Part shown: piece by piece, positions 1-64,000 of the stretch | How the letters are laid out: every line of letters starts with the position of its first letter | Position numbering within the stretch: the first letter of the stretch is position 1 | Assembly: GCF_004006665.1 (NCBI RefSeq) | Contig: NZ_QOCL01000014.1 | Location: 186,001-250,000, forward strand | Direction: 5' to 3' | DNA length: 64,000 bases | DNA from: Halobacteriovorax sp. HLS | GTDB lineage: Bacteria; Bdellovibrionota; Bacteriovoracia; Bacteriovoracales; Bacteriovoracaceae | Position numbers and translations under genes: made by a program | The notes under the pieces: generated by a model | Told to the model about the DNA's origin: nothing | The model's input: only the letters and a program-made list of their open reading frames with translations | The model's database searches: none

Positions 1-1334
1 AATTTTGTTTAATCCCTTGGCTATTTTTGTATCGATTAGTAGTTCTCAAGATTATCTTCAATAATAGATATAAAAGAAATGTTATAAAAAATACGAGGAC
101 TGATTACAGTGTATTTAGATCGTTCCTTTATAATAAGTCTCTTCAAGATGATGGAAGTTATCGAGATGTTTTTTGGGGAGACTTAATTGAAAGGGCGAAT
201 GAGAAGAGTATCCCTAATATCATTCTAGTTGATCCAATTATGCCTTGGCATAAGTCTCTTAAGTTGGCATCTCGAGTAGATTCTATTTTTCTTTCTCTTT
301 TCTTTTTATCGTTTAATCAAGTTTTCTATGCTCAGTTTATTTTGTTAAAATGTTATTTGGCAAAAAAACCTTCTGGGATTTTCTTTAAAGAAACAGATGT
401 TTCGAAAGAAATATTCATGCAGTACAGAAATGATTTACTAAGTATTTCTGCCTATACTGCGATGTTAAACTTTTTCATATATAAAAATATTTTGAAAAGA
501 GTCGGTGCAAGTAAGTTTTATCTTCCATATGAAGGGTTGCCTTGGGAAAGAATGGCAATTCTTGCTTTTAGGCGATATTCTCCAGACACAGAAATAATTG
601 GTTATCAACATGCTGTTGTATCTCCAGCGGCGCTTAATTATTTTGGAACTAGGAATGAATGTAGTCCAGTTCCTGACATCGTTTTTACTCTAGGCAAGGA
701 AACAAAGAACATTATCGACAGGTACAATAAGGATACTCGACTCAAGTATGAAGTTGCAGGCGCACTGAGGTTTAAAACTAGAAGTAAATCAATTCACTTA
801 GAGCCTATAGAAAGAGGCTCGAAGACTATTTTAATTGCCCTTGAAGGAACTGTATCCTGTGCTGACTTTTTAAATGAAACCCTGAAGGGATTATTTGACC
901 TAAAAGAATGGAGGGTCGTAATTAGAACACACCCAATGCTACCTTTTGAGAAGCTTGAAAAATTTATAGATAAGAAGTTTTATGATAAAGAGTTGATAGA
1001 AATATCTAGAGGAAAAAGCTTAAAAGAGGATCTTCTAAGAAGTGGAGTTGTTTTTTACTGGGGGTCTACAGTCTCTTTAGAAGCCTTAGAGCTTGGAGTT
1101 CCATTAATTAACTATACAAATAATGAAAGCTCTCTAAACTATGATCCTAACTTTTTATTTGATGAGTTTAAATGGAGCTTTACGACTAGTAGTGAAATTC
1201 CCGTGCTATTAAATTTAATTACAAATTTCTCTGACCAGGATTATAGACTTGGGCAAGACAGGGCACTTAAGTACGTCAAAAGCTACTTTTACCCTGTAGA
1301 TAATGAGACTTTAGACCGTATGCTGGACTATTAA
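1..1334 (+). CDS. Surface carbohydrate biosynthesis protein, 5' end outside window
   Basis: The reading frame is open to the left edge, so the gene very probably starts upstream. A TTG at 27 is only the first possible start inside the window. The visible start is hydrophobic (LIPWLFLYRLVVL), possibly the end of a membrane segment. The body looks like a GT-B type surface-carbohydrate enzyme: a GYQHAV segment near the middle, RTHPMLP later, and a C-terminal GSTVSLEALELGVPLINY stretch typical of a sugar-nucleotide-binding second domain. It resembles the family often called TIGR04326 (surface carbohydrate biosynthesis). The substrate cannot be read from sequence. The deacetylase gene follows after two bases, so the two are probably cotranscribed. 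Confidence 0.7.
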   Translation, partial: FCLIPWLFLYRLVVLKIIFNNRYKRNVIKNTRTDYSVFRSFLYNKSLQDDGSYRDVFWGDLIERANEKSIPNIILVDPIMPWHKSLKLASRVDSIFLSLFFLSFNQVFYAQFILLKCYLAKKPSGIFFKETDVSKEIFMQYRNDLLSISAYTAMLNFFIYKNILKRVGASKFYLPYEGLPWERMAILAFRRYSPDTEIIGYQHAVVSPAALNYFGTRNECSPVPDIVFTLGKETKNIIDRYNKDTRLKYEVAGALRFKTRSKSIHLEPIERGSKTILIALEGTVSCADFLNETLKGLFDLKEWRVVIRTHPMLPFEKLEKFIDKKFYDKELIEISRGKSLKEDLLRSGVVFYWGSTVSLEALELGVPLINYTNNESSLNYDPNFLFDEFKWSFTTSSEIPVLLNLITNFSDQDYRLGQDRALKYVKSYFYPVDNETLDRMLDY

Positions 1335-1336
1335 TT

Positions 1337-2152
1337 ATGAAAAACTTATGCTTGCTTTTCCACTGTATAAAGAAAGAAACTAGTGACTATTCTCAGGTAA
1401 ATCCCAGTTTGTATATCTCGTTAGACGAGATGGATGATCTTCTTGGTCAGTTGAAAAATAGAGGATACGAGTTTACTCTTCCAGGAAAGTCTAAGGAACA
1501 TTCCTCCTGTTCGATTACTTTTGATGACGGATATAGCAACAATATACTTTTTCTAGACCTCGCGAAGAAGTACAAAATTCCTTTTATTCTATTTTTAAGT
1601 TCTTACTATAGTGAAAATCAAGTTCCTTATATTTGGGATTTAATGAAGTTCCACAAACATAATACTTGGAGTTTTTATAAAGACGATTACTATGAGAGTT
1701 TAAAAAGTTTATCTACTAATCAAAAAATGGATCTTATGGATGATTCTCATCGTCCTTTAACTATTGATGAAATCCACGCATTGGATGCTGAGGATGAGTT
1801 TTATCTTGCTCCTCATACGCATACTCATCAACCTTTCTATGGAAACTTCGAAGAGAGAAGCGACGAAGAAATTCATAAAAATTTGAAGTTCTTAAAACAA
1901 TTTAAATCTCTTATTGAAACTGAATTTAGCTTCCCGTGTGGAATTAGCTCCTCTAAAAAAAGAAAGGAGTTGAAGAATAAGTTTGAACGAATTTATACCG
2001 TCGATGGAGGAACGTATAATAAAGATGATAGAGTCATTAATAGGATTTCTCTTACGTCTCCTAAATATGCAGGACCGCTTCTAGATCAAATTGAAAATCA
2101 ACTTAAGTGGATCTATAAAGTTAAGAGATGGGTTACGGTTGCTAGGCTTTAG
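1337..2152 (+). CDS. Polysaccharide deacetylase (NodB-like)
   Basis: A 271-residue protein with the carbohydrate esterase 4 signature. TFDDGY at residues 61-66 supplies the catalytic and metal Asp pair, and HTHTH at 160-164 gives the second metal motif (H-x3-H). A proline-poor FSFPCG segment near 200 may be the third motif. The family removes N- or O-acetyl groups from polysaccharides. No signal peptide is evident (the start MKNLCLLFHC is short and followed by charged residues), so it may act in the cytoplasm on a lipid-linked or nucleotide sugar. The ATG lies two bases after the previous stop, suggesting coupling. Its last eleven bases overlap the convergent cysC gene. Confidence 0.85.
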   Translation: MKNLCLLFHCIKKETSDYSQVNPSLYISLDEMDDLLGQLKNRGYEFTLPGKSKEHSSCSITFDDGYSNNILFLDLAKKYKIPFILFLSSYYSENQVPYIWDLMKFHKHNTWSFYKDDYYESLKSLSTNQKMDLMDDSHRPLTIDEIHALDAEDEFYLAPHTHTHQPFYGNFEERSDEEIHKNLKFLKQFKSLIETEFSFPCGISSSKKRKELKNKFERIYTVDGGTYNKDDRVINRISLTSPKYAGPLLDQIENQLKWIYKVKRWVTVARL

Positions 2153-2672
2153 CTATAAATTTATACAACTTTAGAGCTGACTCTGAAACACTTTCACTAT
2201 TTCCGGAAGAATCTATAATTAAATCAGGATTCTTCGGTGTCTCATAAGGGTTTGATTCTGAAAATCCAATCATATTGTCAATCTCGCCAGATTCAGCTTT
2301 TTTGTAGAGTCCTTTAGTGTCTCGATCCCTTACTGTATCCAAATTTGCTGCAATTAATATCTCAAAAAAACCATTTGGATCATCTTTTTTTGCCTGATCC
2401 CTAAACTCTCTATATGGTGCAATTACAGGTACGAGAATAGTATCAAAGTGATTCTTTCTTTCATTACAAATATCTAAAATAAGCTTGTTGTTCGTTAGAA
2501 TGTCTTCTTTGGTAAAGCCAAGTTTTCTTTCTCTACTATCTCTAACGGTATCACCGTCGATAATGGTAACCTTTACACCATCTTTAATTAAAAGATCACT
2601 AACTGCTTGTGCAAGAGTAGACTTTCCGGACCCGGAAAGTCCGGTCAACCAGTATACTTTTCCTTTACTCAT
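2142..2672 (-). CDS. cysC: Adenylylsulfate (APS) kinase
   Basis: Phosphorylates APS with ATP to give PAPS, the sulfate donor for sulfotransferases. The Walker A loop GLSGSGKST is at residues 11-19. DGDTVR (39-44) with LGF (51-53), and the stretch DTKGLYKKAESGEI followed by PYETPKNPDL, are characteristic of CysC. The usual ENIRR after LGF is changed to NNKLI, so the nucleotide-binding helix is slightly divergent. Its ATG overlaps the stop of the ATP-sulfurylase fusion gene by four bases. The two sulfate-activating steps are therefore translationally coupled, and a sulfotransferase lies just upstream in the same unit. Confidence 0.92.
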   Translation of the reverse strand: MSKGKVYWLTGLSGSGKSTLAQAVSDLLIKDGVKVTIIDGDTVRDSRERKLGFTKEDILTNNKLILDICNERKNHFDTILVPVIAPYREFRDQAKKDDPNGFFEILIAANLDTVRDRDTKGLYKKAESGEIDNMIGFSESNPYETPKNPDLIIDSSGNSESVSESALKLYKFIAKA

Positions 2673-4822
2673 GAGTGAAAAACCTCATTTCCTTTGTCTA
2701 TTTCTGAAATAATCATATCTTGGATTATATTTCTCATAAACCAATTTGGAAGCTTTTCTTTTTTAGTTAGTGACTCCCTTACTTGTGTTCCACTTATTGA
2801 AGCAGCTGTTGAGGTAGTATCGTAGATTTCTTTTTCATGATTATACCCAACAGGATCAAAGAAAATTGGTTTGATTCCAAGATCTCCAAGTTTTTCAAAT
2901 AGTTCAAAATTAGCATCTGCTTTATAAAAGTTTCCAACACCAGTATGATCTCTACCAATTATGAAGTGACTACAGCCCATATTCTTTCTGCAAAGAGCTG
3001 TGAAAATTGCTTCTCTAGGGCCACTGTATCTTGAGTATGTTGCAAATGCTCCAAGAATAACTTTGCCCATAGGGTAGCATTCAAAGTCCATCATCATTTT
3101 GTAGCTTTTAAGAATTACATTGGCTGTGAAATCACCTTTCTTTTTGGGTCCAATAACCGGACTAAGGTAAAGGCCATCTGCATTGGCTATCTCCAAGGCT
3201 TGTTTTTGAATATGTTCATGTACTCTGTGCGCTACATTTCTAGAGTGAAATCCAACAACACGACTCCATCCTTTATGGTTAAATAGTTGTCTTGTTTGCT
3301 TAGGCGTAAGTTCAAACTCTCTATATTGTGAGTCCAGTCTTTTGACGAGAGTTAGCTTACCACCAATAAATGAGTCTCCTGATTCAAGAAGTTTTTTTAC
3401 ACCTGGATGTTCTGTGGAAACTGTTCCAAACCAGCTTTTTGCTGTTTCGTGAAGGTCGAGCCTATATATATCCGAGATTTCTAATAGAGAGTATACCTCA
3501 CCGTTAGAGTCCGTCAGGCTAACGGTCTGTCCTATTTGTAGATTGCTGGAGTCCCTTTGTAATAAAATAGGTAGTGTCCAAATATTTCCACATGGCATTT
3601 TGTAAGAATTTAAAACAGATTCAAGTTCATCTTTAGTCATAAATCCTGATAGTGGAGAGTATGTCCCAAAGCATATTTGTTCGGCATCCATTAAAACTTC
3701 ATAAGAAACTTCAATTTTGTTGAAGCTTGGTATTTGCTCTTTAACTTTTTCTGATACCAAAGCTTCGTTAAGTTTTCCACCGTGTGGAGTTGGGAGAAAT
3801 GAGGTTGAAGTTTGATGGTTCTCGATTATATCCTCAAGAGTGTTGATATTGGAGAATTCAAACATTACTTTTCGAATCATCTCAACAGTCTTAACAGGAT
3901 ATTTCCCAATAGCTGTTTCAGCAGCAAGGACAAGTCCAGTAGCTCCATCATTTAAGGTGTTAAAGATATCATTAACCTCTGCTCTTGTTGGAACTGGAGA
4001 CTCAATCATACTTTCTAGAAGATTTGTTGCTACATATGCTGTTGTATCATATTTCTTTGCTCTCTCAAGTATCTTCTTCTGTAGAAATGGAATTCTTTCA
4101 AGAGGTTCTTCTCTAGAGAGATCTCCTCTATCAATGAGAATTGCATCAGAAGCGATAATGATTTCATCTAAATTAATTATCGCTTCATGACATTCTACTT
4201 TTGAGATAATCTTCGAACCCTCAGGGATCATTGTTCTCATCTTTTCGATATCACTTTTTTTATGAGCAAAAGAGAGAGCGTAGTGTTTTACTCCTAGCTC
4301 TGAACCAATTTTAAAGGCTTCTATATCCTTTGGTGTATATGGTTCCATTTCAATTTGGCGATCAACAGACACGGCCTTGTTTTTACCAATCTTTCCACCG
4401 CTAAATATTTTCATGGACATTTCTTCATCATTTTTAGAAATGATTTGTCCTGCAACAGTGTTGAAATCAATACTTATAATGTCTCCAATTTCAATTTTGT
4501 TAAAAATATTCAAAGGATAAAGGTTTATAGAGTATTGGTCTCCAGCCACAAGTGACTTGCTTATTTTGATTATAGAGTTCTCTCTTAACGTAACAGATCC
4601 GCCTTTAATATTTCCTGTTCTTATTTGCGCACCTTCCGAGTCAATACAGATTGGCGTTTTTTGGGAAAACTTTTGCAGCTTCTTTATTACTCCAGGTAGG
4701 TCTTCAGGCAGAGTATGTGACATATTTATTCTAAAAAGGTTTACGCCTAGCTCTTCAAGCCTATTTATTGTAGAAAAGTTTAATGAAGAAGGGCCAATTG
4801 TGCAGAGGATTTCTTTTGTCAT
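2669..4822 (-). CDS. Pyruvate kinase-like / ATP-sulfurylase fusion protein
   Basis: A 717-residue fusion. Residues 1 to about 330 match the A and B domains of pyruvate kinase: CTIGPSS and RINMSH (R31, N33, S35), SKVE (K208, E210), DRGDLSREEP (D234), ATNLLESM (T266) and PTRAEVNDI. These are the PEP, metal and proton-transfer positions of active enzymes. The strand usually reading DTKGPEIRTG is DSEGAQIRTG here, and the C-terminal regulatory domain is missing. Residues about 340-717 are a Sat-type ATP sulfurylase, with a PUA-like part, then RNVAHRVHE (529-537), GRDHTGVG (623-630), SGTQVRE (678-684) and a closing NWFMR. Inference: PEP could regenerate ATP from the ADP released by the coupled APS kinase. 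The gene starts on the sulfotransferase stop (TAATG). Confidence 0.88.
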   Translation of the reverse strand: MTKEILCTIGPSSLNFSTINRLEELGVNLFRINMSHTLPEDLPGVIKKLQKFSQKTPICIDSEGAQIRTGNIKGGSVTLRENSIIKISKSLVAGDQYSINLYPLNIFNKIEIGDIISIDFNTVAGQIISKNDEEMSMKIFSGGKIGKNKAVSVDRQIEMEPYTPKDIEAFKIGSELGVKHYALSFAHKKSDIEKMRTMIPEGSKIISKVECHEAIINLDEIIIASDAILIDRGDLSREEPLERIPFLQKKILERAKKYDTTAYVATNLLESMIESPVPTRAEVNDIFNTLNDGATGLVLAAETAIGKYPVKTVEMIRKVMFEFSNINTLEDIIENHQTSTSFLPTPHGGKLNEALVSEKVKEQIPSFNKIEVSYEVLMDAEQICFGTYSPLSGFMTKDELESVLNSYKMPCGNIWTLPILLQRDSSNLQIGQTVSLTDSNGEVYSLLEISDIYRLDLHETAKSWFGTVSTEHPGVKKLLESGDSFIGGKLTLVKRLDSQYREFELTPKQTRQLFNHKGWSRVVGFHSRNVAHRVHEHIQKQALEIANADGLYLSPVIGPKKKGDFTANVILKSYKMMMDFECYPMGKVILGAFATYSRYSGPREAIFTALCRKNMGCSHFIIGRDHTGVGNFYKADANFELFEKLGDLGIKPIFFDPVGYNHEKEIYDTTSTAASISGTQVRESLTKKEKLPNWFMRNIIQDMIISEIDKGNEVFHS

Positions 4823-5706
4823 TATTTATTTCCTTTTAAGTTTTTCTCATAGTTGAAAATATTATTAATATTGGAAAAGTTGTCATGTGTGTTACTTCTA
4901 ATATTATTTTTTGCGAATTGAGCATTAGAGTCTATAACTGACAAATCGAATTGAAAGGAGTTAATGCCAATTTTTTTTAAAGCTTCATTTAGTATACATT
5001 GAACTTTTTCTTCATCATTAAACAGATCATTATATGCAATAATTGCATGTTCATTTGAAGCGAACTTTTTTAAATCAAAAATCGCGGTATTGTTTAAATT
5101 TAACCAATGGAGGCCGATGTTTGGGGTTGATATATGAATTTTATCTTGTTGCCATTTGTGAGAACAGCTTTTTATGTACTTTTCATAGTCTCTGTAAACT
5201 AATATAAACCTTGCGCTTGGAATATATTTTTTTATAAAGCCTATTCTGAGCATATTCCATTGATCTTTAATGAGGGGATCGAGTTTCGTTTTTCTAAACT
5301 TTTGAATGAGGTTAGCCAGGATAACACTAGAGAATATTTTTGAGTTCCCGTCCATATAATATTTAGATATGTGTTTAGGGTGTCCCCATAGAGCTCCCTC
5401 ATTGGATCTAGTATAAAAGTCGCTATTAGTATCCTCAAGAAAAGACCAGATGTGACTCGATTCACAGAAACCTATACTGTGCCCATTCGTGCCCATTTTG
5501 TTAGTAATATTACCATGGAAAAGTCCTTCTAACTGAGGGTGTTGCGATAAAAGTGAACTGGTGATTGATGTTCCACTCCTGTTTGTACCAATTATAAAAA
5601 CAGGAGAAAAGTCAACATCACTGATGTCCTTAAATACTCTCTTAACAAAGAATAGAGATATTAGTCTTTTTATTTTTATAGCTTTATAAAAGAAGTACTT
5701 TTTCAT
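4822..5706 (-). CDS. Sulfotransferase family protein
   Basis: A 294-residue protein with the PAPS-dependent sulfotransferase fold. The 5'-phosphosulfate loop is FIIGTNRSGTS (residues 38-48), in the position of the family's GxxRSGTT loop. The 3'-phosphate site is RFILVYRDYEKYIKS (166-180). The family moves sulfate from PAPS to hydroxyl or amino groups of carbohydrates or small molecules. It is locked into a coupled chain: its ATG overlaps the dioxygenase stop by four bases, and its stop overlaps the start of the sulfate-activation fusion gene. PAPS is therefore probably made on the spot for this enzyme. No signal peptide is seen. The acceptor is unknown; a Kdo-containing glycan is suggested by the operon. 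Confidence 0.85.
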   Translation of the reverse strand: MKKYFFYKAIKIKRLISLFFVKRVFKDISDVDFSPVFIIGTNRSGTSITSSLLSQHPQLEGLFHGNITNKMGTNGHSIGFCESSHIWSFLEDTNSDFYTRSNEGALWGHPKHISKYYMDGNSKIFSSVILANLIQKFRKTKLDPLIKDQWNMLRIGFIKKYIPSARFILVYRDYEKYIKSCSHKWQQDKIHISTPNIGLHWLNLNNTAIFDLKKFASNEHAIIAYNDLFNDEEKVQCILNEALKKIGINSFQFDLSVIDSNAQFAKNNIRSNTHDNFSNINNIFNYEKNLKGNK

Positions 5707-6683
5707 TTCTCTAGTATATTTCCTTTAGGAATAAACTTCTTCTGAAAATCAGAGAGTCTATTATAATTATCTTTAGATATATTGTAATAACAAGGAGTAT
5801 TTAAGATTGAGTAAGTTGGAACAGGTGCAAAAACGGCAAAGCCTAGATCTCTGTAGCCTTTTTTTGGTATAATTGCTCTGTGAAGACCTCTAGTGTCCTC
5901 GATAACAATCGTTCCTGCTTTTACTATACTCTTTATTCTATCTGAAGAGTCTGGAGGGACTATCTTATCAACCTCTTTTTCTTCGAAAAACCTTTTCCCA
6001 TTTATTGTTAAATCTTTGTGAGAACCTCGTATGTACTCGTGTGGTCCATTGTCAATCGTACAATCTGAAAAAAAGATGAAAACTTTAAGTAAGTGGGAAC
6101 GGTGATTTAAGTCTCTGTGCCAATAATGGTTTGTTCTTTTAAACTCACTTGGATAATTTCTTCTTATGTATGCTTCGAGTAGTTTGGGAGTTAGCCCCAT
6201 GTAACAATTAATAACTCCTAAGATGAATTCATCTAGCCAAATTTTGGAAAACTCTGCTGACTGAGATGGAAAAGGTATTTTAAATATAGAAGGTTTAAAG
6301 GTTTGAACGACTTCATCTAAATTAGTGAAGTCTTCTTTATCAAAGGCCAGTCCCATTTTGAATAGGTGTTCATCTGACTCGAGAAAGTGATTATCGATAA
6401 TCTCTTTATGTTTTATTTTATCAATATTGCTTTGAGCGAATACAGGAAACTCAAAATTTCCATATTCTAGTGAATTCTTAATATGTGCTTGGGCCTTTCC
6501 TAGTAAGTCTTCTGATAGGTATTCGTGTAAGATAACGTACCCATCCTTACTTAATTGGTTCGATATTTTTCTTTGTTCCTTAGAGCTTGGAGGACACGAT
6601 AGTGATCTGATATGTGAGTCAATGTGAAGTAAGGAGTTTTTTAATTTCTGAGCTGGAGTCAATGGTTTAAAAAAAAAGTCCAT
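5703..6683 (-). CDS. Phytanoyl-CoA dioxygenase (PhyH)-like Fe(II)/2-oxoglutarate oxygenase
   Basis: A 326-residue protein. WHRDLN places the iron-binding H189-x-D191, DNGPHEYIRGSH (211-222) is the characteristic PhyH loop, and GLHRAI holds the distal H268. Together these give the 2-His-1-carboxylate triad. The family hydroxylates small molecules or sugars. Placement between an FkbM methyltransferase and a sulfotransferase, under kdsA/kdsB, suggests a hydroxylation that could create a site for methylation or sulfation. Conversion of Kdo to Ko by an oxygenase is a known precedent, but I cannot show homology to KdoO. The start has a GAGG ribosome site six bases upstream. Confidence 0.85.
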   Translation of the reverse strand: MDFFFKPLTPAQKLKNSLLHIDSHIRSLSCPPSSKEQRKISNQLSKDGYVILHEYLSEDLLGKAQAHIKNSLEYGNFEFPVFAQSNIDKIKHKEIIDNHFLESDEHLFKMGLAFDKEDFTNLDEVVQTFKPSIFKIPFPSQSAEFSKIWLDEFILGVINCYMGLTPKLLEAYIRRNYPSEFKRTNHYWHRDLNHRSHLLKVFIFFSDCTIDNGPHEYIRGSHKDLTINGKRFFEEKEVDKIVPPDSSDRIKSIVKAGTIVIEDTRGLHRAIIPKKGYRDLGFAVFAPVPTYSILNTPCYYNISKDNYNRLSDFQKKFIPKGNILEK

Positions 6684-6684
6684 A

Positions 6685-7557
6685 TTAAACCTCTTTTTTG
6701 AAAATATAGTTCGTCATTGCGGAACCATCGTGAGGGTTGTGAAAAGACTTTCCTTTTTCTTTAATTATAAAAGAATTACTTAAAATTTGCTCAACTAGTT
6801 TTCGATCTCTTTCAGAGTTCTCATTTACCTCCATTAGAATTTCTTTTAGTTCTGGTCGATTGAGAAGTTTATTTGCTCCTGTGATAATTTTATACTCGAG
6901 TCCATCCACATCAATTTTTAGATAGTTGGGGCAGGCTAGTTTTTTTTCTGTGATAAGTTGATCGAGGCTATATGAAAAGCAGCCTTGTTCGCATATCGGT
7001 TGAAACTCATTACCTGATTGTCCGATATTTTCACTAAAACTATGAAGAGCTGCGCCATTTTCGATAGAGCTGAGTCTCAATGTGTCTATGATATTAGTAT
7101 CCGAAATCGCCATACAGTATGCTTTCACAGTTTTATCAAGCCTGTTGTTCCTTATATTACCATTTAGAGTCGAGTAGTTGCTAGATTCAGGTTCAAATGC
7201 TAGGACGTTGTGGCCTTTTTTTCCAGCATAAATTGTATAGAGACCAATGTTGGCTCCGACATCCCACACGATAGAATTGGGGGAAAAAGAGTTTATCCAC
7301 TCTAGCGTTTCAGGTTCTTTTTTGAAAAAAGTTTTAGCTCTCCAAAGTAATAAAGGATTCGAGCAGATTAATTGTAGTGTATCGCTATCAAACTTAATTT
7401 TAAAAGTTAGGTTGGTTAGTTTTGAAGCTATTAGTGAACTCCATGTGTTCGCAGAGCTTAGTAGGAATACAGTTCTGAATAAAGAAGATAATGGAGCTTT
7501 CGTATATCTGTTTAGTATTATTTTTCTAGGTAACTTTTTAATTAGTCTTAGCTGCAT
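6685..7557 (-). CDS. FkbM family SAM-dependent methyltransferase
   Basis: About 290 residues. DVGANIGLYTIYAG (near residues 99-112) is the SAM-binding motif I of FkbM enzymes, followed by FEPESSNYSTL and YLKIDVDGLEYKIITGA, the typical FkbM acidic loop. FkbM proteins O-methylate sugars and other hydroxyls and are common in polysaccharide loci. I take the ATG at 7557, which has AGGAG seven bases upstream. The frame extends to GTG and TTG codons just upstream that lie too close to that site. The gene follows the CBS gene by ten bases, and PhyH starts just after its stop. Confidence 0.87.
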   Translation of the reverse strand: MQLRLIKKLPRKIILNRYTKAPLSSLFRTVFLLSSANTWSSLIASKLTNLTFKIKFDSDTLQLICSNPLLLWRAKTFFKKEPETLEWINSFSPNSIVWDVGANIGLYTIYAGKKGHNVLAFEPESSNYSTLNGNIRNNRLDKTVKAYCMAISDTNIIDTLRLSSIENGAALHSFSENIGQSGNEFQPICEQGCFSYSLDQLITEKKLACPNYLKIDVDGLEYKIITGANKLLNRPELKEILMEVNENSERDRKLVEQILSNSFIIKEKGKSFHNPHDGSAMTNYIFKKEV

Positions 7558-7567
7558 CACCAAACTC

Positions 7568-7978
7568 CTATTTAATAAGTTTTAGTATTGCTTTGGTCAA
7601 ATGCTGTAAGTGAATTACACCAAGTAGATTGTGGCTATCGTCGACAATTGGAGCTACAAGAATTAGTTTATCATTGAAAAGCTCTATAGCATCTTGGACG
7701 CTTGTCTTAGGACTTAAAGAGATAGGAGCTTTAGTCATGTATTTTGAAATAGGTTGCGAATTTAGCATTGCTATTGGTGCCTGATTACTTGTGAATACTC
7801 TTCTGGCATCACCATCAGTAAAAAGTCCAATCAGTTTCTTATTGTCTGTAATATAAACAGCGCCCCAGTGATTCTTGTTAAGAACTTCAAGTGCTTCGTG
7901 AAACATGTCTGTTTCTTTGATTGATATATTCTCTTGTCCTTTCAAATAGATTTCTTCAATTAAAATATTACTTAACAT
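7568..7978 (-). CDS. Free-standing CBS-pair protein resembling the KdsD C-terminus
   Basis: About 136 residues forming two CBS motifs and nothing else. GLFTDGDARRVF and LLGVIHLQHLTKAI closely resemble the CBS half of arabinose-5-phosphate isomerase (KdsD: GIFTDGDLRRVF and LLGVLHMHDLLRA). The SIS isomerase half is absent. Position between kdsA and kdsB supports a Kdo role, perhaps sensing CMP-Kdo or another nucleotide and regulating a partner. I choose the ATG at 7978, which has GGAG at good spacing and overlaps the kdsA stop by eleven bases. A longer frame from a TTG exists. It could be a remnant of a split kdsD or a regulator in its own right. Confidence 0.85.
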   Translation of the reverse strand: MLSNILIEEIYLKGQENISIKETDMFHEALEVLNKNHWGAVYITDNKKLIGLFTDGDARRVFTSNQAPIAMLNSQPISKYMTKAPISLSPKTSVQDAIELFNDKLILVAPIVDDSHNLLGVIHLQHLTKAILKLIK

Positions 7979-8837
7979 CATCTTCTCCGTATTTTTCAAA
8001 AAGCTCTGACCTTAATTCATGAATTGCTTTAGCTTGCCTTAATATCCTCTCAACATATTTGAAGTCAATTTGAGTTGCAGGATCACTTTTAGCATTGTCT
8101 GGGTCATCGTGTACTTCCATAAATAGAGCGTTTATACCGTTAGCAACAGCCGACCTTACCAGAGCAGGAATGAACTCTCTTTGCCCTCCCGAGATCGATC
8201 CTTGGCTTGTAGGCATTTGGATCGAGTGGGTTGCATCATAGCAAACAGGAAAGCCAGTCTCTTTCATTATAGGAAGTCCTCTAAAGTCGTTGACGAGCAT
8301 ATTGTAGCCAAAAAAAGTTCCTCTATCTGTGAGAATAATTTGATCATTTCCTGTCGCATCAATGATTTTTGAAGCAGAGTTTCTCATGTTCCAAGGACTC
8401 ATGTATTGGCCCTTTTTTAGGTTTAGTGCTTTTCCTGTTTGACCACAGGCTGTAAGTAAGGTTGTTTGTCTACATAGGTAAGCAGGTATCTGAACAAGGT
8501 CTACTACTTCTCCTGTGGCATTTGCCCAGGATGCGTCGCTGACGTCTGCAGTAACTGGTATTTCGAATGATTCGCGAACCTCCTGAAGGATTTTGAGTCC
8601 CTCGTCAAGGCCTACACCATGAAAGCTTTTTATTGAAGATCTGCAATCTTTGTCATAACAGGCTTTGAAAATGAGAGGAATGTTTAGTTGTTCACAAAGG
8701 TTGTGAAGCATGTCAGCCATTTTCATCGTGTGGTCTCTTGTTTCAATTGCGCATGGGCCTGCAATTAGAGCAAGGGGTAAGTTTTCACCAACTTCAACTT
8801 TTTTTACTTTGTCATCGCCTACAATGATTGTTTTCAT
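7968..8837 (-). CDS. kdsA: 3-deoxy-D-manno-octulosonate 8-phosphate synthase
   Basis: Condenses PEP with D-arabinose 5-phosphate to make Kdo-8-phosphate, the committed step of Kdo synthesis in the cytoplasm. At 289 residues it has the usual KdsA length. LIAGPCAIETRDHT, FKACYDKDCRSSIKSFHG, ADVSDASWANA, LTDRGTFFGYNMLVNDFRG and CYDATHSIQMP are all family hallmarks. Ribosome site AAGGA lies six bases before the ATG. It follows kdsB by nine bases and overlaps the CBS gene. It consumes PEP, the same metabolite used by the pyruvate kinase domain further down the operon. Confidence 0.96.
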   Translation of the reverse strand: MKTIIVGDDKVKKVEVGENLPLALIAGPCAIETRDHTMKMADMLHNLCEQLNIPLIFKACYDKDCRSSIKSFHGVGLDEGLKILQEVRESFEIPVTADVSDASWANATGEVVDLVQIPAYLCRQTTLLTACGQTGKALNLKKGQYMSPWNMRNSASKIIDATGNDQIILTDRGTFFGYNMLVNDFRGLPIMKETGFPVCYDATHSIQMPTSQGSISGGQREFIPALVRSAVANGINALFMEVHDDPDNAKSDPATQIDFKYVERILRQAKAIHELRSELFEKYGEDDVK

Positions 8838-8846
8838 ATATTTTCC

Positions 8847-9608
8847 TTAATTATTTATTGCTTTAAATAATTCATTTTGTTGCTTGTCTGTATTGAGTAT
8901 AGACTCGACTTTGTCTATGTCTGCAGGTGTGTCAACACCAATTGTGTCACCTTCAATAATAACTGCTTGAAGTGGCCTAGAGTGTTCTAGGACTCTGAGC
9001 ATGTCGATAGATTCTTGTATTTCAAGGGGAGTAGGTTCTAGAGAGCTATAGTCACTTAGAAACTTTTTTGTAAATGCCATGAGTCCTGTTTGTTTATAAT
9101 ACGTAAAGTCTGGATTGTACTTTTTTGAGGGGATACATGCTCTGCTGAGTAAAAGCATTTGCTCCTTCTTGTTAATTACAACCTTTACAACATTTTGGTC
9201 ATTAAGTTCTTCGGGGTTCGATACAGGGTGAATAACATTGGATACACCAAGAGATAGATTTTCCTTTAATGGAATAAGAAGAGACTCTATGGTCTTGGGA
9301 AGGAATAGAGGTTCGTCACCTTGGATCATAACAATTATATCTGCGTTGAGCTCTTGAATAGCTTCGTGAACCCTGTCTGTACATCTTTCGTGTTCGGAGC
9401 TTGTCATTATCGCTTTTCCACCATTGGAAACCACGAGGTCAAAGATTTCTTTATCGCAAGTTGCAACATAGACTTCTGATAGAGAAGGTACTCTCAATGC
9501 TCTTCTGCGAACGTGTTCGATCATGGGGATTTGAGATATGAGTTTTAGAGGTTTATTGGGAAATCTTGAAGAGCCTAGCCTTGCAGGTATAACACCTATT
9601 ATTTTCAT
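8847..9608 (-). CDS. kdsB: CMP-Kdo synthetase (3-deoxy-manno-octulosonate cytidylyltransferase)
   Basis: Activates Kdo with CTP to give CMP-Kdo. About 253 residues, the normal length. The start MKIIGVIPARLGSSRFPNKP is the nucleotide-binding signature. HERCTDRVHEA, IVMIQGDEPLF and RACIPS follow in order. The ATG at 9608 has GGAG six bases upstream and opens directly on the conserved motif. The frame extends 24 residues further but without support. It is the first gene of the minus-strand unit that ends with cysC. Confidence 0.95.
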   Translation of the reverse strand: MKIIGVIPARLGSSRFPNKPLKLISQIPMIEHVRRRALRVPSLSEVYVATCDKEIFDLVVSNGGKAIMTSSEHERCTDRVHEAIQELNADIIVMIQGDEPLFLPKTIESLLIPLKENLSLGVSNVIHPVSNPEELNDQNVVKVVINKKEQMLLLSRACIPSKKYNPDFTYYKQTGLMAFTKKFLSDYSSLEPTPLEIQESIDMLRVLEHSRPLQAVIIEGDTIGVDTPADIDKVESILNTDKQQNELFKAINN

Positions 9609-9642
9609 TTTATCTCCAAAAATACTTATTTTAAGCTTCTGG

Positions 9643-9671
9643 AGAGTATCTTTAGACGATGTAAATATCAA
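9643..9671 (-). promoter_or_regulatory. Possible promoter of the kdsB-cysC unit
   Basis: On the minus strand TTGATA (9671-9666) is followed after 17 bases by TACTCT (9648-9643), about 35 bases before the kdsB ATG. The -10 is poor, so this is a weak prediction. Confidence 0.3.
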
Positions 9672-9802
9672 GAAAATCACTTCATTTAAGCCATAAATAA
9701 TATTGTGCCGTGAGTCTTATAGGGGAGATAGTCTCTTAAAAAGAATTTATTTTACATAAAATTCTTTATGATTTAGATTTTAACACTTATCAAGGATTTC
9801 AA

Positions 9803-10657
9803 ATGAGTGTTGCTGCACGAGCTTATAATAAACTGCTAAGAAAAATGTTCTATTTTAATGAAAAATATCTGAAAACTCACATCATGCCTGTTCACTACTA
9901 TTCTCCGGTTCCTGATAGCAGTGAGATTATAGCAGAAGACTTTTCGAAGAAGTATTCTTGTAAAGGTATAGACTGGAGAGACGATAAGCAAGTTGGTAAT
10001 TTAGAAAATATTTTTGAGAAATATAAAGCAGAGTACACTCCTTCTGAAAATGGAGGCCTTTCTATTATGGATGCTTATGTTTTATATGCATTTGTAAGAG
10101 AGAATAAGCCTAGAGTTATGATTGAGATTGGGGCTGGAGATACGACCTTAATCTCGCTTAAAGCCCTGAAGAAAAATAGGGAGGAAGGCTTTGATTTTAC
10201 TTTTCACTCTATTGAACCTTTTCCAAGAAACGAAATATTAGATAAAGCTGAGGACAAAGATTTTCACCTACATGTTGAAAAAGTCCAAGATGTTCCTGTT
10301 CATTTTTTTAGCGATTGTGATTTTTTATTTATTGACTCTTCTCACGTGTGCAAGATAGGTAGCGATGTAAATTACGAGCTTTTAGAGATAGTTCCTTCTC
10401 TTAAGGTTGGAGCCCTTATCCATTGGCACGATATTTTTTTTCCAGCAGAATATTGGAAAGAGTGGGTACAGGGAGCTATGTACTTCTGGAATGAGTCTTA
10501 TTTTTTACAATCATTTATGTCTTTTAATGATTCTTTTAAAATAGAGTGGGCTTCTAGATATATGCAGCTAACATATGAGGATAAGTTAAAAAGAACTTTT
10601 CCATATTATATTCCAGAACATAGGGTGTCTTCATTCTGGGCGAGAAGAGTTAAATAG
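9803..10657 (+). CDS. Class I SAM-dependent methyltransferase-like protein
   Basis: A 284-residue protein with a Rossmann methyltransferase core. MIEIGAGDTTLISLKAL is motif I, HSIEPFP the second strand, and DFLFIDSSHV a later acidic strand, as in Methyltransf_24-type enzymes. WHDIFFPAEYW follows. A long N-terminal part of about 100 residues is not recognised. It stands alone on the plus strand with AAGGA six bases before the ATG. Its stop is one base from the convergent GT2 gene. The substrate is unknown; a sugar is likely from context. Confidence 0.7.
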   Translation: MSVAARAYNKLLRKMFYFNEKYLKTHIMPVHYYSPVPDSSEIIAEDFSKKYSCKGIDWRDDKQVGNLENIFEKYKAEYTPSENGGLSIMDAYVLYAFVRENKPRVMIEIGAGDTTLISLKALKKNREEGFDFTFHSIEPFPRNEILDKAEDKDFHLHVEKVQDVPVHFFSDCDFLFIDSSHVCKIGSDVNYELLEIVPSLKVGALIHWHDIFFPAEYWKEWVQGAMYFWNESYFLQSFMSFNDSFKIEWASRYMQLTYEDKLKRTFPYYIPEHRVSSFWARRVK

Positions 10658-10658
10658 A

Positions 10659-11576
10659 TTATTTCTTTTGAAAGCCTTTGAAGTCTTGAGTATTTCCGTA
10701 AAGAATCGTTTTAAGACCTTTAAAGTTTCCTAGCGATGTATTATAACTTCTTTTGTTCCTTAGAATTAGTCCAATAGCAAGATTAAATAATGCTAGTGAT
10801 AGCATTGAATAAATCGTAAGAAATTTATTGAAGTTATTAGTCTTTGATACAAAATACCACCATGCAACAAAATGCCATTGACCGAGTAGTGGTAGCCTTT
10901 CCGTATTGATTTCATGATGATAGTGCCAGCATCGACATTCATTTCTAATTACAATTTTATTCTTTCGAGATACTCGATAGGAGTAATCTACGTCTTCAAG
11001 ATAGCCAACCCCAGAAAACCACTCGTCAAATTTATATTGCGATAATACTTCTTTTTTCCAGAAGGTTGCTCCCCCGTAAACCCATTCTACTTGAAGGTTT
11101 TGGCCAGTTGGCCTGATTGCCGATGGAAAACCTGATAGAGTGAAGTTTCCTCCTGGTTTTTTATCTAATAGAAGTAACTTCTTTAAGGACTCATGTTTAA
11201 CAATTGGTTGGTTATTTATACTTAGACCAACACCCTTCACTTCTTTATCCGAGCATAAATAGTCAAAAAGGTTTGAAATACAATCCTCTTCTAGGACAAG
11301 GTCGTCATCCAGGAAACCTACCCAGTCAATTTCTTTAGGAATGAGTGAAATTCCTTTGTTCTTCTGTCTTGCAAGACCAGGAGGACGAAGAGTCTTATAG
11401 ATAATATTTAACTGTTGAGAAAATTGATCGACAACCTCTTTCACAGGATTGTCTGAACCATCAACTATGATTATGACTTCAGGTTTTCTCTTTTGTGATG
11501 CAAGAGAATTGAGCAAGTTTTTTATATCAACAGGTCTGTCTTTTGTTGGAACTATACATCCTATTTGCATTGTCAT
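10659..11576 (-). CDS. Glycosyltransferase family 2
   Basis: A 305-residue GT-A enzyme. CIVPTKDRP opens the nucleotide-binding domain, IIIVDGSDNP follows, and VGFLDDDLVLEEDC carries the metal-binding DxD (DDD). GYLEDVDYSYR is the acceptor-side ED motif. A hydrophobic stretch near residues 255-275 may anchor it to the membrane. The ATG has AAAGGA just upstream. It is downstream of the GT4 gene by nine bases in the same direction. Donor and acceptor are unknown. Confidence 0.85.
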   Translation of the reverse strand: MTMQIGCIVPTKDRPVDIKNLLNSLASQKRKPEVIIIVDGSDNPVKEVVDQFSQQLNIIYKTLRPPGLARQKNKGISLIPKEIDWVGFLDDDLVLEEDCISNLFDYLCSDKEVKGVGLSINNQPIVKHESLKKLLLLDKKPGGNFTLSGFPSAIRPTGQNLQVEWVYGGATFWKKEVLSQYKFDEWFSGVGYLEDVDYSYRVSRKNKIVIRNECRCWHYHHEINTERLPLLGQWHFVAWWYFVSKTNNFNKFLTIYSMLSLALFNLAIGLILRNKRSYNTSLGNFKGLKTILYGNTQDFKGFQKK

Positions 11577-11585
11577 AATTTTCCT

Positions 11586-12590
11586 TTAGAGCTCATCAAA
11601 GATGGATTCAGTTGAAGGTATCTCAATTTCCGAGTTAATACTCATGAAGCGTTTTATCGCCCTCGAAATGGAGATTGGAGAATGTGGGTCAAAGGTTTCA
11701 ATAGGCTTGACTACATCTCTTACGTAGTCCATTTCACTTGCAATTATTGGAAGATTAAAATGTTTTGCTTCAAGTAATGGGAGCCCAAAAGACTCCATAA
11801 GAGACGGGTATATCAGAGCTTCTGATTTTGTATAAAGCTTGAAAATATCTTCTCTTTTAATGTCGTGAATAACTTTAATATTTAATTTATTTGCGGAAGA
11901 GGCTTCTTTGATTTGATCTGAAAGTTTTCCTTTATTTATAACTAGTGTTAATGACGGAGTTATGCCTTCATTAGCTAGTTCCTTCCACGCTGCAATGAGG
12001 TTTTTGTGGTTCTTGTGTTTTTCATCTGAGGCAATATAAAGGAAGCCTTGGTCTTTATCTGCCGTGGTATTTCTATCTATAATCTTCGGAAGAAACGGAA
12101 ATGTTTTTACATTGAAATCATTTCCCTGGTTTTTAAAAAAAGCTACTTTCATTGTACTTGTTTGCACAAGATACAAGTAATCTTTTGATTTTCTAAGTTC
12201 AAACCAAATCTTTTCAATAGACATTCTGATTACACTTTGAAAACTATCCCGGCAAATGAATTTAGGACTAATCAGATACTTATTTTGAAGGTAGATTGTT
12301 GTTTTTATTTTAGATTTAAATAATGGGGGAAGGTTTCCAAAACAAAACAGTGAATCGAACTTTTTTGATATTTTTTTTAACTTTCTCTCTGCAAAAAGTC
12401 TTGATAAGAAACTATTCTTTACTCTTAAGGTTTTAATCTTTTCTGTTTCTTGAATAGATATGTCTAGGCGGTCATCTAAAAAGATAAAAAACTCATATTC
12501 TTTAGGAAGAGAAGAGAGAAGTTCCCTAAGTAGAACTTTTCCACCACCACTGTGAATATTATAGGCCGAAATAATTATTCTCTTTTCCAT
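11586..12590 (-). CDS. Glycosyltransferase family 4 (GT-B)
   Basis: A 334-residue GT-B enzyme. SGGGKVLLRELL is the N-terminal glycine-rich loop. KHKNHKNLIAAW and EALIYPSLMESFGLPLLE form the C-terminal donor site, with the E-x7-E motif in ESFGLPLLE. It probably adds a sugar during repeat-unit assembly on the inner face of the membrane. There is no clear ribosome site. A promoter-like pair ends nine bases before the ATG, so the leader may be very short. Confidence 0.85.
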   Translation of the reverse strand: MEKRIIISAYNIHSGGGKVLLRELLSSLPKEYEFFIFLDDRLDISIQETEKIKTLRVKNSFLSRLFAERKLKKISKKFDSLFCFGNLPPLFKSKIKTTIYLQNKYLISPKFICRDSFQSVIRMSIEKIWFELRKSKDYLYLVQTSTMKVAFFKNQGNDFNVKTFPFLPKIIDRNTTADKDQGFLYIASDEKHKNHKNLIAAWKELANEGITPSLTLVINKGKLSDQIKEASSANKLNIKVIHDIKREDIFKLYTKSEALIYPSLMESFGLPLLEAKHFNLPIIASEMDYVRDVVKPIETFDPHSPISISRAIKRFMSINSEIEIPSTESIFDEL

Positions 12591-12599
12591 ACAGATTTA

Positions 12600-12628
12600 A
12601 TAGTATGTCTCATTACTATGTTTGTCAT
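12600..12628 (-). promoter_or_regulatory. Possible promoter for the 12590 minus-strand glycosyltransferase gene
   Basis: On the minus strand ATGACA (12628-12623), 17 bases, then TACTAT (12605-12600). The ATG is nine bases further on, and no Shine-Dalgarno site is visible. Confidence 0.3.
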
Positions 12629-12643
12629 TAGCGAAGATTATAT

Positions 12644-13864
12644 ATGAATATTTTGATTGTTAGTCAGTATTTCTGGCCTGAAAGATTTAAGATTAATGAT
12701 ATAGCCCAAGGGCTTATTGAAAAAGGTCATGCAGTTACAGTCCTTACAAGTATTCCAAATTATCCTGTTGGAAAATTCTTTAATGGATATGGACTTCTCG
12801 GGCCATATTTTGAAAATCACAACGGTATAAAAGTAGTTAGGGTTCCACAGTTTCCGAGGGGAAATAAGAAGGGAATTATGTTGGCGTTGAACTATCTCTC
12901 CTTTATGTTAATAGCCTCAATTCTTGGCCCAATTCTCTTGCTTAGGAAGAAGTTTGATAGAATTTTTATTTATCAGCTTTCTCCTGTTACTGCTGCATTC
13001 CCAGCTGTTGTGATGAAGTGGATTAAGAAATGTAAATTATATTTTTGGGTTACTGACTTGTGGCCTGAGTCATTAGTTGCTGCAGGTGTAACTACCTCCC
13101 CAAGAATATTATCTTTGGTAGGGAGATTTGTTAAGTTTATGCTGGATCAAAGTGACCTGATTCTTTTAAGTTCTAAGGGCTTTACTAAGAATATGATTGA
13201 AAGAGGTATTGACCGATCTAAGTTAGAATACTGGCCGCAGTGGGGTGAGAAGCTTTTTTATGAAACATTAATTGAGGAGAATAAGCTTCCTCGGAATGAG
13301 GTGCCTGAGGGGTTCGTTATTATGTTTGCGGGGAATATAGGAACGAGCCAATCTTTTGAAATAATAGTAGAAGCAGCTGAAAGGTTATCATCATACACAG
13401 ATATTCATTGGGTTATCTTGGGCGACGGGTTAAAGAGGGCCTGGATAGAGAAAGAGGTAATAGATAGGGGAATTGAGGATTGTTTTCACCTTCTGGGAAG
13501 TAGGCCGATGGATAGTATACCTTATTATTATTCATTGAGTTCTGCGTTGCTAGTTTCCTTGAAAAAAGATCCTATCTTTTCAATAACGCTACCGACAAAA
13601 GTCCAATCTTATCTTGCTAGTGGAAAACCAATAATTGTATCGGTGGACGGTGAGGCGGCTGATATCGTTAATGAGAACTTTTGTGGAGTTTCTTGTAGGG
13701 CTTCTAGCGTTGAGGATTTGGTTGATGGAGTTTTGAAATTATATTCTAAAACACCTGAAGAGAGAGAGAAAATGGGGGCGAATGGGAGAGAGTTCTTTTT
13801 TAAGAACTTTGAAAGAGAGTTGCTTCTAACTAAGCTTGAAAACTTAATGAATCTTAAAAATTAA
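12644..13864 (+). CDS. WbuB-like glycosyltransferase family 4
   Basis: A 406-residue GT-B enzyme. The start MNILIVSQYFWPERFKINDI and SIPNYPVGKFFNGYG match the WbuB group, known from O-antigen and L-FucNAc-containing polysaccharide clusters. VMFAGNIGTSQSFE opens the donor domain. A hydrophobic segment near residue 75-95 is probably a membrane anchor. It heads the set of genes for a UDP-L-amino sugar, which supports transfer of L-FucNAc or L-QuiNAc. The ribosome site is weak (GAAG seven bases before the ATG). A 63-base gap with an AT-rich inverted repeat (TTTAAAG at 13869, CTTTAAA at 13889) separates it from the next gene. Confidence 0.87.
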   Translation: MNILIVSQYFWPERFKINDIAQGLIEKGHAVTVLTSIPNYPVGKFFNGYGLLGPYFENHNGIKVVRVPQFPRGNKKGIMLALNYLSFMLIASILGPILLLRKKFDRIFIYQLSPVTAAFPAVVMKWIKKCKLYFWVTDLWPESLVAAGVTTSPRILSLVGRFVKFMLDQSDLILLSSKGFTKNMIERGIDRSKLEYWPQWGEKLFYETLIEENKLPRNEVPEGFVIMFAGNIGTSQSFEIIVEAAERLSSYTDIHWVILGDGLKRAWIEKEVIDRGIEDCFHLLGSRPMDSIPYYYSLSSALLVSLKKDPIFSITLPTKVQSYLASGKPIIVSVDGEAADIVNENFCGVSCRASSVEDLVDGVLKLYSKTPEEREKMGANGREFFFKNFERELLLTKLENLMNLKN

Positions 13865-13927
13865 GAACTTTAAAGCCTTTGCCAATGCCTTTAAATAATG
13901 ACAAAATAAGCCCAAATTATTGAGTGG

Positions 13928-14830
13928 ATGAGGGTTATGAGAATATTAGTTATTGGTGGAGCTGGAATGCTTGGTCATAGGGTTTGGATTACTCTTGCTG
14001 AGAAATACGAGGTTTACGGTACTATTCGCTCTGAGTTCAATGAAAATCTAAAGAGCTTCTCTAAAATTGATCCTTCTAAAGTGATTAGCAATGTAAATAT
14101 TTTAGATGACGCATCAATTGATAGTGCATTTGCAAAAAGCCGTCCAGATTTGGTTATTAATTGTGTAGGGATCTTGAAGGTTGATCCTTCTTTGGATAAT
14201 AAAATTTCATCTATAGAGATCAACTCACTATTTCCTCATAAGTTGGCAAAAAAGTGCAAATCTTATAATTCAAGATTGATTCACTTTAGTACTGATTGTG
14301 TTTTTGATGGTGTGGAGGGAAGTTATGATGAGGATAGTCTTTCCTTTTCAAATGATTTATATGGACTCTCTAAGAGGATGGGAGAACTAAAAGATCAGCA
14401 GCACTGCCTTACGATAAGAACATCTATCATTGGAAGGGAAATTAATCCAAGGGGGAGTCTTGTAGAGTGGTTTATCAATGATTCTGAAAAAAATGTCACT
14501 GGATATAAGAACGCAATCTTTTCGGGATATCCTACTCAAACAATTTCTAGAATTATAAAGGATTATGTCATCGAAGACACTTCATTGTCAGGGATTTATC
14601 ACATCTCAAATGATCCAATAGATAAATACTCACTTTTAGTTGCGATTAAAGAAAAGTTCGATCTGGATAAGTCTATTGAGCCTGATTATGATTTTAAAAT
14701 AAATAGAAGTTTATGTTCTGAAAAGTTTAGGGCGCAAACAAATTGTCACATATTTACTACAGCTGAATTAATGGATGACCTTTCTGTTGATTGGGATATC
14801 TATAATACTATTGCAGAGGAAAGAAGATAA
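13928..14830 (+). CDS. RmlD-like NAD(P)-dependent sugar nucleotide reductase
   Basis: A 300-residue extended SDR. VIGGAGMLGHRV is the NAD(P) loop, STDCVFDG the catalytic-region strand, and YGLSKRMGE holds Tyr-x3-Lys. It resembles dTDP-4-keto-rhamnose reductase. In UDP-L-FucNAc/L-QuiNAc clusters this step reduces the 4-keto sugar made by FnlA. A reductase of plain RmlD type, without the C-terminal cupin domain of FnlB/WbjC/CapF, is the QnlA/WbvR form and points toward L-RhaNAc then L-QuiNAc. That assignment is an inference. The stop overlaps the next gene by one base. Confidence 0.8.
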   Translation: MRVMRILVIGGAGMLGHRVWITLAEKYEVYGTIRSEFNENLKSFSKIDPSKVISNVNILDDASIDSAFAKSRPDLVINCVGILKVDPSLDNKISSIEINSLFPHKLAKKCKSYNSRLIHFSTDCVFDGVEGSYDEDSLSFSNDLYGLSKRMGELKDQQHCLTIRTSIIGREINPRGSLVEWFINDSEKNVTGYKNAIFSGYPTQTISRIIKDYVIEDTSLSGIYHISNDPIDKYSLLVAIKEKFDLDKSIEPDYDFKINRSLCSEKFRAQTNCHIFTTAELMDDLSVDWDIYNTIAEERR

Positions 14831-15900
14831 TGATGTTGGAAGGAAAAAGAATTTTAGTCACTGGTGGAACAGGATCAATGGGAAAGACTTTTATTAGAAG
14901 AGTTTTAACTGGAGAGCATGGTGTTCCTAAGAAAGTAATTGTTTTTTCTCGTGATGAAGGTAAGCAGCATTACATGCGTTTAGATTATCTACATAAGAAA
15001 TACGGAACTGATGAGACGATCTACAATAACTTTAAAAACACTTTAGAGTTTAGGATTGGTGATGTTAGAAATTACTCTGATGTTTCTGCCGCTGTGAAAG
15101 ATGTGGATATCGTTATCAATGCCGCGGCCCTAAAGCAAGTTCCAGCTTGTGAGTACTTTCCATATCAAGCCGTTCTCACAAATTGTGTTGGACCTGAAAA
15201 TATCGTTAGAGCTGTAAGAGAGTTTGGCTCACATGTGGAAACAGTTGTTGGGATTAGTACTGATAAGGCCGCTAAGCCTGTAAATGTGATGGGAATGACT
15301 AAAGCTGTTCAAGAAAGAATTTTTACTTCAGCGAACGTGTTGTCCGGTGATACTAGATATGTTTGTGTTCGTTACGGAAATGTTTTAGCTTCAAGAGGGT
15401 CTGTTATACCTCTTTTTCATGAGCAGATAAGACAAGGTGGTCCTGTAACATTAACAGTTCCAAATATGACAAGGTTCTTAATTAGTTTAGATGAAGCTGT
15501 TGACACAGTTTTTGCTGTCTTAAAAGATGGTAAACCTGGAGATACATTTGTACCTGATGCACCATCTGCGACTGTTGAAAATATTGCAAAAGCTCTTATT
15601 GGTGATCGAGATATCGAAATGAAAGTTGTCGGAATTAGACCTGGCGAAAAAATGCATGAAATTATGATATCTGAAGAAGAGATCCATCACTCAGAAAGAG
15701 TTGGAAACTACTATGCGATCAGAGCGATGCTTCCAGAACTTCAAGAAGAGGGAAAGGTTGAATCGGTTTTAACTAAAGAGTATAGCTCCGAAGATAATTG
15801 TGGTGATTTAAAAATGACAGTAGCACTGCTAGATAAGCATAACCTGTTGGACGTTTCAATGGCCGATGCTAGTAATATGGGTAGTGAACTCCTAAGGTAA
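14830..15900 (+). CDS. UDP-GlcNAc 4,6-dehydratase/5-epimerase (FnlA/WbjB/CapE-like)
   Basis: A 356-residue extended SDR. VTGGTGSMGKTFIRRVL is the NAD(P) loop. NAAALKQVPACEYFP and GISTDKAAKPVNVMGMTK carry the catalytic Asp-Lys and Met-x3-Lys that replace the usual Tyr-x3-Lys in this family, and IRPGEKMHE is near the C-terminus. It starts the route from UDP-GlcNAc to UDP-L-FucNAc or UDP-L-QuiNAc by dehydration and 5-epimerization. It is soluble, unlike the WbpM-type dehydratase at 20032. The gene abuts the reductase and the 2-epimerase in pathway order. Confidence 0.9.
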   Translation: MMLEGKRILVTGGTGSMGKTFIRRVLTGEHGVPKKVIVFSRDEGKQHYMRLDYLHKKYGTDETIYNNFKNTLEFRIGDVRNYSDVSAAVKDVDIVINAAALKQVPACEYFPYQAVLTNCVGPENIVRAVREFGSHVETVVGISTDKAAKPVNVMGMTKAVQERIFTSANVLSGDTRYVCVRYGNVLASRGSVIPLFHEQIRQGGPVTLTVPNMTRFLISLDEAVDTVFAVLKDGKPGDTFVPDAPSATVENIAKALIGDRDIEMKVVGIRPGEKMHEIMISEEEIHHSERVGNYYAIRAMLPELQEEGKVESVLTKEYSSEDNCGDLKMTVALLDKHNLLDVSMADASNMGSELLR

Positions 15901-15906
15901 GATTTT

Positions 15907-17034
15907 ATGACTTTGAAAGTAATGACTATTGTAGGCACCAGACCTGAAATAATTAAATTAAGTAGAGTGATAAATGAGCTTGAGTCTCACACCAATCATA
16001 TTTTAGTTCATACGGGACAAAATTATGACTATGAGCTGAATCAAGTTTTCTTTAATGACCTTGGAGTAAGTAAGCCAAATTACTTTTTAGAAGCGGCAGG
16101 AGAAACACCTGCTCTCACAATAGCTAAAGTTATTTCATCTGTAGATGAGGTGCTTGAAAAAGAGTCTCCTGATGCCATTCTCTTATATGGAGATACTAAT
16201 AGTTGTATTTCAGTGATCTCTGCGAAAAGAAGAAAAATTCCTATATTTCATATGGAAGCAGGTAATAGATGTTTTGACCAAAGAGTTCCAGAAGAGTTGA
16301 ATCGAAAAATTGTTGATCATCTAAGTGATATAAATATGGTTCACTCTGAGCATAGTCGAAAGTATCTTGAGAAAGAAGGAATTAATCCTGAAACAATTAT
16401 TAAAACAGGCTCTCCAATGAGAGAGATTTTTGATTATTATAAAGAAAAAATAGACTCATCTAATGTTCTAAAAGATTTGGATGTAACAAAGGGAGAATTC
16501 TTTATTGTAAGTGCTCATAGAGAAGAGAATGTTGACTCTGAAATCAACTTTGAAAACTTTTTAGATACTTTAAACTTTATAGCTAAAGAGTATGACAAGA
16601 AGGTTATTGTCTCCACTCATCCTAGAACTAGAAAAAAACTAGAGGCCTTAGGGGAGAGAGAGTTTGATAAACGTATTCAATTTTTAAAACCACTAGGCTT
16701 CTTTGATTATAATAAGATGCAGAAAGAAGCTTTCTGTGTAGTGTCTGACAGTGGAACATTAACTGAAGAATCCAATATTTTAGGGTTTCCTGGAATTATG
16801 ATAAGACAGGCCCATGAAAGACCTGAAGGAATGGACGTTGGGGCTGTGATAATGTCTGGACTAACGTCTAGTAGAGTAAAAGAATCTATAGACCTTATTA
16901 CTTCTCACTATAATGAATTGCCTCCTGAATCAATTGAGGATTATGCTCCAAAAATGGTTTCTAAACATGTCGTGCGAATAATTCAAAGCTATACAGATTA
17001 TATTAACAGAGTTGTTTGGAAGAAGTTTCTTTAG
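15907..17034 (+). CDS. UDP-N-acetylglucosamine 2-epimerase family (FnlC/WbjD/QnlB-like)
   Basis: A 375-residue WecB-type epimerase. TIVGTRPEIIKL at the start, VHTGQNYD, LYGDTNS, HMEAGNR, SAHREENVD and VSDSGTLTEE are all family motifs. In this context it inverts C-2 of the 4-reduced L-sugar to finish UDP-L-FucNAc or UDP-L-QuiNAc, rather than making ManNAc. It is six bases after the dehydratase. The order reductase, dehydratase, epimerase is typical of these clusters. Confidence 0.9.
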   Translation: MTLKVMTIVGTRPEIIKLSRVINELESHTNHILVHTGQNYDYELNQVFFNDLGVSKPNYFLEAAGETPALTIAKVISSVDEVLEKESPDAILLYGDTNSCISVISAKRRKIPIFHMEAGNRCFDQRVPEELNRKIVDHLSDINMVHSEHSRKYLEKEGINPETIIKTGSPMREIFDYYKEKIDSSNVLKDLDVTKGEFFIVSAHREENVDSEINFENFLDTLNFIAKEYDKKVIVSTHPRTRKKLEALGEREFDKRIQFLKPLGFFDYNKMQKEAFCVVSDSGTLTEESNILGFPGIMIRQAHERPEGMDVGAVIMSGLTSSRVKESIDLITSHYNELPPESIEDYAPKMVSKHVVRIIQSYTDYINRVVWKKFL

Positions 17035-17036
17035 CA

Positions 17037-17609
17037 ATGTACCCTCTAGTTAAAAGAATTTTCGATATATTCTTTGCTCTATTTGCACTTGTTGTGTTTA
17101 GTTTTCCTTTTTTATTGGTCTGCCTTCTAGTTAAGCTTACAAGTAAGGGAGATATACTATATTGGTCGGACAGAGTTGGCCTTAGAAATACGATTTTTTC
17201 TATGCCAAAAGTTAGAACGATGAAAGTTGATACACCTCAAGTTGCAACTCATCTTCTTACGGACTCGAGATCTTTTTTAACACCTATTGGCGGTTTCTTA
17301 AGAAAATCTAGCCTTGATGAAATCCCACAACTTTGGAGTATCTTGATTGGGGACCTAAGCTTCGTAGGGCCACGTCCTGCTCTTTATAATCAGTATGACT
17401 TGATTGAGTTACGTACTAAGAGCGGAGTACATGAAATTCCTCCGGGGCTTACAGGGCTTGCCCAGGTTAGTGGTCGTGATGAATTGTCTATTGAGGAAAA
17501 AGTACTTTTTGATAAAGAGTACTTGGACAAGCGAAGTTTACTCTTTGATATTTATATTATTCTTAAAACTATTCGAAAAGTTCTAATTAAAGAAGGGGTT
17601 TCCCATTGA
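17037..17609 (+). CDS. PglC-type phosphoglycosyl transferase (initiating enzyme)
   Basis: About 190 residues, the minimal monotopic form. The start MYPLVKRIFDIFFALFALVV is the re-entrant membrane helix of this family. VRTM, then SLDEIPQLWSILIGDLSFVG with PRPAL, and PPGLTGLAQVSGRDEL are its hallmarks, with the catalytic Asp-Glu in LDEIPQ. It puts a sugar-1-phosphate on undecaprenyl phosphate to start repeat-unit synthesis. A TTG at 17016 is possible, but the ATG at 17037 starts cleanly on the family motif two bases after the previous stop. It probably uses the sugar made by the preceding genes or a UDP-di-N-acetyl relative. Confidence 0.92.
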   Translation: MYPLVKRIFDIFFALFALVVFSFPFLLVCLLVKLTSKGDILYWSDRVGLRNTIFSMPKVRTMKVDTPQVATHLLTDSRSFLTPIGGFLRKSSLDEIPQLWSILIGDLSFVGPRPALYNQYDLIELRTKSGVHEIPPGLTGLAQVSGRDELSIEEKVLFDKEYLDKRSLLFDIYIILKTIRKVLIKEGVSH

Positions 17610-18598
17610 GTTTTTTTAAAAATAAAAAAACAATTTCTTTTTTGATTAAGCTCATTGTCACTTCTGCCTTTGTTTATTGGTCTATTTCTAGTGAAAAATT
17701 CGATTTTGAAAATATTAGAATTGGAATTACTAACTTTAAACTTGCCTCTATCTTTCTTATTTTAACCTTTATTCAACTTTGCCTAGGTTCCTATCGCTCA
17801 ATGCTCTTGTTGCAGTTGAAGCAGAATAATTTTTCTAACCTAGTAAGTATAACAAAGATAACTTGGGCTTCATCATTTATCCATTGTGTTAGCCCAGTAT
17901 CTTTAATAAGTGATGTTTATAGAATTAAGCAGTTAATGTATATTGAAAAAAATAATATAAAAGATAATAGTATCTATACTTCAATTTATTCAAAGATATT
18001 TTCTGTCTTGGCCTTAATGGTGATATCTTGTGTTTCATTAACATTTCTAGATATCGTACCGACTCAAATCTCTATTTTAAAAAAAGGACTCTACCTATCT
18101 CTTGGATTTATTATCTTTATGATTATTTTTAGAAGCTTAGTTGTAAAAGGACTTAAAAAAGTTATTAACTCCTTCTATACTTTGAGTAAAGCTCAGTTTT
18201 ATACAGAGAGAATAGACAACTTTAGGCTATATAATAGAAACTTTATGAATGATAAGACTAAAATGTCTTCTGTTTTTATTTTGACAGTTCTGCTTCAATT
18301 ATTAAACTCTATTTCGATATTATTAATCACCTATGCTCTAAATCCTAATATAGATATAAGTAGTATTGAGTTACTGTGCGTAGTTCCGATTGGTATTTTT
18401 ATTATGACTTTACCAATTTCATTTTCTGGGTTAGGTGTTGGACATCTTGCATTCTCTAAACTTCTTCAGTTCTTTAGTATTTATAATGGAGCAGATATTT
18501 TCTCTGTTTTTTTTGCGTTTTCTTTGGTGTTTAACTTATTAGGAGCAATTCCATTTATCAGTGTTTTAAGAAGTGATTTTAAGGATAAAAATGATTGA
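17606..18598 (+). CDS. UPF0104 / lysylphosphatidylglycerol-synthase-type membrane protein
   Basis: A 330-residue protein with about eight hydrophobic segments, resembling the flippase-like domain of MprF and the UPF0104 group. WASSFIHCVSPVSLISDVYRIKQL and LPISFSGLGVGHLAFSKLLQFF match conserved loops of that family. Members are often found in glycan loci, and some are thought to move lipids. The start is TTG, with AAGGGG seven bases upstream, overlapping the previous stop by three bases. It might act on lipid-linked sugars, but this is not shown. Confidence 0.75.
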   Translation: MSFFKNKKTISFLIKLIVTSAFVYWSISSEKFDFENIRIGITNFKLASIFLILTFIQLCLGSYRSMLLLQLKQNNFSNLVSITKITWASSFIHCVSPVSLISDVYRIKQLMYIEKNNIKDNSIYTSIYSKIFSVLALMVISCVSLTFLDIVPTQISILKKGLYLSLGFIIFMIIFRSLVVKGLKKVINSFYTLSKAQFYTERIDNFRLYNRNFMNDKTKMSSVFILTVLLQLLNSISILLITYALNPNIDISSIELLCVVPIGIFIMTLPISFSGLGVGHLAFSKLLQFFSIYNGADIFSVFFAFSLVFNLLGAIPFISVLRSDFKDKND

Positions 18599-20030
18599 TA
18601 ATAAATTTCGAGGTGCGATTAAAATATTGATATACCTGTTCTTTATAGCAGTTGCTGTCGTCAGCTCTGTCGCCGCTTATATGTATCCAGGAAGTTGGAT
18701 TCTGTATATGGTCTTTAGTTTTGTATCGACTTATTTACTCTATTTAGGTTTTAGAAGAGATCATATCTTTTTTGATTCTTTTATAGGTGTCTTTTTGTGG
18801 CTTGGTTTCTGGCTAAAGATGTCTGTTCGAATTATTTATTTGGATAGTCAATACTTAGAAGAAGTAGGGCATTTTACTGTAGAAAAAGCTCCCTATGAAA
18901 ACCTTTTGCTTGTTATAATAGTCGCGAAATTAGGATTAATTGTTTTTAATCATATACGAAGAAAAGTATTTTTCTATAAAAAGAAATTACTGGAGGCTGA
19001 TCAAACTAGTTTTCTTCCTTTCTATTCTAAATATAGGGTATATCTTTGGAGTTGTTTGATAATAGCTTCGATAGGGTGGGCATGGTTTAATTTATACTTT
19101 GGTATTTATCAAAGAGGAATGATCCCATCGACTATACTTCCTTTTGGTATGAACGGTATTATAAAGTGGCTTGTCTTATTTGGAGGAGCTAGTGTTAGTG
19201 CTATGTTAATTTCTTTTGAAATTAAGCTCAAAAAAGAAGTTTCTTACTTTTGTATAATTTTAGCAATTTTAGAAACATTTATCTCATCTGTTTCAATGTT
19301 TTCCAGGGGAATGATTTTAAATTCAAGTGCATTAATTTTTGGAGGGATTGAGGATAATCGTTTTCTAAATAAGCCCGTAAATTTTAAAAAGCTGCTCTTT
19401 ACATGTTTACTATTTGTTGCCTTATTTGGCTCATCTGTATATGTCGTTAACTACCTTAGACATAATACGTATATTAACTCCAAACGAATTTCTTTGTCTT
19501 CTTTAACTAGCGCTAATGTAGCTAAGAATTTTGAGGTCTTAAATGAAGGTGTGTCTCTACTCTTTCTTGATAGGTGGGTAGGTGCTGAAGCTGCTATGGC
19601 CACGACAAGTCATCCAGATCTTGGATGGGACCTATTCAAAGAAGCTCTAAGTGATAGCTATGAAAGGGGAAAACTTGGTTTCTATGATAGGGTTATGATC
19701 AATTCCCAGTATCGACATGCTAACTTGATGAAGAATAACTTTATTTCAATCCCTGGGGCGGTATCATTTTTTTATTACCCTGGTTCGAAGTTATTTCTAT
19801 TTTTTGCGATGTTTTGTATTGGTGGAATCGGTTTCTTGTTTGAGTGGATAGCGTTCAGGGCAAGTTATGGTAGCTTATTTATGTCATCTTTAGTTGGACA
19901 AATTGTAGCGTACCGGTTTTCTCATTTTGGATATGTTCCTAAGCAAAGTTATTTATTATTCGGAACTTTATTAGCTAATATGCTTATAGTTTTTGTCCTC
20001 TTGAGGCTATTCAATAAGTTGAAAAAATAA
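18591..20030 (+). CDS. Oligosaccharide repeat unit polymerase-like membrane protein (Wzy candidate 1)
   Basis: About 479 residues and roughly ten to twelve hydrophobic segments, with a long loop around residues 300-390 (VGAEAAMATTSHPDLGWD). This is the layout of Wzy-type polymerases, which share little sequence. It has a PglC gene just upstream, as expected. I start at the ATG at 18591 with AAGGAT five bases upstream, which overlaps the previous gene by eight bases; a GTG lies further up. Its stop sits inside a 13-bp inverted repeat shared with the convergent gene. Family membership is likely; the polymer is unknown. Confidence 0.65.
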   Translation: MIDNKFRGAIKILIYLFFIAVAVVSSVAAYMYPGSWILYMVFSFVSTYLLYLGFRRDHIFFDSFIGVFLWLGFWLKMSVRIIYLDSQYLEEVGHFTVEKAPYENLLLVIIVAKLGLIVFNHIRRKVFFYKKKLLEADQTSFLPFYSKYRVYLWSCLIIASIGWAWFNLYFGIYQRGMIPSTILPFGMNGIIKWLVLFGGASVSAMLISFEIKLKKEVSYFCIILAILETFISSVSMFSRGMILNSSALIFGGIEDNRFLNKPVNFKKLLFTCLLFVALFGSSVYVVNYLRHNTYINSKRISLSSLTSANVAKNFEVLNEGVSLLFLDRWVGAEAAMATTSHPDLGWDLFKEALSDSYERGKLGFYDRVMINSQYRHANLMKNNFISIPGAVSFFYYPGSKLFLFFAMFCIGGIGFLFEWIAFRASYGSLFMSSLVGQIVAYRFSHFGYVPKQSYLLFGTLLANMLIVFVLLRLFNKLKK

Positions 20031-20041
20031 CTTATTGAATA
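20008..20041. terminator. Bidirectional hairpin over convergent stop codons
   Basis: A perfect 13-bp inverted repeat, TATTCAATAAGTT at 20008-20020 and its complement at 20029-20041, with an 8-base A-rich loop. It covers the stop codons of both convergent genes. The stem is AT-rich and there is no long T tract, so it is a terminator or 3'-end protector by position rather than by classical form. Confidence 0.5.
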
Positions 20042-21981
20042 TTCTTGCACTCATCTTTTAAATTCTTTAATAAGTTTGAAGAGTTTTTTTCAAAACATTG
20101 ATCAATTACAGTTGTATTCTGGGGATTGTAGTCTTTAACTATCTTTTTCAAGCTCTCTCTAAACTCTCTAGGTGAGTTAGACTCCGATGCTGTAATTAAT
20201 CCTTTAAGGTTTTCGTAGAAACACTCTGATAGAGGCCTTGATTTTGCTACTTTCACGAGAGAGTGTGTTGTAGGAAGAATATTCTCTTCTTTAATAAGTA
20301 GCTCTTCATAGAGTTTCTCACCAGGTCTTAATCCAGTGAAAATAATACTAATATCATGATTTAAGCGAAGTCCAGCAAGTGCTATCATTTGCTTGGCTAG
20401 GTCTACAATCTTAACTGGAGAGCCCATATCTAGAACAAATATTTCTCCGCCATTACCTATAGTTCCGGCCTGCAGAACTAGTCTGCTTGCTTCTGGGATT
20501 GACATGAAATATCTTTCGATATCTTTGTGAGTTACTGTAATTGGACCGCCATCTTGAATTTGTTTTTTGAAAAGTGGTATTACGCTCCCACTGCTCCCTA
20601 AGACATTACCAAACCTAACTATCATAAATTTAGTTTTACTTGTTTCTTTTTGCGTATGCAAGCAGACCATTTCGGCAGTTCTCTTAGTTGCGCCCATCAC
20701 GTTTGTGGGATTTACTGCTTTGTCTGTGGAAATTAAAACAAATCGATCAACAAGATACTTACTTGAAATCTCGGCAACTGTTTTAGTGCCTAGTATATTG
20801 GTTTGAACTGACTGATAAGGATTCTCCTCCATAAGAGGAACATGCTTATAAGCTGCAGCGTGAAAAACAATCTCTGGTTGAAACTTCTTAAATGTACATT
20901 CAACAGAGTCCCTGTTCTTTACGTCACCAATTATAGTCGTGTAATTGAGTTGTGGATATGTAATTTTAAGATTCCTTTCTAGCTGGTATAAGTTAAACTC
21001 ATTCTGCTCAAACAAGATAAGGTGCTTTGGCTTAAACTTTGCTATTTGGTTGCATAATTCAGAGCCAATCGATCCTCCTGCCCCAGTTACTAGAATCTTC
21101 TTTCCTGATAGCATATTTTCAATTGAAGTTGTGTCTAGTACAACTTGCTTTCTACCTAAAAGGTCCTCTGGTTCAAGATTTCTCAGTTGGGAAAGGTAGC
21201 TTTTCTTCCCAAAGAAGTCTGTCATTTTCGGAATCGTTTTGATTTCGACATCCAAATCGTTACATGAGTCGACGATCATTCTTAATAGGTCTGGACTCGC
21301 ATCGGGTATAGCTATGAAAATTTTTGAAATATTTCTGTCTCTAATTATTGAAGTGTAGTGTTCTTGCTGTCCAAAAATAGGTAGACCGTGCAAGTGTCTT
21401 CCGTGATCAGTTTTATTAACATCTAGAAAAGCTACTACTTTTATCTCAAGGGACTTCTGTGCGCGAATTTCTCGAAATAACCTTTCTCCTCCAGAGCCTG
21501 TACCTACGATGAGAGCATTTTTATAATTTTTGGTGGTTACAAAGTTTAGATCATCCGTCAGTAGTCTGTAAGCAAATCTGGACCCTCCTAGGGAAACCAC
21601 GAGAAGCAACCAGTCAATAATAAAAGCAGACCTTGGAATCATGTCCAATCTGTTAAATAAGAAAAATATTGAAGTTGATGTCAGCACTGCTATCGTAGCA
21701 CCTTTAATTAACCTTAATAGGTCTGGAGTACTGGAGTATCTCCAGATACCTTTATAGAGACCGTTGAGATAAAATGTGAACGATTGAACAACTGTATTTA
21801 TAATAAGAATGATTATTAAATATTCAAGAGGGATATAAGTAGGAAATAGATTCCCGTCTCGAATAGATAGCGCAAAGTAAAAACTAGTAAAAGCAAAGAA
21901 AGTATCACTTGTAATAGCAAGTAGAATTTTTTGTTTCGGCTTAAAATTTTGAATTTTCTGCAAAACGGTTGTCTTTTGCAT
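20032..21981 (-). CDS. Membrane-bound nucleotide-sugar dehydratase (PglF/WbpM/CapD-like)
   Basis: A 649-residue protein. The first ~150 residues contain about four membrane helices, residues ~150-280 are a CoA-binding-like Rossmann domain (ALIVGTGSGGERLFREI), and the rest is an SDR (VTGAGGSIGSELCNQI). STDKAVNPTNVMGATKR is the catalytic segment, with Met-x3-Lys in place of Tyr-x3-Lys, and GLRPGEKLYEELL is C-terminal. Such enzymes make UDP-4-keto-6-deoxy-GlcNAc for D-QuiNAc, FucNAc or diamino sugars. A good ribosome site (AGAAGAGG) precedes the ATG. It stands alone on the minus strand. Confidence 0.92.
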   Translation of the reverse strand: MQKTTVLQKIQNFKPKQKILLAITSDTFFAFTSFYFALSIRDGNLFPTYIPLEYLIIILIINTVVQSFTFYLNGLYKGIWRYSSTPDLLRLIKGATIAVLTSTSIFFLFNRLDMIPRSAFIIDWLLLVVSLGGSRFAYRLLTDDLNFVTTKNYKNALIVGTGSGGERLFREIRAQKSLEIKVVAFLDVNKTDHGRHLHGLPIFGQQEHYTSIIRDRNISKIFIAIPDASPDLLRMIVDSCNDLDVEIKTIPKMTDFFGKKSYLSQLRNLEPEDLLGRKQVVLDTTSIENMLSGKKILVTGAGGSIGSELCNQIAKFKPKHLILFEQNEFNLYQLERNLKITYPQLNYTTIIGDVKNRDSVECTFKKFQPEIVFHAAAYKHVPLMEENPYQSVQTNILGTKTVAEISSKYLVDRFVLISTDKAVNPTNVMGATKRTAEMVCLHTQKETSKTKFMIVRFGNVLGSSGSVIPLFKKQIQDGGPITVTHKDIERYFMSIPEASRLVLQAGTIGNGGEIFVLDMGSPVKIVDLAKQMIALAGLRLNHDISIIFTGLRPGEKLYEELLIKEENILPTTHSLVKVAKSRPLSECFYENLKGLITASESNSPREFRESLKKIVKDYNPQNTTVIDQCFEKNSSNLLKNLKDECKNIQ

Positions 21982-22009
21982 AGCGTAGGCCTCTTCTATG
22001 TATAGTTTT

Positions 22010-22017
22010 ATTATACA
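22010..22017 (-). promoter_or_regulatory. Extended -10 element for the PglF-like gene
   Basis: On the minus strand the bases read TGTATAAT about 30 bases before the ATG at 21981. No good -35 is visible, which is usual for extended -10 promoters. Confidence 0.45.
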
Positions 22018-22058
22018 TTTTTATCGTAAACGATATATTATTGCACTAAATAAAAGGA

Positions 22059-22089
22059 GAGGAGTTGTAGGTATTTTACAAGGCTCCTC
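22059..22089 (+). other. Bulged hairpin in the long leader of the 22180 gene
   Basis: GAGGAG-TTGTA (22059-22069) pairs with TACAA-GG-CTCCTC (22077-22089): six plus five base pairs with a two-base GG bulge and a seven-base loop. No T tract follows, so it is not an ordinary terminator. A second 7-bp hairpin, TTTATCT/AGATAAA, is at 22114-22133. The hairpin contains a GGAG/CTCC pairing. Confidence 0.5.
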
Positions 22090-22179
22090 GCCTAAATAGA
22101 ATAATTTACATAATTTATCTATATTAAGATAAAGATAAATTTGCTAGGGTTGTCATTCAAATATGTTTAGGAGAGAGAA

Positions 22180-23130
22180 GTGAAGGTTTTTGATTTATCC
22201 ATAGTTATACCTATTTATAATGAAGAGGATAATATAGCGGATTTATATCAAGAGATAGTGGAAGCTTTGTCTGGAGAAAATATCTCATACGAGATAATTT
22301 TTGTTAACGATGGTTCTAAAGATAAGTCGGAAGAGATTATTAATGAGATTGGGGCAAAAAACCCAATTGTGAAAGGACTTCACTTTAAAAGAAATTTTGG
22401 ACAAACTGCTGCTATGGCAGCAGGGATTGAAGCTGGGACCGGAAATTTATTAGGTTTTCTTGATGGTGATCGCCAGAACGATCCAAATGATATTCCATCA
22501 ATGTTGAAAGAGTTTAGTAACGGGTATGATGTAGTCGTTGGGTGGAGAAAAAATAGACAAGATGCAGTTGTATCGAGAAAAATTCCTTCAAAAATTGCAA
22601 ATTATTTAATTAGAAGAATAGGAAAGGTTGAGGTTCACGATTTAGGCTGTACCTTGAAAATATTTAAAAGAGAGTTAATTCAAGATATTAAGCTTTATGG
22701 AGAAATGCACAGGTTTATCCCTCTCTATGCTGAAGCTGCAGGTGGTAGAATTAAAGAGGTGGTTGTTAACCATCGAGCGAGAGTTGCTGGAGAGACGAAG
22801 TATGGTATAAGTCGAACTTTTAAGGTAATACTAGACTTAATCGTAGTTAAGTTTCTTCTTCATTATTCAACTAGGCCAATGCACTTTTTTGGAATCTTTA
22901 GCTTTAGCTTCTTCTTAATGACTGTTGGGTGTAGCTTTGCTTTAATGTTGCACATGTACCTACATAAAATTTCGATGATACAGAGTCCTTTACTTGTTTT
23001 GTCGAGTGTTTTTCTTTCTTTGAGTGTTAATTCCATATTACTAGGATTAATCTCGGAATTATTAATGAGAACATACTTTAGCGGAAACGAAAAAACTTCG
23101 TACAACATTAAAGAAAGAGTGAACTTCTAA
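22180..23130 (+). CDS. ArnC/GtrB-like polyprenyl-phosphate glycosyltransferase (GT2)
   Basis: A 316-residue enzyme. SIVIPIYNEEDNIADL and IIFVNDGSKD start the GT-A domain, FLDGDRQNDP carries the DxD, and RRNFGQTAAMAAG-like sequence lies between. Two C-terminal hydrophobic segments (about residues 228-255 and 265-290) give the ArnC/GtrB/DPM1 topology. This group loads a sugar onto undecaprenyl phosphate in the cytoplasm for use by multi-spanning transferases outside. The start is GTG with AGGAGAG upstream. Confidence 0.88.
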   Translation: MKVFDLSIVIPIYNEEDNIADLYQEIVEALSGENISYEIIFVNDGSKDKSEEIINEIGAKNPIVKGLHFKRNFGQTAAMAAGIEAGTGNLLGFLDGDRQNDPNDIPSMLKEFSNGYDVVVGWRKNRQDAVVSRKIPSKIANYLIRRIGKVEVHDLGCTLKIFKRELIQDIKLYGEMHRFIPLYAEAAGGRIKEVVVNHRARVAGETKYGISRTFKVILDLIVVKFLLHYSTRPMHFFGIFSFSFFLMTVGCSFALMLHMYLHKISMIQSPLLVLSSVFLSLSVNSILLGLISELLMRTYFSGNEKTSYNIKERVNF

Positions 23131-23139
23131 GAGATAAAT

Positions 23140-24966
23140 ATGTGTGGAATCGCTGGATATGTTGGAAGTGCTTCAAAGGAGACTTTAGATAGAATGATAT
23201 CTAAAGTGAGATATCGTGGCCCCGATGAGATCAATACTCATGTTTCTAAAGTTGATTCTATTCACTTTGCTCACTCTAGGCTTTCTATTTTAGATATTAC
23301 TACTGGACAACAACCAATGTTGGATGGTGATAATGTAATTGTCTTTAATGGAGAAATTTATAATTACTTGGAACTTAGGAATGAGCTAGTTTCTCTTGGT
23401 CATGACTTTATTACTGATCACAGCGACACGGAAGTTATTTTAAAGGGCTATGCTCAGTGGGGAGAATCTGTTCTAAATAAGCTCAATGGAATGTTTGCAT
23501 TTAGCTTATACGACTCTAAAAATAAAATAGTTTTCTTTGCTAGAGATAGGTTTGGTCAAAAACCATTTTTCTATAGTCATGGGAAAAGCTTTGTCTTTTC
23601 CTCGGAGTTGCATTCTCTTTGTGAGCATGAAGAAATTAATCCTGTTGTGGATAAATTATCACTTGCAAAGTATTTTGCCTTTAACAGTATCCCTGCACCA
23701 TCTACTATTTTTAAAAAAATTTTTAAATTGCCACCAGGATCGTACGGAATTCTTAATTTAGAGAAAAATTCATTATCTATTAAAAAGTATTTTTCGTATA
23801 AAATAAGTGAAGAATCAATGTCTTATAATGAAGCTTTGAGACTTTATGAGGATAAATTAGTTTCGAGTACTGAGAGGCATTTGAGGGCAGATGTTCCTAT
23901 TGGTCTTTTTTTAAGTGGTGGGATTGACTCCTCAACTCTCGCATATATCGCTAAGTCCAAGCTTTCACAGGAGTTAGATTCTTATAGTATTGGCTTTGAT
24001 GAAAAAAGCTTTGATGAGAGTTCGTTTGCTAAATTGGTTGCGAATGAGCTGGGGCTCAAACATCATCATAAAGTCGTAAAACTGGAGATGGTTGAAGATC
24101 TGATTAGCAAGATTATTCCTTTGATGGATGAGCCCATGGGAGATAGTTCAATACTACCTACCTATTTACTTTCTGAGTTTGCTTCTTCCTCTAAGAAGGT
24201 GTGTGTCGGTGGTGATGCCGCTGACGAATTATTTTTTGGTTATGACCCATTCAAGGCGCTTGGAGCTGCTAAGATATGCAGTTTAATACTTCCAAAACTT
24301 ACGAGAAAATGGATTTATAAAGCGATTGATTATCTATTGCCTGTGAAGCATTCAAATATGAGTTTTGACTTTAAAGTGAGAAGATTTTTACGAGGCCTGC
24401 AGTATGACTCTAAGTTTTGGGGGATGATGTGGATGTCGTCCTTGGATCTAAGTGAAATTAATACTTTGTTAGAAGAAAATTATTCGTTAGAGGACCTTTT
24501 CCATGAATCTGGCGGGGAAAGTAGAAATGAAGAAGAACAGCTAGTCGATCATTTTTGTTCAAGCTACCTTCCTGGTAATATACTGACAAAAGTTGATAGG
24601 GCAAGCATGTATAATTCTCTCGAAGTTAGAGCTCCTTTTCTAGACAACGAGTTAGTTGAATTCTCTCAAAGACTTCCTCGAAATTTTAAATACAATAAAG
24701 GTAGAACTAAGTTTTTATTAAGAGATTATTTAAAGTCTAAGTTACCAGAGTCAATAGTTGAAAGACCAAAGAAAGGTTTTGGAGTACCTATGGCAAAATG
24801 GTTGTTAAATAAAGAAATTTTTAGATTTAAGAATGAGTCACAACTTTTAAATAAGAAGTTTATTAATGATAAAATTCATATGCATAGATCTTTAAGTGAA
24901 AATAATAAAGATTTTTTATGGAATTTATATGTTCTAGAAAATTCTTTTGCGGGGAAATATCTTTAA
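23140..24966 (+). CDS. asnB: Glutamine-hydrolysing asparagine synthase-type amidotransferase
   Basis: A 608-residue class II amidotransferase. Cys2 (MCGIAGYVG) is the glutaminase nucleophile; RGPDE and FNGEIYN line that site. LFLSGGIDSSTLAYIA is the PP-loop of the synthetase domain, with GGDAADELFFGY and LTKVDRASMYNSLEVRAPFLD following. In polysaccharide loci such proteins often amidate uronic acids or other sugar carboxylates rather than aspartate, and that is likely here. It follows the GT2 gene by nine bases. Its final 33 bases overlap the convergent membrane protein gene. Confidence 0.92.
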   Translation: MCGIAGYVGSASKETLDRMISKVRYRGPDEINTHVSKVDSIHFAHSRLSILDITTGQQPMLDGDNVIVFNGEIYNYLELRNELVSLGHDFITDHSDTEVILKGYAQWGESVLNKLNGMFAFSLYDSKNKIVFFARDRFGQKPFFYSHGKSFVFSSELHSLCEHEEINPVVDKLSLAKYFAFNSIPAPSTIFKKIFKLPPGSYGILNLEKNSLSIKKYFSYKISEESMSYNEALRLYEDKLVSSTERHLRADVPIGLFLSGGIDSSTLAYIAKSKLSQELDSYSIGFDEKSFDESSFAKLVANELGLKHHHKVVKLEMVEDLISKIIPLMDEPMGDSSILPTYLLSEFASSSKKVCVGGDAADELFFGYDPFKALGAAKICSLILPKLTRKWIYKAIDYLLPVKHSNMSFDFKVRRFLRGLQYDSKFWGMMWMSSLDLSEINTLLEENYSLEDLFHESGGESRNEEEQLVDHFCSSYLPGNILTKVDRASMYNSLEVRAPFLDNELVEFSQRLPRNFKYNKGRTKFLLRDYLKSKLPESIVERPKKGFGVPMAKWLLNKEIFRFKNESQLLNKKFINDKIHMHRSLSENNKDFLWNLYVLENSFAGKYL

Positions 24967-26319
24967 GGGATATTTGTTTAATAGAATAGCGAAAACCACT
25001 AAGCACGGGAAGATCATAGTCGTTAGCGGACTTCGATACATAAAGTAACTCCAAAATCCATCAGACCAAAATGTTAGGGTATAAATCCAAAAAATAAAGA
25101 AGCAGTAGACTCCGCTTTCTTTTTTAAAAAAAGGTCTAATTATATAATCATTAAATGTAGTTAAGAGGATTAGTGCAAAAACGGACAAAATAACTCCTAG
25201 TTTTCCTAGCATGAGGTAACCATCACCAATAAGTGTTGTTCCAGAGCTATGACCTTTTTGTTTTTTCATCTTGTCTAAAACATTTGTATGAAAGTTAATA
25301 GAGCCTTTTTGTTCTTGAAATCGTTTAAGTAAGAAGGATTTTTCTTTTCCGTCTACATAGGGAGAGAATTTGTAAATAATTTCTGCATCGTAAAAATTTC
25401 TCTGATAAATCTCAACTAGTTGATTTCCAATACCGTGATAGGAACTTTTGAGCTCTTTTGTAAAAGTTGTTTTATGAATATTGCTATTTCGTATGGCCTT
25501 TCCCGTTACATAGATTATTGGAGTTATAACAATCAAAAAGATAGCGGCTTTTTTTAGAAAACGAACTGAATTATGATGAATTAATAGAAGAATAATAGGA
25601 AAATTCGTTATAAGAATAAACCCTTTACTCCCTCTAAGAACTGTTTCTAACAGAAGCCATAGATTAAAAATGCAAAAATAGATCAAAACATTTTTTTTAC
25701 TTCTACTTTCTCCGTAGAGTGTTCTACCAATGAAAAGCGTAAAGAAAAATGGGAAAACAACTGATCTCGAGAGGTTTAGAATATGTTCGATCTTATAAGG
25801 TAGAACAGGTCGCTCTACGCCCATAGCAATAATATTGAGTTTATAAGATATAAAAGTAAATACAAATGGGATTAAAATTAGCAAGGGAATGATTATATAT
25901 TTGGATATACTTTCTACATTCAACTCTGGGATGTTATTAAGCTTTGTCTTTGTTGAGGCGAGAGAGAAGAGTTGAAAAATCAAAAATGAAGTAAGGCAAA
26001 GTTCTCCAATGTATAAAGAATCCAGGTTAGAATTAAGATCTTTAAAAAATATAGAAAGAGTAATATACCCGAAGAAGCTGAGTTCAAAATATATCCACAT
26101 AACTAAAAAAGTTAGATTTTTCTTAGAATTAGTTATGAGAAGAAAGAATCTTAGTAAAAGACAGATGGGGAATAAATAGCTAAAAGATCCTAAGTGATAG
26201 CAAGAGAATACATGTAAAAATGAGATAAAAACCATAAAGAAAAGCGTATACTTATTCAATGGAAGTTGCTTATTACCTTTTACAAAGTATCCCTTAAGGT
26301 CTTGGATAAGTGAAATCAT
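24934..26319 (-). CDS. Polytopic O-antigen polymerase-like protein (Wzy candidate 2)
   Basis: A 461-residue protein with about ten or more hydrophobic segments and a long polar loop near residues 275-375 (KSSYHGIGNQLVEIYQRNFYD, then GHSSGTTLIGDGYLMLGKLG). The topology and the GDGYLMLGKLG loop are like Wzy-family polymerases. It is coupled to the upstream GT4 gene by a four-base overlap. The 3' end overlaps asnB on the other strand. It is the second Wzy-like gene in the window, so more than one polymer or linkage may be made. Confidence 0.65.
   Translation of the reverse strand: MISLIQDLKGYFVKGNKQLPLNKYTLFFMVFISFLHVFSCYHLGSFSYLFPICLLLRFFLLITNSKKNLTFLVMWIYFELSFFGYITLSIFFKDLNSNLDSLYIGELCLTSFLIFQLFSLASTKTKLNNIPELNVESISKYIIIPLLILIPFVFTFISYKLNIIAMGVERPVLPYKIEHILNLSRSVVFPFFFTLFIGRTLYGESRSKKNVLIYFCIFNLWLLLETVLRGSKGFILITNFPIILLLIHHNSVRFLKKAAIFLIVITPIIYVTGKAIRNSNIHKTTFTKELKSSYHGIGNQLVEIYQRNFYDAEIIYKFSPYVDGKEKSFLLKRFQEQKGSINFHTNVLDKMKKQKGHSSGTTLIGDGYLMLGKLGVILSVFALILLTTFNDYIIRPFFKKESGVYCFFIFWIYTLTFWSDGFWSYFMYRSPLTTMIFPCLVVFAILLNKYPLKIFPRKRIF
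24955..24975. terminator. Small hairpin at the asnB / Wzy-like convergent overlap
   Basis: AAATATC (24955-24961) and GATATTT (24969-24975) form a 7-bp stem around a 7-base loop, covering the asnB stop. AT-rich, no T tract. Confidence 0.3.
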
Positions 26320-27491
26320 AAGTCCCTCTGCTTAATATATTCTTTATAATACCTTTCTCTAATATTGTCCCACGAATACTCTTTGTGAAATAAAGAAATA
26401 TTTTTTTCCATCTCTGAATCATCATAGATTGTAGAGTTGCAAATCGCATCTATCCAAGCGGTTGTACTCTTTTCGTTATCAATAGTGACATAGTTTATGG
26501 GGTGATTGATGCCATCAAGTGAGAGTTTGCTACTGACCGTGATTAGTCCACTGGCCATGGCCTCTAAAACTTTATTCTTTATTCCGGCTCCTGAGAAAAT
26601 AGGAGAAATAAAAAAACGAGCACTTTGTAAATATTTATCTAGATTTTCAACCTTGCCCGTTACAATTATATTGGGATGACCTTCTAGGTTTAGCATCTTT
26701 TGAGTAGGGTTAGCACCTACAAGGAAGATTCTGATCTCTTTATCTTTTTCAAATAACTTAGGGCCTAGGTCGTTTATGATAAAATCAACAGCTTCTTGAT
26801 TGGGAGCGTAGTTGTAATTTCCGACAAAGAGGAGCTTCTTATTATCTCTACTTTGTTTAGAGTCATAGAATTGCTTTGTGTCTATGCCGTTTGGAATGAA
26901 AACAGGGCTTTTAAGTCCTAATTTATCTTTGGCAAATAAAGCATCGATGTCAGAAACAAAGTGACATTTTTTTATTTTTTTATAGGCGTTTTTTTCAACA
27001 ACAGTACATTTTATATACTCGTAGTAATAAAGAAGCTTTTTTAATAAGCTTTTTTGAGCTTTATACTTTCTAAGCATGATTAAGCTGAGTGAATCTATTG
27101 AAGAGAAAAATACCTTTTCACTTTCATTAATTTGGTGGATTGCATTTATTAGAGCGACACTCGAAAGATGTATAATATCATATTTTTTAGAGTTCTTGTT
27201 TATAAACTCAATGAGGTCGTTGATTTCACTGATGGGGGATATATTATACGGAGTTAGAGATAGTAGAGATCTTAATTTGGATCGCTGCTTTACTCTCTTT
27301 TTAGTAGAGTAATGGTTTTCAATACAAGTGAAACTCGGAGGTTTACTGTCGAAAAATCGTGAAAGAAAATCAATGGTATAGAGATTATTTTCTTTAACAA
27401 GATTAAAGTTTATCTTATTAACCCCATTTAAATTCTCAGGGTAATATCCGTCTGGAGATACAAATAAAATTTTAAGTTTCTTGTCTTTCAA
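26316..27491 (-). CDS. Glycosyltransferase family 4-like (GT-B)
   Basis: A 391-residue GT-B enzyme. ILFVSPDGYYPENLNGVNKI is the N-terminal acceptor loop, VFIPNGIDTKQF and KLLFVGNYNYAPNQEAVDF open the donor domain, and FFISPIFSGAGIKNKVLEAM, with the E of KVLEAMASG, is the nucleotide site. The form resembles the sugar transferases with PEP-CTERM/WbaZ-like GxGxKNKxLEAMA motifs. The start is TTG with only a weak purine-rich site upstream. It is coupled to the polymerase-like gene downstream. Confidence 0.82.
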   Translation of the reverse strand: MKDKKLKILFVSPDGYYPENLNGVNKINFNLVKENNLYTIDFLSRFFDSKPPSFTCIENHYSTKKRVKQRSKLRSLLSLTPYNISPISEINDLIEFINKNSKKYDIIHLSSVALINAIHQINESEKVFFSSIDSLSLIMLRKYKAQKSLLKKLLYYYEYIKCTVVEKNAYKKIKKCHFVSDIDALFAKDKLGLKSPVFIPNGIDTKQFYDSKQSRDNKKLLFVGNYNYAPNQEAVDFIINDLGPKLFEKDKEIRIFLVGANPTQKMLNLEGHPNIIVTGKVENLDKYLQSARFFISPIFSGAGIKNKVLEAMASGLITVSSKLSLDGINHPINYVTIDNEKSTTAWIDAICNSTIYDDSEMEKNISLFHKEYSWDNIRERYYKEYIKQRDL

Positions 27492-27629
27492 TTGATGATT
27501 CTTTTTAAAAATATTAATAGTTTAGAACTTCTAATATATTTGATGTATTATTTAAACTAAGACAATATTCTAATGTAAATAGTATATTTTGTGTATAAAA
27601 ACTAAATATATATAGTTAAGAGATTTAAA

Positions 27630-28940
27630 TTGAAACTTAAAAAACTACTTTCATCTCCCGAGAATAAGACTTTTGCTTTTTTAGGCGTGGAGTATTCATT
27701 CAAAATACTTCTTGGAACTGCTGTTAGTGTTTGGGTTGCGCGTTATCTTGGGCCTAGGGATCTTGGTAATTTGTCCTATGTTATTTCCTTTGTGTTGGTA
27801 TTCGCTCCAATTTTTACTATGGCCAGTGAAGAGGTGATAATAAGATCTCTTGTTCAAAATAAATCAAATCATAATTTTGTTATGGGAAGTAGTTTTGTTT
27901 TGAAAGTAATCGGATCTTTTGTTGGGATTTTGCTGGTAAATGGTCTCATTTATATTCTAAATAAAGATGAAGTACTTATACGGACGGGTGTTCTGATATA
28001 TTCCGTAAGTATGTTTTTAAAATCATTTCAAGTCATAGACAATTATTTCTTATCTACAAGTAATATAAAAGTAATTTCTTATTCTAGAAATTTAATCATG
28101 CTGATCTTGAGTATTGTTAAGGTTGTTTTAATTTTTAATAATTCTCAGTGGCTGAACTTTGTCTTGGTAAGCTGCCTTGAACTCCTTCTTTATGCTGTGT
28201 TTTATATTTTTGTTTATTGTAAAAATGGTCATAACCTTTTGCAGTGGAGGTTTGATAAGAGCGAGTTCCGTGGTTTGGTGAAGCCGGTCGTTCCACTAGT
28301 TGTGATCTCATTTTGCTCTGTTGGAGTTGCTAAGCTAGATCAGATTATGATTATGAATATTAGTGGAAGTATTGAATTGGGACGCTATGCTGTTGCTGTA
28401 AAGCTTATTGAATTATGGCAGTTTGTACCCCTGGCACTGATTAGCTCATTATACCCTGCAATTGTCTCGAACTTTTCTACTTCTAAAGAGCTTTATGTAT
28501 ATGGCGTGAAGAAATTGTATGCTCTCATATTAGTTTTCTCTCTTTCTTTAGCCATTGGTACAACAATATTTTCAGACTTAGTCATAGAGTTACTTTATGG
28601 GCAGCAATATGATGGAGCAGGTGGAATACTTGCTTTATATGTATGGACAGTTGTATTCCTATATTTAACCATAGCGAGAAACAAAATTTTTATTATAGAG
28701 AGTTTATTAAATCTTGAGCTCGTTGTAGTTGTTCTTACTCTAATATTTAATGTTGCCTTAAACTACTTTCTTATACCTTCTTTCGGTGCGAAAGGGGCCG
28801 TAGGAGCCTCCATTCTCTCTTATCTATTTGCTAACGTAGTCGTTTCAATTTTTAGTGTTAAATTAAGGGGAGCTCTGTATTTAATGTGGGATTCAATTTT
28901 TTATATTAAAAAACTATTAAAAGGAAGGGATTCGCTGTGA
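27630..28940 (+). CDS. wzx: Wzx-type polysaccharide flippase
   Basis: A 436-residue MATE/MVF-superfamily protein with about twelve hydrophobic segments. WVARYLGPRDLGNLSYVISF near residue 35 and a repeat of such helices are typical of Wzx/RfbX. FGAKGAVGASILSYLFANVV is the conserved C-terminal helix. It flips undecaprenyl-linked repeat units across the inner membrane. The start is TTG with AAGAGA upstream. It overlaps the next glycosyltransferase by four bases. It is the only Wzx in the window. Confidence 0.88.
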   Translation: MKLKKLLSSPENKTFAFLGVEYSFKILLGTAVSVWVARYLGPRDLGNLSYVISFVLVFAPIFTMASEEVIIRSLVQNKSNHNFVMGSSFVLKVIGSFVGILLVNGLIYILNKDEVLIRTGVLIYSVSMFLKSFQVIDNYFLSTSNIKVISYSRNLIMLILSIVKVVLIFNNSQWLNFVLVSCLELLLYAVFYIFVYCKNGHNLLQWRFDKSEFRGLVKPVVPLVVISFCSVGVAKLDQIMIMNISGSIELGRYAVAVKLIELWQFVPLALISSLYPAIVSNFSTSKELYVYGVKKLYALILVFSLSLAIGTTIFSDLVIELLYGQQYDGAGGILALYVWTVVFLYLTIARNKIFIIESLLNLELVVVVLTLIFNVALNYFLIPSFGAKGAVGASILSYLFANVVVSIFSVKLRGALYLMWDSIFYIKKLLKGRDSL

Positions 28941-29929
28941 ACTATTTTTTAAGTATATCTATACCAACTTATAATAGATCAAGCTATTTGAAAGATACTA
29001 TTGAGTGTTTCGCTAAGCAAATAAACGATCGCAAAGATATTCAAATTGCTGTTGCTGACAATTTTTCTACTGACGATACTGAAGAAATGATTAGTGAAAT
29101 GAAGAAGAAGTATCCCTATATCAAGTACCATAAAAATAGTAAAAATTTAGGAGCAGATCGTAATTATTTAAAAGCAGTTGAGATATCTGATGGTAAGTTC
29201 TGTTGGCTCTTTGGAAGTGATGATCAAATATGTGAAAATGCTCTTGAGAAGGTGATATCTTCATTAAAAGATAAATGTTCCGATATCTTATTAATGAATA
29301 GATTAAATATGTGTCCCGAACTAAAAGAAGAGAGAGGTATACAAAGATACTTCCGTTCCGATGAAGAGTTTAGTTTAGATTTTTCAGAATTAAACAGCTA
29401 TGTGAAATACTCTAACGAAGCATGCGATATTGCATCCATGTTTAGCTATCTTTCATCTATAGTTTTAAATAAAGAAAAATGGGATGTTGTAGATGTTGAC
29501 AACTCATTTATTGGAGGAGCTTATATTCATGTTTCTAAACTATTTGGAATGATGAATAGAGGATGCTCTTTCCACTTTTTGCCGGAGGCCTTAGTGTTAA
29601 ATCGTCAGGGAAATGATCACTTTGCAGGTTCGGGCTATGTTAAAAGACGGCTTATTGATGTGGGCTATGTCGATCTAGTTGAAAAAAGCTTCTCTGAAGA
29701 AAAATATAAAGTTCTTTTAAGAAAAATTGTAGAAAGAGAGTTTTTCACATTACCTAAAATCCTCGCTTTCAAAATGTGGACATATAAATATCAGACTAAT
29801 AAGGATTTTCTGGAACTATTTAATGGATATAAGACTTTTGAGAATTACCCTCATTATCGTATACGGATGTGGTTTTTCAAAAATATACCTAATAGTGTCT
29901 TAAGGTTAATCTACCGAATTTTCTATTGA
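28937..29929 (+). CDS. Glycosyltransferase family 2 (RfbV-like candidate)
   Basis: A 330-residue GT-A enzyme. SISIPTYNRSSYLKDTI, VADNFSTDDTEEM, SKNLGADRNYLKAVE and CWLFGSDDQIC (the acidic metal motif) define the fold. The pattern resembles dideoxyhexosyl transferases such as RfbV. Because a CDP-dideoxyhexose pathway lies nearby, transfer of that sugar is a reasonable guess. The start is GTG inside the Wzx stop (GTGA overlap). The stop overlaps the convergent GT4 gene by seven bases. Confidence 0.8.
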   Translation: MNYFLSISIPTYNRSSYLKDTIECFAKQINDRKDIQIAVADNFSTDDTEEMISEMKKKYPYIKYHKNSKNLGADRNYLKAVEISDGKFCWLFGSDDQICENALEKVISSLKDKCSDILLMNRLNMCPELKEERGIQRYFRSDEEFSLDFSELNSYVKYSNEACDIASMFSYLSSIVLNKEKWDVVDVDNSFIGGAYIHVSKLFGMMNRGCSFHFLPEALVLNRQGNDHFAGSGYVKRRLIDVGYVDLVEKSFSEEKYKVLLRKIVEREFFTLPKILAFKMWTYKYQTNKDFLELFNGYKTFENYPHYRIRMWFFKNIPNSVLRLIYRIFY

Positions 29930-30939
29930 TAGAGGTGAATTATTTTTGCTATTTGCTTTTCAATATTAAAGTGGTTTTCAACTTTCTCTCTATTTAGATT
30001 CTGTATCTTGCTGTAGTTAATTTTAATATTCTCTAGTTTGGAATTAAACTCTTCATTTGATTCAAATAATTGCTCAGAGTCGACAAGGTCTACATGACCA
30101 GAAACTCTAGATAGTAAGCAAGGCTTTTTACAAGCCATTGCTTCCAAAACAGCGTAGGGCATGCCTTCTCCTTTTGACGAGCTGACATATATATCAATAT
30201 CTTTTAAAAATAGATAAGGATCTTCTACATTTCCTAGGAACTCGACATTCGACTCAATTCCTAGTTCTTCTACTAAGGCCAGTAGTTTTCTATGTTGAGG
30301 GCCATCTCCAGCTACTTTTAAATGGTATTGATTATTTTCATGAATTCGTCGAATCAAGTATTCATTATTCTTATGTTCTTCGAGGCGAGTTAGAGTACCC
30401 AGTACCTTTCTTTCGCAATTACTTTCTTCATTTTCGAGCTGAGGTAAGGACACACCATTTTCAACTACAAAAGATATATTCTCTGGAGCAAGACCAATTT
30501 TTTGAGCATTAGATTTTTCTGAATCTGAAACGAAAATCAATTTGTGAGTAAGTTTTGTAAGGGACTTATCAATAAAGTTTGAAATCTTCGAGAAAATGCC
30601 GTCTTTAATATGTATACCGTGGTAGGTATGAATGCATTCGACGCTAAATAGAGATAGAAGACGTGAGTAAAGACCTGCTCCTCTTCCATGAGAGTGAACA
30701 ATGTCAATATTATTGCTACGGACAAAGTAAAGAAGGCGAATGAAACTTAAAATTGAAAACTTTCTATGGGGTAGAGAGAAATGCTCACTAGATCTAGATC
30801 TAAATTTTTCGCCATAAGGAGCACTAACTGGAGAAGCAATGAAAAGTGATTTAGTGGGAAGTCTACTAGCAATATCTAGGACATGCTTAGGACCTCCTCC
30901 GTGATCAGATCTAAGTGTGATCAATAGGACTTTTTTCAT
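29923..30939 (-). CDS. Glycosyltransferase family 4 (GT-B)
   Basis: A 338-residue GT-B enzyme. LRSDHGGGPKHVLDIA is the N-terminal loop, DIVHSHGRGAGLYSRL the acceptor side, VVENGVSLP and LGTLTRLEEHKNNEYLI start the donor domain, and VSSSKGEGMPYAVLEAMACKK carries E-x7-E. It is short for the family but complete. Its ATG overlaps the stop of the upstream GT2 by four bases, so the two are a coupled pair. Confidence 0.87.
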   Translation of the reverse strand: MKKVLLITLRSDHGGGPKHVLDIASRLPTKSLFIASPVSAPYGEKFRSRSSEHFSLPHRKFSILSFIRLLYFVRSNNIDIVHSHGRGAGLYSRLLSLFSVECIHTYHGIHIKDGIFSKISNFIDKSLTKLTHKLIFVSDSEKSNAQKIGLAPENISFVVENGVSLPQLENEESNCERKVLGTLTRLEEHKNNEYLIRRIHENNQYHLKVAGDGPQHRKLLALVEELGIESNVEFLGNVEDPYLFLKDIDIYVSSSKGEGMPYAVLEAMACKKPCLLSRVSGHVDLVDSEQLFESNEEFNSKLENIKINYSKIQNLNREKVENHFNIEKQIAKIIHLYQ

Positions 30940-31646
30940 TTTTCTTTTATAGACATAAAGCGAAGTTTAAATAACGTAAAAATATAAGTGATGATAAATT
31001 TGCCTAAATTTCTCTTTGTTTCTCCAAACATTCTTTGCTTAAAGCTAAAAGGAATTTCTTTAATAGAGAGACCTTTGTAGATTCTGATTAGCTTGTAAAG
31101 AATCTCTTCTACGATATCAAAATTTTCACATTTTAAAGTTAATGATTTGAGTTTTTGCCCATCGTACAGTCTAAAACTATTCGAAACATCCTTGCATTTG
31201 ATATTTAGAACAAAAGCAAATCCCCAGTTCACAATTTTGCTCATTAGTATCAATATAGGGCTATTTTCTGTGTGCCCCCCTTTCATATACCGTGAAGCAA
31301 TAATAACGTCAGAAGAATCTTTTTGAGAATATAGACTCTTTATAAACTCAGGATGATGTGAGCCGTCAGCATCCATAAAAACGATACTTTTACCAGATGC
31401 GTTGTTAATTCCTGTTCTTATGGCAGCTCCATAAGTATTACCACCTGTTCGGTTGACGTAGACCGCGCTATTTTCCGAACAAGCTTGAGGGGTTCCATCC
31501 ATAACTTCTTCAGTATCTATAACGATGACTTCATAGGCAGAAGTTAACTCTGAGCAAACCTTATTAATTCTAGGAAGAAGAAGTCTTAAATTCTCTTCTT
31601 CTAGGTAGGCAGGTAAGCAAATACTTAACTCTTTGGTAAGCTCCAT
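30936..31646 (-). CDS. DPM1-like polyprenyl-phosphate glycosyltransferase (GT2)
   Basis: A 236-residue GT-A enzyme. SICLPAYLEEENLRLLL and VIVIDTEEVMDGT replace the more usual VVDDGS. FMDADGSHHPEF holds the DxD, and IIASRYMKGGHTEN and VSNSFRLYDGQKLK are typical of dolichol/undecaprenyl-phosphate mannosyltransferases. There is a short hydrophobic C-terminus, as in soluble or peripheral DPM1 forms. AAGAGAG lies five bases before the ATG. It would make a lipid-phosphate sugar for one of the multi-spanning transferases nearby. Confidence 0.85.
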   Translation of the reverse strand: MELTKELSICLPAYLEEENLRLLLPRINKVCSELTSAYEVIVIDTEEVMDGTPQACSENSAVYVNRTGGNTYGAAIRTGINNASGKSIVFMDADGSHHPEFIKSLYSQKDSSDVIIASRYMKGGHTENSPILILMSKIVNWGFAFVLNIKCKDVSNSFRLYDGQKLKSLTLKCENFDIVEEILYKLIRIYKGLSIKEIPFSFKQRMFGETKRNLGKFIITYIFTLFKLRFMSIKEK

Positions 31647-31741
31647 GAATCTCTCTTTTTTTTAATATTATAGTTAAATATACACTAATATTTTGATAGA
31701 TTAATGTCTATTCAACAATTTAAATGACAAAGAGAGTCAAC

Positions 31742-33031
31742 ATGCGTGATGAGATTATTGCTAAGTCGAGAGAATTTTTTAAAGCAGAACTAGATAAGAA
31801 GAAGATGATTCCAGGCGAGTCCTATATTCCAGCTTCTGGAAAAGTTATGGACGAAGATGATATGGAAAACTTAATTGATGCTTCTTTAGATATGTGGCTT
31901 ACTGCCGGAAGATATCACAAGCAATTTGAAAAAGAGTTTGCAAGCTTTATGGAACAAAAGTTTTGTCTACTCGTAAATTCTGGTTCGTCCGCAAACCTCT
32001 TAGCTTTTGCTGCACTTACTTCTCCTAAATTGGGTGATAGACAAATAAAAGCCGGCGATGAGGTAATTACTGTCGCAGCAGGTTTTCCAACAACAGTTAA
32101 TCCGATTGTACAGCATGGTTGTATTCCTGTGTTTGTAGATGTTGAGCTTGAAACATATGAGCTTGATTTAACACAATTAGAGTTGGCCCTTTCACCAAAA
32201 ACTAAAGCAGTGATGATGGCACACACTCTAGGTAATATGTTTGATGTTAAGGCCGTAAAAGATTTTTGTGACAAGCATGGATTATGGCTAATTGAAGATA
32301 CTTGTGACGCTCTAGGAGCTAGATTTGATGGGAAGATGGCAGGGACTTTTGGAGATATTGCAACAGTCTCTTTCTATCCGGCCCACCATATGACTATGGG
32401 AGAAGGTGGAGCTGTTTTAACTTCTGAGCCGAAGCTTAAAAAAATAATTGAATCTTTTAGAGACTGGGGAAGAGATTGTTGGTGTCCTCCTGGTGTAGAT
32501 AATACCTGTGGAAAGAGATTTGCCTGTCAATTAGGAGAGCTTCCTAAGGGATTTGATCATAAGTACACTTACACACATATTGGTTATAATCTAAAGGTAA
32601 CTGATATGCAGGCAGCTGTTGGATTATCTCAACTTAAAAAAGTAAAGAAATTTATTTCTAAGAGAAATTCAAATTTTGATTATTTAAAATCTAAACTAAA
32701 AGGGTTAGAAGATAAATTAATCCTACCAAGAGCGACTGAGGGCTGTGAAGCAAGTTGGTTCGGTTTTTTGATCTCGGTCAAAGAAGACGCAGGAATTTCT
32801 AAGCAAGAGTTATGTGAGCACTTAGAGTCAAAGAAAATTGGAACAAGACAATTATTTGCAGGTAACTTAGTCAAACAACCACTCTATGTAGGCGTTGAGA
32901 AAAGAATTATAGGGGATCTTCCTAATACTGACTTTATTATGAATAATTCTTTTTGGGTTGGATGTTGGCCAGGACTTAACGAAGAGCACTTGGATTATAT
33001 TGCAGACATCATAAAAGAGAAGCTTTCTTAG
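31742..33031 (+). CDS. rfbH: CDP-4-keto-6-deoxyglucose 3-dehydrase (E1, RfbH/DdhC)
   Basis: About 429 residues. A PMP-dependent DegT-fold dehydrase in which the PLP lysine is replaced by histidine: SFYPAHHMTMGEGG has His where aminotransferases have Lys (near residue 215). A cysteine set, CWCPPGVDNTCGKRFAC, matches the [2Fe-2S] region of E1, and QLGELPKGFDHKYTYTH follows. It removes the 3-OH en route to CDP-3,6-dideoxyhexoses. I start at the ATG at 31742 with AGAGAG upstream; an in-frame ATG lies 18 bases earlier without a site. The partner reductase E3 (RfbI) is not in the window. Confidence 0.95.
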   Translation: MRDEIIAKSREFFKAELDKKKMIPGESYIPASGKVMDEDDMENLIDASLDMWLTAGRYHKQFEKEFASFMEQKFCLLVNSGSSANLLAFAALTSPKLGDRQIKAGDEVITVAAGFPTTVNPIVQHGCIPVFVDVELETYELDLTQLELALSPKTKAVMMAHTLGNMFDVKAVKDFCDKHGLWLIEDTCDALGARFDGKMAGTFGDIATVSFYPAHHMTMGEGGAVLTSEPKLKKIIESFRDWGRDCWCPPGVDNTCGKRFACQLGELPKGFDHKYTYTHIGYNLKVTDMQAAVGLSQLKKVKKFISKRNSNFDYLKSKLKGLEDKLILPRATEGCEASWFGFLISVKEDAGISKQELCEHLESKKIGTRQLFAGNLVKQPLYVGVEKRIIGDLPNTDFIMNNSFWVGCWPGLNEEHLDYIADIIKEKLS

Positions 33032-33034
33032 ACA

Positions 33035-34468
33035 ATGATTGAAAAAATAAAAGAAAACTCAATTTTTTGGTCACTGTTATTTCTTTCGATTGTTCTTTTA
33101 ACAATACAACTTGATGGAGTAACTCTTCGGTCAGTTGATGGTGCAGTTTATTCTTCTATAGCTAGAGAACTTGCTGATAAGCCATTTAAGGAATGGGTTG
33201 TTTTGACATGGAGAGGAGGAGAGAAATTCTATGAAAATCCTCACTTCATGCCTATGTATTTGGCCACATTCATCAGAGTGCTTGGAATCACTAGCTACAC
33301 AGTTATTATTCCTATTATCCTTCTTTCTGTTACCTCTTTAGTTACTGTGTTCAAGCTAGGTGAGATACTTGTTTCTAAGAGATTGGGCCTATTCTCTATG
33401 TTCGCACTTATTGCAACTCCTCAATTTATTAAGGAGGGAAGAAACCCGATGCTAGAAACTGCATTAATGTGTTTCACTCTTTTGTCGATATACTTTGGTA
33501 TAAAATGTTTGAAAGATAAAAATATTAAACTCGCTTTCGTTTCTGGCCTATTATGTGCGCTTGCATTCTTATCGAAAGGACCTATATGTCTTTTAGCGCC
33601 GGGAGTATTGTTTGGATTTTATTTAACAAGTCACTTTTCTTTTTCCAACTCTTTAAACTTTTCTGTAACTCATAAGCAGTTTTTTAAAATTGTGCTCTTA
33701 TTTGTACTAGGGTTTATCTTAATAATGGGAGTTATTGATATTTGGCACTTTATGATCACGGAAGAATCATTTTGGTTAAATTATTATAATATTCGTCTTC
33801 TCTATACAATTAATCACCCAACAGCAGGACAAATTGAAAGTGTAGGAGGCGATCCTCTATTCTACTTTAAACTCATCTTAAAAAAACATATTCCTTGGGC
33901 GTATATAGGTCTTGCTGCATTGATGGTAGCTTTTTTGAAAACGGCGAAGGATTATAGACCTGCTATAATTGTTGGAAGTTTAATGACATTTGGATACCTC
34001 CTTGGATTTAGCTTAATTGTATTTAAAGCGCCTTGGTACATAAATGTTTATTTTGGTGGAATTTCTCTGATGGGGGGAGTCACTCTTAGTTATACCTTTG
34101 AAAAAAAGATGAGAAAATTCAATGCTCCTTTAGTCATTATTTCGTTTTCGTGTGTTCTTCTCTTTTTAAGTTCTTCCTTTTCTTTCATTTTTAAGAAAAA
34201 GGAGAGGATTGTTGGGACTTTTTTGTCACAAGTCGAAACTAAATTTGAGAATAGATTTAAAGGTAAATTGATTTCTGCTTGTTATCCAATGGGGATGTGG
34301 AGGGGAAATTTTATTGTTCACTACTTCTTAGGGGCAAGGCTGAAAGATTGTAATGTAAATGATGAAGTAAAATTTGTAGACTTAGAACAGTATAAAATGA
34401 GTGGTGATGAATTACTGCTTTATAGTAACTTTCCTATGGGGTTAGTTACAAAAGTTAAGGAAAAATAA
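33035..34468 (+). CDS. GT39/ArnT-like membrane glycosyltransferase
   Basis: A 477-residue protein. DGVTLRSVDGAVYSSIARELA is the first outer loop of the family (the acidic residue after the first helix), followed by about ten hydrophobic segments; GRNPMLETALM and SKGPICLLAPG fit ArnT/PMT-type enzymes. They move sugar from undecaprenyl phosphate to an acceptor on the periplasmic side. It lies inside the CDP-dideoxyhexose operon, three bases after rfbH and directly before rfbE, so the dideoxyhexose may be its cargo via a lipid carrier. That is an inference. Confidence 0.83.
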   Translation: MIEKIKENSIFWSLLFLSIVLLTIQLDGVTLRSVDGAVYSSIARELADKPFKEWVVLTWRGGEKFYENPHFMPMYLATFIRVLGITSYTVIIPIILLSVTSLVTVFKLGEILVSKRLGLFSMFALIATPQFIKEGRNPMLETALMCFTLLSIYFGIKCLKDKNIKLAFVSGLLCALAFLSKGPICLLAPGVLFGFYLTSHFSFSNSLNFSVTHKQFFKIVLLFVLGFILIMGVIDIWHFMITEESFWLNYYNIRLLYTINHPTAGQIESVGGDPLFYFKLILKKHIPWAYIGLAALMVAFLKTAKDYRPAIIVGSLMTFGYLLGFSLIVFKAPWYINVYFGGISLMGGVTLSYTFEKKMRKFNAPLVIISFSCVLLFLSSSFSFIFKKKERIVGTFLSQVETKFENRFKGKLISACYPMGMWRGNFIVHYFLGARLKDCNVNDEVKFVDLEQYKMSGDELLLYSNFPMGLVTKVKEK

Positions 34469-35488
34469 ATGAAATACTTAATTACAGGTGGATGTGGTTT
34501 CTTAGGGTCTAATCTGGCCCAAGAAGTTCTAAACAGAGGTGACGAATTGGTCATCTTTGATAATTTATACAGAAATGGAACTGAAAAAAACTTAGAGTGG
34601 CTGAGAACTTTGGGAGAATTTAAGTTTTATCGTAATGATATTAGAAATAGGGACGATGTTCAGTTTTGTATAAAAACAGAAAAACCGGATGTCATTTTTC
34701 ATGTCGCTGGTCAAGTTGCGATGACAACATCCCTAGAAAGACCACGATTTGATTATGATATTAATGTTGGAGGGACATTTAATGTCCTTGAGGCCGTTAA
34801 AGAACATTGTCCTGAGGCAGTAATTGTATATTCATCTACTAATAAGGTTTACGGAGATTTGGAGAATTACGAATATCATGAAAGTGATTCGCGTTATTCG
34901 ATACCTGAGTTTCCAAATGGTCTTCCTGAAAGTATTGGGCTTGACTTCACAACCCCATATGGTTGCTCTAAAGGTGCGGCAGATCAATATATGAAAGATT
35001 GGGCAAAGTGCTATGGATTAAAGACTGTTGTATTTAGACACTCTTCAATTTTTGGAGGAAGACAGTTTTCTACCTTTGACCAAGGCTGGATTGGATGGTT
35101 TGTTTCTAGAGCTATTGAAACGCAAAGAGGAAATTTGAGTGAAGCTTTTACAATCCAAGGGAATGGAAAACAAGTAAGAGATGTGCTGTTTTCTGAGGAT
35201 ATTGTAAAGTGTTACTGGGCAGCTGTTGAGCACATTGATAAGACGAGAGGCCAATCATTTAATATTGGAGGCGGTATGGAAAATAGCTTATCTATTCTCG
35301 AGCTATTTAGCCATTTAGAAAAAGAATTAAATATAAAACTAAATTATACACAACTTTCTCCAAGAGAAAGTGATCAAAAAATGTTCGTTGCAGATATCTC
35401 TAAAGCAAAAGAGTTCTTTGGATGGGAGCCTAAAGTTAAAACTGCGGAAGGTCTACATAGAATGATCGAGTGGGTAAAAACAATTTAA
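34469..35488 (+). CDS. rfbE: CDP-paratose 2-epimerase-like SDR (RfbE)
   Basis: A 339-residue extended SDR. ITGGCGFLGSNLAQEVL is the NAD loop, FHVAGQVAMTTSLERP is a hallmark of CDP-tyvelose/paratose epimerases, and STNKVYGDLENY with TPYGCSKGAADQY gives the catalytic Tyr-x3-Lys. FRHSSIFGGRQFSTFDQGW is also typical of RfbE. It interconverts CDP-paratose and CDP-tyvelose. It starts immediately after the GT39 gene stop. If the reductase at 37358 makes abequose rather than paratose, this gene would have no use, so it favours paratose. Confidence 0.88.
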   Translation: MKYLITGGCGFLGSNLAQEVLNRGDELVIFDNLYRNGTEKNLEWLRTLGEFKFYRNDIRNRDDVQFCIKTEKPDVIFHVAGQVAMTTSLERPRFDYDINVGGTFNVLEAVKEHCPEAVIVYSSTNKVYGDLENYEYHESDSRYSIPEFPNGLPESIGLDFTTPYGCSKGAADQYMKDWAKCYGLKTVVFRHSSIFGGRQFSTFDQGWIGWFVSRAIETQRGNLSEAFTIQGNGKQVRDVLFSEDIVKCYWAAVEHIDKTRGQSFNIGGGMENSLSILELFSHLEKELNIKLNYTQLSPRESDQKMFVADISKAKEFFGWEPKVKTAEGLHRMIEWVKTI

Positions 35489-35503
35489 TAATTAGGAGAA
35501 AAT

Positions 35504-36277
35504 ATGAAAGTTTTAATTTTAGCAGGCGGTTACGGTACCAGAATCAGTGAAGAAACGGGAATTAGACCTAAGCCAATGGTAGAGATTGGAGAAAAACCAA
35601 TTCTTTGGCACATAATGAAGCATTACTCTAGTTACGGTTATAATGAATTTGTAATCTTGTGTGGTTATAAAGGTCACTGTATTAAAGAGTATTTTGCAAA
35701 TTACTTCGTTAGACAAAGTTCTGTAACATTTGACCTTGCTAACAATTCAATGGAAGTAATAAATTCTGATGTAGAAAATTGGAAAGTAACTTGTTTAGAT
35801 ACGGGAGATGGAACTTTAACAGGTGGAAGAATTAAGAGAGCTCAAGATATCGTAGGTAATGAACCATTCATGCTGACATACGGTGATGGTGTTTCTGATG
35901 TTGATGTTAAGTCACTTGTAGAAAGTCATAAATCTTCTGGAAGAGCATGTACAATGACTGCTGTGCAACCAGACGGTCGTTTTGGTGCACTCGAGTTTGA
36001 TTCAAAAGATCAGCTGACAGCATTTAAAGAAAAACCACAAGGTGAAGTGGGTTGGATTAATGGTGGCTTCTTCGTATGTGAACCTTCAGTATTTGATGAA
36101 ATTAAAGACGGAGATAGAACTATTTTTGAAAGAGCTCCATTAGAGAAACTAGCGAGCTCAGGACAAGTTAATAGTTATAAACATAAAGGATTCTGGAAGT
36201 GTATGGACACTCTCGCTGATAAGCAGTCGCTTACAAGTATGTGGGAAAGTGGAGAGGCAAAATGGAAAACTTGGTAG
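35504..36277 (+). CDS. rfbF: Glucose-1-phosphate cytidylyltransferase (RfbF)
   Basis: A 257-residue nucleotidyltransferase, the usual length. ILAGGYGTRISEETGIRPKP is the CTP-binding loop, followed by MVEIGEKPILWHIMKHY, YGDGVSDVD (metal Asp) and GGFFVCEPSVFD. It makes CDP-glucose from CTP and glucose-1-phosphate, the first step to CDP-dideoxyhexoses. AGGAG lies six bases before the ATG. It overlaps the rfbG gene by 16 bases. Confidence 0.95.
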   Translation: MKVLILAGGYGTRISEETGIRPKPMVEIGEKPILWHIMKHYSSYGYNEFVILCGYKGHCIKEYFANYFVRQSSVTFDLANNSMEVINSDVENWKVTCLDTGDGTLTGGRIKRAQDIVGNEPFMLTYGDGVSDVDVKSLVESHKSSGRACTMTAVQPDGRFGALEFDSKDQLTAFKEKPQGEVGWINGGFFVCEPSVFDEIKDGDRTIFERAPLEKLASSGQVNSYKHKGFWKCMDTLADKQSLTSMWESGEAKWKTW

Positions 36278-37377
36278 ACTTAAATCTTTTTTCTGGAGCT
36301 TATAAAGGTAAAAAAGTCTTAGTTACTGGACATACTGGATTTAAGGGATCTTGGATTTGTTTTTGGCTCTCTCAAATGGGAGCAGAGGTTTGTGGTTACT
36401 CAACACCAGCACCTAGTAATCCTGCTCATATTGATAAGATTGATTTAAAAATTAAATCGGTCATTGCAGATATTCGAGATCAAGAAAAATTAGACGAGAC
36501 TTTTAAGGACTTTAATCCAGAGGTTGTTTTTCATATGGCTGCGCAACCTTTAGTGCGCTTATCCTACAGAGAGCCAGATGAAACCTTTGAGACAAATGTT
36601 ATGGGCTCTTTGAGAGTTTATGAGGCCTGTAGAAAGACTCCATCTGTAAAAACTATCGTTACAATAACAACTGATAAGGTTTATGAAAATCATGAATGGG
36701 ACTGGGGTTATAGAGAAAATGATCGCCTAGGTGGAAAAGATCCTTACTCGGCTTCAAAGGCCGCTATGGAGATCATGACTAACTCATATAGACACTCTTA
36801 TTTTAATTTAGATAAGTATGGTAAAGATCATAACGTACTAATGGCAACTGTAAGAGCTGGGAATGTTATTGGTGGAGGTGATTGGGCAGAAGACCGCCTC
36901 ATTCCTGATATTGTAAAAGCTTCGATATCTGGAAACCCAGTATCTATTAGAAGCCCTTATTCAACAAGACCTTGGCAACATGTCCTAGAGCCTTTGTCTG
37001 GATATTTAATGATTGGTCAAAAGTTGATAGAAAAAGAAGTTAAATTTGCTCAGGCGTATAACTTTGGTCCTTCTGTTACAGAAGATGTAAATGTAGAAGA
37101 AGTTCTAATAACGCTGAAGAAGTATTGGGATAAGATCGACTATAAGATTGAAAGACCAGATGTTGTATTACACGAAGCAGGCCTATTGAAGCTTGACTGT
37201 ACTAAGGCGTATCGTAATTTAGGTTGGACTCCAGTTTGGAATGTGGATGAAGCTCTAAAGTATACTATACTTTGGTATAAGTCTTACTATGAAGAAGGTA
37301 GTGTTCTTACTGTGAGTGACTTAAATAAATATATAAGTGATGCTAAGGAGAAGGCCCTTGCCTGGACAAAATCTTAG
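36262..37377 (+). CDS. rfbG: CDP-glucose 4,6-dehydratase (RfbG)
   Basis: About 371 residues. VTGHTGFKGSWICFWL is the NAD loop, FHMAAQPLVRLSYREP and TITTDKVYENHEWDWGYREN are diagnostic for CDP-glucose dehydratases, and DPYSASKAAMEI has the catalytic Tyr-x3-Lys. It makes CDP-4-keto-6-deoxyglucose, the substrate of RfbH. I prefer the ATG at 36262 with GGAGAGG upstream over a GTG at 36241. It overlaps both rfbF and the next SDR gene, so the three are tightly coupled. Confidence 0.95.
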   Translation: MENLVDLNLFSGAYKGKKVLVTGHTGFKGSWICFWLSQMGAEVCGYSTPAPSNPAHIDKIDLKIKSVIADIRDQEKLDETFKDFNPEVVFHMAAQPLVRLSYREPDETFETNVMGSLRVYEACRKTPSVKTIVTITTDKVYENHEWDWGYRENDRLGGKDPYSASKAAMEIMTNSYRHSYFNLDKYGKDHNVLMATVRAGNVIGGGDWAEDRLIPDIVKASISGNPVSIRSPYSTRPWQHVLEPLSGYLMIGQKLIEKEVKFAQAYNFGPSVTEDVNVEEVLITLKKYWDKIDYKIERPDVVLHEAGLLKLDCTKAYRNLGWTPVWNVDEALKYTILWYKSYYEEGSVLTVSDLNKYISDAKEKALAWTKS

Positions 37378-38206
37378 AGCATTAGTGACAGGAGGAACAG
37401 GGTTTCTAGGTAGTCATCTTGTAAAGATGCTTGTTGATCAAGGCGTACAGGTTACTGTCGTTAAGAGAGTAGAGTCTTCTACAGATAGGCTAAATAGTGT
37501 GTTAAATTCTATTTCATTTATCGATATAGATGAGCTTACTTCTTCTAAAATCTCTAAAGAGAAGTATGACTACCTCTTTCATCTTGCTACTTGCTATGGT
37601 CGAAATGGTGAGACTGATGAGCAGATCAATAGTGTAAATATAGAGTTGCCTTTGAGTCTTTTGAGAGCAATGTCTTCTATGCCTAAGGTTGTAAACTTTA
37701 GTACTAGTCTTGATCCTTCATTGAATACATATACCAGATCGAAATTTGAGTTTATAAAAGCATTGGAATTAGAGTTTGATTCTTTAGAACTTTTGAATCT
37801 AGAGCTTGAGCATTTCTATGGACCAATGGATGGTCAATTCATTGGTTATCTGATTAATTCGATAGCAAAAAATGTCGAAAAAATTCCTCTGACAAAAGGT
37901 GAGCAGGTAAGAGACTTTATATTTTATAAAGATCTTTTAGCTGCAGTAAATATTTTACTTAAATCTGGTGCTACAGGAAGTTTTCCTATTGGAAGTGGGA
38001 AGTCTAGAAGCCTGAAAGAGTCTATTGAGATTATAAAAAGTCTAGTTCCTGACTCTCAAACTTTACTGGCCTGGGGAGAGGTTGCTTATAGAGAGAATGA
38101 AGTTTTATACTCTGTTGCAGACATCTCTAAACTTTCAAAACTAGGTTGGCAATGTGAATACTCTTTTGAAGAAGGTATTCGAGAAGTTATCCAAAGTTTA
38201 AAATAA
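37358..38206 (+). CDS. CDP-paratose/abequose synthase-like reductase (RfbS/RfbJ type)
   Basis: About 282 residues. VTGGTGFLGSHLVKML is the NAD(P) loop, and YTRSKFEFIK carries Tyr-x3-Lys. FHLATCYGRNGET and QVRDFIFYKDLLAAVNILL match the abequose/paratose synthases that reduce the 4-keto group last. The start is probably TTG at 37358, seven bases after AAGGAG, overlapping rfbG by 20 bases; further GTG/ATG codons upstream lack a site. Presence of rfbE favours paratose synthase (RfbS), but sequence alone does not separate the two. This ends the operon. Confidence 0.82.
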   Translation: MPGQNLRALVTGGTGFLGSHLVKMLVDQGVQVTVVKRVESSTDRLNSVLNSISFIDIDELTSSKISKEKYDYLFHLATCYGRNGETDEQINSVNIELPLSLLRAMSSMPKVVNFSTSLDPSLNTYTRSKFEFIKALELEFDSLELLNLELEHFYGPMDGQFIGYLINSIAKNVEKIPLTKGEQVRDFIFYKDLLAAVNILLKSGATGSFPIGSGKSRSLKESIEIIKSLVPDSQTLLAWGEVAYRENEVLYSVADISKLSKLGWQCEYSFEEGIREVIQSLK

Positions 38207-38231
38207 ATATAATACATATTTTTTAAAACTT
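38194..38231. terminator. AT-rich imperfect hairpin between convergent operons
   Basis: Bases 38194-38210 (AAGTTTAAAATAAATAT) pair, with a one-base shift, with 38216-38231. It sits between the stops of the rfbH operon and of the convergent aminotransferase gene. Only A-T rich, so weak evidence. Confidence 0.3.
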
Positions 38232-39305
38232 ATTAATAATTTTTACGACTTCTTCTATATCTGTCTCTGTATGACAGTACGATATTGGTAGAGATAAAAT
38301 AGTACTGTGAATTTTGTCAGCGATAGGATATTCCCCTTCTAAAATTCCCTGCATGCACTTCTGTCTATGCGGAGCAAGAGGGTAGTGGATTTCGGTCTTA
38401 ACTCCATTCTTCTCCAGGTACTCTTTAAGTTGATCACGTTTTTCATGACGGATAGGGTAGATATGGTAAGAATGATGATACTTAGGATCCTCTTCAAGTC
38501 TTATGAAGTCGCTATTGAGATTTTTATTGTAAATAGTGGCGAGATTTCTTTTGTGATCTATGATTTGATCTAGCTTTTTAAGTTTTATTGATAAGAATAT
38601 GGCCTGAAGTGGATCTAGTCTTGAATTGACACCTGTAAAATCATTATAGTACTTCTTGTGACTTCCATAGTTTCTAAGGGCCTTTATCTTATTGCAATAG
38701 TTTATATTATTTAGAGTTATTGCTCCCGCATCACCTAGAGCTCCAAGGTTCTTCGTTGGATAAAAACTAAATGCCCCCATATCTCCAAAGCTTCCGGCCT
38801 TTTGATTATTATATTTTGTTCCATGGGCCTGAGCAGTATCTTCAATTAACTTTAAGTCATACTTTTTACATAAGGACAGAATTGGATTCATATCACAAGC
38901 GTGTCCATATAAGTGAACTATAATGATTGCCTTTGTTTTTTTTGTAATTCGTTCTTCTATCTTTGTTGGATCAATTTGATAAGTACTTAAGTCTGGTTCA
39001 ATGAGAACAGGGACTAAATTTTGATTTCTGATAGAAAGAATGGTTGCGATATATGTATTTGATGGAACTAAAACTTCTGAACCTTCTTCAAGTTCTAGAG
39101 CCATTAGAGAAAGAGTTAGAGCATCAAGCCCAGAGGCAACACCAACACAGTGACTATTACCATTATACTTTGCAAATTCTTCTTCAAATTTTTCGACTTT
39201 AGTGCCTAGTATGTATTGACCGGAAGAGATAAATTCTTCAAATTGTACTTTGTATTCATTAAAAAACTCTTGATTAGATAGTTTTAGATTTTCATATGGA
39301 ATCAT
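38223..39305 (-). CDS. dTDP-3-keto-6-deoxyhexose aminotransferase (FdtB/QdtB-like)
   Basis: A 360-residue PLP enzyme of the DegT/DnrJ/EryC1 family. SFYPTKNLGALGDAG holds the Schiff-base Lys (K185), EDTAQAHG the cofactor Asp, and VPSNTYIATILSI an N-terminal loop typical of C-3 sugar aminotransferases. It would aminate dTDP-3-keto-6-deoxyhexose to dTDP-Fuc3N or dTDP-Qui3N. It follows the ketoisomerase gene directly (shared base 39305). The N-acetyltransferase normally completing Fuc3NAc or Qui3NAc is not seen nearby. Confidence 0.9.
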   Translation of the reverse strand: MIPYENLKLSNQEFFNEYKVQFEEFISSGQYILGTKVEKFEEEFAKYNGNSHCVGVASGLDALTLSLMALELEEGSEVLVPSNTYIATILSIRNQNLVPVLIEPDLSTYQIDPTKIEERITKKTKAIIIVHLYGHACDMNPILSLCKKYDLKLIEDTAQAHGTKYNNQKAGSFGDMGAFSFYPTKNLGALGDAGAITLNNINYCNKIKALRNYGSHKKYYNDFTGVNSRLDPLQAIFLSIKLKKLDQIIDHKRNLATIYNKNLNSDFIRLEEDPKYHHSYHIYPIRHEKRDQLKEYLEKNGVKTEIHYPLAPHRQKCMQGILEGEYPIADKIHSTILSLPISYCHTETDIEEVVKIINKF

Positions 39306-39676
39306 TATATTGGCCTTTCAAAAATATAGTCTTCTTTGTCATATTTTTCACTAGCGAGAACAAGAAGTACACAATCTGAGCTAAAGTTTTTCATTAGATG
39401 CCAGTCTGAAGGATCAATATATAAGCACTTAGTCGGACAATCTAATTTGAAGTTAGTGATCTCGTTACCTTTTTTATGTACCTCAATCTCACAATCTCCA
39501 GAAACACTAATAAGGGCCATTTGGGTTTTCTTGTGAGCATGCTCGCCCCTAACTGCTTCTTTTGGAACTTGATGAATATAGAAAACTCTAGCAATTGAAA
39601 ATCCAAGTTGATCTTCAATAATACTTAGATTTCCACGTGTATCATTTATATTTTGAATTTCAAGATAATGGGCCAT
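39305..39676 (-). CDS. dTDP-4-keto-6-deoxyhexose 3,4-ketoisomerase (FdtA/QdtA/WxcM-like cupin)
   Basis: A 123-residue cupin. RGEHAHKKTQ (43-52) carries the His pair used as catalytic base, and FYIHQVPK, then CLYIDPSDWHLMKNFS, are conserved in the FdtA/WxcM group. It moves the keto group from C-4 to C-3 on the product of RfbB. Whether the final sugar has galacto (Fuc3N) or gluco (Qui3N) configuration cannot be read here. It lies between the methyltransferase and aminotransferase genes in one minus-strand unit. Confidence 0.9.
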   Translation of the reverse strand: MAHYLEIQNINDTRGNLSIIEDQLGFSIARVFYIHQVPKEAVRGEHAHKKTQMALISVSGDCEIEVHKKGNEITNFKLDCPTKCLYIDPSDWHLMKNFSSDCVLLVLASEKYDKEDYIFERPI

Positions 39677-39680
39677 AAGT

Positions 39681-40433
39681 TTACTTTTTAAAAATGGTTA
39701 GTAGTGAGCTGCCAAAGAAGCTTAAACCTAGTAATCTTTCTAGTTTTACTATTCGATATAAGAGGTTATTAATAAAGTTAGTTGGTAAATCAATATCTGA
39801 ATTTAAAGGTTTATCTGGACGTAACTTTAGCTCGATTCTTTGCTTTAGTCTTATAATATATATAAGTGGCGAGAGGAGAAATGGCCAATATTTAAAATCA
39901 ACTTTTGAAAAACTACTCTGATCTAAAATGGAGTAAACCTTATCTTTTGAAAATCTGTTATTCTGATTTCCTACAAGGATATCATGTGATCCTTTAAAAC
40001 AATCGAGAGCAGGAAGATTTGCAATAAAAATTCCTCCGGGTTTTAAAATCTTATAGATTTTGTTTAAGATATCGATATTTTCTTTCTCACTAAAAAAGTA
40101 GAGTACATCGTTTGAAATAATAACATCCGCACTATTGCTCTTGTAATGAAGGTGAATATTTCTTAAATCTTCTTCGAAGCAGTCTAAATTCATTTTTTTA
40201 CAGTGAGCAATAGCATCTTTACTTAGATCAAATCCTTGAATATTTTCATAGCCTTTGTCTTTTAGAAATATTGAGAGTCCACCTGTGCCACAACCTGCAT
40301 CAATAATATTGAGACTCTTTGATTGAAAGTGATTTTCAATTCTCTCATTTACTAGTTCATGTAAATTTCTATACCACCAAAGAGATTTTTCAACATTGGC
40401 CATCTTTTCGTATTCTAGTGGAGAGTTAATCAC
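39681..40433 (-). CDS. SAM-dependent methyltransferase paired with an ArnC-like GT2
   Basis: A 250-residue class I methyltransferase. IIDAGCGTGGLSIFL is motif I, SADVIISNDVLYFF a later strand, and LKPGGIFIANLPAL motif III. Near the N-terminus it has SLWWYRNLH, and near the end a tail with ERLLG and FFGSSLLTIFKK. Both features recur in the protein at 53311, so the two are paralogues. It overlaps the ArnC-like GT2 gene by eight bases; the other paralogue also sits beside a GT2. The substrate is unknown. It might methylate the 3-amino sugar or a lipid-linked intermediate. Confidence 0.8.
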   Translation of the reverse strand: MINSPLEYEKMANVEKSLWWYRNLHELVNERIENHFQSKSLNIIDAGCGTGGLSIFLKDKGYENIQGFDLSKDAIAHCKKMNLDCFEEDLRNIHLHYKSNSADVIISNDVLYFFSEKENIDILNKIYKILKPGGIFIANLPALDCFKGSHDILVGNQNNRFSKDKVYSILDQSSFSKVDFKYWPFLLSPLIYIIRLKQRIELKLRPDKPLNSDIDLPTNFINNLLYRIVKLERLLGLSFFGSSLLTIFKK

Positions 40434-41358
40434 TATGGTTGCCTAGCTTTTCATAAATCGTATATTGTGGAATTTGATTTTGCGTTAGAAAAACTCTTCC
40501 GATATATTCTCCAAGAAGCCCGAGTATAATGAGTTGAATACCCGAAAAAAGTGTTATGCTTATAATTAAAGAACTCCAACCGATTTGAGTTTCCGGATAA
40601 AAAATCTTTTCTATTATGACAAATATTGCTCCAGTAAATCCTAGTAAAGCAAAAGCCGTTCCAAATAGACTTGCTACTCTTAATGGATATACAGAAAAGT
40701 TTAAAAACATATAGCTCCAAAGCCTAAGTAGCTTTACGAGTGTATAGTTAGATTCTCCAGATTCTCTGGTGTGGTGAATTACTTCTTGAACACCTATTCT
40801 TGCAGTGTTTCTAAGAATGAGACCGTCTATATAGGGATATGGTCCCTTGTATTTTATTATTTCATTTTTTAATTGTGCTGTTATCGCTCTGAAGCTAGAA
40901 AGGTAGAGATCTTTAGGCTTCTTAAGCATCAATGTTGCCATAGCATTTGTAAATTTACTTCCTAAGTTTCTGAAATAATGATGTTTTTTCTGTTTGTACG
41001 AAGTATAGACAACCTCATGACCTTGGTCGATTTTACTTACAAGTTTATGTATTTCGGAAGGGGGATTTTGGAGGTCATCGTCAATATTTACAATGATTTC
41101 ACCTTTGGCATGAAAATAGCCCGCCATTACTGCATTATGCTCACCAAAATTTCTCGAAAGGTTAATGGCCTGTATATTTTGTGGATATTTATTATGAAGC
41201 TCTTTTAACACTTCCCAAGAATTGTCAGGCGAAAAGTCGTTTACAAGTACGATATCTAAGTCATAAGTAGATTCTAAATGTTCAAATAGTTGGTCAACAA
41301 GTTTATGAATCGAAGATTCTCCATTATAGACCGGAATTACTATGGACAGTTTTCTCAT
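40426..41358 (-). CDS. ArnC/GtrB-like polyprenyl-phosphate glycosyltransferase (GT2)
   Basis: A 310-residue enzyme. LSIVIPVYNGESSIHKL, IVLVNDFSPDNSWE, LSRNFGEHNAVMAGY and VNIDDDLQNPPSE (DxD) give the GT-A part. Two C-terminal helices (about residues 230-260 and 268-290) end in GLLGEYIGRVFL, the ArnC/YfdH signature. It loads a sugar onto undecaprenyl phosphate. AAAGG lies seven bases before the ATG. It heads the unit methyltransferase, ketoisomerase, aminotransferase, so its cargo may be the amino-dideoxy sugar. Confidence 0.9.
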   Translation of the reverse strand: MRKLSIVIPVYNGESSIHKLVDQLFEHLESTYDLDIVLVNDFSPDNSWEVLKELHNKYPQNIQAINLSRNFGEHNAVMAGYFHAKGEIIVNIDDDLQNPPSEIHKLVSKIDQGHEVVYTSYKQKKHHYFRNLGSKFTNAMATLMLKKPKDLYLSSFRAITAQLKNEIIKYKGPYPYIDGLILRNTARIGVQEVIHHTRESGESNYTLVKLLRLWSYMFLNFSVYPLRVASLFGTAFALLGFTGAIFVIIEKIFYPETQIGWSSLIISITLFSGIQLIILGLLGEYIGRVFLTQNQIPQYTIYEKLGNHSD

Positions 41359-41427
41359 ATTTTAACCTTTGCTTAACTTTAAAATACTATCAGATGCTTA
41401 TTTTAATGAAAATGAAAATATCATTAT

Positions 41428-41457
41428 TTGTGGCTCAAACGATTTATCGGTGATAAA
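41428..41457 (+). promoter_or_regulatory. Possible promoter with a very short leader for the 41466 gene
   Basis: TTGTGG (41428-41433), 18 bases, GATAAA (41452-41457), then eight bases to the ATG at 41466. There is no Shine-Dalgarno site. Transcription would begin within a base or two of the ATG. Confidence 0.35.
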
Positions 41458-41465
41458 TTTTTAAT

Positions 41466-42320
41466 ATGAAAAATCTAGAATTAACTAATGAATTAAGGCT
41501 TTGTTGTCCAGTTTGTCCTTCTTCTGAGCTAGTTATAGGCGAGGAAAGTTTGAACTGTAGTAAGTGCTCTGAGAGCTACTTAAAAAAAGATGGTAAGTAT
41601 TATTTCGTAAATTATGATGAATCTCCAACATATGACTCTCTTGATAAAATTAAGACAATATTCAAGAAGTACCCTAAGTTATATGGCTTCTTAAAGGATA
41701 CTGTTAGTCCTCTTTATTTTAAAAATGATCTGTCTAGATTTATAAGTAATAATAACTCATCAGGGCGAGTTCTTTTAAACCTTGGAAGTGGAAATTTCTC
41801 AATTGGTGATAATGTTCTCAATGTTGATTTAATTGCATACGATAATGTCGATATTGTTTCGTCTCTTGAGAAATTACCTTTTTGCGACAATTCTGTTGAT
41901 GGCATAATTATAAACTCTGTTCTAGAGCATGTTCCTAATGCCGATTTAGTTGTTGATGAAATGTTTCGAGTTTTAAAGCCAGGAGGGAGATTATTCGCTT
42001 CTGTTCCATTTATTTGTGGCTTTCATGCGTCTCCATACGATTACACTAGATGGACTAGAGAAGGCGTAAAGGTCTTGTTTAAGAAGTTCGAAATGACTAA
42101 GTTATACTCAGAAGGGGGGCCAAGCTCTGCTTTGCTCTGGGTTTTTCAGGAATGGTTTGCAACGCTTTTTTCATTTGGTTCTAAGAATCTATTTAACTTA
42201 AATTATCTTTTAATAATGCTTTTGACTTGGCCATTTAAATACCTCGATATATTTATGACCAAATTTCCTACAGCTCATCATATAAATTCTTGTTTTATTT
42301 TTGAAGGCCGTAAGAAGTAA
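41466..42320 (+). CDS. Methyltransferase with N-terminal four-cysteine domain
   Basis: A 284-residue protein. Residues ~12-50 have LCCPVC and CSKC pairs, a Trm112-like zinc ribbon. VLLNLGSGNFSIG and VDIVSSLEKLPFCDNSVDGI follow, with VLEHVPNADLVVDEMFRVLKPGG as the Methyltransf_11 core. A hydrophobic stretch near residues 225-265 may be membrane-associated. It is a lone plus-strand gene whose stop directly abuts the convergent DUF2079 gene. Target not known; polysaccharide or lipid-linked sugar is likely by context. Confidence 0.82.
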   Translation: MKNLELTNELRLCCPVCPSSELVIGEESLNCSKCSESYLKKDGKYYFVNYDESPTYDSLDKIKTIFKKYPKLYGFLKDTVSPLYFKNDLSRFISNNNSSGRVLLNLGSGNFSIGDNVLNVDLIAYDNVDIVSSLEKLPFCDNSVDGIIINSVLEHVPNADLVVDEMFRVLKPGGRLFASVPFICGFHASPYDYTRWTREGVKVLFKKFEMTKLYSEGGPSSALLWVFQEWFATLFSFGSKNLFNLNYLLIMLLTWPFKYLDIFMTKFPTAHHINSCFIFEGRKK

Positions 42321-43754
42321 TTAATCGAAGGAAGTAAAGCTTCCTTTAGCGAAGAAAATCCAATCATTATCTTGAATAATATCGATATTTGGACTTTTCT
42401 TCCATGTTTCGATTAGTCGTGGAATTGTTCCTTCAGGCATAGGGTACTTATCACCAAACTTATCAGGTTTTTCAACAAGTACATATTTGAATGGACCTAT
42501 ATTATTTCCTGGAAATGAAGGCAGACCGACTTGGTAGATATCTTTTCTAATCGCTAGGTTTGGAATGATATGTGCCTGTACAAGTGCTTTGCCGTCAGGG
42601 TGTTCGACTAAGTAATTAGTTGCAAAGTTTAATGAGCTTATTCTTTCCGTAATAGCAGGACAGAGTTTAGTCTGGTCACTTCTAGTCACTCTTTTTATTC
42701 CTTTAGAGATATAGCCACCATTAAGAGCAAAAATGAGAATAATAGATAGGGCCAGTGCTTTTTTAGGAAAAATAAAGTTCTTGTTAAGTGGCAGAAGAAT
42801 TAAAAAAAGAAATGCGCTATATGGAGCTCCATAGTGATGTCTCCACATCATCGGAATAAAGTTTAAAAGAAATGGGGCAATTATTATGGGAGCAATTTCC
42901 CAGTTAAACTTCACTTTTTGTTTTATCGAAAGATAGATAATTGGAATAAAAGGTACATGAAATTCGATGAATCTTCTAATAAGATCCCATCTGCCGGAGT
43001 ATTGAAGTATCAGTTTATGAGGCTCAAGTAAGAGTTTTCCTATGAAGTCATGACCTTTGGGTAAAGTGTAGTTTCCAACTAAATGAGGTCGAATTCCCCA
43101 GACAACCAGTACCCAACTTACGCAAATTAGAATTAAGGGAATACCTAGCTTATAGTTCTTTCTATAACATAGAAGTACGCCAACCATCACTATCGCGAAT
43201 TGAAAGACTTCTTTAAATAGAATTAAAAAGATAGCCGATAGAAGAGTTCCCCAATAATTACCTAGGAAAAAGAACATTCCAAAAAGTAGAATGGGAAATG
43301 TCGCCCATAGGTCTTGATGAATAGGATAGTGTATGGCAGAGGTCACACCTTTATTCATTAGTAAGTAAAAAATAGAGAAAATGAGTATTTGATTTTTAGA
43401 GCCAAATTCTGTTTTTTTATGAAATAAATACCATACGGGAAGAAATGATAAAACAGGAAAGAGATAATCAAGGTAAATCCCTAGCTTTGCAGCCGAGCTA
43501 AAGAATATAGAAAAGCTAGAAATCAGACCTAAGAAGATATGAAAATGATCCTGTAGCTTATAAATGTCCATTGTGGATAAGTATGGATTAGGATTAAATA
43601 GACTCGATTCGTTAATTATTTGAGCATAGATACCAGTATCGTAATTATGATAACAATACGCAGCTAGTTTATAAATAACTGGTAGAGTGAAAAAACAAAA
43701 CAGAATCAGGGCCGCAGAAAGATACGTAAGAAATATTTTTTTATTCTGTAGCAT
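42321..43754 (-). CDS. DUF2079 family multi-spanning membrane protein
   Basis: A 477-residue protein with about ten or more hydrophobic segments. YCYHNYDTGIYAQIINES and the loop LQDHFHIFLGLISS are conserved in DUF2079, a family with the fold of lipid-sugar-dependent (GT-C) transferases. MMWRHHYGAPYSAFLF is a later loop. It overlaps rfbB by fourteen bases (ATG inside the rfbB end), so it belongs to the rfbA-rfbB unit. Function in detail is unknown; a glycosyltransferase role is plausible. Confidence 0.82.
   Translation of the reverse strand: MLQNKKIFLTYLSAALILFCFFTLPVIYKLAAYCYHNYDTGIYAQIINESSLFNPNPYLSTMDIYKLQDHFHIFLGLISSFSIFFSSAAKLGIYLDYLFPVLSFLPVWYLFHKKTEFGSKNQILIFSIFYLLMNKGVTSAIHYPIHQDLWATFPILLFGMFFFLGNYWGTLLSAIFLILFKEVFQFAIVMVGVLLCYRKNYKLGIPLILICVSWVLVVWGIRPHLVGNYTLPKGHDFIGKLLLEPHKLILQYSGRWDLIRRFIEFHVPFIPIIYLSIKQKVKFNWEIAPIIIAPFLLNFIPMMWRHHYGAPYSAFLFLILLPLNKNFIFPKKALALSIILIFALNGGYISKGIKRVTRSDQTKLCPAITERISSLNFATNYLVEHPDGKALVQAHIIPNLAIRKDIYQVGLPSFPGNNIGPFKYVLVEKPDKFGDKYPMPEGTIPRLIETWKKSPNIDIIQDNDWIFFAKGSFTSFD
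42328..42346. terminator. Hairpin inside the 3' end of the DUF2079 gene
   Basis: AAGGAAG (42328-42334) and CTTCCTT (42340-42346) form a 7-bp stem with a 5-base loop, just past the stop of the plus-strand methyltransferase. No T tract follows. Confidence 0.3.
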
Positions 43755-44751
43755 TTAAATACCATTTTAAGGTTTTAATAAGTCCTGAATTAAAGTTTTC
43801 TTTAGGGGTCCATTTTAGTTCTGTTTTAATTTTTGTGATATCAATTGCATATCGTTGATCATGACCAGGTCTATCTTTAACAAAAGTTATTAGGTCCTCA
43901 TACTTTGTTTCTGATGGTTTGAGTTCTTGTAAGATATTGCAAATTTCAGAAACCACTTCTAAATTTGTTCTTTCACATTCTCCGCCTACGCAATATGTTT
44001 CACCAAGCCTTCCTTTATGAAAAACCTCAGCAATCGCATGACAATGATCATCTACGTATAGCCAATCTCTTATATTCTTTCCGTCTCCATAAATAGGAAT
44101 AGGCTCTAGGGCAATTGCCTTTCTAATAATTGTGGGAATGAGCTTTTCGTTGTGTTGTCGTGGACCGTAGTTATTAGAACAATTTGTAGTCACTACACTT
44201 AGTCCATAAGTATGAAAATAGCTCCTTGCTATCATATCTGAAGATGCCTTAGAAGCTGAATATGGTGAGTTAGGGGCATAGGGAGTCGTTTCACTAAAAA
44301 GGCCTGTTTCTCCTAGGGCGCCGTAGACCTCATCAGTGCTGATATGATGAAATTTAGACTTTTCGTATTCTTTTCTATATGAAAAAGGAGCGTTCATCCA
44401 TTTCTTTCTAGCAACATCAAGTAGATTAAATGTCCCTTGAATGTTGGTATTTATAAAACACTCTGGGCCCTCTATTGAGTTATCAACATGAGATTCGGCA
44501 GCAAAGTGAATAATATCTGTAATATCGTACTTGGAAAAAATATCTTCTAGAGAGTTACGCTCGCAAATGTCACCTTCAACGAAATGATAGTTTTCTTTAT
44601 TCGTAATTTCATTCAAGTTATCTAAATTTCCTGCATAAGTGAGCTTGTCAAAATTAATGATATTATATTCAGGATACTCATTCATGAATTGTATAATAAA
44701 GTTAGAGCCAATAAAACCTGCTCCACCGGTAATTAAAATATTCTTCATCAT
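43741..44751 (-). CDS. rfbB: dTDP-glucose 4,6-dehydratase
   Basis: A 336-residue extended SDR. ITGGAGFIGSNFIIQF is the NAD loop, FDKLTYAGNLDNL and HFAAESHVDNSIEGP are RmlB hallmarks, STDEVYGALG has the catalytic Asp-Glu, and YSASKASSDM the Tyr-x3-Lys. It makes dTDP-4-keto-6-deoxyglucose. Because no rmlC/rmlD follow and an FdtA-like isomerase is close by, the product most likely goes to a 3-amino-3,6-dideoxyhexose, not rhamnose. It directly follows rfbA. Confidence 0.96.
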   Translation of the reverse strand: MMKNILITGGAGFIGSNFIIQFMNEYPEYNIINFDKLTYAGNLDNLNEITNKENYHFVEGDICERNSLEDIFSKYDITDIIHFAAESHVDNSIEGPECFINTNIQGTFNLLDVARKKWMNAPFSYRKEYEKSKFHHISTDEVYGALGETGLFSETTPYAPNSPYSASKASSDMIARSYFHTYGLSVVTTNCSNNYGPRQHNEKLIPTIIRKAIALEPIPIYGDGKNIRDWLYVDDHCHAIAEVFHKGRLGETYCVGGECERTNLEVVSEICNILQELKPSETKYEDLITFVKDRPGHDQRYAIDITKIKTELKWTPKENFNSGLIKTLKWYLNATE

Positions 44752-45615
44752 TTACCTAATTAAATTTGTTAAGTGTTTACCATAGTCAGTGTTACGCATT
44801 TTTTTTGCTGCGTGTTCAACTAATTCTTTTCCTATCCATCCCTTGTTATAGGAAATTTCTTCAAGACAAGCGATTTTTAAGCCCTGCCTCTTTTCAATAG
44901 TGTGAATGAAGTTTGAAGCTTCTAATAAAGAGTCGTGTGTACCATTATCAAACCAAGCAATACCTCTTCCAAGAACTTCTAGTTTAAGCTTTTCTCTTTT
45001 GAGATACTCTTGATTAACACTGGTTATTTCTAACTCACCTCGTTGAGATGGTTCAATAGTTTTTGCAATTTCAATGACATCATTATCGTAATAATAGAGA
45101 CCAGTTACAGCATAATTAGATTTTGGCTCTTTTGGCTTCTCTTCAATGGATAAAACTTTGTGATTACTATCAAATTCAGCAACTCCATACCTCTTTGGGT
45201 CTTTCACATTATACCCAAATACCAGAGCACCATCTTTTAGTTTAGCACTTTGCTCTAGCTGTTTTGAAAGGCCTTCTCCATAGAAAATATTATCTCCAAG
45301 AACTAAGCAAACAGAGTCGTCTCCGATAAAACTTTCACCAATGATGAAGGCTTGGGCCAGACCATCAGGACTTGGTTGTTCTGCGTATTCGATTGAAATA
45401 CCTAAATTTGATCCATCTCCTAGTAGCTTTTGGAAAGCGGGAAGATCTCTTGGAGTTGATATAATAAGAACTTCTTTTATATTAGACAGCATTAAAATTG
45501 ATAAAGGATAGTAGATCATCGGTTTATCGTAGATTGGAATGATTTGCTTTGAAATTGATAGTGTTGCTGGGTTCAATCTAGTCCCTGCACCACCAGCTAA
45601 GATGATTCCTTTCAT
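44752..45615 (-). CDS. rfbA: Glucose-1-phosphate thymidylyltransferase
   Basis: A 287-residue nucleotidyltransferase of usual RmlA length. [20 protein letters not shown] is the nucleotide loop, [17 protein letters not shown] and [15 protein letters not shown] follow, and [18 protein letters not shown] is near the end. It makes dTDP-glucose. GAGGAAA lies before the ATG, and a good promoter (TTGGTA-17-TATACT) precedes it. First gene of the rfbA-rfbB-DUF2079 unit. Confidence 0.96.
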
Positions 45616-45636
45616 TTTTTCCTCTATTAAGTGTTG

Positions 45637-45666
45637 TTGCGAAGCGCTGTTTTGTATATATATAAT
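45637..45666 (+). promoter_or_regulatory. Possible promoter for the GT39 gene at 45714
   Basis: TTGCGA (45637-45642), 18 bases, TATAAT (45661-45666), giving a leader of about 45 bases. Confidence 0.4.
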
Positions 45667-45670
45667 CTAA

Positions 45671-45699
45671 AGTATAGTAATAAAGTAACACTTTACCAA
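45671..45699 (-). promoter_or_regulatory. Promoter of the rfbA unit
   Basis: On the minus strand TTGGTA (45699-45694), 17 bases, TATACT (45676-45671). Close to the sigma-70 consensus and about 55 bases before the rfbA ATG. Confidence 0.55.
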
Positions 45700-45713
45700 A
45701 TAGAAATTATAAA

Positions 45714-47141
45714 ATGATAACAAAAAACAAACTCTTCATTCTCCTGCTTAGCACATTTTTTGTGTTTTATTTTCATGCTTTGAACGTGCAGGGGTTTTTT
45801 CATGATGGTTACTTGTACGCCGCTCTTGGTAAGAATTTTCCTTGGGAGAGCTGGCTAATTCCATCTCAGTCTACAACCGAGTTTAGAGAATTTGCACATC
45901 ACCCACCACTCTTTTTCATTTTAGAAGGGCTATTTTTTAAAATTTTTGGACACAATTTTTGGCAAGCACGCCTCTTTGGTCTAATATGGATTTTTGCAAC
46001 GTTTGCGGTCCTATTTTATTTTCTATCCACTAGGTTTAATAAAGTATTAGCATTCTTCTCTTCTTTCTTGCTTCTATTAATTCCTAGTCTAATGAAAAAA
46101 TCTCGTTTTCCTAATATGGACCAAGCACTGCTCTTTTCTTATACCCTTTGTCTTCTACTATACTTTGAAGCTTGGACAAAGAAAAGCTCTAGGCTTTGGG
46201 CCTGCAGTGGTTGTGCGTGGGGGTTGAGTCTATTGATAAAGGGGATATCCGGTGTTTTATTATTACCTCTTATTTTTATGCATCAAGTGTATGTAAATAG
46301 ATCGCTAAAATTTCTTTTAAGAAAAAATATCTGGATTGCTTTTATGTGTGGCCTTGCTGTTTTTAGTATATGGCCCCTCGCGCTATTAGCTATTGGTCGT
46401 TATGATATTTTTAGTGAATATTTAGATTTTCAACTATTTAATACCGCAATAGGGGGAAGAGGCCAAAATGATATTAATCATTTTATATATCCACTTCATT
46501 TAATTAAAAATTCTCCGCATATAACAATATTATTCTTATGGAGTCTCTATCTTTTGTTTAAAAATGAGATTACTAAGTTTCGAGAGTTCTATTTATTTAA
46601 TCTAATATGCTTTCTAAGTTATGTTATTCCACTTTCATTTATGAAGTTTAAGTATTCACATTATTTGATACCAATTTATCCATCATTTACGATAATGGCA
46701 TCTTATCCAATTTTGTTAAAAGTTAAATTTAATGAAAAAGGATTCTTAAAGGTTTGGAGTGGAGTTCTCGTTATTGCTTTTATAGCTTTGTTTCCGATGG
46801 GAACTACTAATAAAGTACGACGAGATAAAGAAATATTTGAAACCTCATATAGCTTTGATAAGCTAAAAAAGATCCCCTCCGAATGGATTATTGTAGATGA
46901 GTCATATAGCTATTGGGCGATTTCTGGTCTAAGCTCTTTTGTTTTTTCGGCGAATCCTCATCGTTTAAGTAGTGAGCAGACGATATCTTTTATTACTCTT
47001 AATCCTGTAAAATCTCTTGTCTTCACTAGTGATGAGCCTGATGTAAAGTTGAAAAAAATTCTAGATGAAAACTTTATTATATTAAAAAAGATTCCAAATA
47101 AAAAAATGATTGTTTGGAGTCATCGTTTTAATTATCTTTAA
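45714..47141 (+). CDS. GT39/ArnT-like membrane glycosyltransferase
   Basis: A 475-residue protein with about ten to twelve hydrophobic segments. FFHDGYLYAALGKNFPWESW contains the acidic residue of the first outer loop, followed by EFAHHPPLFFILEGLFFKIFG, a characteristic ArnT/PMT second-loop sequence with paired His and Pro. SRFPNMDQALLFSYTL and KGISGVLLLPLIF also fit. It would transfer a sugar from undecaprenyl phosphate in the periplasm. It lacks a clear ribosome site. The 3' end overlaps the convergent GT87-like gene by 14 bases. Confidence 0.85.
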   Translation: MITKNKLFILLLSTFFVFYFHALNVQGFFHDGYLYAALGKNFPWESWLIPSQSTTEFREFAHHPPLFFILEGLFFKIFGHNFWQARLFGLIWIFATFAVLFYFLSTRFNKVLAFFSSFLLLLIPSLMKKSRFPNMDQALLFSYTLCLLLYFEAWTKKSSRLWACSGCAWGLSLLIKGISGVLLLPLIFMHQVYVNRSLKFLLRKNIWIAFMCGLAVFSIWPLALLAIGRYDIFSEYLDFQLFNTAIGGRGQNDINHFIYPLHLIKNSPHITILFLWSLYLLFKNEITKFREFYLFNLICFLSYVIPLSFMKFKYSHYLIPIYPSFTIMASYPILLKVKFNEKGFLKVWSGVLVIAFIALFPMGTTNKVRRDKEIFETSYSFDKLKKIPSEWIIVDESYSYWAISGLSSFVFSANPHRLSSEQTISFITLNPVKSLVFTSDEPDVKLKKILDENFIILKKIPNKKMIVWSHRFNYL

Positions 47142-48468
47142 CTCTTAACGAAAGAGATGTGTACGTAATTAATAAGAAAGAAATTAAATAATAGTAGTTA
47201 CAAAAGGCCTGTTTCCCAAACAAAAATACGCAAAAGTAAGTCGTAATTAACCAAAAAATAAGCTCACGTAAATCATTCTTCTTTTTCAACACAATAAAAT
47301 AGCTTCCTATCAAAGTAGGAAGCAGGTAAATACTCATTGAAATAAGTGAAGGGATTCTTATTTGATAATGATGAAATAACCAAGATGCCCAGGATAATGA
47401 ATCGGCCCTAGGCTCATATCTTAAGAGATCGACTAGTGTTACTTGAATAAAGTCATGATGATTCCAAATTAAAAAAGGGGTAAAAATAATGATCGCGCTA
47501 AGTGCACAAATAAGTAGAAAGGTGAAAAAAGTTTTAATTCGAAGATGAGTGAATGCGTATGCACAAGTCAATATTGCTAGGAAGAGATTATATTGCTTGG
47601 TTGCACATAGAAACCCTAGAACAATGGCGGCAAAGTAAAACCTTCTCCTTTGTAGTAAAAGAAGGAGGGTAGATAATTGTGCGATAATGAGATTTTCTGT
47701 CCATGTTTGTTCAAGCACAAAGTAAACAACAGGAAAGCTCATCCACAATAGTAAGAAGATCTTTCTTGTCTCTTGTTTTATCTTCTCACCAAGCATTAAC
47801 TTATTAAAAGCAATAAGAGTTAAAATATATGATACGACATAGAAATATCGTACATCTGAAAGTACCCATTTGAACGGACTAAGTGTAAGTAAAATACCTG
47901 GCCAATAAACGTAGCCCGCCACGTAGCCGTACCTTCCATTAAAAATATCTGAGTACTGGGAAGAGTAAGGATTAATACCATTTAAAAGAAAATCTGCACC
48001 TTCCTGAGTCACAGTATAAACATCAATGAGAGGATTTGGTGACGCAGTTATAACCAAAAGATAGCAAAGAAGATTTGAACTAAAGATTATAGGACTTATT
48101 TTGTTAAAGAGTTCAGCGACTCTAGATTTTTTGAAAAAGAAGGAAAGAGCATTAATTATGTTCAAAAAGGAAATAACTCTTATAAAATATGTAATAGATT
48201 CAACCTTCGGGTAAAAAAGGTCAGGGCTAATTGTTAATAGAGCGCTGAAAACAACATAAATCACTGATAGATAGACACTTGAGAGCTTAAGTTGCTTATT
48301 ACGAAAATGATGAATAATAAAAAAAAGTAATCCTAGTGAAATATAGATAAGATGATTAGTCTTTATAAAGCCATGTGTTCTTCTAAGGGAGTATCCTAAA
48401 AGAAGAATGAAGGTGTAAGGGAAGAGAGAATTAAATAAAGGGTGTACCTTACTTTTAAAGTTAATCAT
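47128..48468 (-). CDS. GT87/DUF2029-like membrane mannosyltransferase
   Basis: A 446-residue protein with about ten to twelve hydrophobic segments. QEGADFLLNGINPYSSQYSD and GYVAGYVYWPGILLTLSPF are typical of the GT87 (DUF2029) group, in which NPY and YPPG-like loops face the periplasm; LCATKQYNLFLA is another shared element. Such enzymes use polyprenyl-phosphate mannose or a similar donor. It starts four bases inside the stop of the GT22 gene and ends the minus-strand chain that begins at 52502. Confidence 0.75.
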   Translation of the reverse strand: MINFKSKVHPLFNSLFPYTFILLLGYSLRRTHGFIKTNHLIYISLGLLFFIIHHFRNKQLKLSSVYLSVIYVVFSALLTISPDLFYPKVESITYFIRVISFLNIINALSFFFKKSRVAELFNKISPIIFSSNLLCYLLVITASPNPLIDVYTVTQEGADFLLNGINPYSSQYSDIFNGRYGYVAGYVYWPGILLTLSPFKWVLSDVRYFYVVSYILTLIAFNKLMLGEKIKQETRKIFLLLWMSFPVVYFVLEQTWTENLIIAQLSTLLLLLQRRRFYFAAIVLGFLCATKQYNLFLAILTCAYAFTHLRIKTFFTFLLICALSAIIIFTPFLIWNHHDFIQVTLVDLLRYEPRADSLSWASWLFHHYQIRIPSLISMSIYLLPTLIGSYFIVLKKKNDLRELIFWLITTYFCVFLFGKQAFCNYYYLISFLLITYTSLSLRVKDN

Positions 48469-49982
48469 TTCTTACACCTATAAATTGCCCAGGCCTTTGA
48501 TCTTTGAAGTTGTTTTGAAAACTTCTTTGTAAACCATTCAGGATAAGTTGAGTACTCTTGCGTACAATTTCTTTTTTCAAATGTTGTGAAATCTTTAATT
48601 TTTTCGACTAGAAACCAAGAGGTATTCTCACTTTTTGATACTGCGTGATCAACTTCATTCTCAGACGTAATATGTATAAAGGGAGTCTCTTTTTTAAGAT
48701 AAATTTTTAGAATATCTCTTTGCAGATTGTTGTATGTGTAAAGAGAATTAATTCTTTCACCATTATTGTAAAGGTATTTATAAATATGAATAGGTGTATA
48801 TGCAGGCTTTATAGAAGATATTAGAAGAAATATTAAGTTTAAAATAATTGATAGTCTTATTGTAAGCTTTAGGGCCCTATTTTCTAAGACAGTTTTTTCA
48901 AAGTGCTCAAAAGTAAGAGCTAATAGTATTGGAACAAAGATAATAAGAGGAAAGATATATCGAAGTTCCTTGTGACCGATCGTACTGTGTAGAAGAAAAA
49001 CGGGGAGACTTACCCAAGTAATTAAATGAGTAGGCTTTTTAATCCAAACAAATACAGTTGCAATGATCATAAATATTGAAAGAGGTGGAACTCCTTTAGA
49101 GAATACTTTTGTAATATAGTAATACCAGGGGGAGACGCCAAATCCTTGTGAAACATTACGTGTGAACTCTTGATATAAGTAGCTCCAAGTACTATAAGTT
49201 AATTCTTCATATCCCCATGTATCAAATATTGAAGTAAATAAAATTGATAAGAATGAGCCAATGACGATGACAAAGACATTGCTTAATTTTATCTGAGCAA
49301 TGAGTAGTAACCAAAGGCACAAGAAAAGTGGCATTGGCGCCAATGGAATTCTAAAGTTTACAGACATGCCAATTAGAAAGCCACCTAATAGGCTGTGGCT
49401 AAGTGGAATGCTCTTTGTATTGGATAGAAAGTTGATTTTTAGCGTATTTGTACTACTTTTTAATGTTGATATAGGAATGCTCTTAACTAGCACTAGCAGA
49501 CCTAGAGCAAAAACATTCATACCAAAGTTTTCAGCAGTAGTTCTTGCGTGAATAAAAGGAAAGAACCAGAGGGTAAAGAAGCAAAGGTTAGCAAGATTTA
49601 TAGCTTTAGTAGAGGAGAAGAAAATTCTCGAAAACTTAGAGAACTTCACAAGGGTGTACATTGAAAAAATTGAAGTAAAGAGCCTTAGAAAGAAAGCGAT
49701 AGTAAATGGATTCTTTATTTCAATAAGGTTTAAAATCTTTGCAATTGCATAATAAATACCTGGCTGAACCCAGTTTCGTATTTTGGCAGGATATTCCCAT
49801 GAGAGTTCTTCAATTGGATATAAGTTTAGTTTAACGAAGACATACCTTAACATTCCAAGATGTTCATCTGGTCTGTGAAAACCTTCTGAGAAGATCACAG
49901 CGATAAGGTGAAAAAATGCACTAAAAATAAAAAGTTTCTTATAATTAATTTCAATATCATTTTCTAAAAAATTCTTAATCAT
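48465..49982 (-). CDS. GT22 (ALG9/PIG-B-like) membrane glycosyltransferase, paralogue 1
   Basis: About 505 residues, strongly hydrophobic. EGFHRPDEHLGMLRYVF with a DEH, WEYPAKIRNWVQPGIYY and HKELRYIFPLIIFVP are the features of the GT22 (Glyco_transf_22) family, known for dolichol-phosphate-mannose-dependent enzymes of GPI and N-glycan synthesis. The same three blocks recur in the proteins at 49982 and 54035. I use the ATG that overlaps the previous stop as TAATG at 49982; another ATG lies 12 bases upstream. The C-terminus ends WAIYRC, matching the other two (WSLFKC, WSVYKC). It acts in the membrane on a lipid-phosphate sugar. Confidence 0.85.
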   Translation of the reverse strand: MIKNFLENDIEINYKKLFIFSAFFHLIAVIFSEGFHRPDEHLGMLRYVFVKLNLYPIEELSWEYPAKIRNWVQPGIYYAIAKILNLIEIKNPFTIAFFLRLFTSIFSMYTLVKFSKFSRIFFSSTKAINLANLCFFTLWFFPFIHARTTAENFGMNVFALGLLVLVKSIPISTLKSSTNTLKINFLSNTKSIPLSHSLLGGFLIGMSVNFRIPLAPMPLFLCLWLLLIAQIKLSNVFVIVIGSFLSILFTSIFDTWGYEELTYSTWSYLYQEFTRNVSQGFGVSPWYYYITKVFSKGVPPLSIFMIIATVFVWIKKPTHLITWVSLPVFLLHSTIGHKELRYIFPLIIFVPILLALTFEHFEKTVLENRALKLTIRLSIILNLIFLLISSIKPAYTPIHIYKYLYNNGERINSLYTYNNLQRDILKIYLKKETPFIHITSENEVDHAVSKSENTSWFLVEKIKDFTTFEKRNCTQEYSTYPEWFTKKFSKQLQRSKAWAIYRCKK

Positions 49983-51523
49983 TATCGCTCGCATTTAAAA
50001 AGAGACCAGAGTTCCGATCGACTGATCCAATTTCCAATATTCATATTTAGCATCCAGTTAGGAATACTTAGGTAGTATTGTTTACAAGAAGAAATACTTT
50101 TAAGTTTGAAGTATTGTTTTCCGCGAGAAGCGAAGACCCAAGCATTTGGAGCCCTTTGAAGTAATAACTCTACTTCCTGTTCAATTTTCTCTTCTTTGAT
50201 GAAAACTTGCTCTGGGTAATGAAAGTTGTAGAAGTGCATATTTAATGCTGCTATCCCATACGGTTTTAGATCTCCAACTACAAAAACTTTTTGAAAAGGT
50301 TCTTTGAGCTCTTTATAGGTCCATTTGTAAAATTGAACAGAGCTTTGAACAGGTCTTAAAGATGCTTGAGTTAAAAGAATAAAATTTATTACGAATAGTC
50401 CTTTCATGAAGATACGAGCCGGTTTTTTAGAAAAGAAATTCTCTAAAGTGGTGATGATTCTATCTTTTTCATTAAATACTAGAATTAGTAAAAGAGGAGA
50501 GTAAACGACTATAGGAAATAAAAATCTTAATTCTTTGTGGGCCACATAGCTATGAACAAAAAAGAATGGAAGCGTTATCCACGTTAGTTCGTGTTTCCAC
50601 TTCTTTACCCAGCATATTACTGCGCCCGCAAGTAATGGCAGAGCTATGGGAAGAACACCTTTTTTCATAGAGTAAGTGAAGTATCCCCACCACGGAGAAG
50701 TTCCCCATTTGTTAGCTAGTTTAAGGTTTATATTTTGATAGAAGTAGTAGTATGGAGCAAGTGTCCATTTTCCATAGCCCCAGTAGTCAATTCCAATTCC
50801 TATAAAGATTGAAATTAAGACACCTAAACAAATTAGAAATATGGACTTGTAAGAGACTTTTTTGAAGATAAGCGACCAAAGAGTGATGAATAAGATCATG
50901 AAGCCTATGTGGTATCGCATATTAAACGCACAACCCATTAGCATCCCGATTACAAGGGCGTGAAAAGTTTTAAAGTTTGTAAAGTTATGGTCGTTTTTTC
51001 TTATTTTTAAAGCATAGACTGAGAATGCTATGGAAAATATCGAGCCTCCGAGTGCTTCGCAAGATGTTCGCGCATGAATAAAAGGAATGAACCACAGAAG
51101 GTTTAACGAGATGATGGCCCATTTTCTCTGCCATTCTTTCTTGAGTATTTCTAACGAATAGAGAGATAAGAGTAAAAACGAAAAATACCCAATTATCGAA
51201 GATATTAGTCTTAGTATTAAAACCCAAATAAACCGATTTTCAATACCGAATAATTGCGAGAGTTTAATAATAGGATAGTAGAGAAATGGTTGAATCCATG
51301 GACGCATCGTGTGTCCATATTCCATCGTTAAGTCACTTTCAGGTGTGATTCCTAATTTGTAACCAAGGAACTCTAAAATTTCAAAATGTTCATCATACTG
51401 TAGGAAACCTTCTGAAAAAAATGCTGCCAATATATGAAAAATAGCACCAATAATAAACCAATTCTTGTATTTTCCTGTTAGCAGTACTTTTAGTTCTTGA
51501 AATGAGGGAAAGAGATTTGTCAT
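49982..51523 (-). CDS. GT22 (ALG9/PIG-B-like) membrane glycosyltransferase, paralogue 2
   Basis: A 513-residue polytopic protein. EGFLQYDEHFEILEFLGYKL, MEYGHTMRPWIQPFLYY and HKELRFLFPIVVYSP repeat the GT22 blocks, and the end reads NIGNWISRSELWSLFKC. It is closer in its tail to the 54035 protein than to paralogue 1, since both have NIGNWISRS. AGGA lies five bases before the ATG. It follows the GT4 gene by seven bases and leads by a one-base overlap into paralogue 1. The three probably add successive or alternative sugars in the periplasm. Confidence 0.87.
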   Translation of the reverse strand: MTNLFPSFQELKVLLTGKYKNWFIIGAIFHILAAFFSEGFLQYDEHFEILEFLGYKLGITPESDLTMEYGHTMRPWIQPFLYYPIIKLSQLFGIENRFIWVLILRLISSIIGYFSFLLLSLYSLEILKKEWQRKWAIISLNLLWFIPFIHARTSCEALGGSIFSIAFSVYALKIRKNDHNFTNFKTFHALVIGMLMGCAFNMRYHIGFMILFITLWSLIFKKVSYKSIFLICLGVLISIFIGIGIDYWGYGKWTLAPYYYFYQNINLKLANKWGTSPWWGYFTYSMKKGVLPIALPLLAGAVICWVKKWKHELTWITLPFFFVHSYVAHKELRFLFPIVVYSPLLLILVFNEKDRIITTLENFFSKKPARIFMKGLFVINFILLTQASLRPVQSSVQFYKWTYKELKEPFQKVFVVGDLKPYGIAALNMHFYNFHYPEQVFIKEEKIEQEVELLLQRAPNAWVFASRGKQYFKLKSISSCKQYYLSIPNWMLNMNIGNWISRSELWSLFKCER

Positions 51524-51530
51524 AAATATC

Positions 51531-52502
51531 CTAAAAGGGAAGGAGCTCTTCTGGCCTTGAAGAAAGTTGCCATGTCGGCTTTTTTGAGTTTAATGACTCG
51601 CCTGAGATGACTCTTTCATATAATTTTAAATATTCATCAGTAAGAGTTGATATTGAGAATTTGTCTACAACATATTGTCTAATTCTATCTCTTTCAAATT
51701 GATTATTCTCACATTTGACTGCTGCAAGAAGCTCTTCCTTTGAGTTGCAAATTTTACCTGAGACTTCATTTATAATCTCAGGCAAACTACCATATGGGCC
51801 TCCGAAAACAGGCATTCCCATTGCCATTGCCTCAATAATGGCAATTCCAAATGGTTCATGCCATCTGACTGGAAAAAGAAAAGCATCGCATTTTTTCATG
51901 ATACTTATCTTCTCGTCACCGCCGACCATGCCATAGGAGTGTATATACCTTGAAGGAAGAAGCGCCCTTCCTCCTGCAATGTGAAGGTGCTTTTTTGCTT
52001 TTTTACAAACTTGAATACAGTGTTTTAGGTTTTTTACTCCCCAAGATCCTTTTGCGAGAAAGAGAAAATTATTTAATTCGCTAGAATTAGATTCTTCGTA
52101 TGGATATTCATCAAAGTCGAGCGCGTTGTAAACAAAACAGCCCGAGCCGTGATTTTGAGCATGTCTCTTTGAGACAAAGACTGAATTAACAGGAAACTCT
52201 TCTCCTATTTGCCCATTGCATTGCATATTAACTATTGTTGGAACTTTGGACTTAGCAACATAGTTATAAGTGAGATGTACAATGTCTGCATCAGTTGGAA
52301 TAAGCTTAGAAAACTCATCTGCATCAGTTGGACTGGCGACTAATTGGATTCCAAACTCTTGAACTTGAGAATCAGGGTGACCGAAGAGTATAACTTCGTG
52401 ACCCCTTCGTGCAAGCTCCTTCATATGCCAAAAAAGTATTCTTTCAATGCCTCCATATTTTTGGACAGGCAAAATTCCATTGTGCTGGAAGACTATTTTC
52501 AT
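51531..52502 (-). CDS. Glycosyltransferase family 4 (GT-B)
   Basis: A 323-residue GT-B enzyme. ILPVQKYGGIERILFWHMKEL is the N-terminal glycine loop, NFLFLAKGSWGVKNLKHCIQ starts the donor domain, and FLFPVRWHEPFGIAIIEAMAMG carries the E-x7-E motif. It is compact but has both halves. AGGA lies five bases before the ATG. A perfect 17-base palindrome is in the divergent gap upstream. Confidence 0.87.
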   Translation of the reverse strand: MKIVFQHNGILPVQKYGGIERILFWHMKELARRGHEVILFGHPDSQVQEFGIQLVASPTDADEFSKLIPTDADIVHLTYNYVAKSKVPTIVNMQCNGQIGEEFPVNSVFVSKRHAQNHGSGCFVYNALDFDEYPYEESNSSELNNFLFLAKGSWGVKNLKHCIQVCKKAKKHLHIAGGRALLPSRYIHSYGMVGGDEKISIMKKCDAFLFPVRWHEPFGIAIIEAMAMGMPVFGGPYGSLPEIINEVSGKICNSKEELLAAVKCENNQFERDRIRQYVVDKFSISTLTDEYLKLYERVISGESLNSKKPTWQLSSRPEELLPF

Positions 52503-52531
52503 AAATTTCCTATTTTTGTACCTTTAATTAT

Positions 52532-52548
52532 TACCATTTAAAATGGTA
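52532..52548. promoter_or_regulatory. Perfect palindrome in a divergent intergenic region (possible operator)
   Basis: TACCATTT (52532-52539), one central A, AAATGGTA (52541-52548). It lies about midway in the 89-base gap between divergent glycosyltransferase genes. Confidence 0.4.
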
Positions 52549-52591
52549 TAAATGAATGAATAATTATTAAAAATGTTGCCATGGGCTAATA

Positions 52592-53308
52592 ATGAAAACT
52601 TGTCTAGTGATTCCTTGTTATAATGAAGAGTCACGCTTAAATATTGAAGAGATAAAGAAATTTGCTGATCTTGATAAGGATACGCATTTACTACTAGTAA
52701 ATGACGGTAGTAAAGATAGAACTTTATCTATTTTAAAGAAGCTCTCATCTGATATTGAGAATATTGAATATCTTGATTTAGAAGTTAACGCTGGTAAAGC
52801 ACAGGCCGTAAGGTTGGGGATGTTAAGCGCCCATAAGAAAGACATATTTTCTTATATAGGCTATTTTGATGCAGACCTTGCAACACCTTTTTCTGAGGTT
52901 GAGAATTTTAAGAGAATTATGTCTATTGAGAGCTATGATATCGTAATGGGTTCTAGAATTTTACGTCTTGGTGGCAATGTTGATCGTAAATGGTACAGAC
53001 ATCTACTCGGTAGACTCTTCGCAACTTTCGCAAGTATATCTCTAGGACTTCCCGTGTACGACACCCAGTGTGGAGCTAAGTTTTTTAAAGCGAATTTAGT
53101 TGAGGAACTTTTTTTAGAAAAATTTATTTCATATTGGATTTTCGATGTGGAACTTCTTTTTAGATATAAGAAGCTTGTGGAGAAAAGTAGTATTTATGAA
53201 CTCCCTCTTGATAAATGGGTAGATGTTGCTGGAAGTAAGCTTAGTCCCTTAGATTTTTTAAAGGCCCCGATGGAGCTTCTTAAAATATATAAAAAGTATA
53301 AAGGTTAA
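52592..53308 (+). CDS. DPM1-like polyprenyl-phosphate glycosyltransferase (GT2)
   Basis: A 238-residue GT-A enzyme. CLVIPCYNEESRLNIEEIKK, LLLVNDGSKDRTLSIL, GKAQAVRLGML and YFDADLATPFSEV (DxD) give the fold, and IVMGSRILRLGGNVDRKWYR is the DPM1 substrate loop. It lacks long C-terminal helices. It would make a lipid-phosphate sugar, and two genes downstream is a GT22 enzyme that needs one. The methyltransferase gene starts two bases after its stop. Confidence 0.87.
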   Translation: MKTCLVIPCYNEESRLNIEEIKKFADLDKDTHLLLVNDGSKDRTLSILKKLSSDIENIEYLDLEVNAGKAQAVRLGMLSAHKKDIFSYIGYFDADLATPFSEVENFKRIMSIESYDIVMGSRILRLGGNVDRKWYRHLLGRLFATFASISLGLPVYDTQCGAKFFKANLVEELFLEKFISYWIFDVELLFRYKKLVEKSSIYELPLDKWVDVAGSKLSPLDFLKAPMELLKIYKKYKG

Positions 53309-53310
53309 TA

Positions 53311-54042
53311 ATGGATTTAAAAGAAGTTGATGAACTCTCTGTTCGTAGTGAAAGAAAGCATTGGTGGATAAAAACACGCTTTCTTTATATTGATAAGCTT
53401 TTCTCTTTTTGTAGGAAAGAAAAAGTTAAAGTGGCAGAGTATGGTTGTGGCACGGGACAAAACCTTTGGTATCTGAAAGAAAGAAGCTCACAAAGTAAGA
53501 AGGTTGATCTTGCAATTGGAATTGACCCTAATTTAGATAATCAATTTGAAGCTGAATGGATTGATGAGAAGTTTAAGCTATCTAATGACTTGAATACCTT
53601 TGCAAGTAATGAGGCTGATGTCGTTCTTGCAATGGATGTTCTTGAACATATCGATGATCAAGAAGAGGCCCTTAACCATTGGGTTTCTACATTAAATAAA
53701 GATGGGCAAATCCTTATAACTGTTCCGGCATTTAAAAGTCTTTGGTCTTATCATGATGAGTTCTTAGATCATAAAAGAAGATATACTAAAAAGGACTTAG
53801 AGATTGTAGCTAGAAAGTGTGGTTTAAGACCAGTCTATCTCAGTTATGCTTTTGGATTTTTATTTCCTGCAGTTTATATTATTCGTAAACTCTCTAAAGG
53901 ATCTAAGGATAATCAAGATTTAAAACTACCAAACTTTATTCTTAATTCGCTATTATTCATTTTTGGAAAAGTAGAAAAGATGTTAGGAGGAAATCCATTT
54001 TTTGGTACTTCTGTAATAGGGATATTTGAAAAAAATGAGTAA
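53311..54042 (+). CDS. SAM-dependent methyltransferase paired with a DPM1-like GT2
   Basis: A 243-residue class I methyltransferase. RKHWWIKTRF near the N-terminus, VAEYGCGTGQNLWYL as motif I, DVVLAMDVLEHIDD and LNKDGQILITVPAF follow. The tail with KVEKMLGGNPFFGTSVIG and IFEKN is close to that of the 39681 protein, so they are paralogues. Both sit beside polyprenyl-phosphate GT2 genes. Substrate unknown; a lipid-linked sugar would explain the pairing. It overlaps the GT22 gene downstream by eight bases. Confidence 0.82.
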   Translation: MDLKEVDELSVRSERKHWWIKTRFLYIDKLFSFCRKEKVKVAEYGCGTGQNLWYLKERSSQSKKVDLAIGIDPNLDNQFEAEWIDEKFKLSNDLNTFASNEADVVLAMDVLEHIDDQEEALNHWVSTLNKDGQILITVPAFKSLWSYHDEFLDHKRRYTKKDLEIVARKCGLRPVYLSYAFGFLFPAVYIIRKLSKGSKDNQDLKLPNFILNSLLFIFGKVEKMLGGNPFFGTSVIGIFEKNE

Positions 54043-55489
54043 GTTAAATTTTAGAAATATATTTTACATTTCAGTCGTCTTTCATATAGTTGCCGCCATA
54101 TTTAGTTCTGGATTTCAACATTTTGATGAGCATTTTCAAATTTTTGAGTTTTTAAATTTTAAATTAGGTAATATACCAAGCTCAAACTTACCATGGGAGT
54201 TTAGAGAGCAGATTAGACCATGGTTTCAGGTTTTTATTTATTTCACCTTTTATAAATCATTTACATTTTTAGGAATCTCTTCACCTTTTACCATTGCTTT
54301 TTTATTTCGGTTATTAACATCCTTGTTTGGGCTCTTTGCTCTAACGAAATTGATTCCAATCATTAAACTTTGGTTTAAAGGAGAGAAGAATCAAACGATT
54401 GCTTGGGGTCTTCTAAATCTTTGTTGGTTTGTTCCATATATTCAGACCCGAACCAGTTCTGAAAGCTTTGGTATTAGTTTCTTCTTGTGGGGATTTTCAC
54501 TTTTTACTCTTGCTTTAGAGAAAGATAAAGATCTTGTTAAGTCAGGTTTACTTGCAGGTCTTCTATTTGGGCTTAGTTACTTGTCAAGGTCTCAGATGGC
54601 CTTTATGGTCGCCTTTATTTGGTTCTTTGCTCTTTTTATTAAGAAGGCAAATTATCGATTACTCCTATCTAGCGCTGTGGCGATTATTGTCGCAATTTTA
54701 GCCGGCATAGCATTTGATTACTGGGGATATGGAAATTGGACGTTTTCGACATGGCATTACTTTCGTACTAACTTTCTTGAAGGTATCATGTCTAATGTTA
54801 AGCAATATCCTTGGTGGTGGTACTTCAGGCTTGCACTTAATAGGGGAATTGCACCAGTTAGTTTACCGCTAATCTTGGCAACAGTTTGGGGATGGTGGAC
54901 GTATAGGAAGCATATTCTTACATGGGCAACCCTCCCTCTTTTTATTTTTCACTGTTATGTGGGTCATAAAGAATTGCGCTATATCTTTCCGATTATCATT
55001 ATTTCTCCTTTATATTTAGCTTTATTTTTTCAAGTTTATGAAGCTAAATTAATTTCTTTAAATACGAAGAAATTATTTAGAGGCCTAATTAAGTTTATTA
55101 TAGGTGTGAATTTTTTATTTCTCATAATCTCTTCATTTAAAGCAGCTAATCCATCTGTTAATTTCTATAAGTATATTTGGAGCAATGAAGAAATTAGAGA
55201 AATTCATGTTCATGGAGAGAACCCTTATACAATGCTAGGCCTTCCTTTAGAGTTTTATAAGAAAAGAGATTTGAAAATTATCAATATTGATAGCTTAGAG
55301 TTATATCTGAAAGAGCTAAATGAAACTCAGTACCTTTTCTTCAATAAAGGAAAATTTGTTAGCATTATGGAAGGAAATACTAAGTGTTCTCTTGAGTATT
55401 TAACTTATCCGAAGTGGATTTTAAAATTCAATATTGGGAATTGGATTTCTAGATCGAGAGTTTGGTCGGTTTATAAATGTTCAAATTAA
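54035..55489 (+). CDS. GT22 (ALG9/PIG-B-like) membrane glycosyltransferase, paralogue 3
   Basis: About 484 residues, polytopic. SGFQHFDEHFQIFEFLNFKL, WEFREQIRPWFQVFIYF and HKELRYIFPIIIISP are the GT22 blocks, and NIGNWISRSRVWSVYKC closes the protein. It is the third member beside the two on the other strand. The ATG at 54035 overlaps the methyltransferase stop by eight bases; a TTG lies nine bases upstream. It ends 38 bases before the convergent repeat-protein gene, across a strong hairpin. Confidence 0.87.
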   Translation: MSKLNFRNIFYISVVFHIVAAIFSSGFQHFDEHFQIFEFLNFKLGNIPSSNLPWEFREQIRPWFQVFIYFTFYKSFTFLGISSPFTIAFLFRLLTSLFGLFALTKLIPIIKLWFKGEKNQTIAWGLLNLCWFVPYIQTRTSSESFGISFFLWGFSLFTLALEKDKDLVKSGLLAGLLFGLSYLSRSQMAFMVAFIWFFALFIKKANYRLLLSSAVAIIVAILAGIAFDYWGYGNWTFSTWHYFRTNFLEGIMSNVKQYPWWWYFRLALNRGIAPVSLPLILATVWGWWTYRKHILTWATLPLFIFHCYVGHKELRYIFPIIIISPLYLALFFQVYEAKLISLNTKKLFRGLIKFIIGVNFLFLIISSFKAANPSVNFYKYIWSNEEIREIHVHGENPYTMLGLPLEFYKKRDLKIINIDSLELYLKELNETQYLFFNKGKFVSIMEGNTKCSLEYLTYPKWILKFNIGNWISRSRVWSVYKCSN

Positions 55490-55498
55490 GCTAAAAAG

Positions 55499-55517
55499 GG
55501 GCCCAATGGTTGGGCCC
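55499..55517. terminator. Strong bidirectional terminator
   Basis: GGGCCCAA (55499-55506), loop TGG, TTGGGCCC (55510-55517): a perfect 8-bp GC-rich stem. A run of five T follows on the minus strand and T-rich sequence on the plus strand. It serves both the GT22 gene and the convergent repeat-protein gene. Confidence 0.87.
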
Positions 55518-55527
55518 AAATATTTGT

Positions 55528-56070
55528 TTAATCCAATTCCATTTCTAAGAGAATATTTTGAATATGTGCTTTTGCACGCTCTGGGTTCGAGTCAATATTT
55601 ACTAAGGCATCGATTAATAAGACCCTTAAGCGTTGTTCATCTAATTCACTTTGTACGGCCCTAGCTTCAAAAATAGGTTCTTGTGAAGCACACATTTCAG
55701 CAGTGCTATCACTACTCATATTCTTTGATCTTGCCATATGTATACAGGAAGCTGTTTCTGAGGAGGCATTGAAACAAGCCTCCGTCGTTGCATCAGAGCT
55801 CATATACTTCGCTCTCGCCATACTTATACATGAAGCAGAGCTACTAGTTGCGCTGGAGCAGACTTCAGCAGTCGCGTCACTGGACATATTCTTTGCTCGG
55901 GCCATGCTTATACAGCTTGCAGTGTGTTTATTTGCAAATTTACATACCTCTGAGGTTGCAGAGCTGGACATATTCTTAGAGCGGGCCATACTTATACAAG
56001 ATGCTTTGTAGTTTGCCGCTTGAATACTTAAGCTCATCATAGTTAATAGTACAATTGATAGTGCTTTCAT
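55528..56070 (-). CDS. Secreted four-repeat cysteine protein, unrecognised
   Basis: A 180-residue protein I do not recognise by name. It has a signal peptide (residues 1-18, MKALSIVLLTMMSLSIQA, cleavage near Ala18/Ala19). Residues 23 to about 129 form four repeats of exactly 28 residues, each starting ASCI-MAR-K-MSS and holding two Cys 18 apart (25/43, 53/71, 81/99, 109/127). An acidic helical tail (about 130-180) follows. The Cys pairs suggest one disulfide per repeat in the periplasm or outside. GGAG lies about eight bases before the ATG. It is flanked by terminators, so it is an independent unit. A binding or envelope role is possible but unproved. Confidence 0.85.
   Translation of the reverse strand: MKALSIVLLTMMSLSIQAANYKASCISMARSKNMSSSATSEVCKFANKHTASCISMARAKNMSSDATAEVCSSATSSSASCISMARAKYMSSDATTEACFNASSETASCIHMARSKNMSSDSTAEMCASQEPIFEARAVQSELDEQRLRVLLIDALVNIDSNPERAKAHIQNILLEMELD
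55684..56004 (-). repeat. 84-base tandem coding repeat, four copies
   Basis: Copies begin at 56004, 55920, 55836 and 55752 on the minus strand; the last is cut off near 55684. The 84-base period is exact, with no insertions between copies, and each encodes 28 residues. Copies differ by scattered substitutions. Confidence 0.85.
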
Positions 56071-56509
56071 TTCTTTCTCCGTTTAGTATTTTTATAAATT
56101 GTAAGTGATTTTAGTTTAATTATTAGGACTGTTGTAAACGTTACATTGGCCGTCAATAAAATAGACACTGTAAAAACAAGCGGTTAGGTTTACAAAATCT
56201 CGCAAATGGCCTGATTTATGAGTTTATGAATATAAGAGTTAAAAAGATGTGCAATTGAAGTAATTTCCCTAAGTTATTTTCTTGGTTATTACGAGGTAGG
56301 GAAATGAAGTCCAGACCATTTGCAAGATGAGCTGTTTTATATGTTCAAAATTAACGTGTCACTGAAGACCTCTTGCTAGGTACATAAAACTTCATTTATG
56401 AACCTAACTGAACTAAAAGAGTCGGGAATTGTTCTTTATAAAATTTTAAAATGAAAAAAAGTTAACTGTGGGTTAGAATATTATAGATTTAATATTTCAA
56501 AGGATTTTT
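56071..56509. other. 439-base non-coding gap with nested inverted repeats
   Basis: No supported gene was seen. Three nested inverted repeats are present: GTTAGGTT/AACCTAAC at 56183-56190 and 56401-56408; a 15-base pair at 56199-56213 and 56312-56326 with two mismatches that become G-U on the minus-strand RNA; and ATTTCCCTA/TAGGGAAAT at 56263-56271 and 56297-56305. It could be a structured RNA or a regulatory region. The promoters of both flanking genes must lie within it. Confidence 0.5.
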
Positions 56510-56953
56510 ATGAGCGTTTCAAAATTTATGTCAAAGAATGTGATCTCACTCAATCAGGATCAAACAGTTGAAGAAGCTGCAAAAATAATGATTGAAAAGA
56601 ATATTGGTGGTCTTCCTATTGTTGATAGTACAGGCAAGTTAGTGGGGATGATTACAGAGTCAGATTTTATTGGTCAAAAAGTAGATGTTCCGCACGCGCT
56701 TGTGTCTTTAACAAGACTTCTTGGACAAACTCATCACAAAGGCTCTGTTGAAGAAATCTTTGAGAAGGCCAAGTCTTCTAAGTTATCTGAAGTAATGAGT
56801 ACTAACGTGGATACAATTTCAAGTTCTGCAGACCTCTCGGAAGCAAGTAGTATTATGCTTGCTCAGAATGTAAGTAGATTACCTGTATGTGATGATGGGA
56901 ATTTAGTTGGAATAATTACTAAAAGAGATATTCTAAAATCATTTAGTAAATAA
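56510..56953 (+). CDS. Two-CBS-domain protein
   Basis: A 147-residue protein made of two CBS motifs: MSKNVISLNQDQTVEEAAKI with GMITESDFIG, then MSTNVDTISSSADLSEASSI with GIITKRDILKSF. CBS pairs bind adenosine nucleotides and act as energy or redox sensors. It has no catalytic domain. AGGA lies five bases before the ATG. A terminator follows. Unlike the KdsD-like CBS protein it has no pathway context, so its role is open. Confidence 0.9.
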   Translation: MSVSKFMSKNVISLNQDQTVEEAAKIMIEKNIGGLPIVDSTGKLVGMITESDFIGQKVDVPHALVSLTRLLGQTHHKGSVEEIFEKAKSSKLSEVMSTNVDTISSSADLSEASSIMLAQNVSRLPVCDDGNLVGIITKRDILKSFSK

Positions 56954-56959
56954 ATATAA

Positions 56960-56981
56960 GCGCCCTTGTTAATGAGGGCGC
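56960..56981. terminator. Bidirectional terminator after the CBS gene
   Basis: GCGCCCT (56960-56966) and AGGGCGC (56975-56981), 7-bp GC-rich stem with an 8-base loop, between convergent stops at 56953 and 56986. AT-rich sequence flanks both sides. Confidence 0.8.
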
Positions 56982-56985
56982 ATAT

Positions 56986-57750
56986 TTAATCAATCCTTCT
57001 TTGTCGTTCTAGATCTTTTAATTTAGAGTATTTTAAAAGAGCAGATAGCGCATTTATAGAGCAAATTACGAATCCATATCTACCATCTAAAAAACCTCTT
57101 TTTAAGAGATAGTCTTTGAAAAATTTAAGAAGTGGTCTTGTAATAATTTTGAAATTACTAGAGCGAGTACCATTTTTAAAGGCAGCTTTTGCTGCAATGG
57201 TTGTAAACTTATTTGTTTGGTTTACATGATCAGTAATTGAGTCATAACTATAGTGCAAAATATTTCCATTTAGTTTTTGGATACTAGAGGATTCCATCAT
57301 TTGAACTTTGTCATGAGGGTTAAGTCCGCTCCATACACCTTTTGTTTTATCAAAGAGACGAAGCTTTCTATCTGGATACCAGCCACAATGGTAAATCCAT
57401 TGGTCTACGTAGTGAGTTAGTCGGTTGAAATAGTAGCCATCTTGATTGAAGGTACTTTTAACTTTTAAAATACTTTGTTCTAGTTCCTGATCAATTGCTT
57501 CATCAGCGTCTAAAGATAGAACGTGATTATACGCGGCCTTCTGAAGTGCGAAGTTTTTTTGCTCAATATGTCCTTCAAAAGGGTTTTGTATCCAGTTTAC
57601 ATTGTATCTTCTACAGATTTCTTCTGTTTTATCGGTTGAGTAAGAATCAACAACTATGATCTCGTCAGCAACTGATTGAACTGACTTTAGGCATCTTTCG
57701 ATATTATGTTCTTCATTAAATGTGATAATTACTACTGAAAGCTTGATCAT
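56986..57750 (-). CDS. WaaE/KdtX-like LPS core glycosyltransferase (GT2)
   Basis: About 254 residues. LSVVIITFNEEHNIERCLKS, IIVVDSYSTDKTEEI, GHIEQKNFALQKA and VLSLDADEAID (DxD) with HCGWYPDRKLRLF are the WaaE/KdtX signature, beta-1,4-glucosyltransferases of the LPS inner core. The ATG at 57750 begins on the motif. The frame runs 16 residues further upstream into the promoter region. No Shine-Dalgarno is seen, and a perfect -10 ends six bases before the ATG, so the mRNA may be leaderless. It is divergent from the heptosyltransferase gene. Confidence 0.87.
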   Translation of the reverse strand: MIKLSVVIITFNEEHNIERCLKSVQSVADEIIVVDSYSTDKTEEICRRYNVNWIQNPFEGHIEQKNFALQKAAYNHVLSLDADEAIDQELEQSILKVKSTFNQDGYYFNRLTHYVDQWIYHCGWYPDRKLRLFDKTKGVWSGLNPHDKVQMMESSSIQKLNGNILHYSYDSITDHVNQTNKFTTIAAKAAFKNGTRSSNFKIITRPLLKFFKDYLLKRGFLDGRYGFVICSINALSALLKYSKLKDLERQRRID

Positions 57751-57756
57751 GGAGTT

Positions 57757-57785
57757 ATTATATCTTCCTAATTTCTTTTTGTTAA
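57757..57785 (-). promoter_or_regulatory. Leaderless-type promoter of the WaaE-like gene
   Basis: On the minus strand TTAACA (57785-57780), 17 bases, TATAAT (57762-57757), then six bases to the ATG at 57750. Its -35 shares the palindrome TGTTAACA (57780-57787) with the divergent promoter. Confidence 0.65.
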
Positions 57786-57810
57786 CACATTGTTGCAATT
57801 TAGTTATAAT
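57782..57810 (+). promoter_or_regulatory. Leaderless-type promoter of the heptosyltransferase gene
   Basis: TTAACA (57782-57787), 17 bases, TATAAT (57805-57810), then six bases to the ATG at 57817. No Shine-Dalgarno. The predicted start of transcription falls on or beside the ATG. Confidence 0.65.
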
Positions 57811-57816
57811 TATAGA

Positions 57817-58818
57817 ATGTCATATAAAACAATATTAGTCGTTAAGAACCGTGCTATGGGTGATTCTGTAATGGGTCTTTCGACTTTACAATATATTAAA
57901 GAATTGTACCCAAGTGCTAAAATTATATATGCACTTCCTTTGTGGATAACAAGACTTTATAAAAATGTTGATATTGCTAGCGATGAAGTCATTAGTTGTG
58001 ACTTGAAGAATGCTAAAGATTGGTTGGCACTTTTTAAGAAAATGCGAAAAATAAAGCCTGACGTTATCTTTGAGATGCAACAAGGTGGCAGAACAAAGAA
58101 ATTTTTTGGAACATACTCAAAGATATTTGGTATTCCATATTTCTTTCATAATCATCATATTTCATCAGGTGGTAATATTCATGATCAAGGTGTAATTAAG
58201 GCAGTCATTCAAAGGGATTTAGATGGAGCCTTTTCAACACTATCTCATAAAGAGAGATATCCGAGTTACTTGCACTATACTCCGAAAGTGAGTTTTTCAA
58301 GAAAATACAAGAAAAGAGTTATATTAGGAGTCGTGGCAACACGACAAACTAAAATGTGGTCCTTAAGTAAGTATGTTGATTTATGTAAATTGATTAAGAG
58401 AGATTTTCCTTGTCTTAATATTGTGATTCCTCTTTCTAAATCTTCAGGAGATATGGAAATATCAAAGGAGCTCACTGCTTTAGGAATATCTTCGATTGCA
58501 AATCTTGAATATGTAGAACTTGAAAACCTATTTGAATATATTGGAAACTCTAAGCTCTATATTGGTAACGATACAGGTTTAAAGCATATAGCAATTGCTG
58601 CAGGCATAAAGAGTTATACATTCTTTGGGCCAGAGCCTCCTAATGAGTGGCATCCATATAATGAAAAAGATCATCCTTACTTTTATAAAGAAGGACTAGA
58701 TTGCAGAACTGAACATGCACATTATTGTGGTCTGTCAGTATGTGAGAGTATGATTTGTTTGAATGAGTTTAGGCCGGAGGATATCTACCAAGTAATTAAA
58801 AAGGATCTAGATGACTAA
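57817..58818 (+). CDS. Heptosyltransferase-like glycosyltransferase family 9
   Basis: About 333 residues. VVKNRAMGDSVMGLSTLQYI is the GT9 N-terminal loop, GVVATRQTKMWSLSKYVDLC starts the second half, and YIGNDTGLKHIAIAAGIKSYTFFG carries the ADP-heptose site (ND-TG-H-A). It probably adds heptose to the LPS inner core with the WaaE-like neighbour. I start at the ATG at 57817, which opens on the motif; nine upstream codons overlap the promoter. It overlaps the next gene by eight bases. Confidence 0.88.
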   Translation: MSYKTILVVKNRAMGDSVMGLSTLQYIKELYPSAKIIYALPLWITRLYKNVDIASDEVISCDLKNAKDWLALFKKMRKIKPDVIFEMQQGGRTKKFFGTYSKIFGIPYFFHNHHISSGGNIHDQGVIKAVIQRDLDGAFSTLSHKERYPSYLHYTPKVSFSRKYKKRVILGVVATRQTKMWSLSKYVDLCKLIKRDFPCLNIVIPLSKSSGDMEISKELTALGISSIANLEYVELENLFEYIGNSKLYIGNDTGLKHIAIAAGIKSYTFFGPEPPNEWHPYNEKDHPYFYKEGLDCRTEHAHYCGLSVCESMICLNEFRPEDIYQVIKKDLDD

Positions 58819-59695
58819 ACTAATTTCAGGAATAACTTTTATTAAAAATGGGCTTACTCTTGGTTACCCAATAAAAGAGAGTATTGAAAGTATTGATACT
58901 CTATGCGACGAAGTTATCATCAATGTCGGGTTCGACGATGAAGCCCTGACTCAGGATGATGGTACTTGGGACTACCTTAATAAGAACTTTAAAGGAGAGA
59001 AGTATATTTTTTTAAAGAGCTTTTGGGACCCTGAAAAGACATCGAAGGGTTTAATTCTTTCTGAGCAAACCAATATTGCACTTGAAAAAGCGAGTGGAAA
59101 ATACTGTCAATATATACAAGGTGATGAGTGCCTTCATGAAGACGATATAGAATTAATAAAAGCAGAAGTTTTAAAAATGGAGCATGATAAGAGCTATAAC
59201 GGACTTGTCTTTAATTATATTCATTTTTATGGAAATGTTAATGTTCATAAAGTAACTAAGAAAACATATAGGCGAGAACTTAGACTTATTAGAAACCACT
59301 TAGGAATTAAATCTTGGCTTGATGCTCAGGGGTTTCGAAATCAAGATGATTCGAAAGTTGTTTGTAAGCAAATTGATGCTAGAGTTTATCACTATGGATG
59401 GGCGAGGGCTGAGCAAGTAATGGCCAAGAAAACAGTTGCTTTTGACAAGCTCTACCACGGTGAAAAGAAAGAAGGGCAAGTATTCTCTTATGAAAGAGTT
59501 TGGGGGCTGAGACCATTTTTGAAAACTCATCCAAAGGTAATGAAGTCATGGATAGAGGAAAATAGAAATGATCTAGATATTCTCTCTCTTCCGTATAAAC
59601 TGAATTTCAAAGACTTACGTCTTATTTTGAGTGATAAATTTGAATATATGACAGGCATAAGACTTGGAGAGTTCAAAAACTTTATCTTAAAGTAA
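58811..59695 (+). CDS. GT2-like glycosyltransferase (unusual form)
   Basis: A 294-residue protein. SGITFIKNGLTLGYPIKESI and DEVIINVGFDDEALTQ resemble the start of GT-A enzymes, and YCQYIQGDECLHEDD has an acidic motif in the place of DxD. The middle (YNGLVFNYIHFYGNVNVHKV, RLIRNHLGIKSWLDAQGF) is like poorly characterised glycosyltransferases. It is coupled to the heptosyltransferase gene by overlap, so an LPS-core or related role is likely. Donor unknown. Confidence 0.72.
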   Translation: MTKLISGITFIKNGLTLGYPIKESIESIDTLCDEVIINVGFDDEALTQDDGTWDYLNKNFKGEKYIFLKSFWDPEKTSKGLILSEQTNIALEKASGKYCQYIQGDECLHEDDIELIKAEVLKMEHDKSYNGLVFNYIHFYGNVNVHKVTKKTYRRELRLIRNHLGIKSWLDAQGFRNQDDSKVVCKQIDARVYHYGWARAEQVMAKKTVAFDKLYHGEKKEGQVFSYERVWGLRPFLKTHPKVMKSWIEENRNDLDILSLPYKLNFKDLRLILSDKFEYMTGIRLGEFKNFILK

Positions 59696-59713
59696 GAAAA
59701 ATATTCATTAAAA

Positions 59714-59742
59714 TTAACACGATATAAATCTCTATGTATAAG
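59714..59742 (+). promoter_or_regulatory. Leaderless-type promoter of the small exported protein
   Basis: TTAACA (59714-59719), 17 bases, TATAAG (59737-59742), then five bases to the ATG at 59748. No Shine-Dalgarno. The -35 matches the one at 57782. Confidence 0.5.
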
Positions 59743-59747
59743 TGCTT

Positions 59748-60101
59748 ATGAAAAAAATAATTCTATTTGCTTTATTATCTATTTCTTCAGCTTATGCAAT
59801 TGAGATCCAATGCTTTTCAAGAGCTGCGAATATTCACACGACAATTATTAAAGAAGATTCTACGCCAAGACTTTTCATCCTTTTTGATGATGGTGAAAAC
59901 TTTCTAAACTACTTTCAACTCGACCCGTCTCTTATAAAGGTAACTGATACGTCTTTTTTCTATAATGATAATGAAATGAAAATTGAACTTTCATCAACTA
60001 AAAGTGGTTTGATTGAATCTATTTCGGAAAGTATTCTACTGGGGAATCAATATCAAACTTTAGAAGTTGGAAATTGCGACTTTTTAAATATTGATTTATA
60101 A
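59748..60101 (+). CDS. Small exported protein, unrecognised
   Basis: About 117 residues. A signal peptide MKKIILFALLSISSAYA (cleavage after Ala17) is followed by a hydrophilic domain with two Cys (in IEIQCFSRA and EVGNCDFLN), possibly a single disulfide. I recognise no family. A start two codons earlier (GTG) is possible, but the ATG opens directly on the Lys-Lys of the signal peptide. A promoter with a very short leader precedes it, and a hairpin at 60115-60139 follows its stop. Confidence 0.75.
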   Translation: MKKIILFALLSISSAYAIEIQCFSRAANIHTTIIKEDSTPRLFILFDDGENFLNYFQLDPSLIKVTDTSFFYNDNEMKIELSSTKSGLIESISESILLGNQYQTLEVGNCDFLNIDL

Positions 60102-60114
60102 GGTCAAAAAAGAA

Positions 60115-60139
60115 AAGCAGGTCTGGCTAGGACCTGCTT
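60115..60139. terminator. Terminator between the exported protein and the helicase gene
   Basis: AAGCAGGTC (60115-60123), 7-base loop, GACCTGCTT (60131-60139): a perfect 9-bp stem. On the minus strand a T-rich run (TTTTCTTTTTT) follows, making it a classical terminator for the helicase gene 120 bases upstream; it may also end the plus-strand gene. Confidence 0.82.
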
Positions 60140-60258
60140 ATCAAATAGGGAGAGAGATATTAAAAGCACTTTGCTTTCAATAGATACAATATATCAGCAC
60201 TCTCAAAAATAATCTTGAAATTGTAACTTCTTCTAAAGCTGACTAAAGTTTAGTCAAT

Positions 60259-63200
60259 TTAAGAAAATAGGTCTTCAAAGTCTGTTAAAGAAAGCTTTCC
60301 TGTAAATAAAGACTCATCATCATCAGGAAGTAGGTCTTTAAATAGTTGTTTTTTCATCTCTTGCAGCTGTAAAACCTTCTCTTCGACAGTATCTTTAATA
60401 ATAGGTCTGTAAACAGTTAATGTATTTTGCTGTCCAATTCTATGGGCCCTGTCAATTGCTTGAGACTCAACAGCTGGATTCCACCAAGGATCCATTATAA
60501 ATACATAACTTGCCGCTGTAAGGTTTAGACCTACACCACCGGCCTTAAGAGAGATTAGAAAGACATCGGTCTTTCCGGCCTGAAACTCGTCAACTTGCTG
60601 TTGTCTTTTCTTTATTGACTGACTTCCGTCAATTCTTGAGAGTCTCCAGTGTTTATCCCTTAGAGTATTTTGAATAAGATCGAGGTAGGTCGTAAACTGG
60701 CTAAAGACAATTGTCTGATGCCCCTCTTCAATGATCTGTTCAAGTTGTTCGACTAGAAATTCAACCTTTGTAGACATGATGGATTTGTAGTGCGGAGTTG
60801 CTCCAGGAGCTTGCCATAGACAGCTTTGTCTAAGTTGCAACAGACCTTTAAGTATCTCCCCGTACTTCTTTTTAGAAGGAGAGTTTTTAATTCTATTTTT
60901 GATATTGAGAAGATTTTGAACATATGTTTGTCTCTCCCCATCATCAAAGTTTAGATAAACATTATTTTCAATTTTCGCAGGAAGATCGGTTAGAACTTGA
61001 TCTTTAGTTCTCCTAAGAACAAATGGTGCTGCTGTTTTTCTAGCAACAAGACGTGATTTCTTATTAGAGGTTGTTCGGATAAACTCTAAATCTCCCCAAA
61101 TACCAGGCACACTTAGGTCTATTATATTATAAAATTCAGCAAGGTCATTTTCAACAGGTGTACCCGTTAAGCAAATCCTAAAATCAGCTTTTATTTTTCT
61201 TGCGGCATATGCACCTAGCGATCTTATATTCTTAAGATGTTGAACTTCATCAAGAACAAGGACGTCGAAGTGCATTTGAGAAAATTTCTCATCAATTTCT
61301 CTTTTCATGACACCATAGCTAGTTAGAATAACTTTTGCATCGTCATTTATATTTCTTTCGCCACCATGATAAATCTGAATATTAAGCTTAGAGAATTTTT
61401 CAATTTCTTTTTGCCAGTTTAGAAGGATAGAGACGGGACAAACCACTAGGACTCTATCTATTTGGTCATGAATACTTTGGATAAATGAAATTGTCTGAAG
61501 AGTTTTACCAAGACCCATATCATCGGCCAAGCATGCTCCAAGCTTATTTTCATATAGAAACTTAAGCCAGTTATAACCTGTCTTTTGGTAAGGTCTCAGC
61601 TCTGCGCTTAAGTCTACTGGTAGGTCATAATCAGGTACGCTCTCAAGTGTAGCTAACCTTTCACATAACTCTTCTTCTTCCTTTGTTAGCGCACCTTCAA
61701 TACCTAGCTTTTTCAATTCAAAGAGCTCAAAAATTCGTGCTCTGTTAAAAGGAAGTAGAAACTTCTTGAATGGTATGTCTGTACTCTCTTCATTTTCGCT
61801 TGCTTGACCCTCAAATTTTGTATATTTACGCATAAAGCGCATTAGGTCTTTTTGTTCTTTATTTAAAAGAACAAGTCCTTTGTCTGTTAGAGCAAGACCC
61901 GTTTCAAGATCAGCTTGGCTGATAATTGCGAGATCTTCTTTAGAAATATATAGCTCTAAATCAAACCACTTTGTTGAAGAAGCACGCCTTTCGAAGCGAA
62001 TTTTAGAGTTCCAATTTGCGAGCTCTTGCTTTTCGTAGAAAATATTCACACCATAAGGAGTGACTTTTTCATTAAAGGCATTTAATCCTTGAAAGATTGC
62101 CGATGTTGTCGCTTGAAAGTGTATTGACTTTGTCGCCGGGTTAAATTGAGAGTATCTAAAAAATAATTCACCGAAGTTCTTATATAGGCTTGAGATTAAT
62201 AAAGAGAGAAACTCGTTATTATAATCACAAATTTCTTTTTCTTCGATATCATAAATATAAGTTTTTTCATTATTTAAAGTGTAATTAATTATATCGAGCC
62301 ATTTTTCTTTTCTAGCGGCCGAATGAAGAGACTTCTTATAATCATAGATTTGATCTTCTAAGTGATCTGAAAATTGTCCGATAAAGTCGTAGGCATCCTT
62401 CTTCTTTTTGAAGTTAGAGAGTAATCCACCTTCAAAAGTAAATGAAGTTAGGAAGTCAGGTGCAGAAATCGCTTTTTCATTATCATCATGAAATACAACT
62501 TCAACATCAATAAGCCCTCTTCGCTCACCAGGAGTAAGAGTTACTCTGCAGTTAGCATTTATTTCTTTAACTTCCTCTAGAGGTGTTCCATCGAGATAGA
62601 TTTCACACTTGTCTGATAACTCTTTGTGCATGGCCATTTTAATTAGGTCATTAATTTCAAGAGTATTACCACGTATTTTAATTTTTTGAATTAAGGTTTT
62701 TAAATCACTACTTAGATGGAAGGCCCTACCTAGGTTCCAATCAAATAGATAGAGATTTTCAAAGAGTGAAATTTCTTCACAAATACTTCCGTCATCTCTT
62801 TTGTGCTTAAACTTTAACTTAGGGACTGCTCTTTCATCATTAGGACTTAAGATACTTAATATAACCTTACCTTCAAAATTATCGGGTAATGGAAAATTAA
62901 CAACTTTCTTATTATGTAGAAGATAATGTAGTGATGAATACGTAGCAGTTGCTGCAGCTCCTTGAAGTTGATGAGGGCCTTTAATAATTGTTCCGTATTC
63001 AATAACATTAACACCGTTTAATCCAAAATTTGGAATTGGTGGTGATGACTCATCTCTAGGGGCTTCGCCTTCTAACTGAAGGTGATAACCTAGAAAAAGT
63101 GCGCAAGTATGTGCGCAATTGCGTTTCGCTTCCCAGTCGTGGCAGTCACAATTAGAACTATAAGGACCTTCTTCGGTATCCTCTAGTCGCTTTTTATAAA

Positions 63201-63399
63201 CTACTTTACATTCGTGAGATCTATCCTGACGAACAATGCCTGAAACAATGTAGTAGGTTTCCGGGCTTCCTTTAGTGAAAGATAAATTAACACATGAGAG
63301 GCTTAGAAATTTCTTGGCCTGATTAATTTCACTCTCATTAAAAAACCTGCGAGCAAGCTTTTCTAGGTGAGCTGGAAGAATAAATATGTCATTAAGCAT
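60259..63399 (-). CDS. SWIM zinc-finger SNF2-family helicase
   Basis: A 1046-residue protein. C84, C86, C95 and H97 (CDCHDWEAKRNCAH) form a SWIM zinc finger. A long middle domain follows. The SNF2 ATPase lies in the last ~450 residues: ADDMGLGKTLQT (Walker A, near 628), DEVQH (a DEAH-like box, near 716), LTGTPVENDLAE, then helicase C with SLKAGGVGLNLTAA and DRAHRIGQQ (near 983). Such proteins remodel nucleoprotein, like RapA relatives, but their bacterial roles vary. Upstream the ribosome site AGGA is ten bases from the ATG. It is not part of the polysaccharide functions. Confidence 0.92.
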   Translation of the reverse strand: MLNDIFILPAHLEKLARRFFNESEINQAKKFLSLSCVNLSFTKGSPETYYIVSGIVRQDRSHECKVVYKKRLEDTEEGPYSSNCDCHDWEAKRNCAHTCALFLGYHLQLEGEAPRDESSPPIPNFGLNGVNVIEYGTIIKGPHQLQGAAATATYSSLHYLLHNKKVVNFPLPDNFEGKVILSILSPNDERAVPKLKFKHKRDDGSICEEISLFENLYLFDWNLGRAFHLSSDLKTLIQKIKIRGNTLEINDLIKMAMHKELSDKCEIYLDGTPLEEVKEINANCRVTLTPGERRGLIDVEVVFHDDNEKAISAPDFLTSFTFEGGLLSNFKKKKDAYDFIGQFSDHLEDQIYDYKKSLHSAARKEKWLDIINYTLNNEKTYIYDIEEKEICDYNNEFLSLLISSLYKNFGELFFRYSQFNPATKSIHFQATTSAIFQGLNAFNEKVTPYGVNIFYEKQELANWNSKIRFERRASSTKWFDLELYISKEDLAIISQADLETGLALTDKGLVLLNKEQKDLMRFMRKYTKFEGQASENEESTDIPFKKFLLPFNRARIFELFELKKLGIEGALTKEEEELCERLATLESVPDYDLPVDLSAELRPYQKTGYNWLKFLYENKLGACLADDMGLGKTLQTISFIQSIHDQIDRVLVVCPVSILLNWQKEIEKFSKLNIQIYHGGERNINDDAKVILTSYGVMKREIDEKFSQMHFDVLVLDEVQHLKNIRSLGAYAARKIKADFRICLTGTPVENDLAEFYNIIDLSVPGIWGDLEFIRTTSNKKSRLVARKTAAPFVLRRTKDQVLTDLPAKIENNVYLNFDDGERQTYVQNLLNIKNRIKNSPSKKKYGEILKGLLQLRQSCLWQAPGATPHYKSIMSTKVEFLVEQLEQIIEEGHQTIVFSQFTTYLDLIQNTLRDKHWRLSRIDGSQSIKKRQQQVDEFQAGKTDVFLISLKAGGVGLNLTAASYVFIMDPWWNPAVESQAIDRAHRIGQQNTLTVYRPIIKDTVEEKVLQLQEMKKQLFKDLLPDDDESLFTGKLSLTDFEDLFS

Positions 63400-63591
63400 T
63401 ATATAAGTTCCTAATTTTTAAAGCCTCTATTGTATCTTGATTTCTTCTAAAAATATATATAGGCAGAGCTAAGATTTTTTATAATTTTAAATAGTTACTT
63501 GATCATTAAGGTCTCTTGCTCGAAAATCTTGCACCTTGTGAGGCATTTATCTGTTTTTATTACGTGATTATAGAGGTTTACGAAAATAAAA

Positions 63592-63620
63592 TTGTTCATT
63601 TCTCAAATTAATCCTATAAT
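63592..63620 (+). promoter_or_regulatory. Possible promoter of the receiver-domain gene
   Basis: TTGTTC (63592-63597), 17 bases, TATAAT (63615-63620). Leader of about 30 bases with GGA before the ATG at 63656. Confidence 0.5.
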
Positions 63621-63655
63621 AATATTATTGAGCACTAGAAGGATGTGGAAATATT

Positions 63656-64000
63656 ATGCAAAAAATCTTATTTGTGGATGACACAATTGATAACTTAGAG
63701 AGATTTAAACAGGTTTTGGGTACTCACTTTGATTTTACTCTAGCAAGTAATGCTGAAACGGCACTTGAATATGCAAAGTCCGATCAGTTTGATCTTTTCT
63801 TGATTGATATTTTAATGCCTGTCAAAAATGGTCTTCAACTCCATGATGAGATTGTTAGTGCAGATTGGTACGCAGGAACTCCAATCGTTTTAAAATCTAT
63901 GAGTCGTAATGAAGAAATGAAATTAGAGGCCCTGAGCTTAACTAAGACGGACTTTATTGGGTTTGGAATGAGCTTCGATGAGATTCGAGTGAGACTAAGC
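63656..64000 (+). CDS. Response-regulator receiver-domain protein, 3' end outside window
   Basis: At least 115 residues, running off the right edge. MQKILFVDDTIDN gives the acidic pair, FLIDILMPVKNG the phospho-acceptor Asp, and TPIVLKSMS the Ser/Thr strand. The conserved Lys before the last strand (usually KP) is not present; the segment reads TKTDFIGFGMSFDEI. It may be a modified receiver or the first part of a longer protein. Output domain and partner kinase are unknown. Confidence 0.82.
   Translation, partial: MQKILFVDDTIDNLERFKQVLGTHFDFTLASNAETALEYAKSDQFDLFLIDILMPVKNGLQLHDEIVSADWYAGTPIVLKSMSRNEEMKLEALSLTKTDFIGFGMSFDEIRVRLS

Follow-up and report, generated by a model that had tools for sequence, protein, structure and literature searches.

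Two apparently leaderless, divergent glycosyltransferase genes of Halobacteriovorax diverge from promoters that look to share a palindromic -35 element

In the window, a stretch of 64,000 nucleotides from the marine predatory bacterium Halobacteriovorax sp. HLS, two glycosyltransferase genes lie head to head. The leftward gene (56986-57750, minus strand), which is WaaE-like and is called waaE below, belongs to glycosyltransferase family 2 (Pfam PF00535, E 4e-21), and the rightward gene (57817-58818, plus strand), called hept, is a heptosyltransferase-like member of glycosyltransferase family 9 (PF01075, E 6e-13). A closer naming as WaaE and WaaC/F is not supported, as the NCBIfam scores of both genes fall below the curated cut-offs. 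waaE is predicted to be monocistronic, and its unit closes with a terminator-like stem-loop just 3' of the gene (56960-56981, listed on the minus strand but terminator-like on both), beyond which lies a convergent CBS-domain gene. The rightward unit continues from hept into a second cistron (58811-59695, plus strand), whose start overlaps the hept stop by 8 nt. The product of this ORF gave no match in Pfam and a weak match to a WaaE-like profile (E 3.8e-5, at G000:C14:245045-245410), and the ORF is conserved beside hept in the genus. Elsewhere in the window there is a second compact divergent gene pair, with a 53-bp gap between the first ATGs (12590-12643), and a gene for a small predicted secreted protein with internal repeats (CISMARAKNMSSDATAEVC) and without a Pfam match (55528-56070, minus strand).

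The intergenic region between the two start codons spans 66 bp (57751-57816), and its sequence can be read as two core promoters and nothing else, with a composition of 6+6+17+8+17+6+6. At its centre is the palindrome TGTTAACA (57780-57787), a putative shared -35 that presents TTAACA to each strand. On the plus strand, TTAACA (57782-57787) is followed after 17 nt by the hept -10, TATAAT (57805-57810), and after 6 nt more by the ATG at 57817; on the minus strand, TTAACA (57785-57780) is followed after 17 nt by the waaE -10, TATAAT (57762-57757), and after 6 nt by the ATG at 57750-57748. Read along the plus strand alone, the layout is ATTATA (57757-57762), N17, TGTTAACA, N17 and TATAAT, and the two -35 hexamers overlap by 4 bp (57782-57785). 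The original prediction had described this arrangement of palindrome, 17-base spacers, TATAAT boxes and six bases to each ATG, and every letter and distance in it proved correct. Both strands carry the TTGACA-like and TATAAT-like hexamers and the 16-18 bp spacer expected of a sigma70-type promoter, and in a consensus scan of 14 kb both promoters scored 11/12 and ranked within the top four of 38 promoter-like sites. Within the window the complete double pattern is found a single time, and shuffled sequences never contain it.

The same layout recurs in related species. In G001 and G004 the gap again measures 66 bp exactly, the two spacers are each 17 nt long and both -10 boxes stand 6 nt from the ATG, despite a sequence identity of 70-83% over the region. 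In the three-species alignment, all 8 columns of the octamer are kept and each -10 retains five of its 6 positions, while none of the six discriminator positions on the waaE side is conserved; the octamer is also kept in a further species, G002. The waaE -10 reads TATGAT at the same place in G001 and G004 and TAAGAT at 5 nt in G002, and the hept -10 reads TATACT at the same place in G001 and G004, TATAAT in G002 and TATACT at 7 nt in G003. When the start codons (CAT/ATG) and TANNNT on both sides were required, the layout was found in three of 369 genomes of the phylum, all at this locus and in the same genus, and the reversed control of the double pattern gave no match in the 369 genomes; among them, no double promoter was found outside the three species of the genus. 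An extra match in G003 from a relaxed search lacked the start codons and was absent from the stricter one. One half of the layout, TTAACA-N17-TATAAT-N6-ATG with at most one mismatch, had 8 matches in five whole genomes of the genus, 7 of them at this locus. On this sequence evidence the double-promoter arrangement is not due to chance, and we consider it probable that it represents two functional promoters placed back to back on a common -35.

Across much of the family, a divergent and adjacent pair of waaE-like and hept genes is common, with start-to-start gaps from 12 to about 90 nt. Gaps of no more than 12-40 nt are frequent in the other genera, where many of the loci have no visible leaderless -10, so the double-promoter arrangement is specific to the genus. 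In some genera (e.g., loci L131, L049 and L142) the gaps go down to 12-16 nt, and the promoters must sit inside the opposite gene. Over 38 loci from the family and its near relatives, the genus included, TANNNT stands 6 or 7 nt before hept in 13, with a background of ~1.6 per position.

Conservation in the three species is wider than the -35 hexamers. A core of 25 bp, TTCTTTTTGTTAACACATTGTTGCA (57773-57797), is invariant in all three and almost invariant on the hept side of G002, and the unchanged run extends 7 and 10 bp past the shared octamer. This core may therefore bind something besides sigma, judging from its width. It could act as a local operator or, possibly, as an upstream AT element for hept. 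One alternative to a purely promoter-based explanation is that the core is an operator overlapping the -35 and controlling both genes, for instance through a response regulator on an 11-bp direct repeat (TGTTAACACAT/TGTTGCAATTT), with the palindrome kept for the protein as much as for sigma. The 25 consecutive invariant columns favor this, as does G002, in which hept retains the T-tract and spacer although waaE there no longer uses them. However, no second copy of the core was found in any of four genomes, even with as many as 3 mismatches allowed across 22 bases of it, and a multi-site regulon is unlikely because the core occurs only at this locus. The looser direct repeat was no commoner than its reversed control, and the block is absent at hept in G003. 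We regard an operator of this kind as doubtful, but the width of the core also counts against a purely promoter-based account.

The distance between each -10 and its ATG bears on whether the transcripts carry leaders. In Deinococcus-Thermus, leaderless genes are marked by a -10 about 6-7 bp before the start codon (PMC12340547), and leaderless genes with an ORF-adjacent -10 have also been described in Mycobacterium (PMC3898074). Both genes at this locus resemble these in having the -10 close to the ORF, at 6 nt, and in lacking a Shine-Dalgarno (SD) sequence at normal spacing. The original prediction stated that neither side has an SD, and this holds in practice; taken literally it fails on the waaE side, where an AGGA lies upstream of the ATG (AGGAAGATATAATAACTCC-ATG), but it is too far away and is not conserved. 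In four species, an unrelated SDR gene retains the 6-nt spacing, although the six bases differ among the species. An lhgO-like gene taken for the same ortholog check occurs in G000 and G002 alone.

The 6-nt position also stands out across the genome. In samples of about 10% of two genomes, taken as stretches and analysed with mechanical ORF calls that include some wrong starts, a strong -10 precedes the first ATG by exactly 6 nt in 13 of 385 genes in G000 (p about 2e-5) and in 19 of 348 in G001 (p about 3e-10), with ~3 expected per position and the 5- and 7-nt positions at or below background. The signature is found in about 3-5% of the ORFs in these samples and is sharp to the base. Only one of 32 genes with a -10 at 6 nt has an SD-like motif, compared with about 45% of all genes, a contrast that is partly mechanical since a -10 at 6 nt takes the place of the SD. 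Because the 6-nt -10 fits both the published leaderless signature (PMC12340547; PMC3160421) and this genome-wide peak, leaderless starts are the best reading for both genes and are well supported by the sequences; the prediction that both are leaderless thus gains support from conservation between species as well as from a genome-wide class.

It could also be that the -10 boxes close to the two start codons are unused and that both genes are made with leaders or N-terminal extensions, through promoters that lie within the opposite gene or through in-frame starts further upstream. There are upstream in-frame TTG codons for both ORFs, and with gaps of 12-40 nt the hept leaders of other genera probably overlap waaE. 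Nevertheless, a TGA stop interrupts the extension of waaE in G001, a longer in-frame start for hept is unlikely, and the homologues of both proteins begin at the proposed methionine. Neither side has an SD. Moreover, conservation covers the -10 boxes and their spacing but not the neighboring bases, and we find leaders or extensions improbable at this locus.

Two genomes of the genus have the genes separated. In G002, a crcB-like (fluoride channel) gene has come to lie between waaE and hept (L004:1809-2168, minus strand). Its hept retains TTTCTTTTTGTTAACACAATGTTACATTTTAGT-TATAAT-AAACCT-ATG, which is TTAACA-17-TATAAT-6-ATG, and its waaE has TTAACA-17-TAAGAT-5-ATG with a -35 of its own. In G003 the two genes are 3.4 kb apart, with TTAACA-17-TATACT-7-ATG at hept, and a TATAGT 8 nt from the ATG with a poor -35 at waaE. 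As the divergent pair is found in other genera too, head-to-head genes look like the ancestral state, and the arrangements in G002 and G003 like insertions. In the separated genes a -10 still lies 5-8 nt from the ATG, which suggests that the common -35 is dispensable; together with the 13 of 38 loci that have a near-ATG -10 at hept, they also suggest that leaderlessness outlasts the common -35.

These separated genes also help in judging whether just one promoter of the pair works, with the other arising as a by-product of a palindromic, AT-rich sequence. The spacer is conserved at 8 of 17 positions on the waaE side and at 13 of 17 on the hept side, and hept alone keeps the block in G002, both of which would fit a single promoter serving hept. 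Against this, the waaE -10 keeps its five of six positions between unconserved neighbors, with exact distances of 17 and 6 nt in three species, and waaE has a TTAACA-17-TAAGAT promoter where it stands apart in G002. Furthermore, no other promoter is visible for waaE, which is not part of a co-directional operon. There is accordingly little likelihood, in our estimation, that one of the pair is a by-product, and two working promoters remain our preferred reading.

We propose that a pair of housekeeping-type (sigma70-like) promoters uses the two strands of one palindromic -35. With a near-consensus -10 ending 6 nt before each ATG, transcription would begin at the A of that codon, and the waaE mRNA and the hept mRNA, the latter with its downstream gene, would both be leaderless and would be translated by the leaderless route. 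Two polymerases that each cover about -55 to +20 would have about 44 bp in common, which should make simultaneous binding impossible, so polymerase would occupy one direction at a time and the promoters would fire in alternation, under mild and symmetric competition. This competition would tend to keep two glycosyltransferases of LPS-core type in balance, rather than making them exclusive. Promoter activity, the exact start sites, and the competition and its size are inferred here.

The expected extent of competition can be gauged with a simple model, in which the rate of one of two constitutive promoters is k1/(1+(k1+k2)t), where k1 and k2 are association rates and t is the clearance time; a symmetric partner then at most halves the output. 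The five E. coli bidirectional promoters that were examined competed only under strong activation of one direction (PMC12825309). With both promoters near consensus, the present pair may compete more than is typical in E. coli, and a balancing effect on the two genes is possible. A stronger version, in which the palindromic -35 and the 25-bp core, maintained while three species diverged, are a selected device, we think unlikely. Here a single landing site for sigma-4 would force a choice of direction and so couple the rates of the two leaderless glycosyltransferase genes of LPS-core type, possibly with tuning by a protein on the core.

The locus can be compared with other overlapping promoters. 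As in the bidirectional promoters of E. coli (Warman et al., PMC12825309), symmetry lets one element serve both directions, and opposing polymerases, which cannot bind together there, would be expected on steric grounds to exclude each other here. The E. coli promoters described by Warman, Grainger and coworkers have a common -10 and starts 10, 18 or 23 bp apart, whereas this locus has a common -35, two separate -10 boxes and predicted starts 67 bp apart and back to back, and it therefore falls outside that type. Like the CR/M promoters of EcoRV (PMC5333194) and the Pc/Pr promoters of pLS20 (PMC4207663), it is a divergent pair with overlapping polymerase sites, and C-protein restriction-modification systems (AhdI) also have leaderless transcripts. 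However, the EcoRV and pLS20 pairs include the gene of a regulator that flips the balance, and here both genes are, by Pfam, glycosyltransferases, enzymes of one kind of pathway, with no evident regulator.

The original prediction went further and held that the common -35 ties the two genes into exclusive expression; such a switch is very improbable, for although two holoenzymes could not use one -35 together, near-consensus promoters could be highly occupied and overlapping divergent promoters do serve as switches in pLS20 and EcoRV (PMC4207663; PMC5333194), those switches need a balance-tipping regulator with opposite effects on the two directions and neither gene here is a regulator, constitutive promoters would fire alternately so that both genes are expressed and equal ones would cost each other at most half, the five E. 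coli promoters show no competition at basal activity (PMC12825309), and the separated pairs persist in G002 and G003 without a common -35. Alternate firing under competition, not exclusivity, is thus what we expect of this promoter pair.

Leaderless genes are known from many bacteria, and overlapping divergent promoters from restriction-modification systems and plasmids; what appears to be new here is the placing of two putatively leaderless promoters on one palindromic -35. The leaderless genes of Deinococcus-Thermus and Mycobacterium differ from this case, in which two divergent genes are concerned at once and share a strong -35. In a limited literature search we found no description of a -35 common to divergent promoters or of two leaderless promoters with a palindromic -35, nor a start-site map for Halobacteriovorax. 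The locus offers a clean natural example of the smallest layout for two complete sigma70-type promoters of divergent leaderless genes, and the separated versions in G002 and G003 are its natural controls. It could be used to measure the competition of polymerases at a common -35, which studies of shared -10 elements do not cover.

More broadly, Halobacteriovorax appears to have a class of leaderless genes that makes up a few per cent of its genes. In 2011, Bdellovibrio-like bacteria were still classed in the delta-proteobacteria. According to a survey from that year, 8 of 33 delta-proteobacterial genomes contain leaderless genes (PMC3160421). A leaderless class in Halobacteriovorax matters for the annotation of start codons and for studies of leaderless translation in predatory bacteria.
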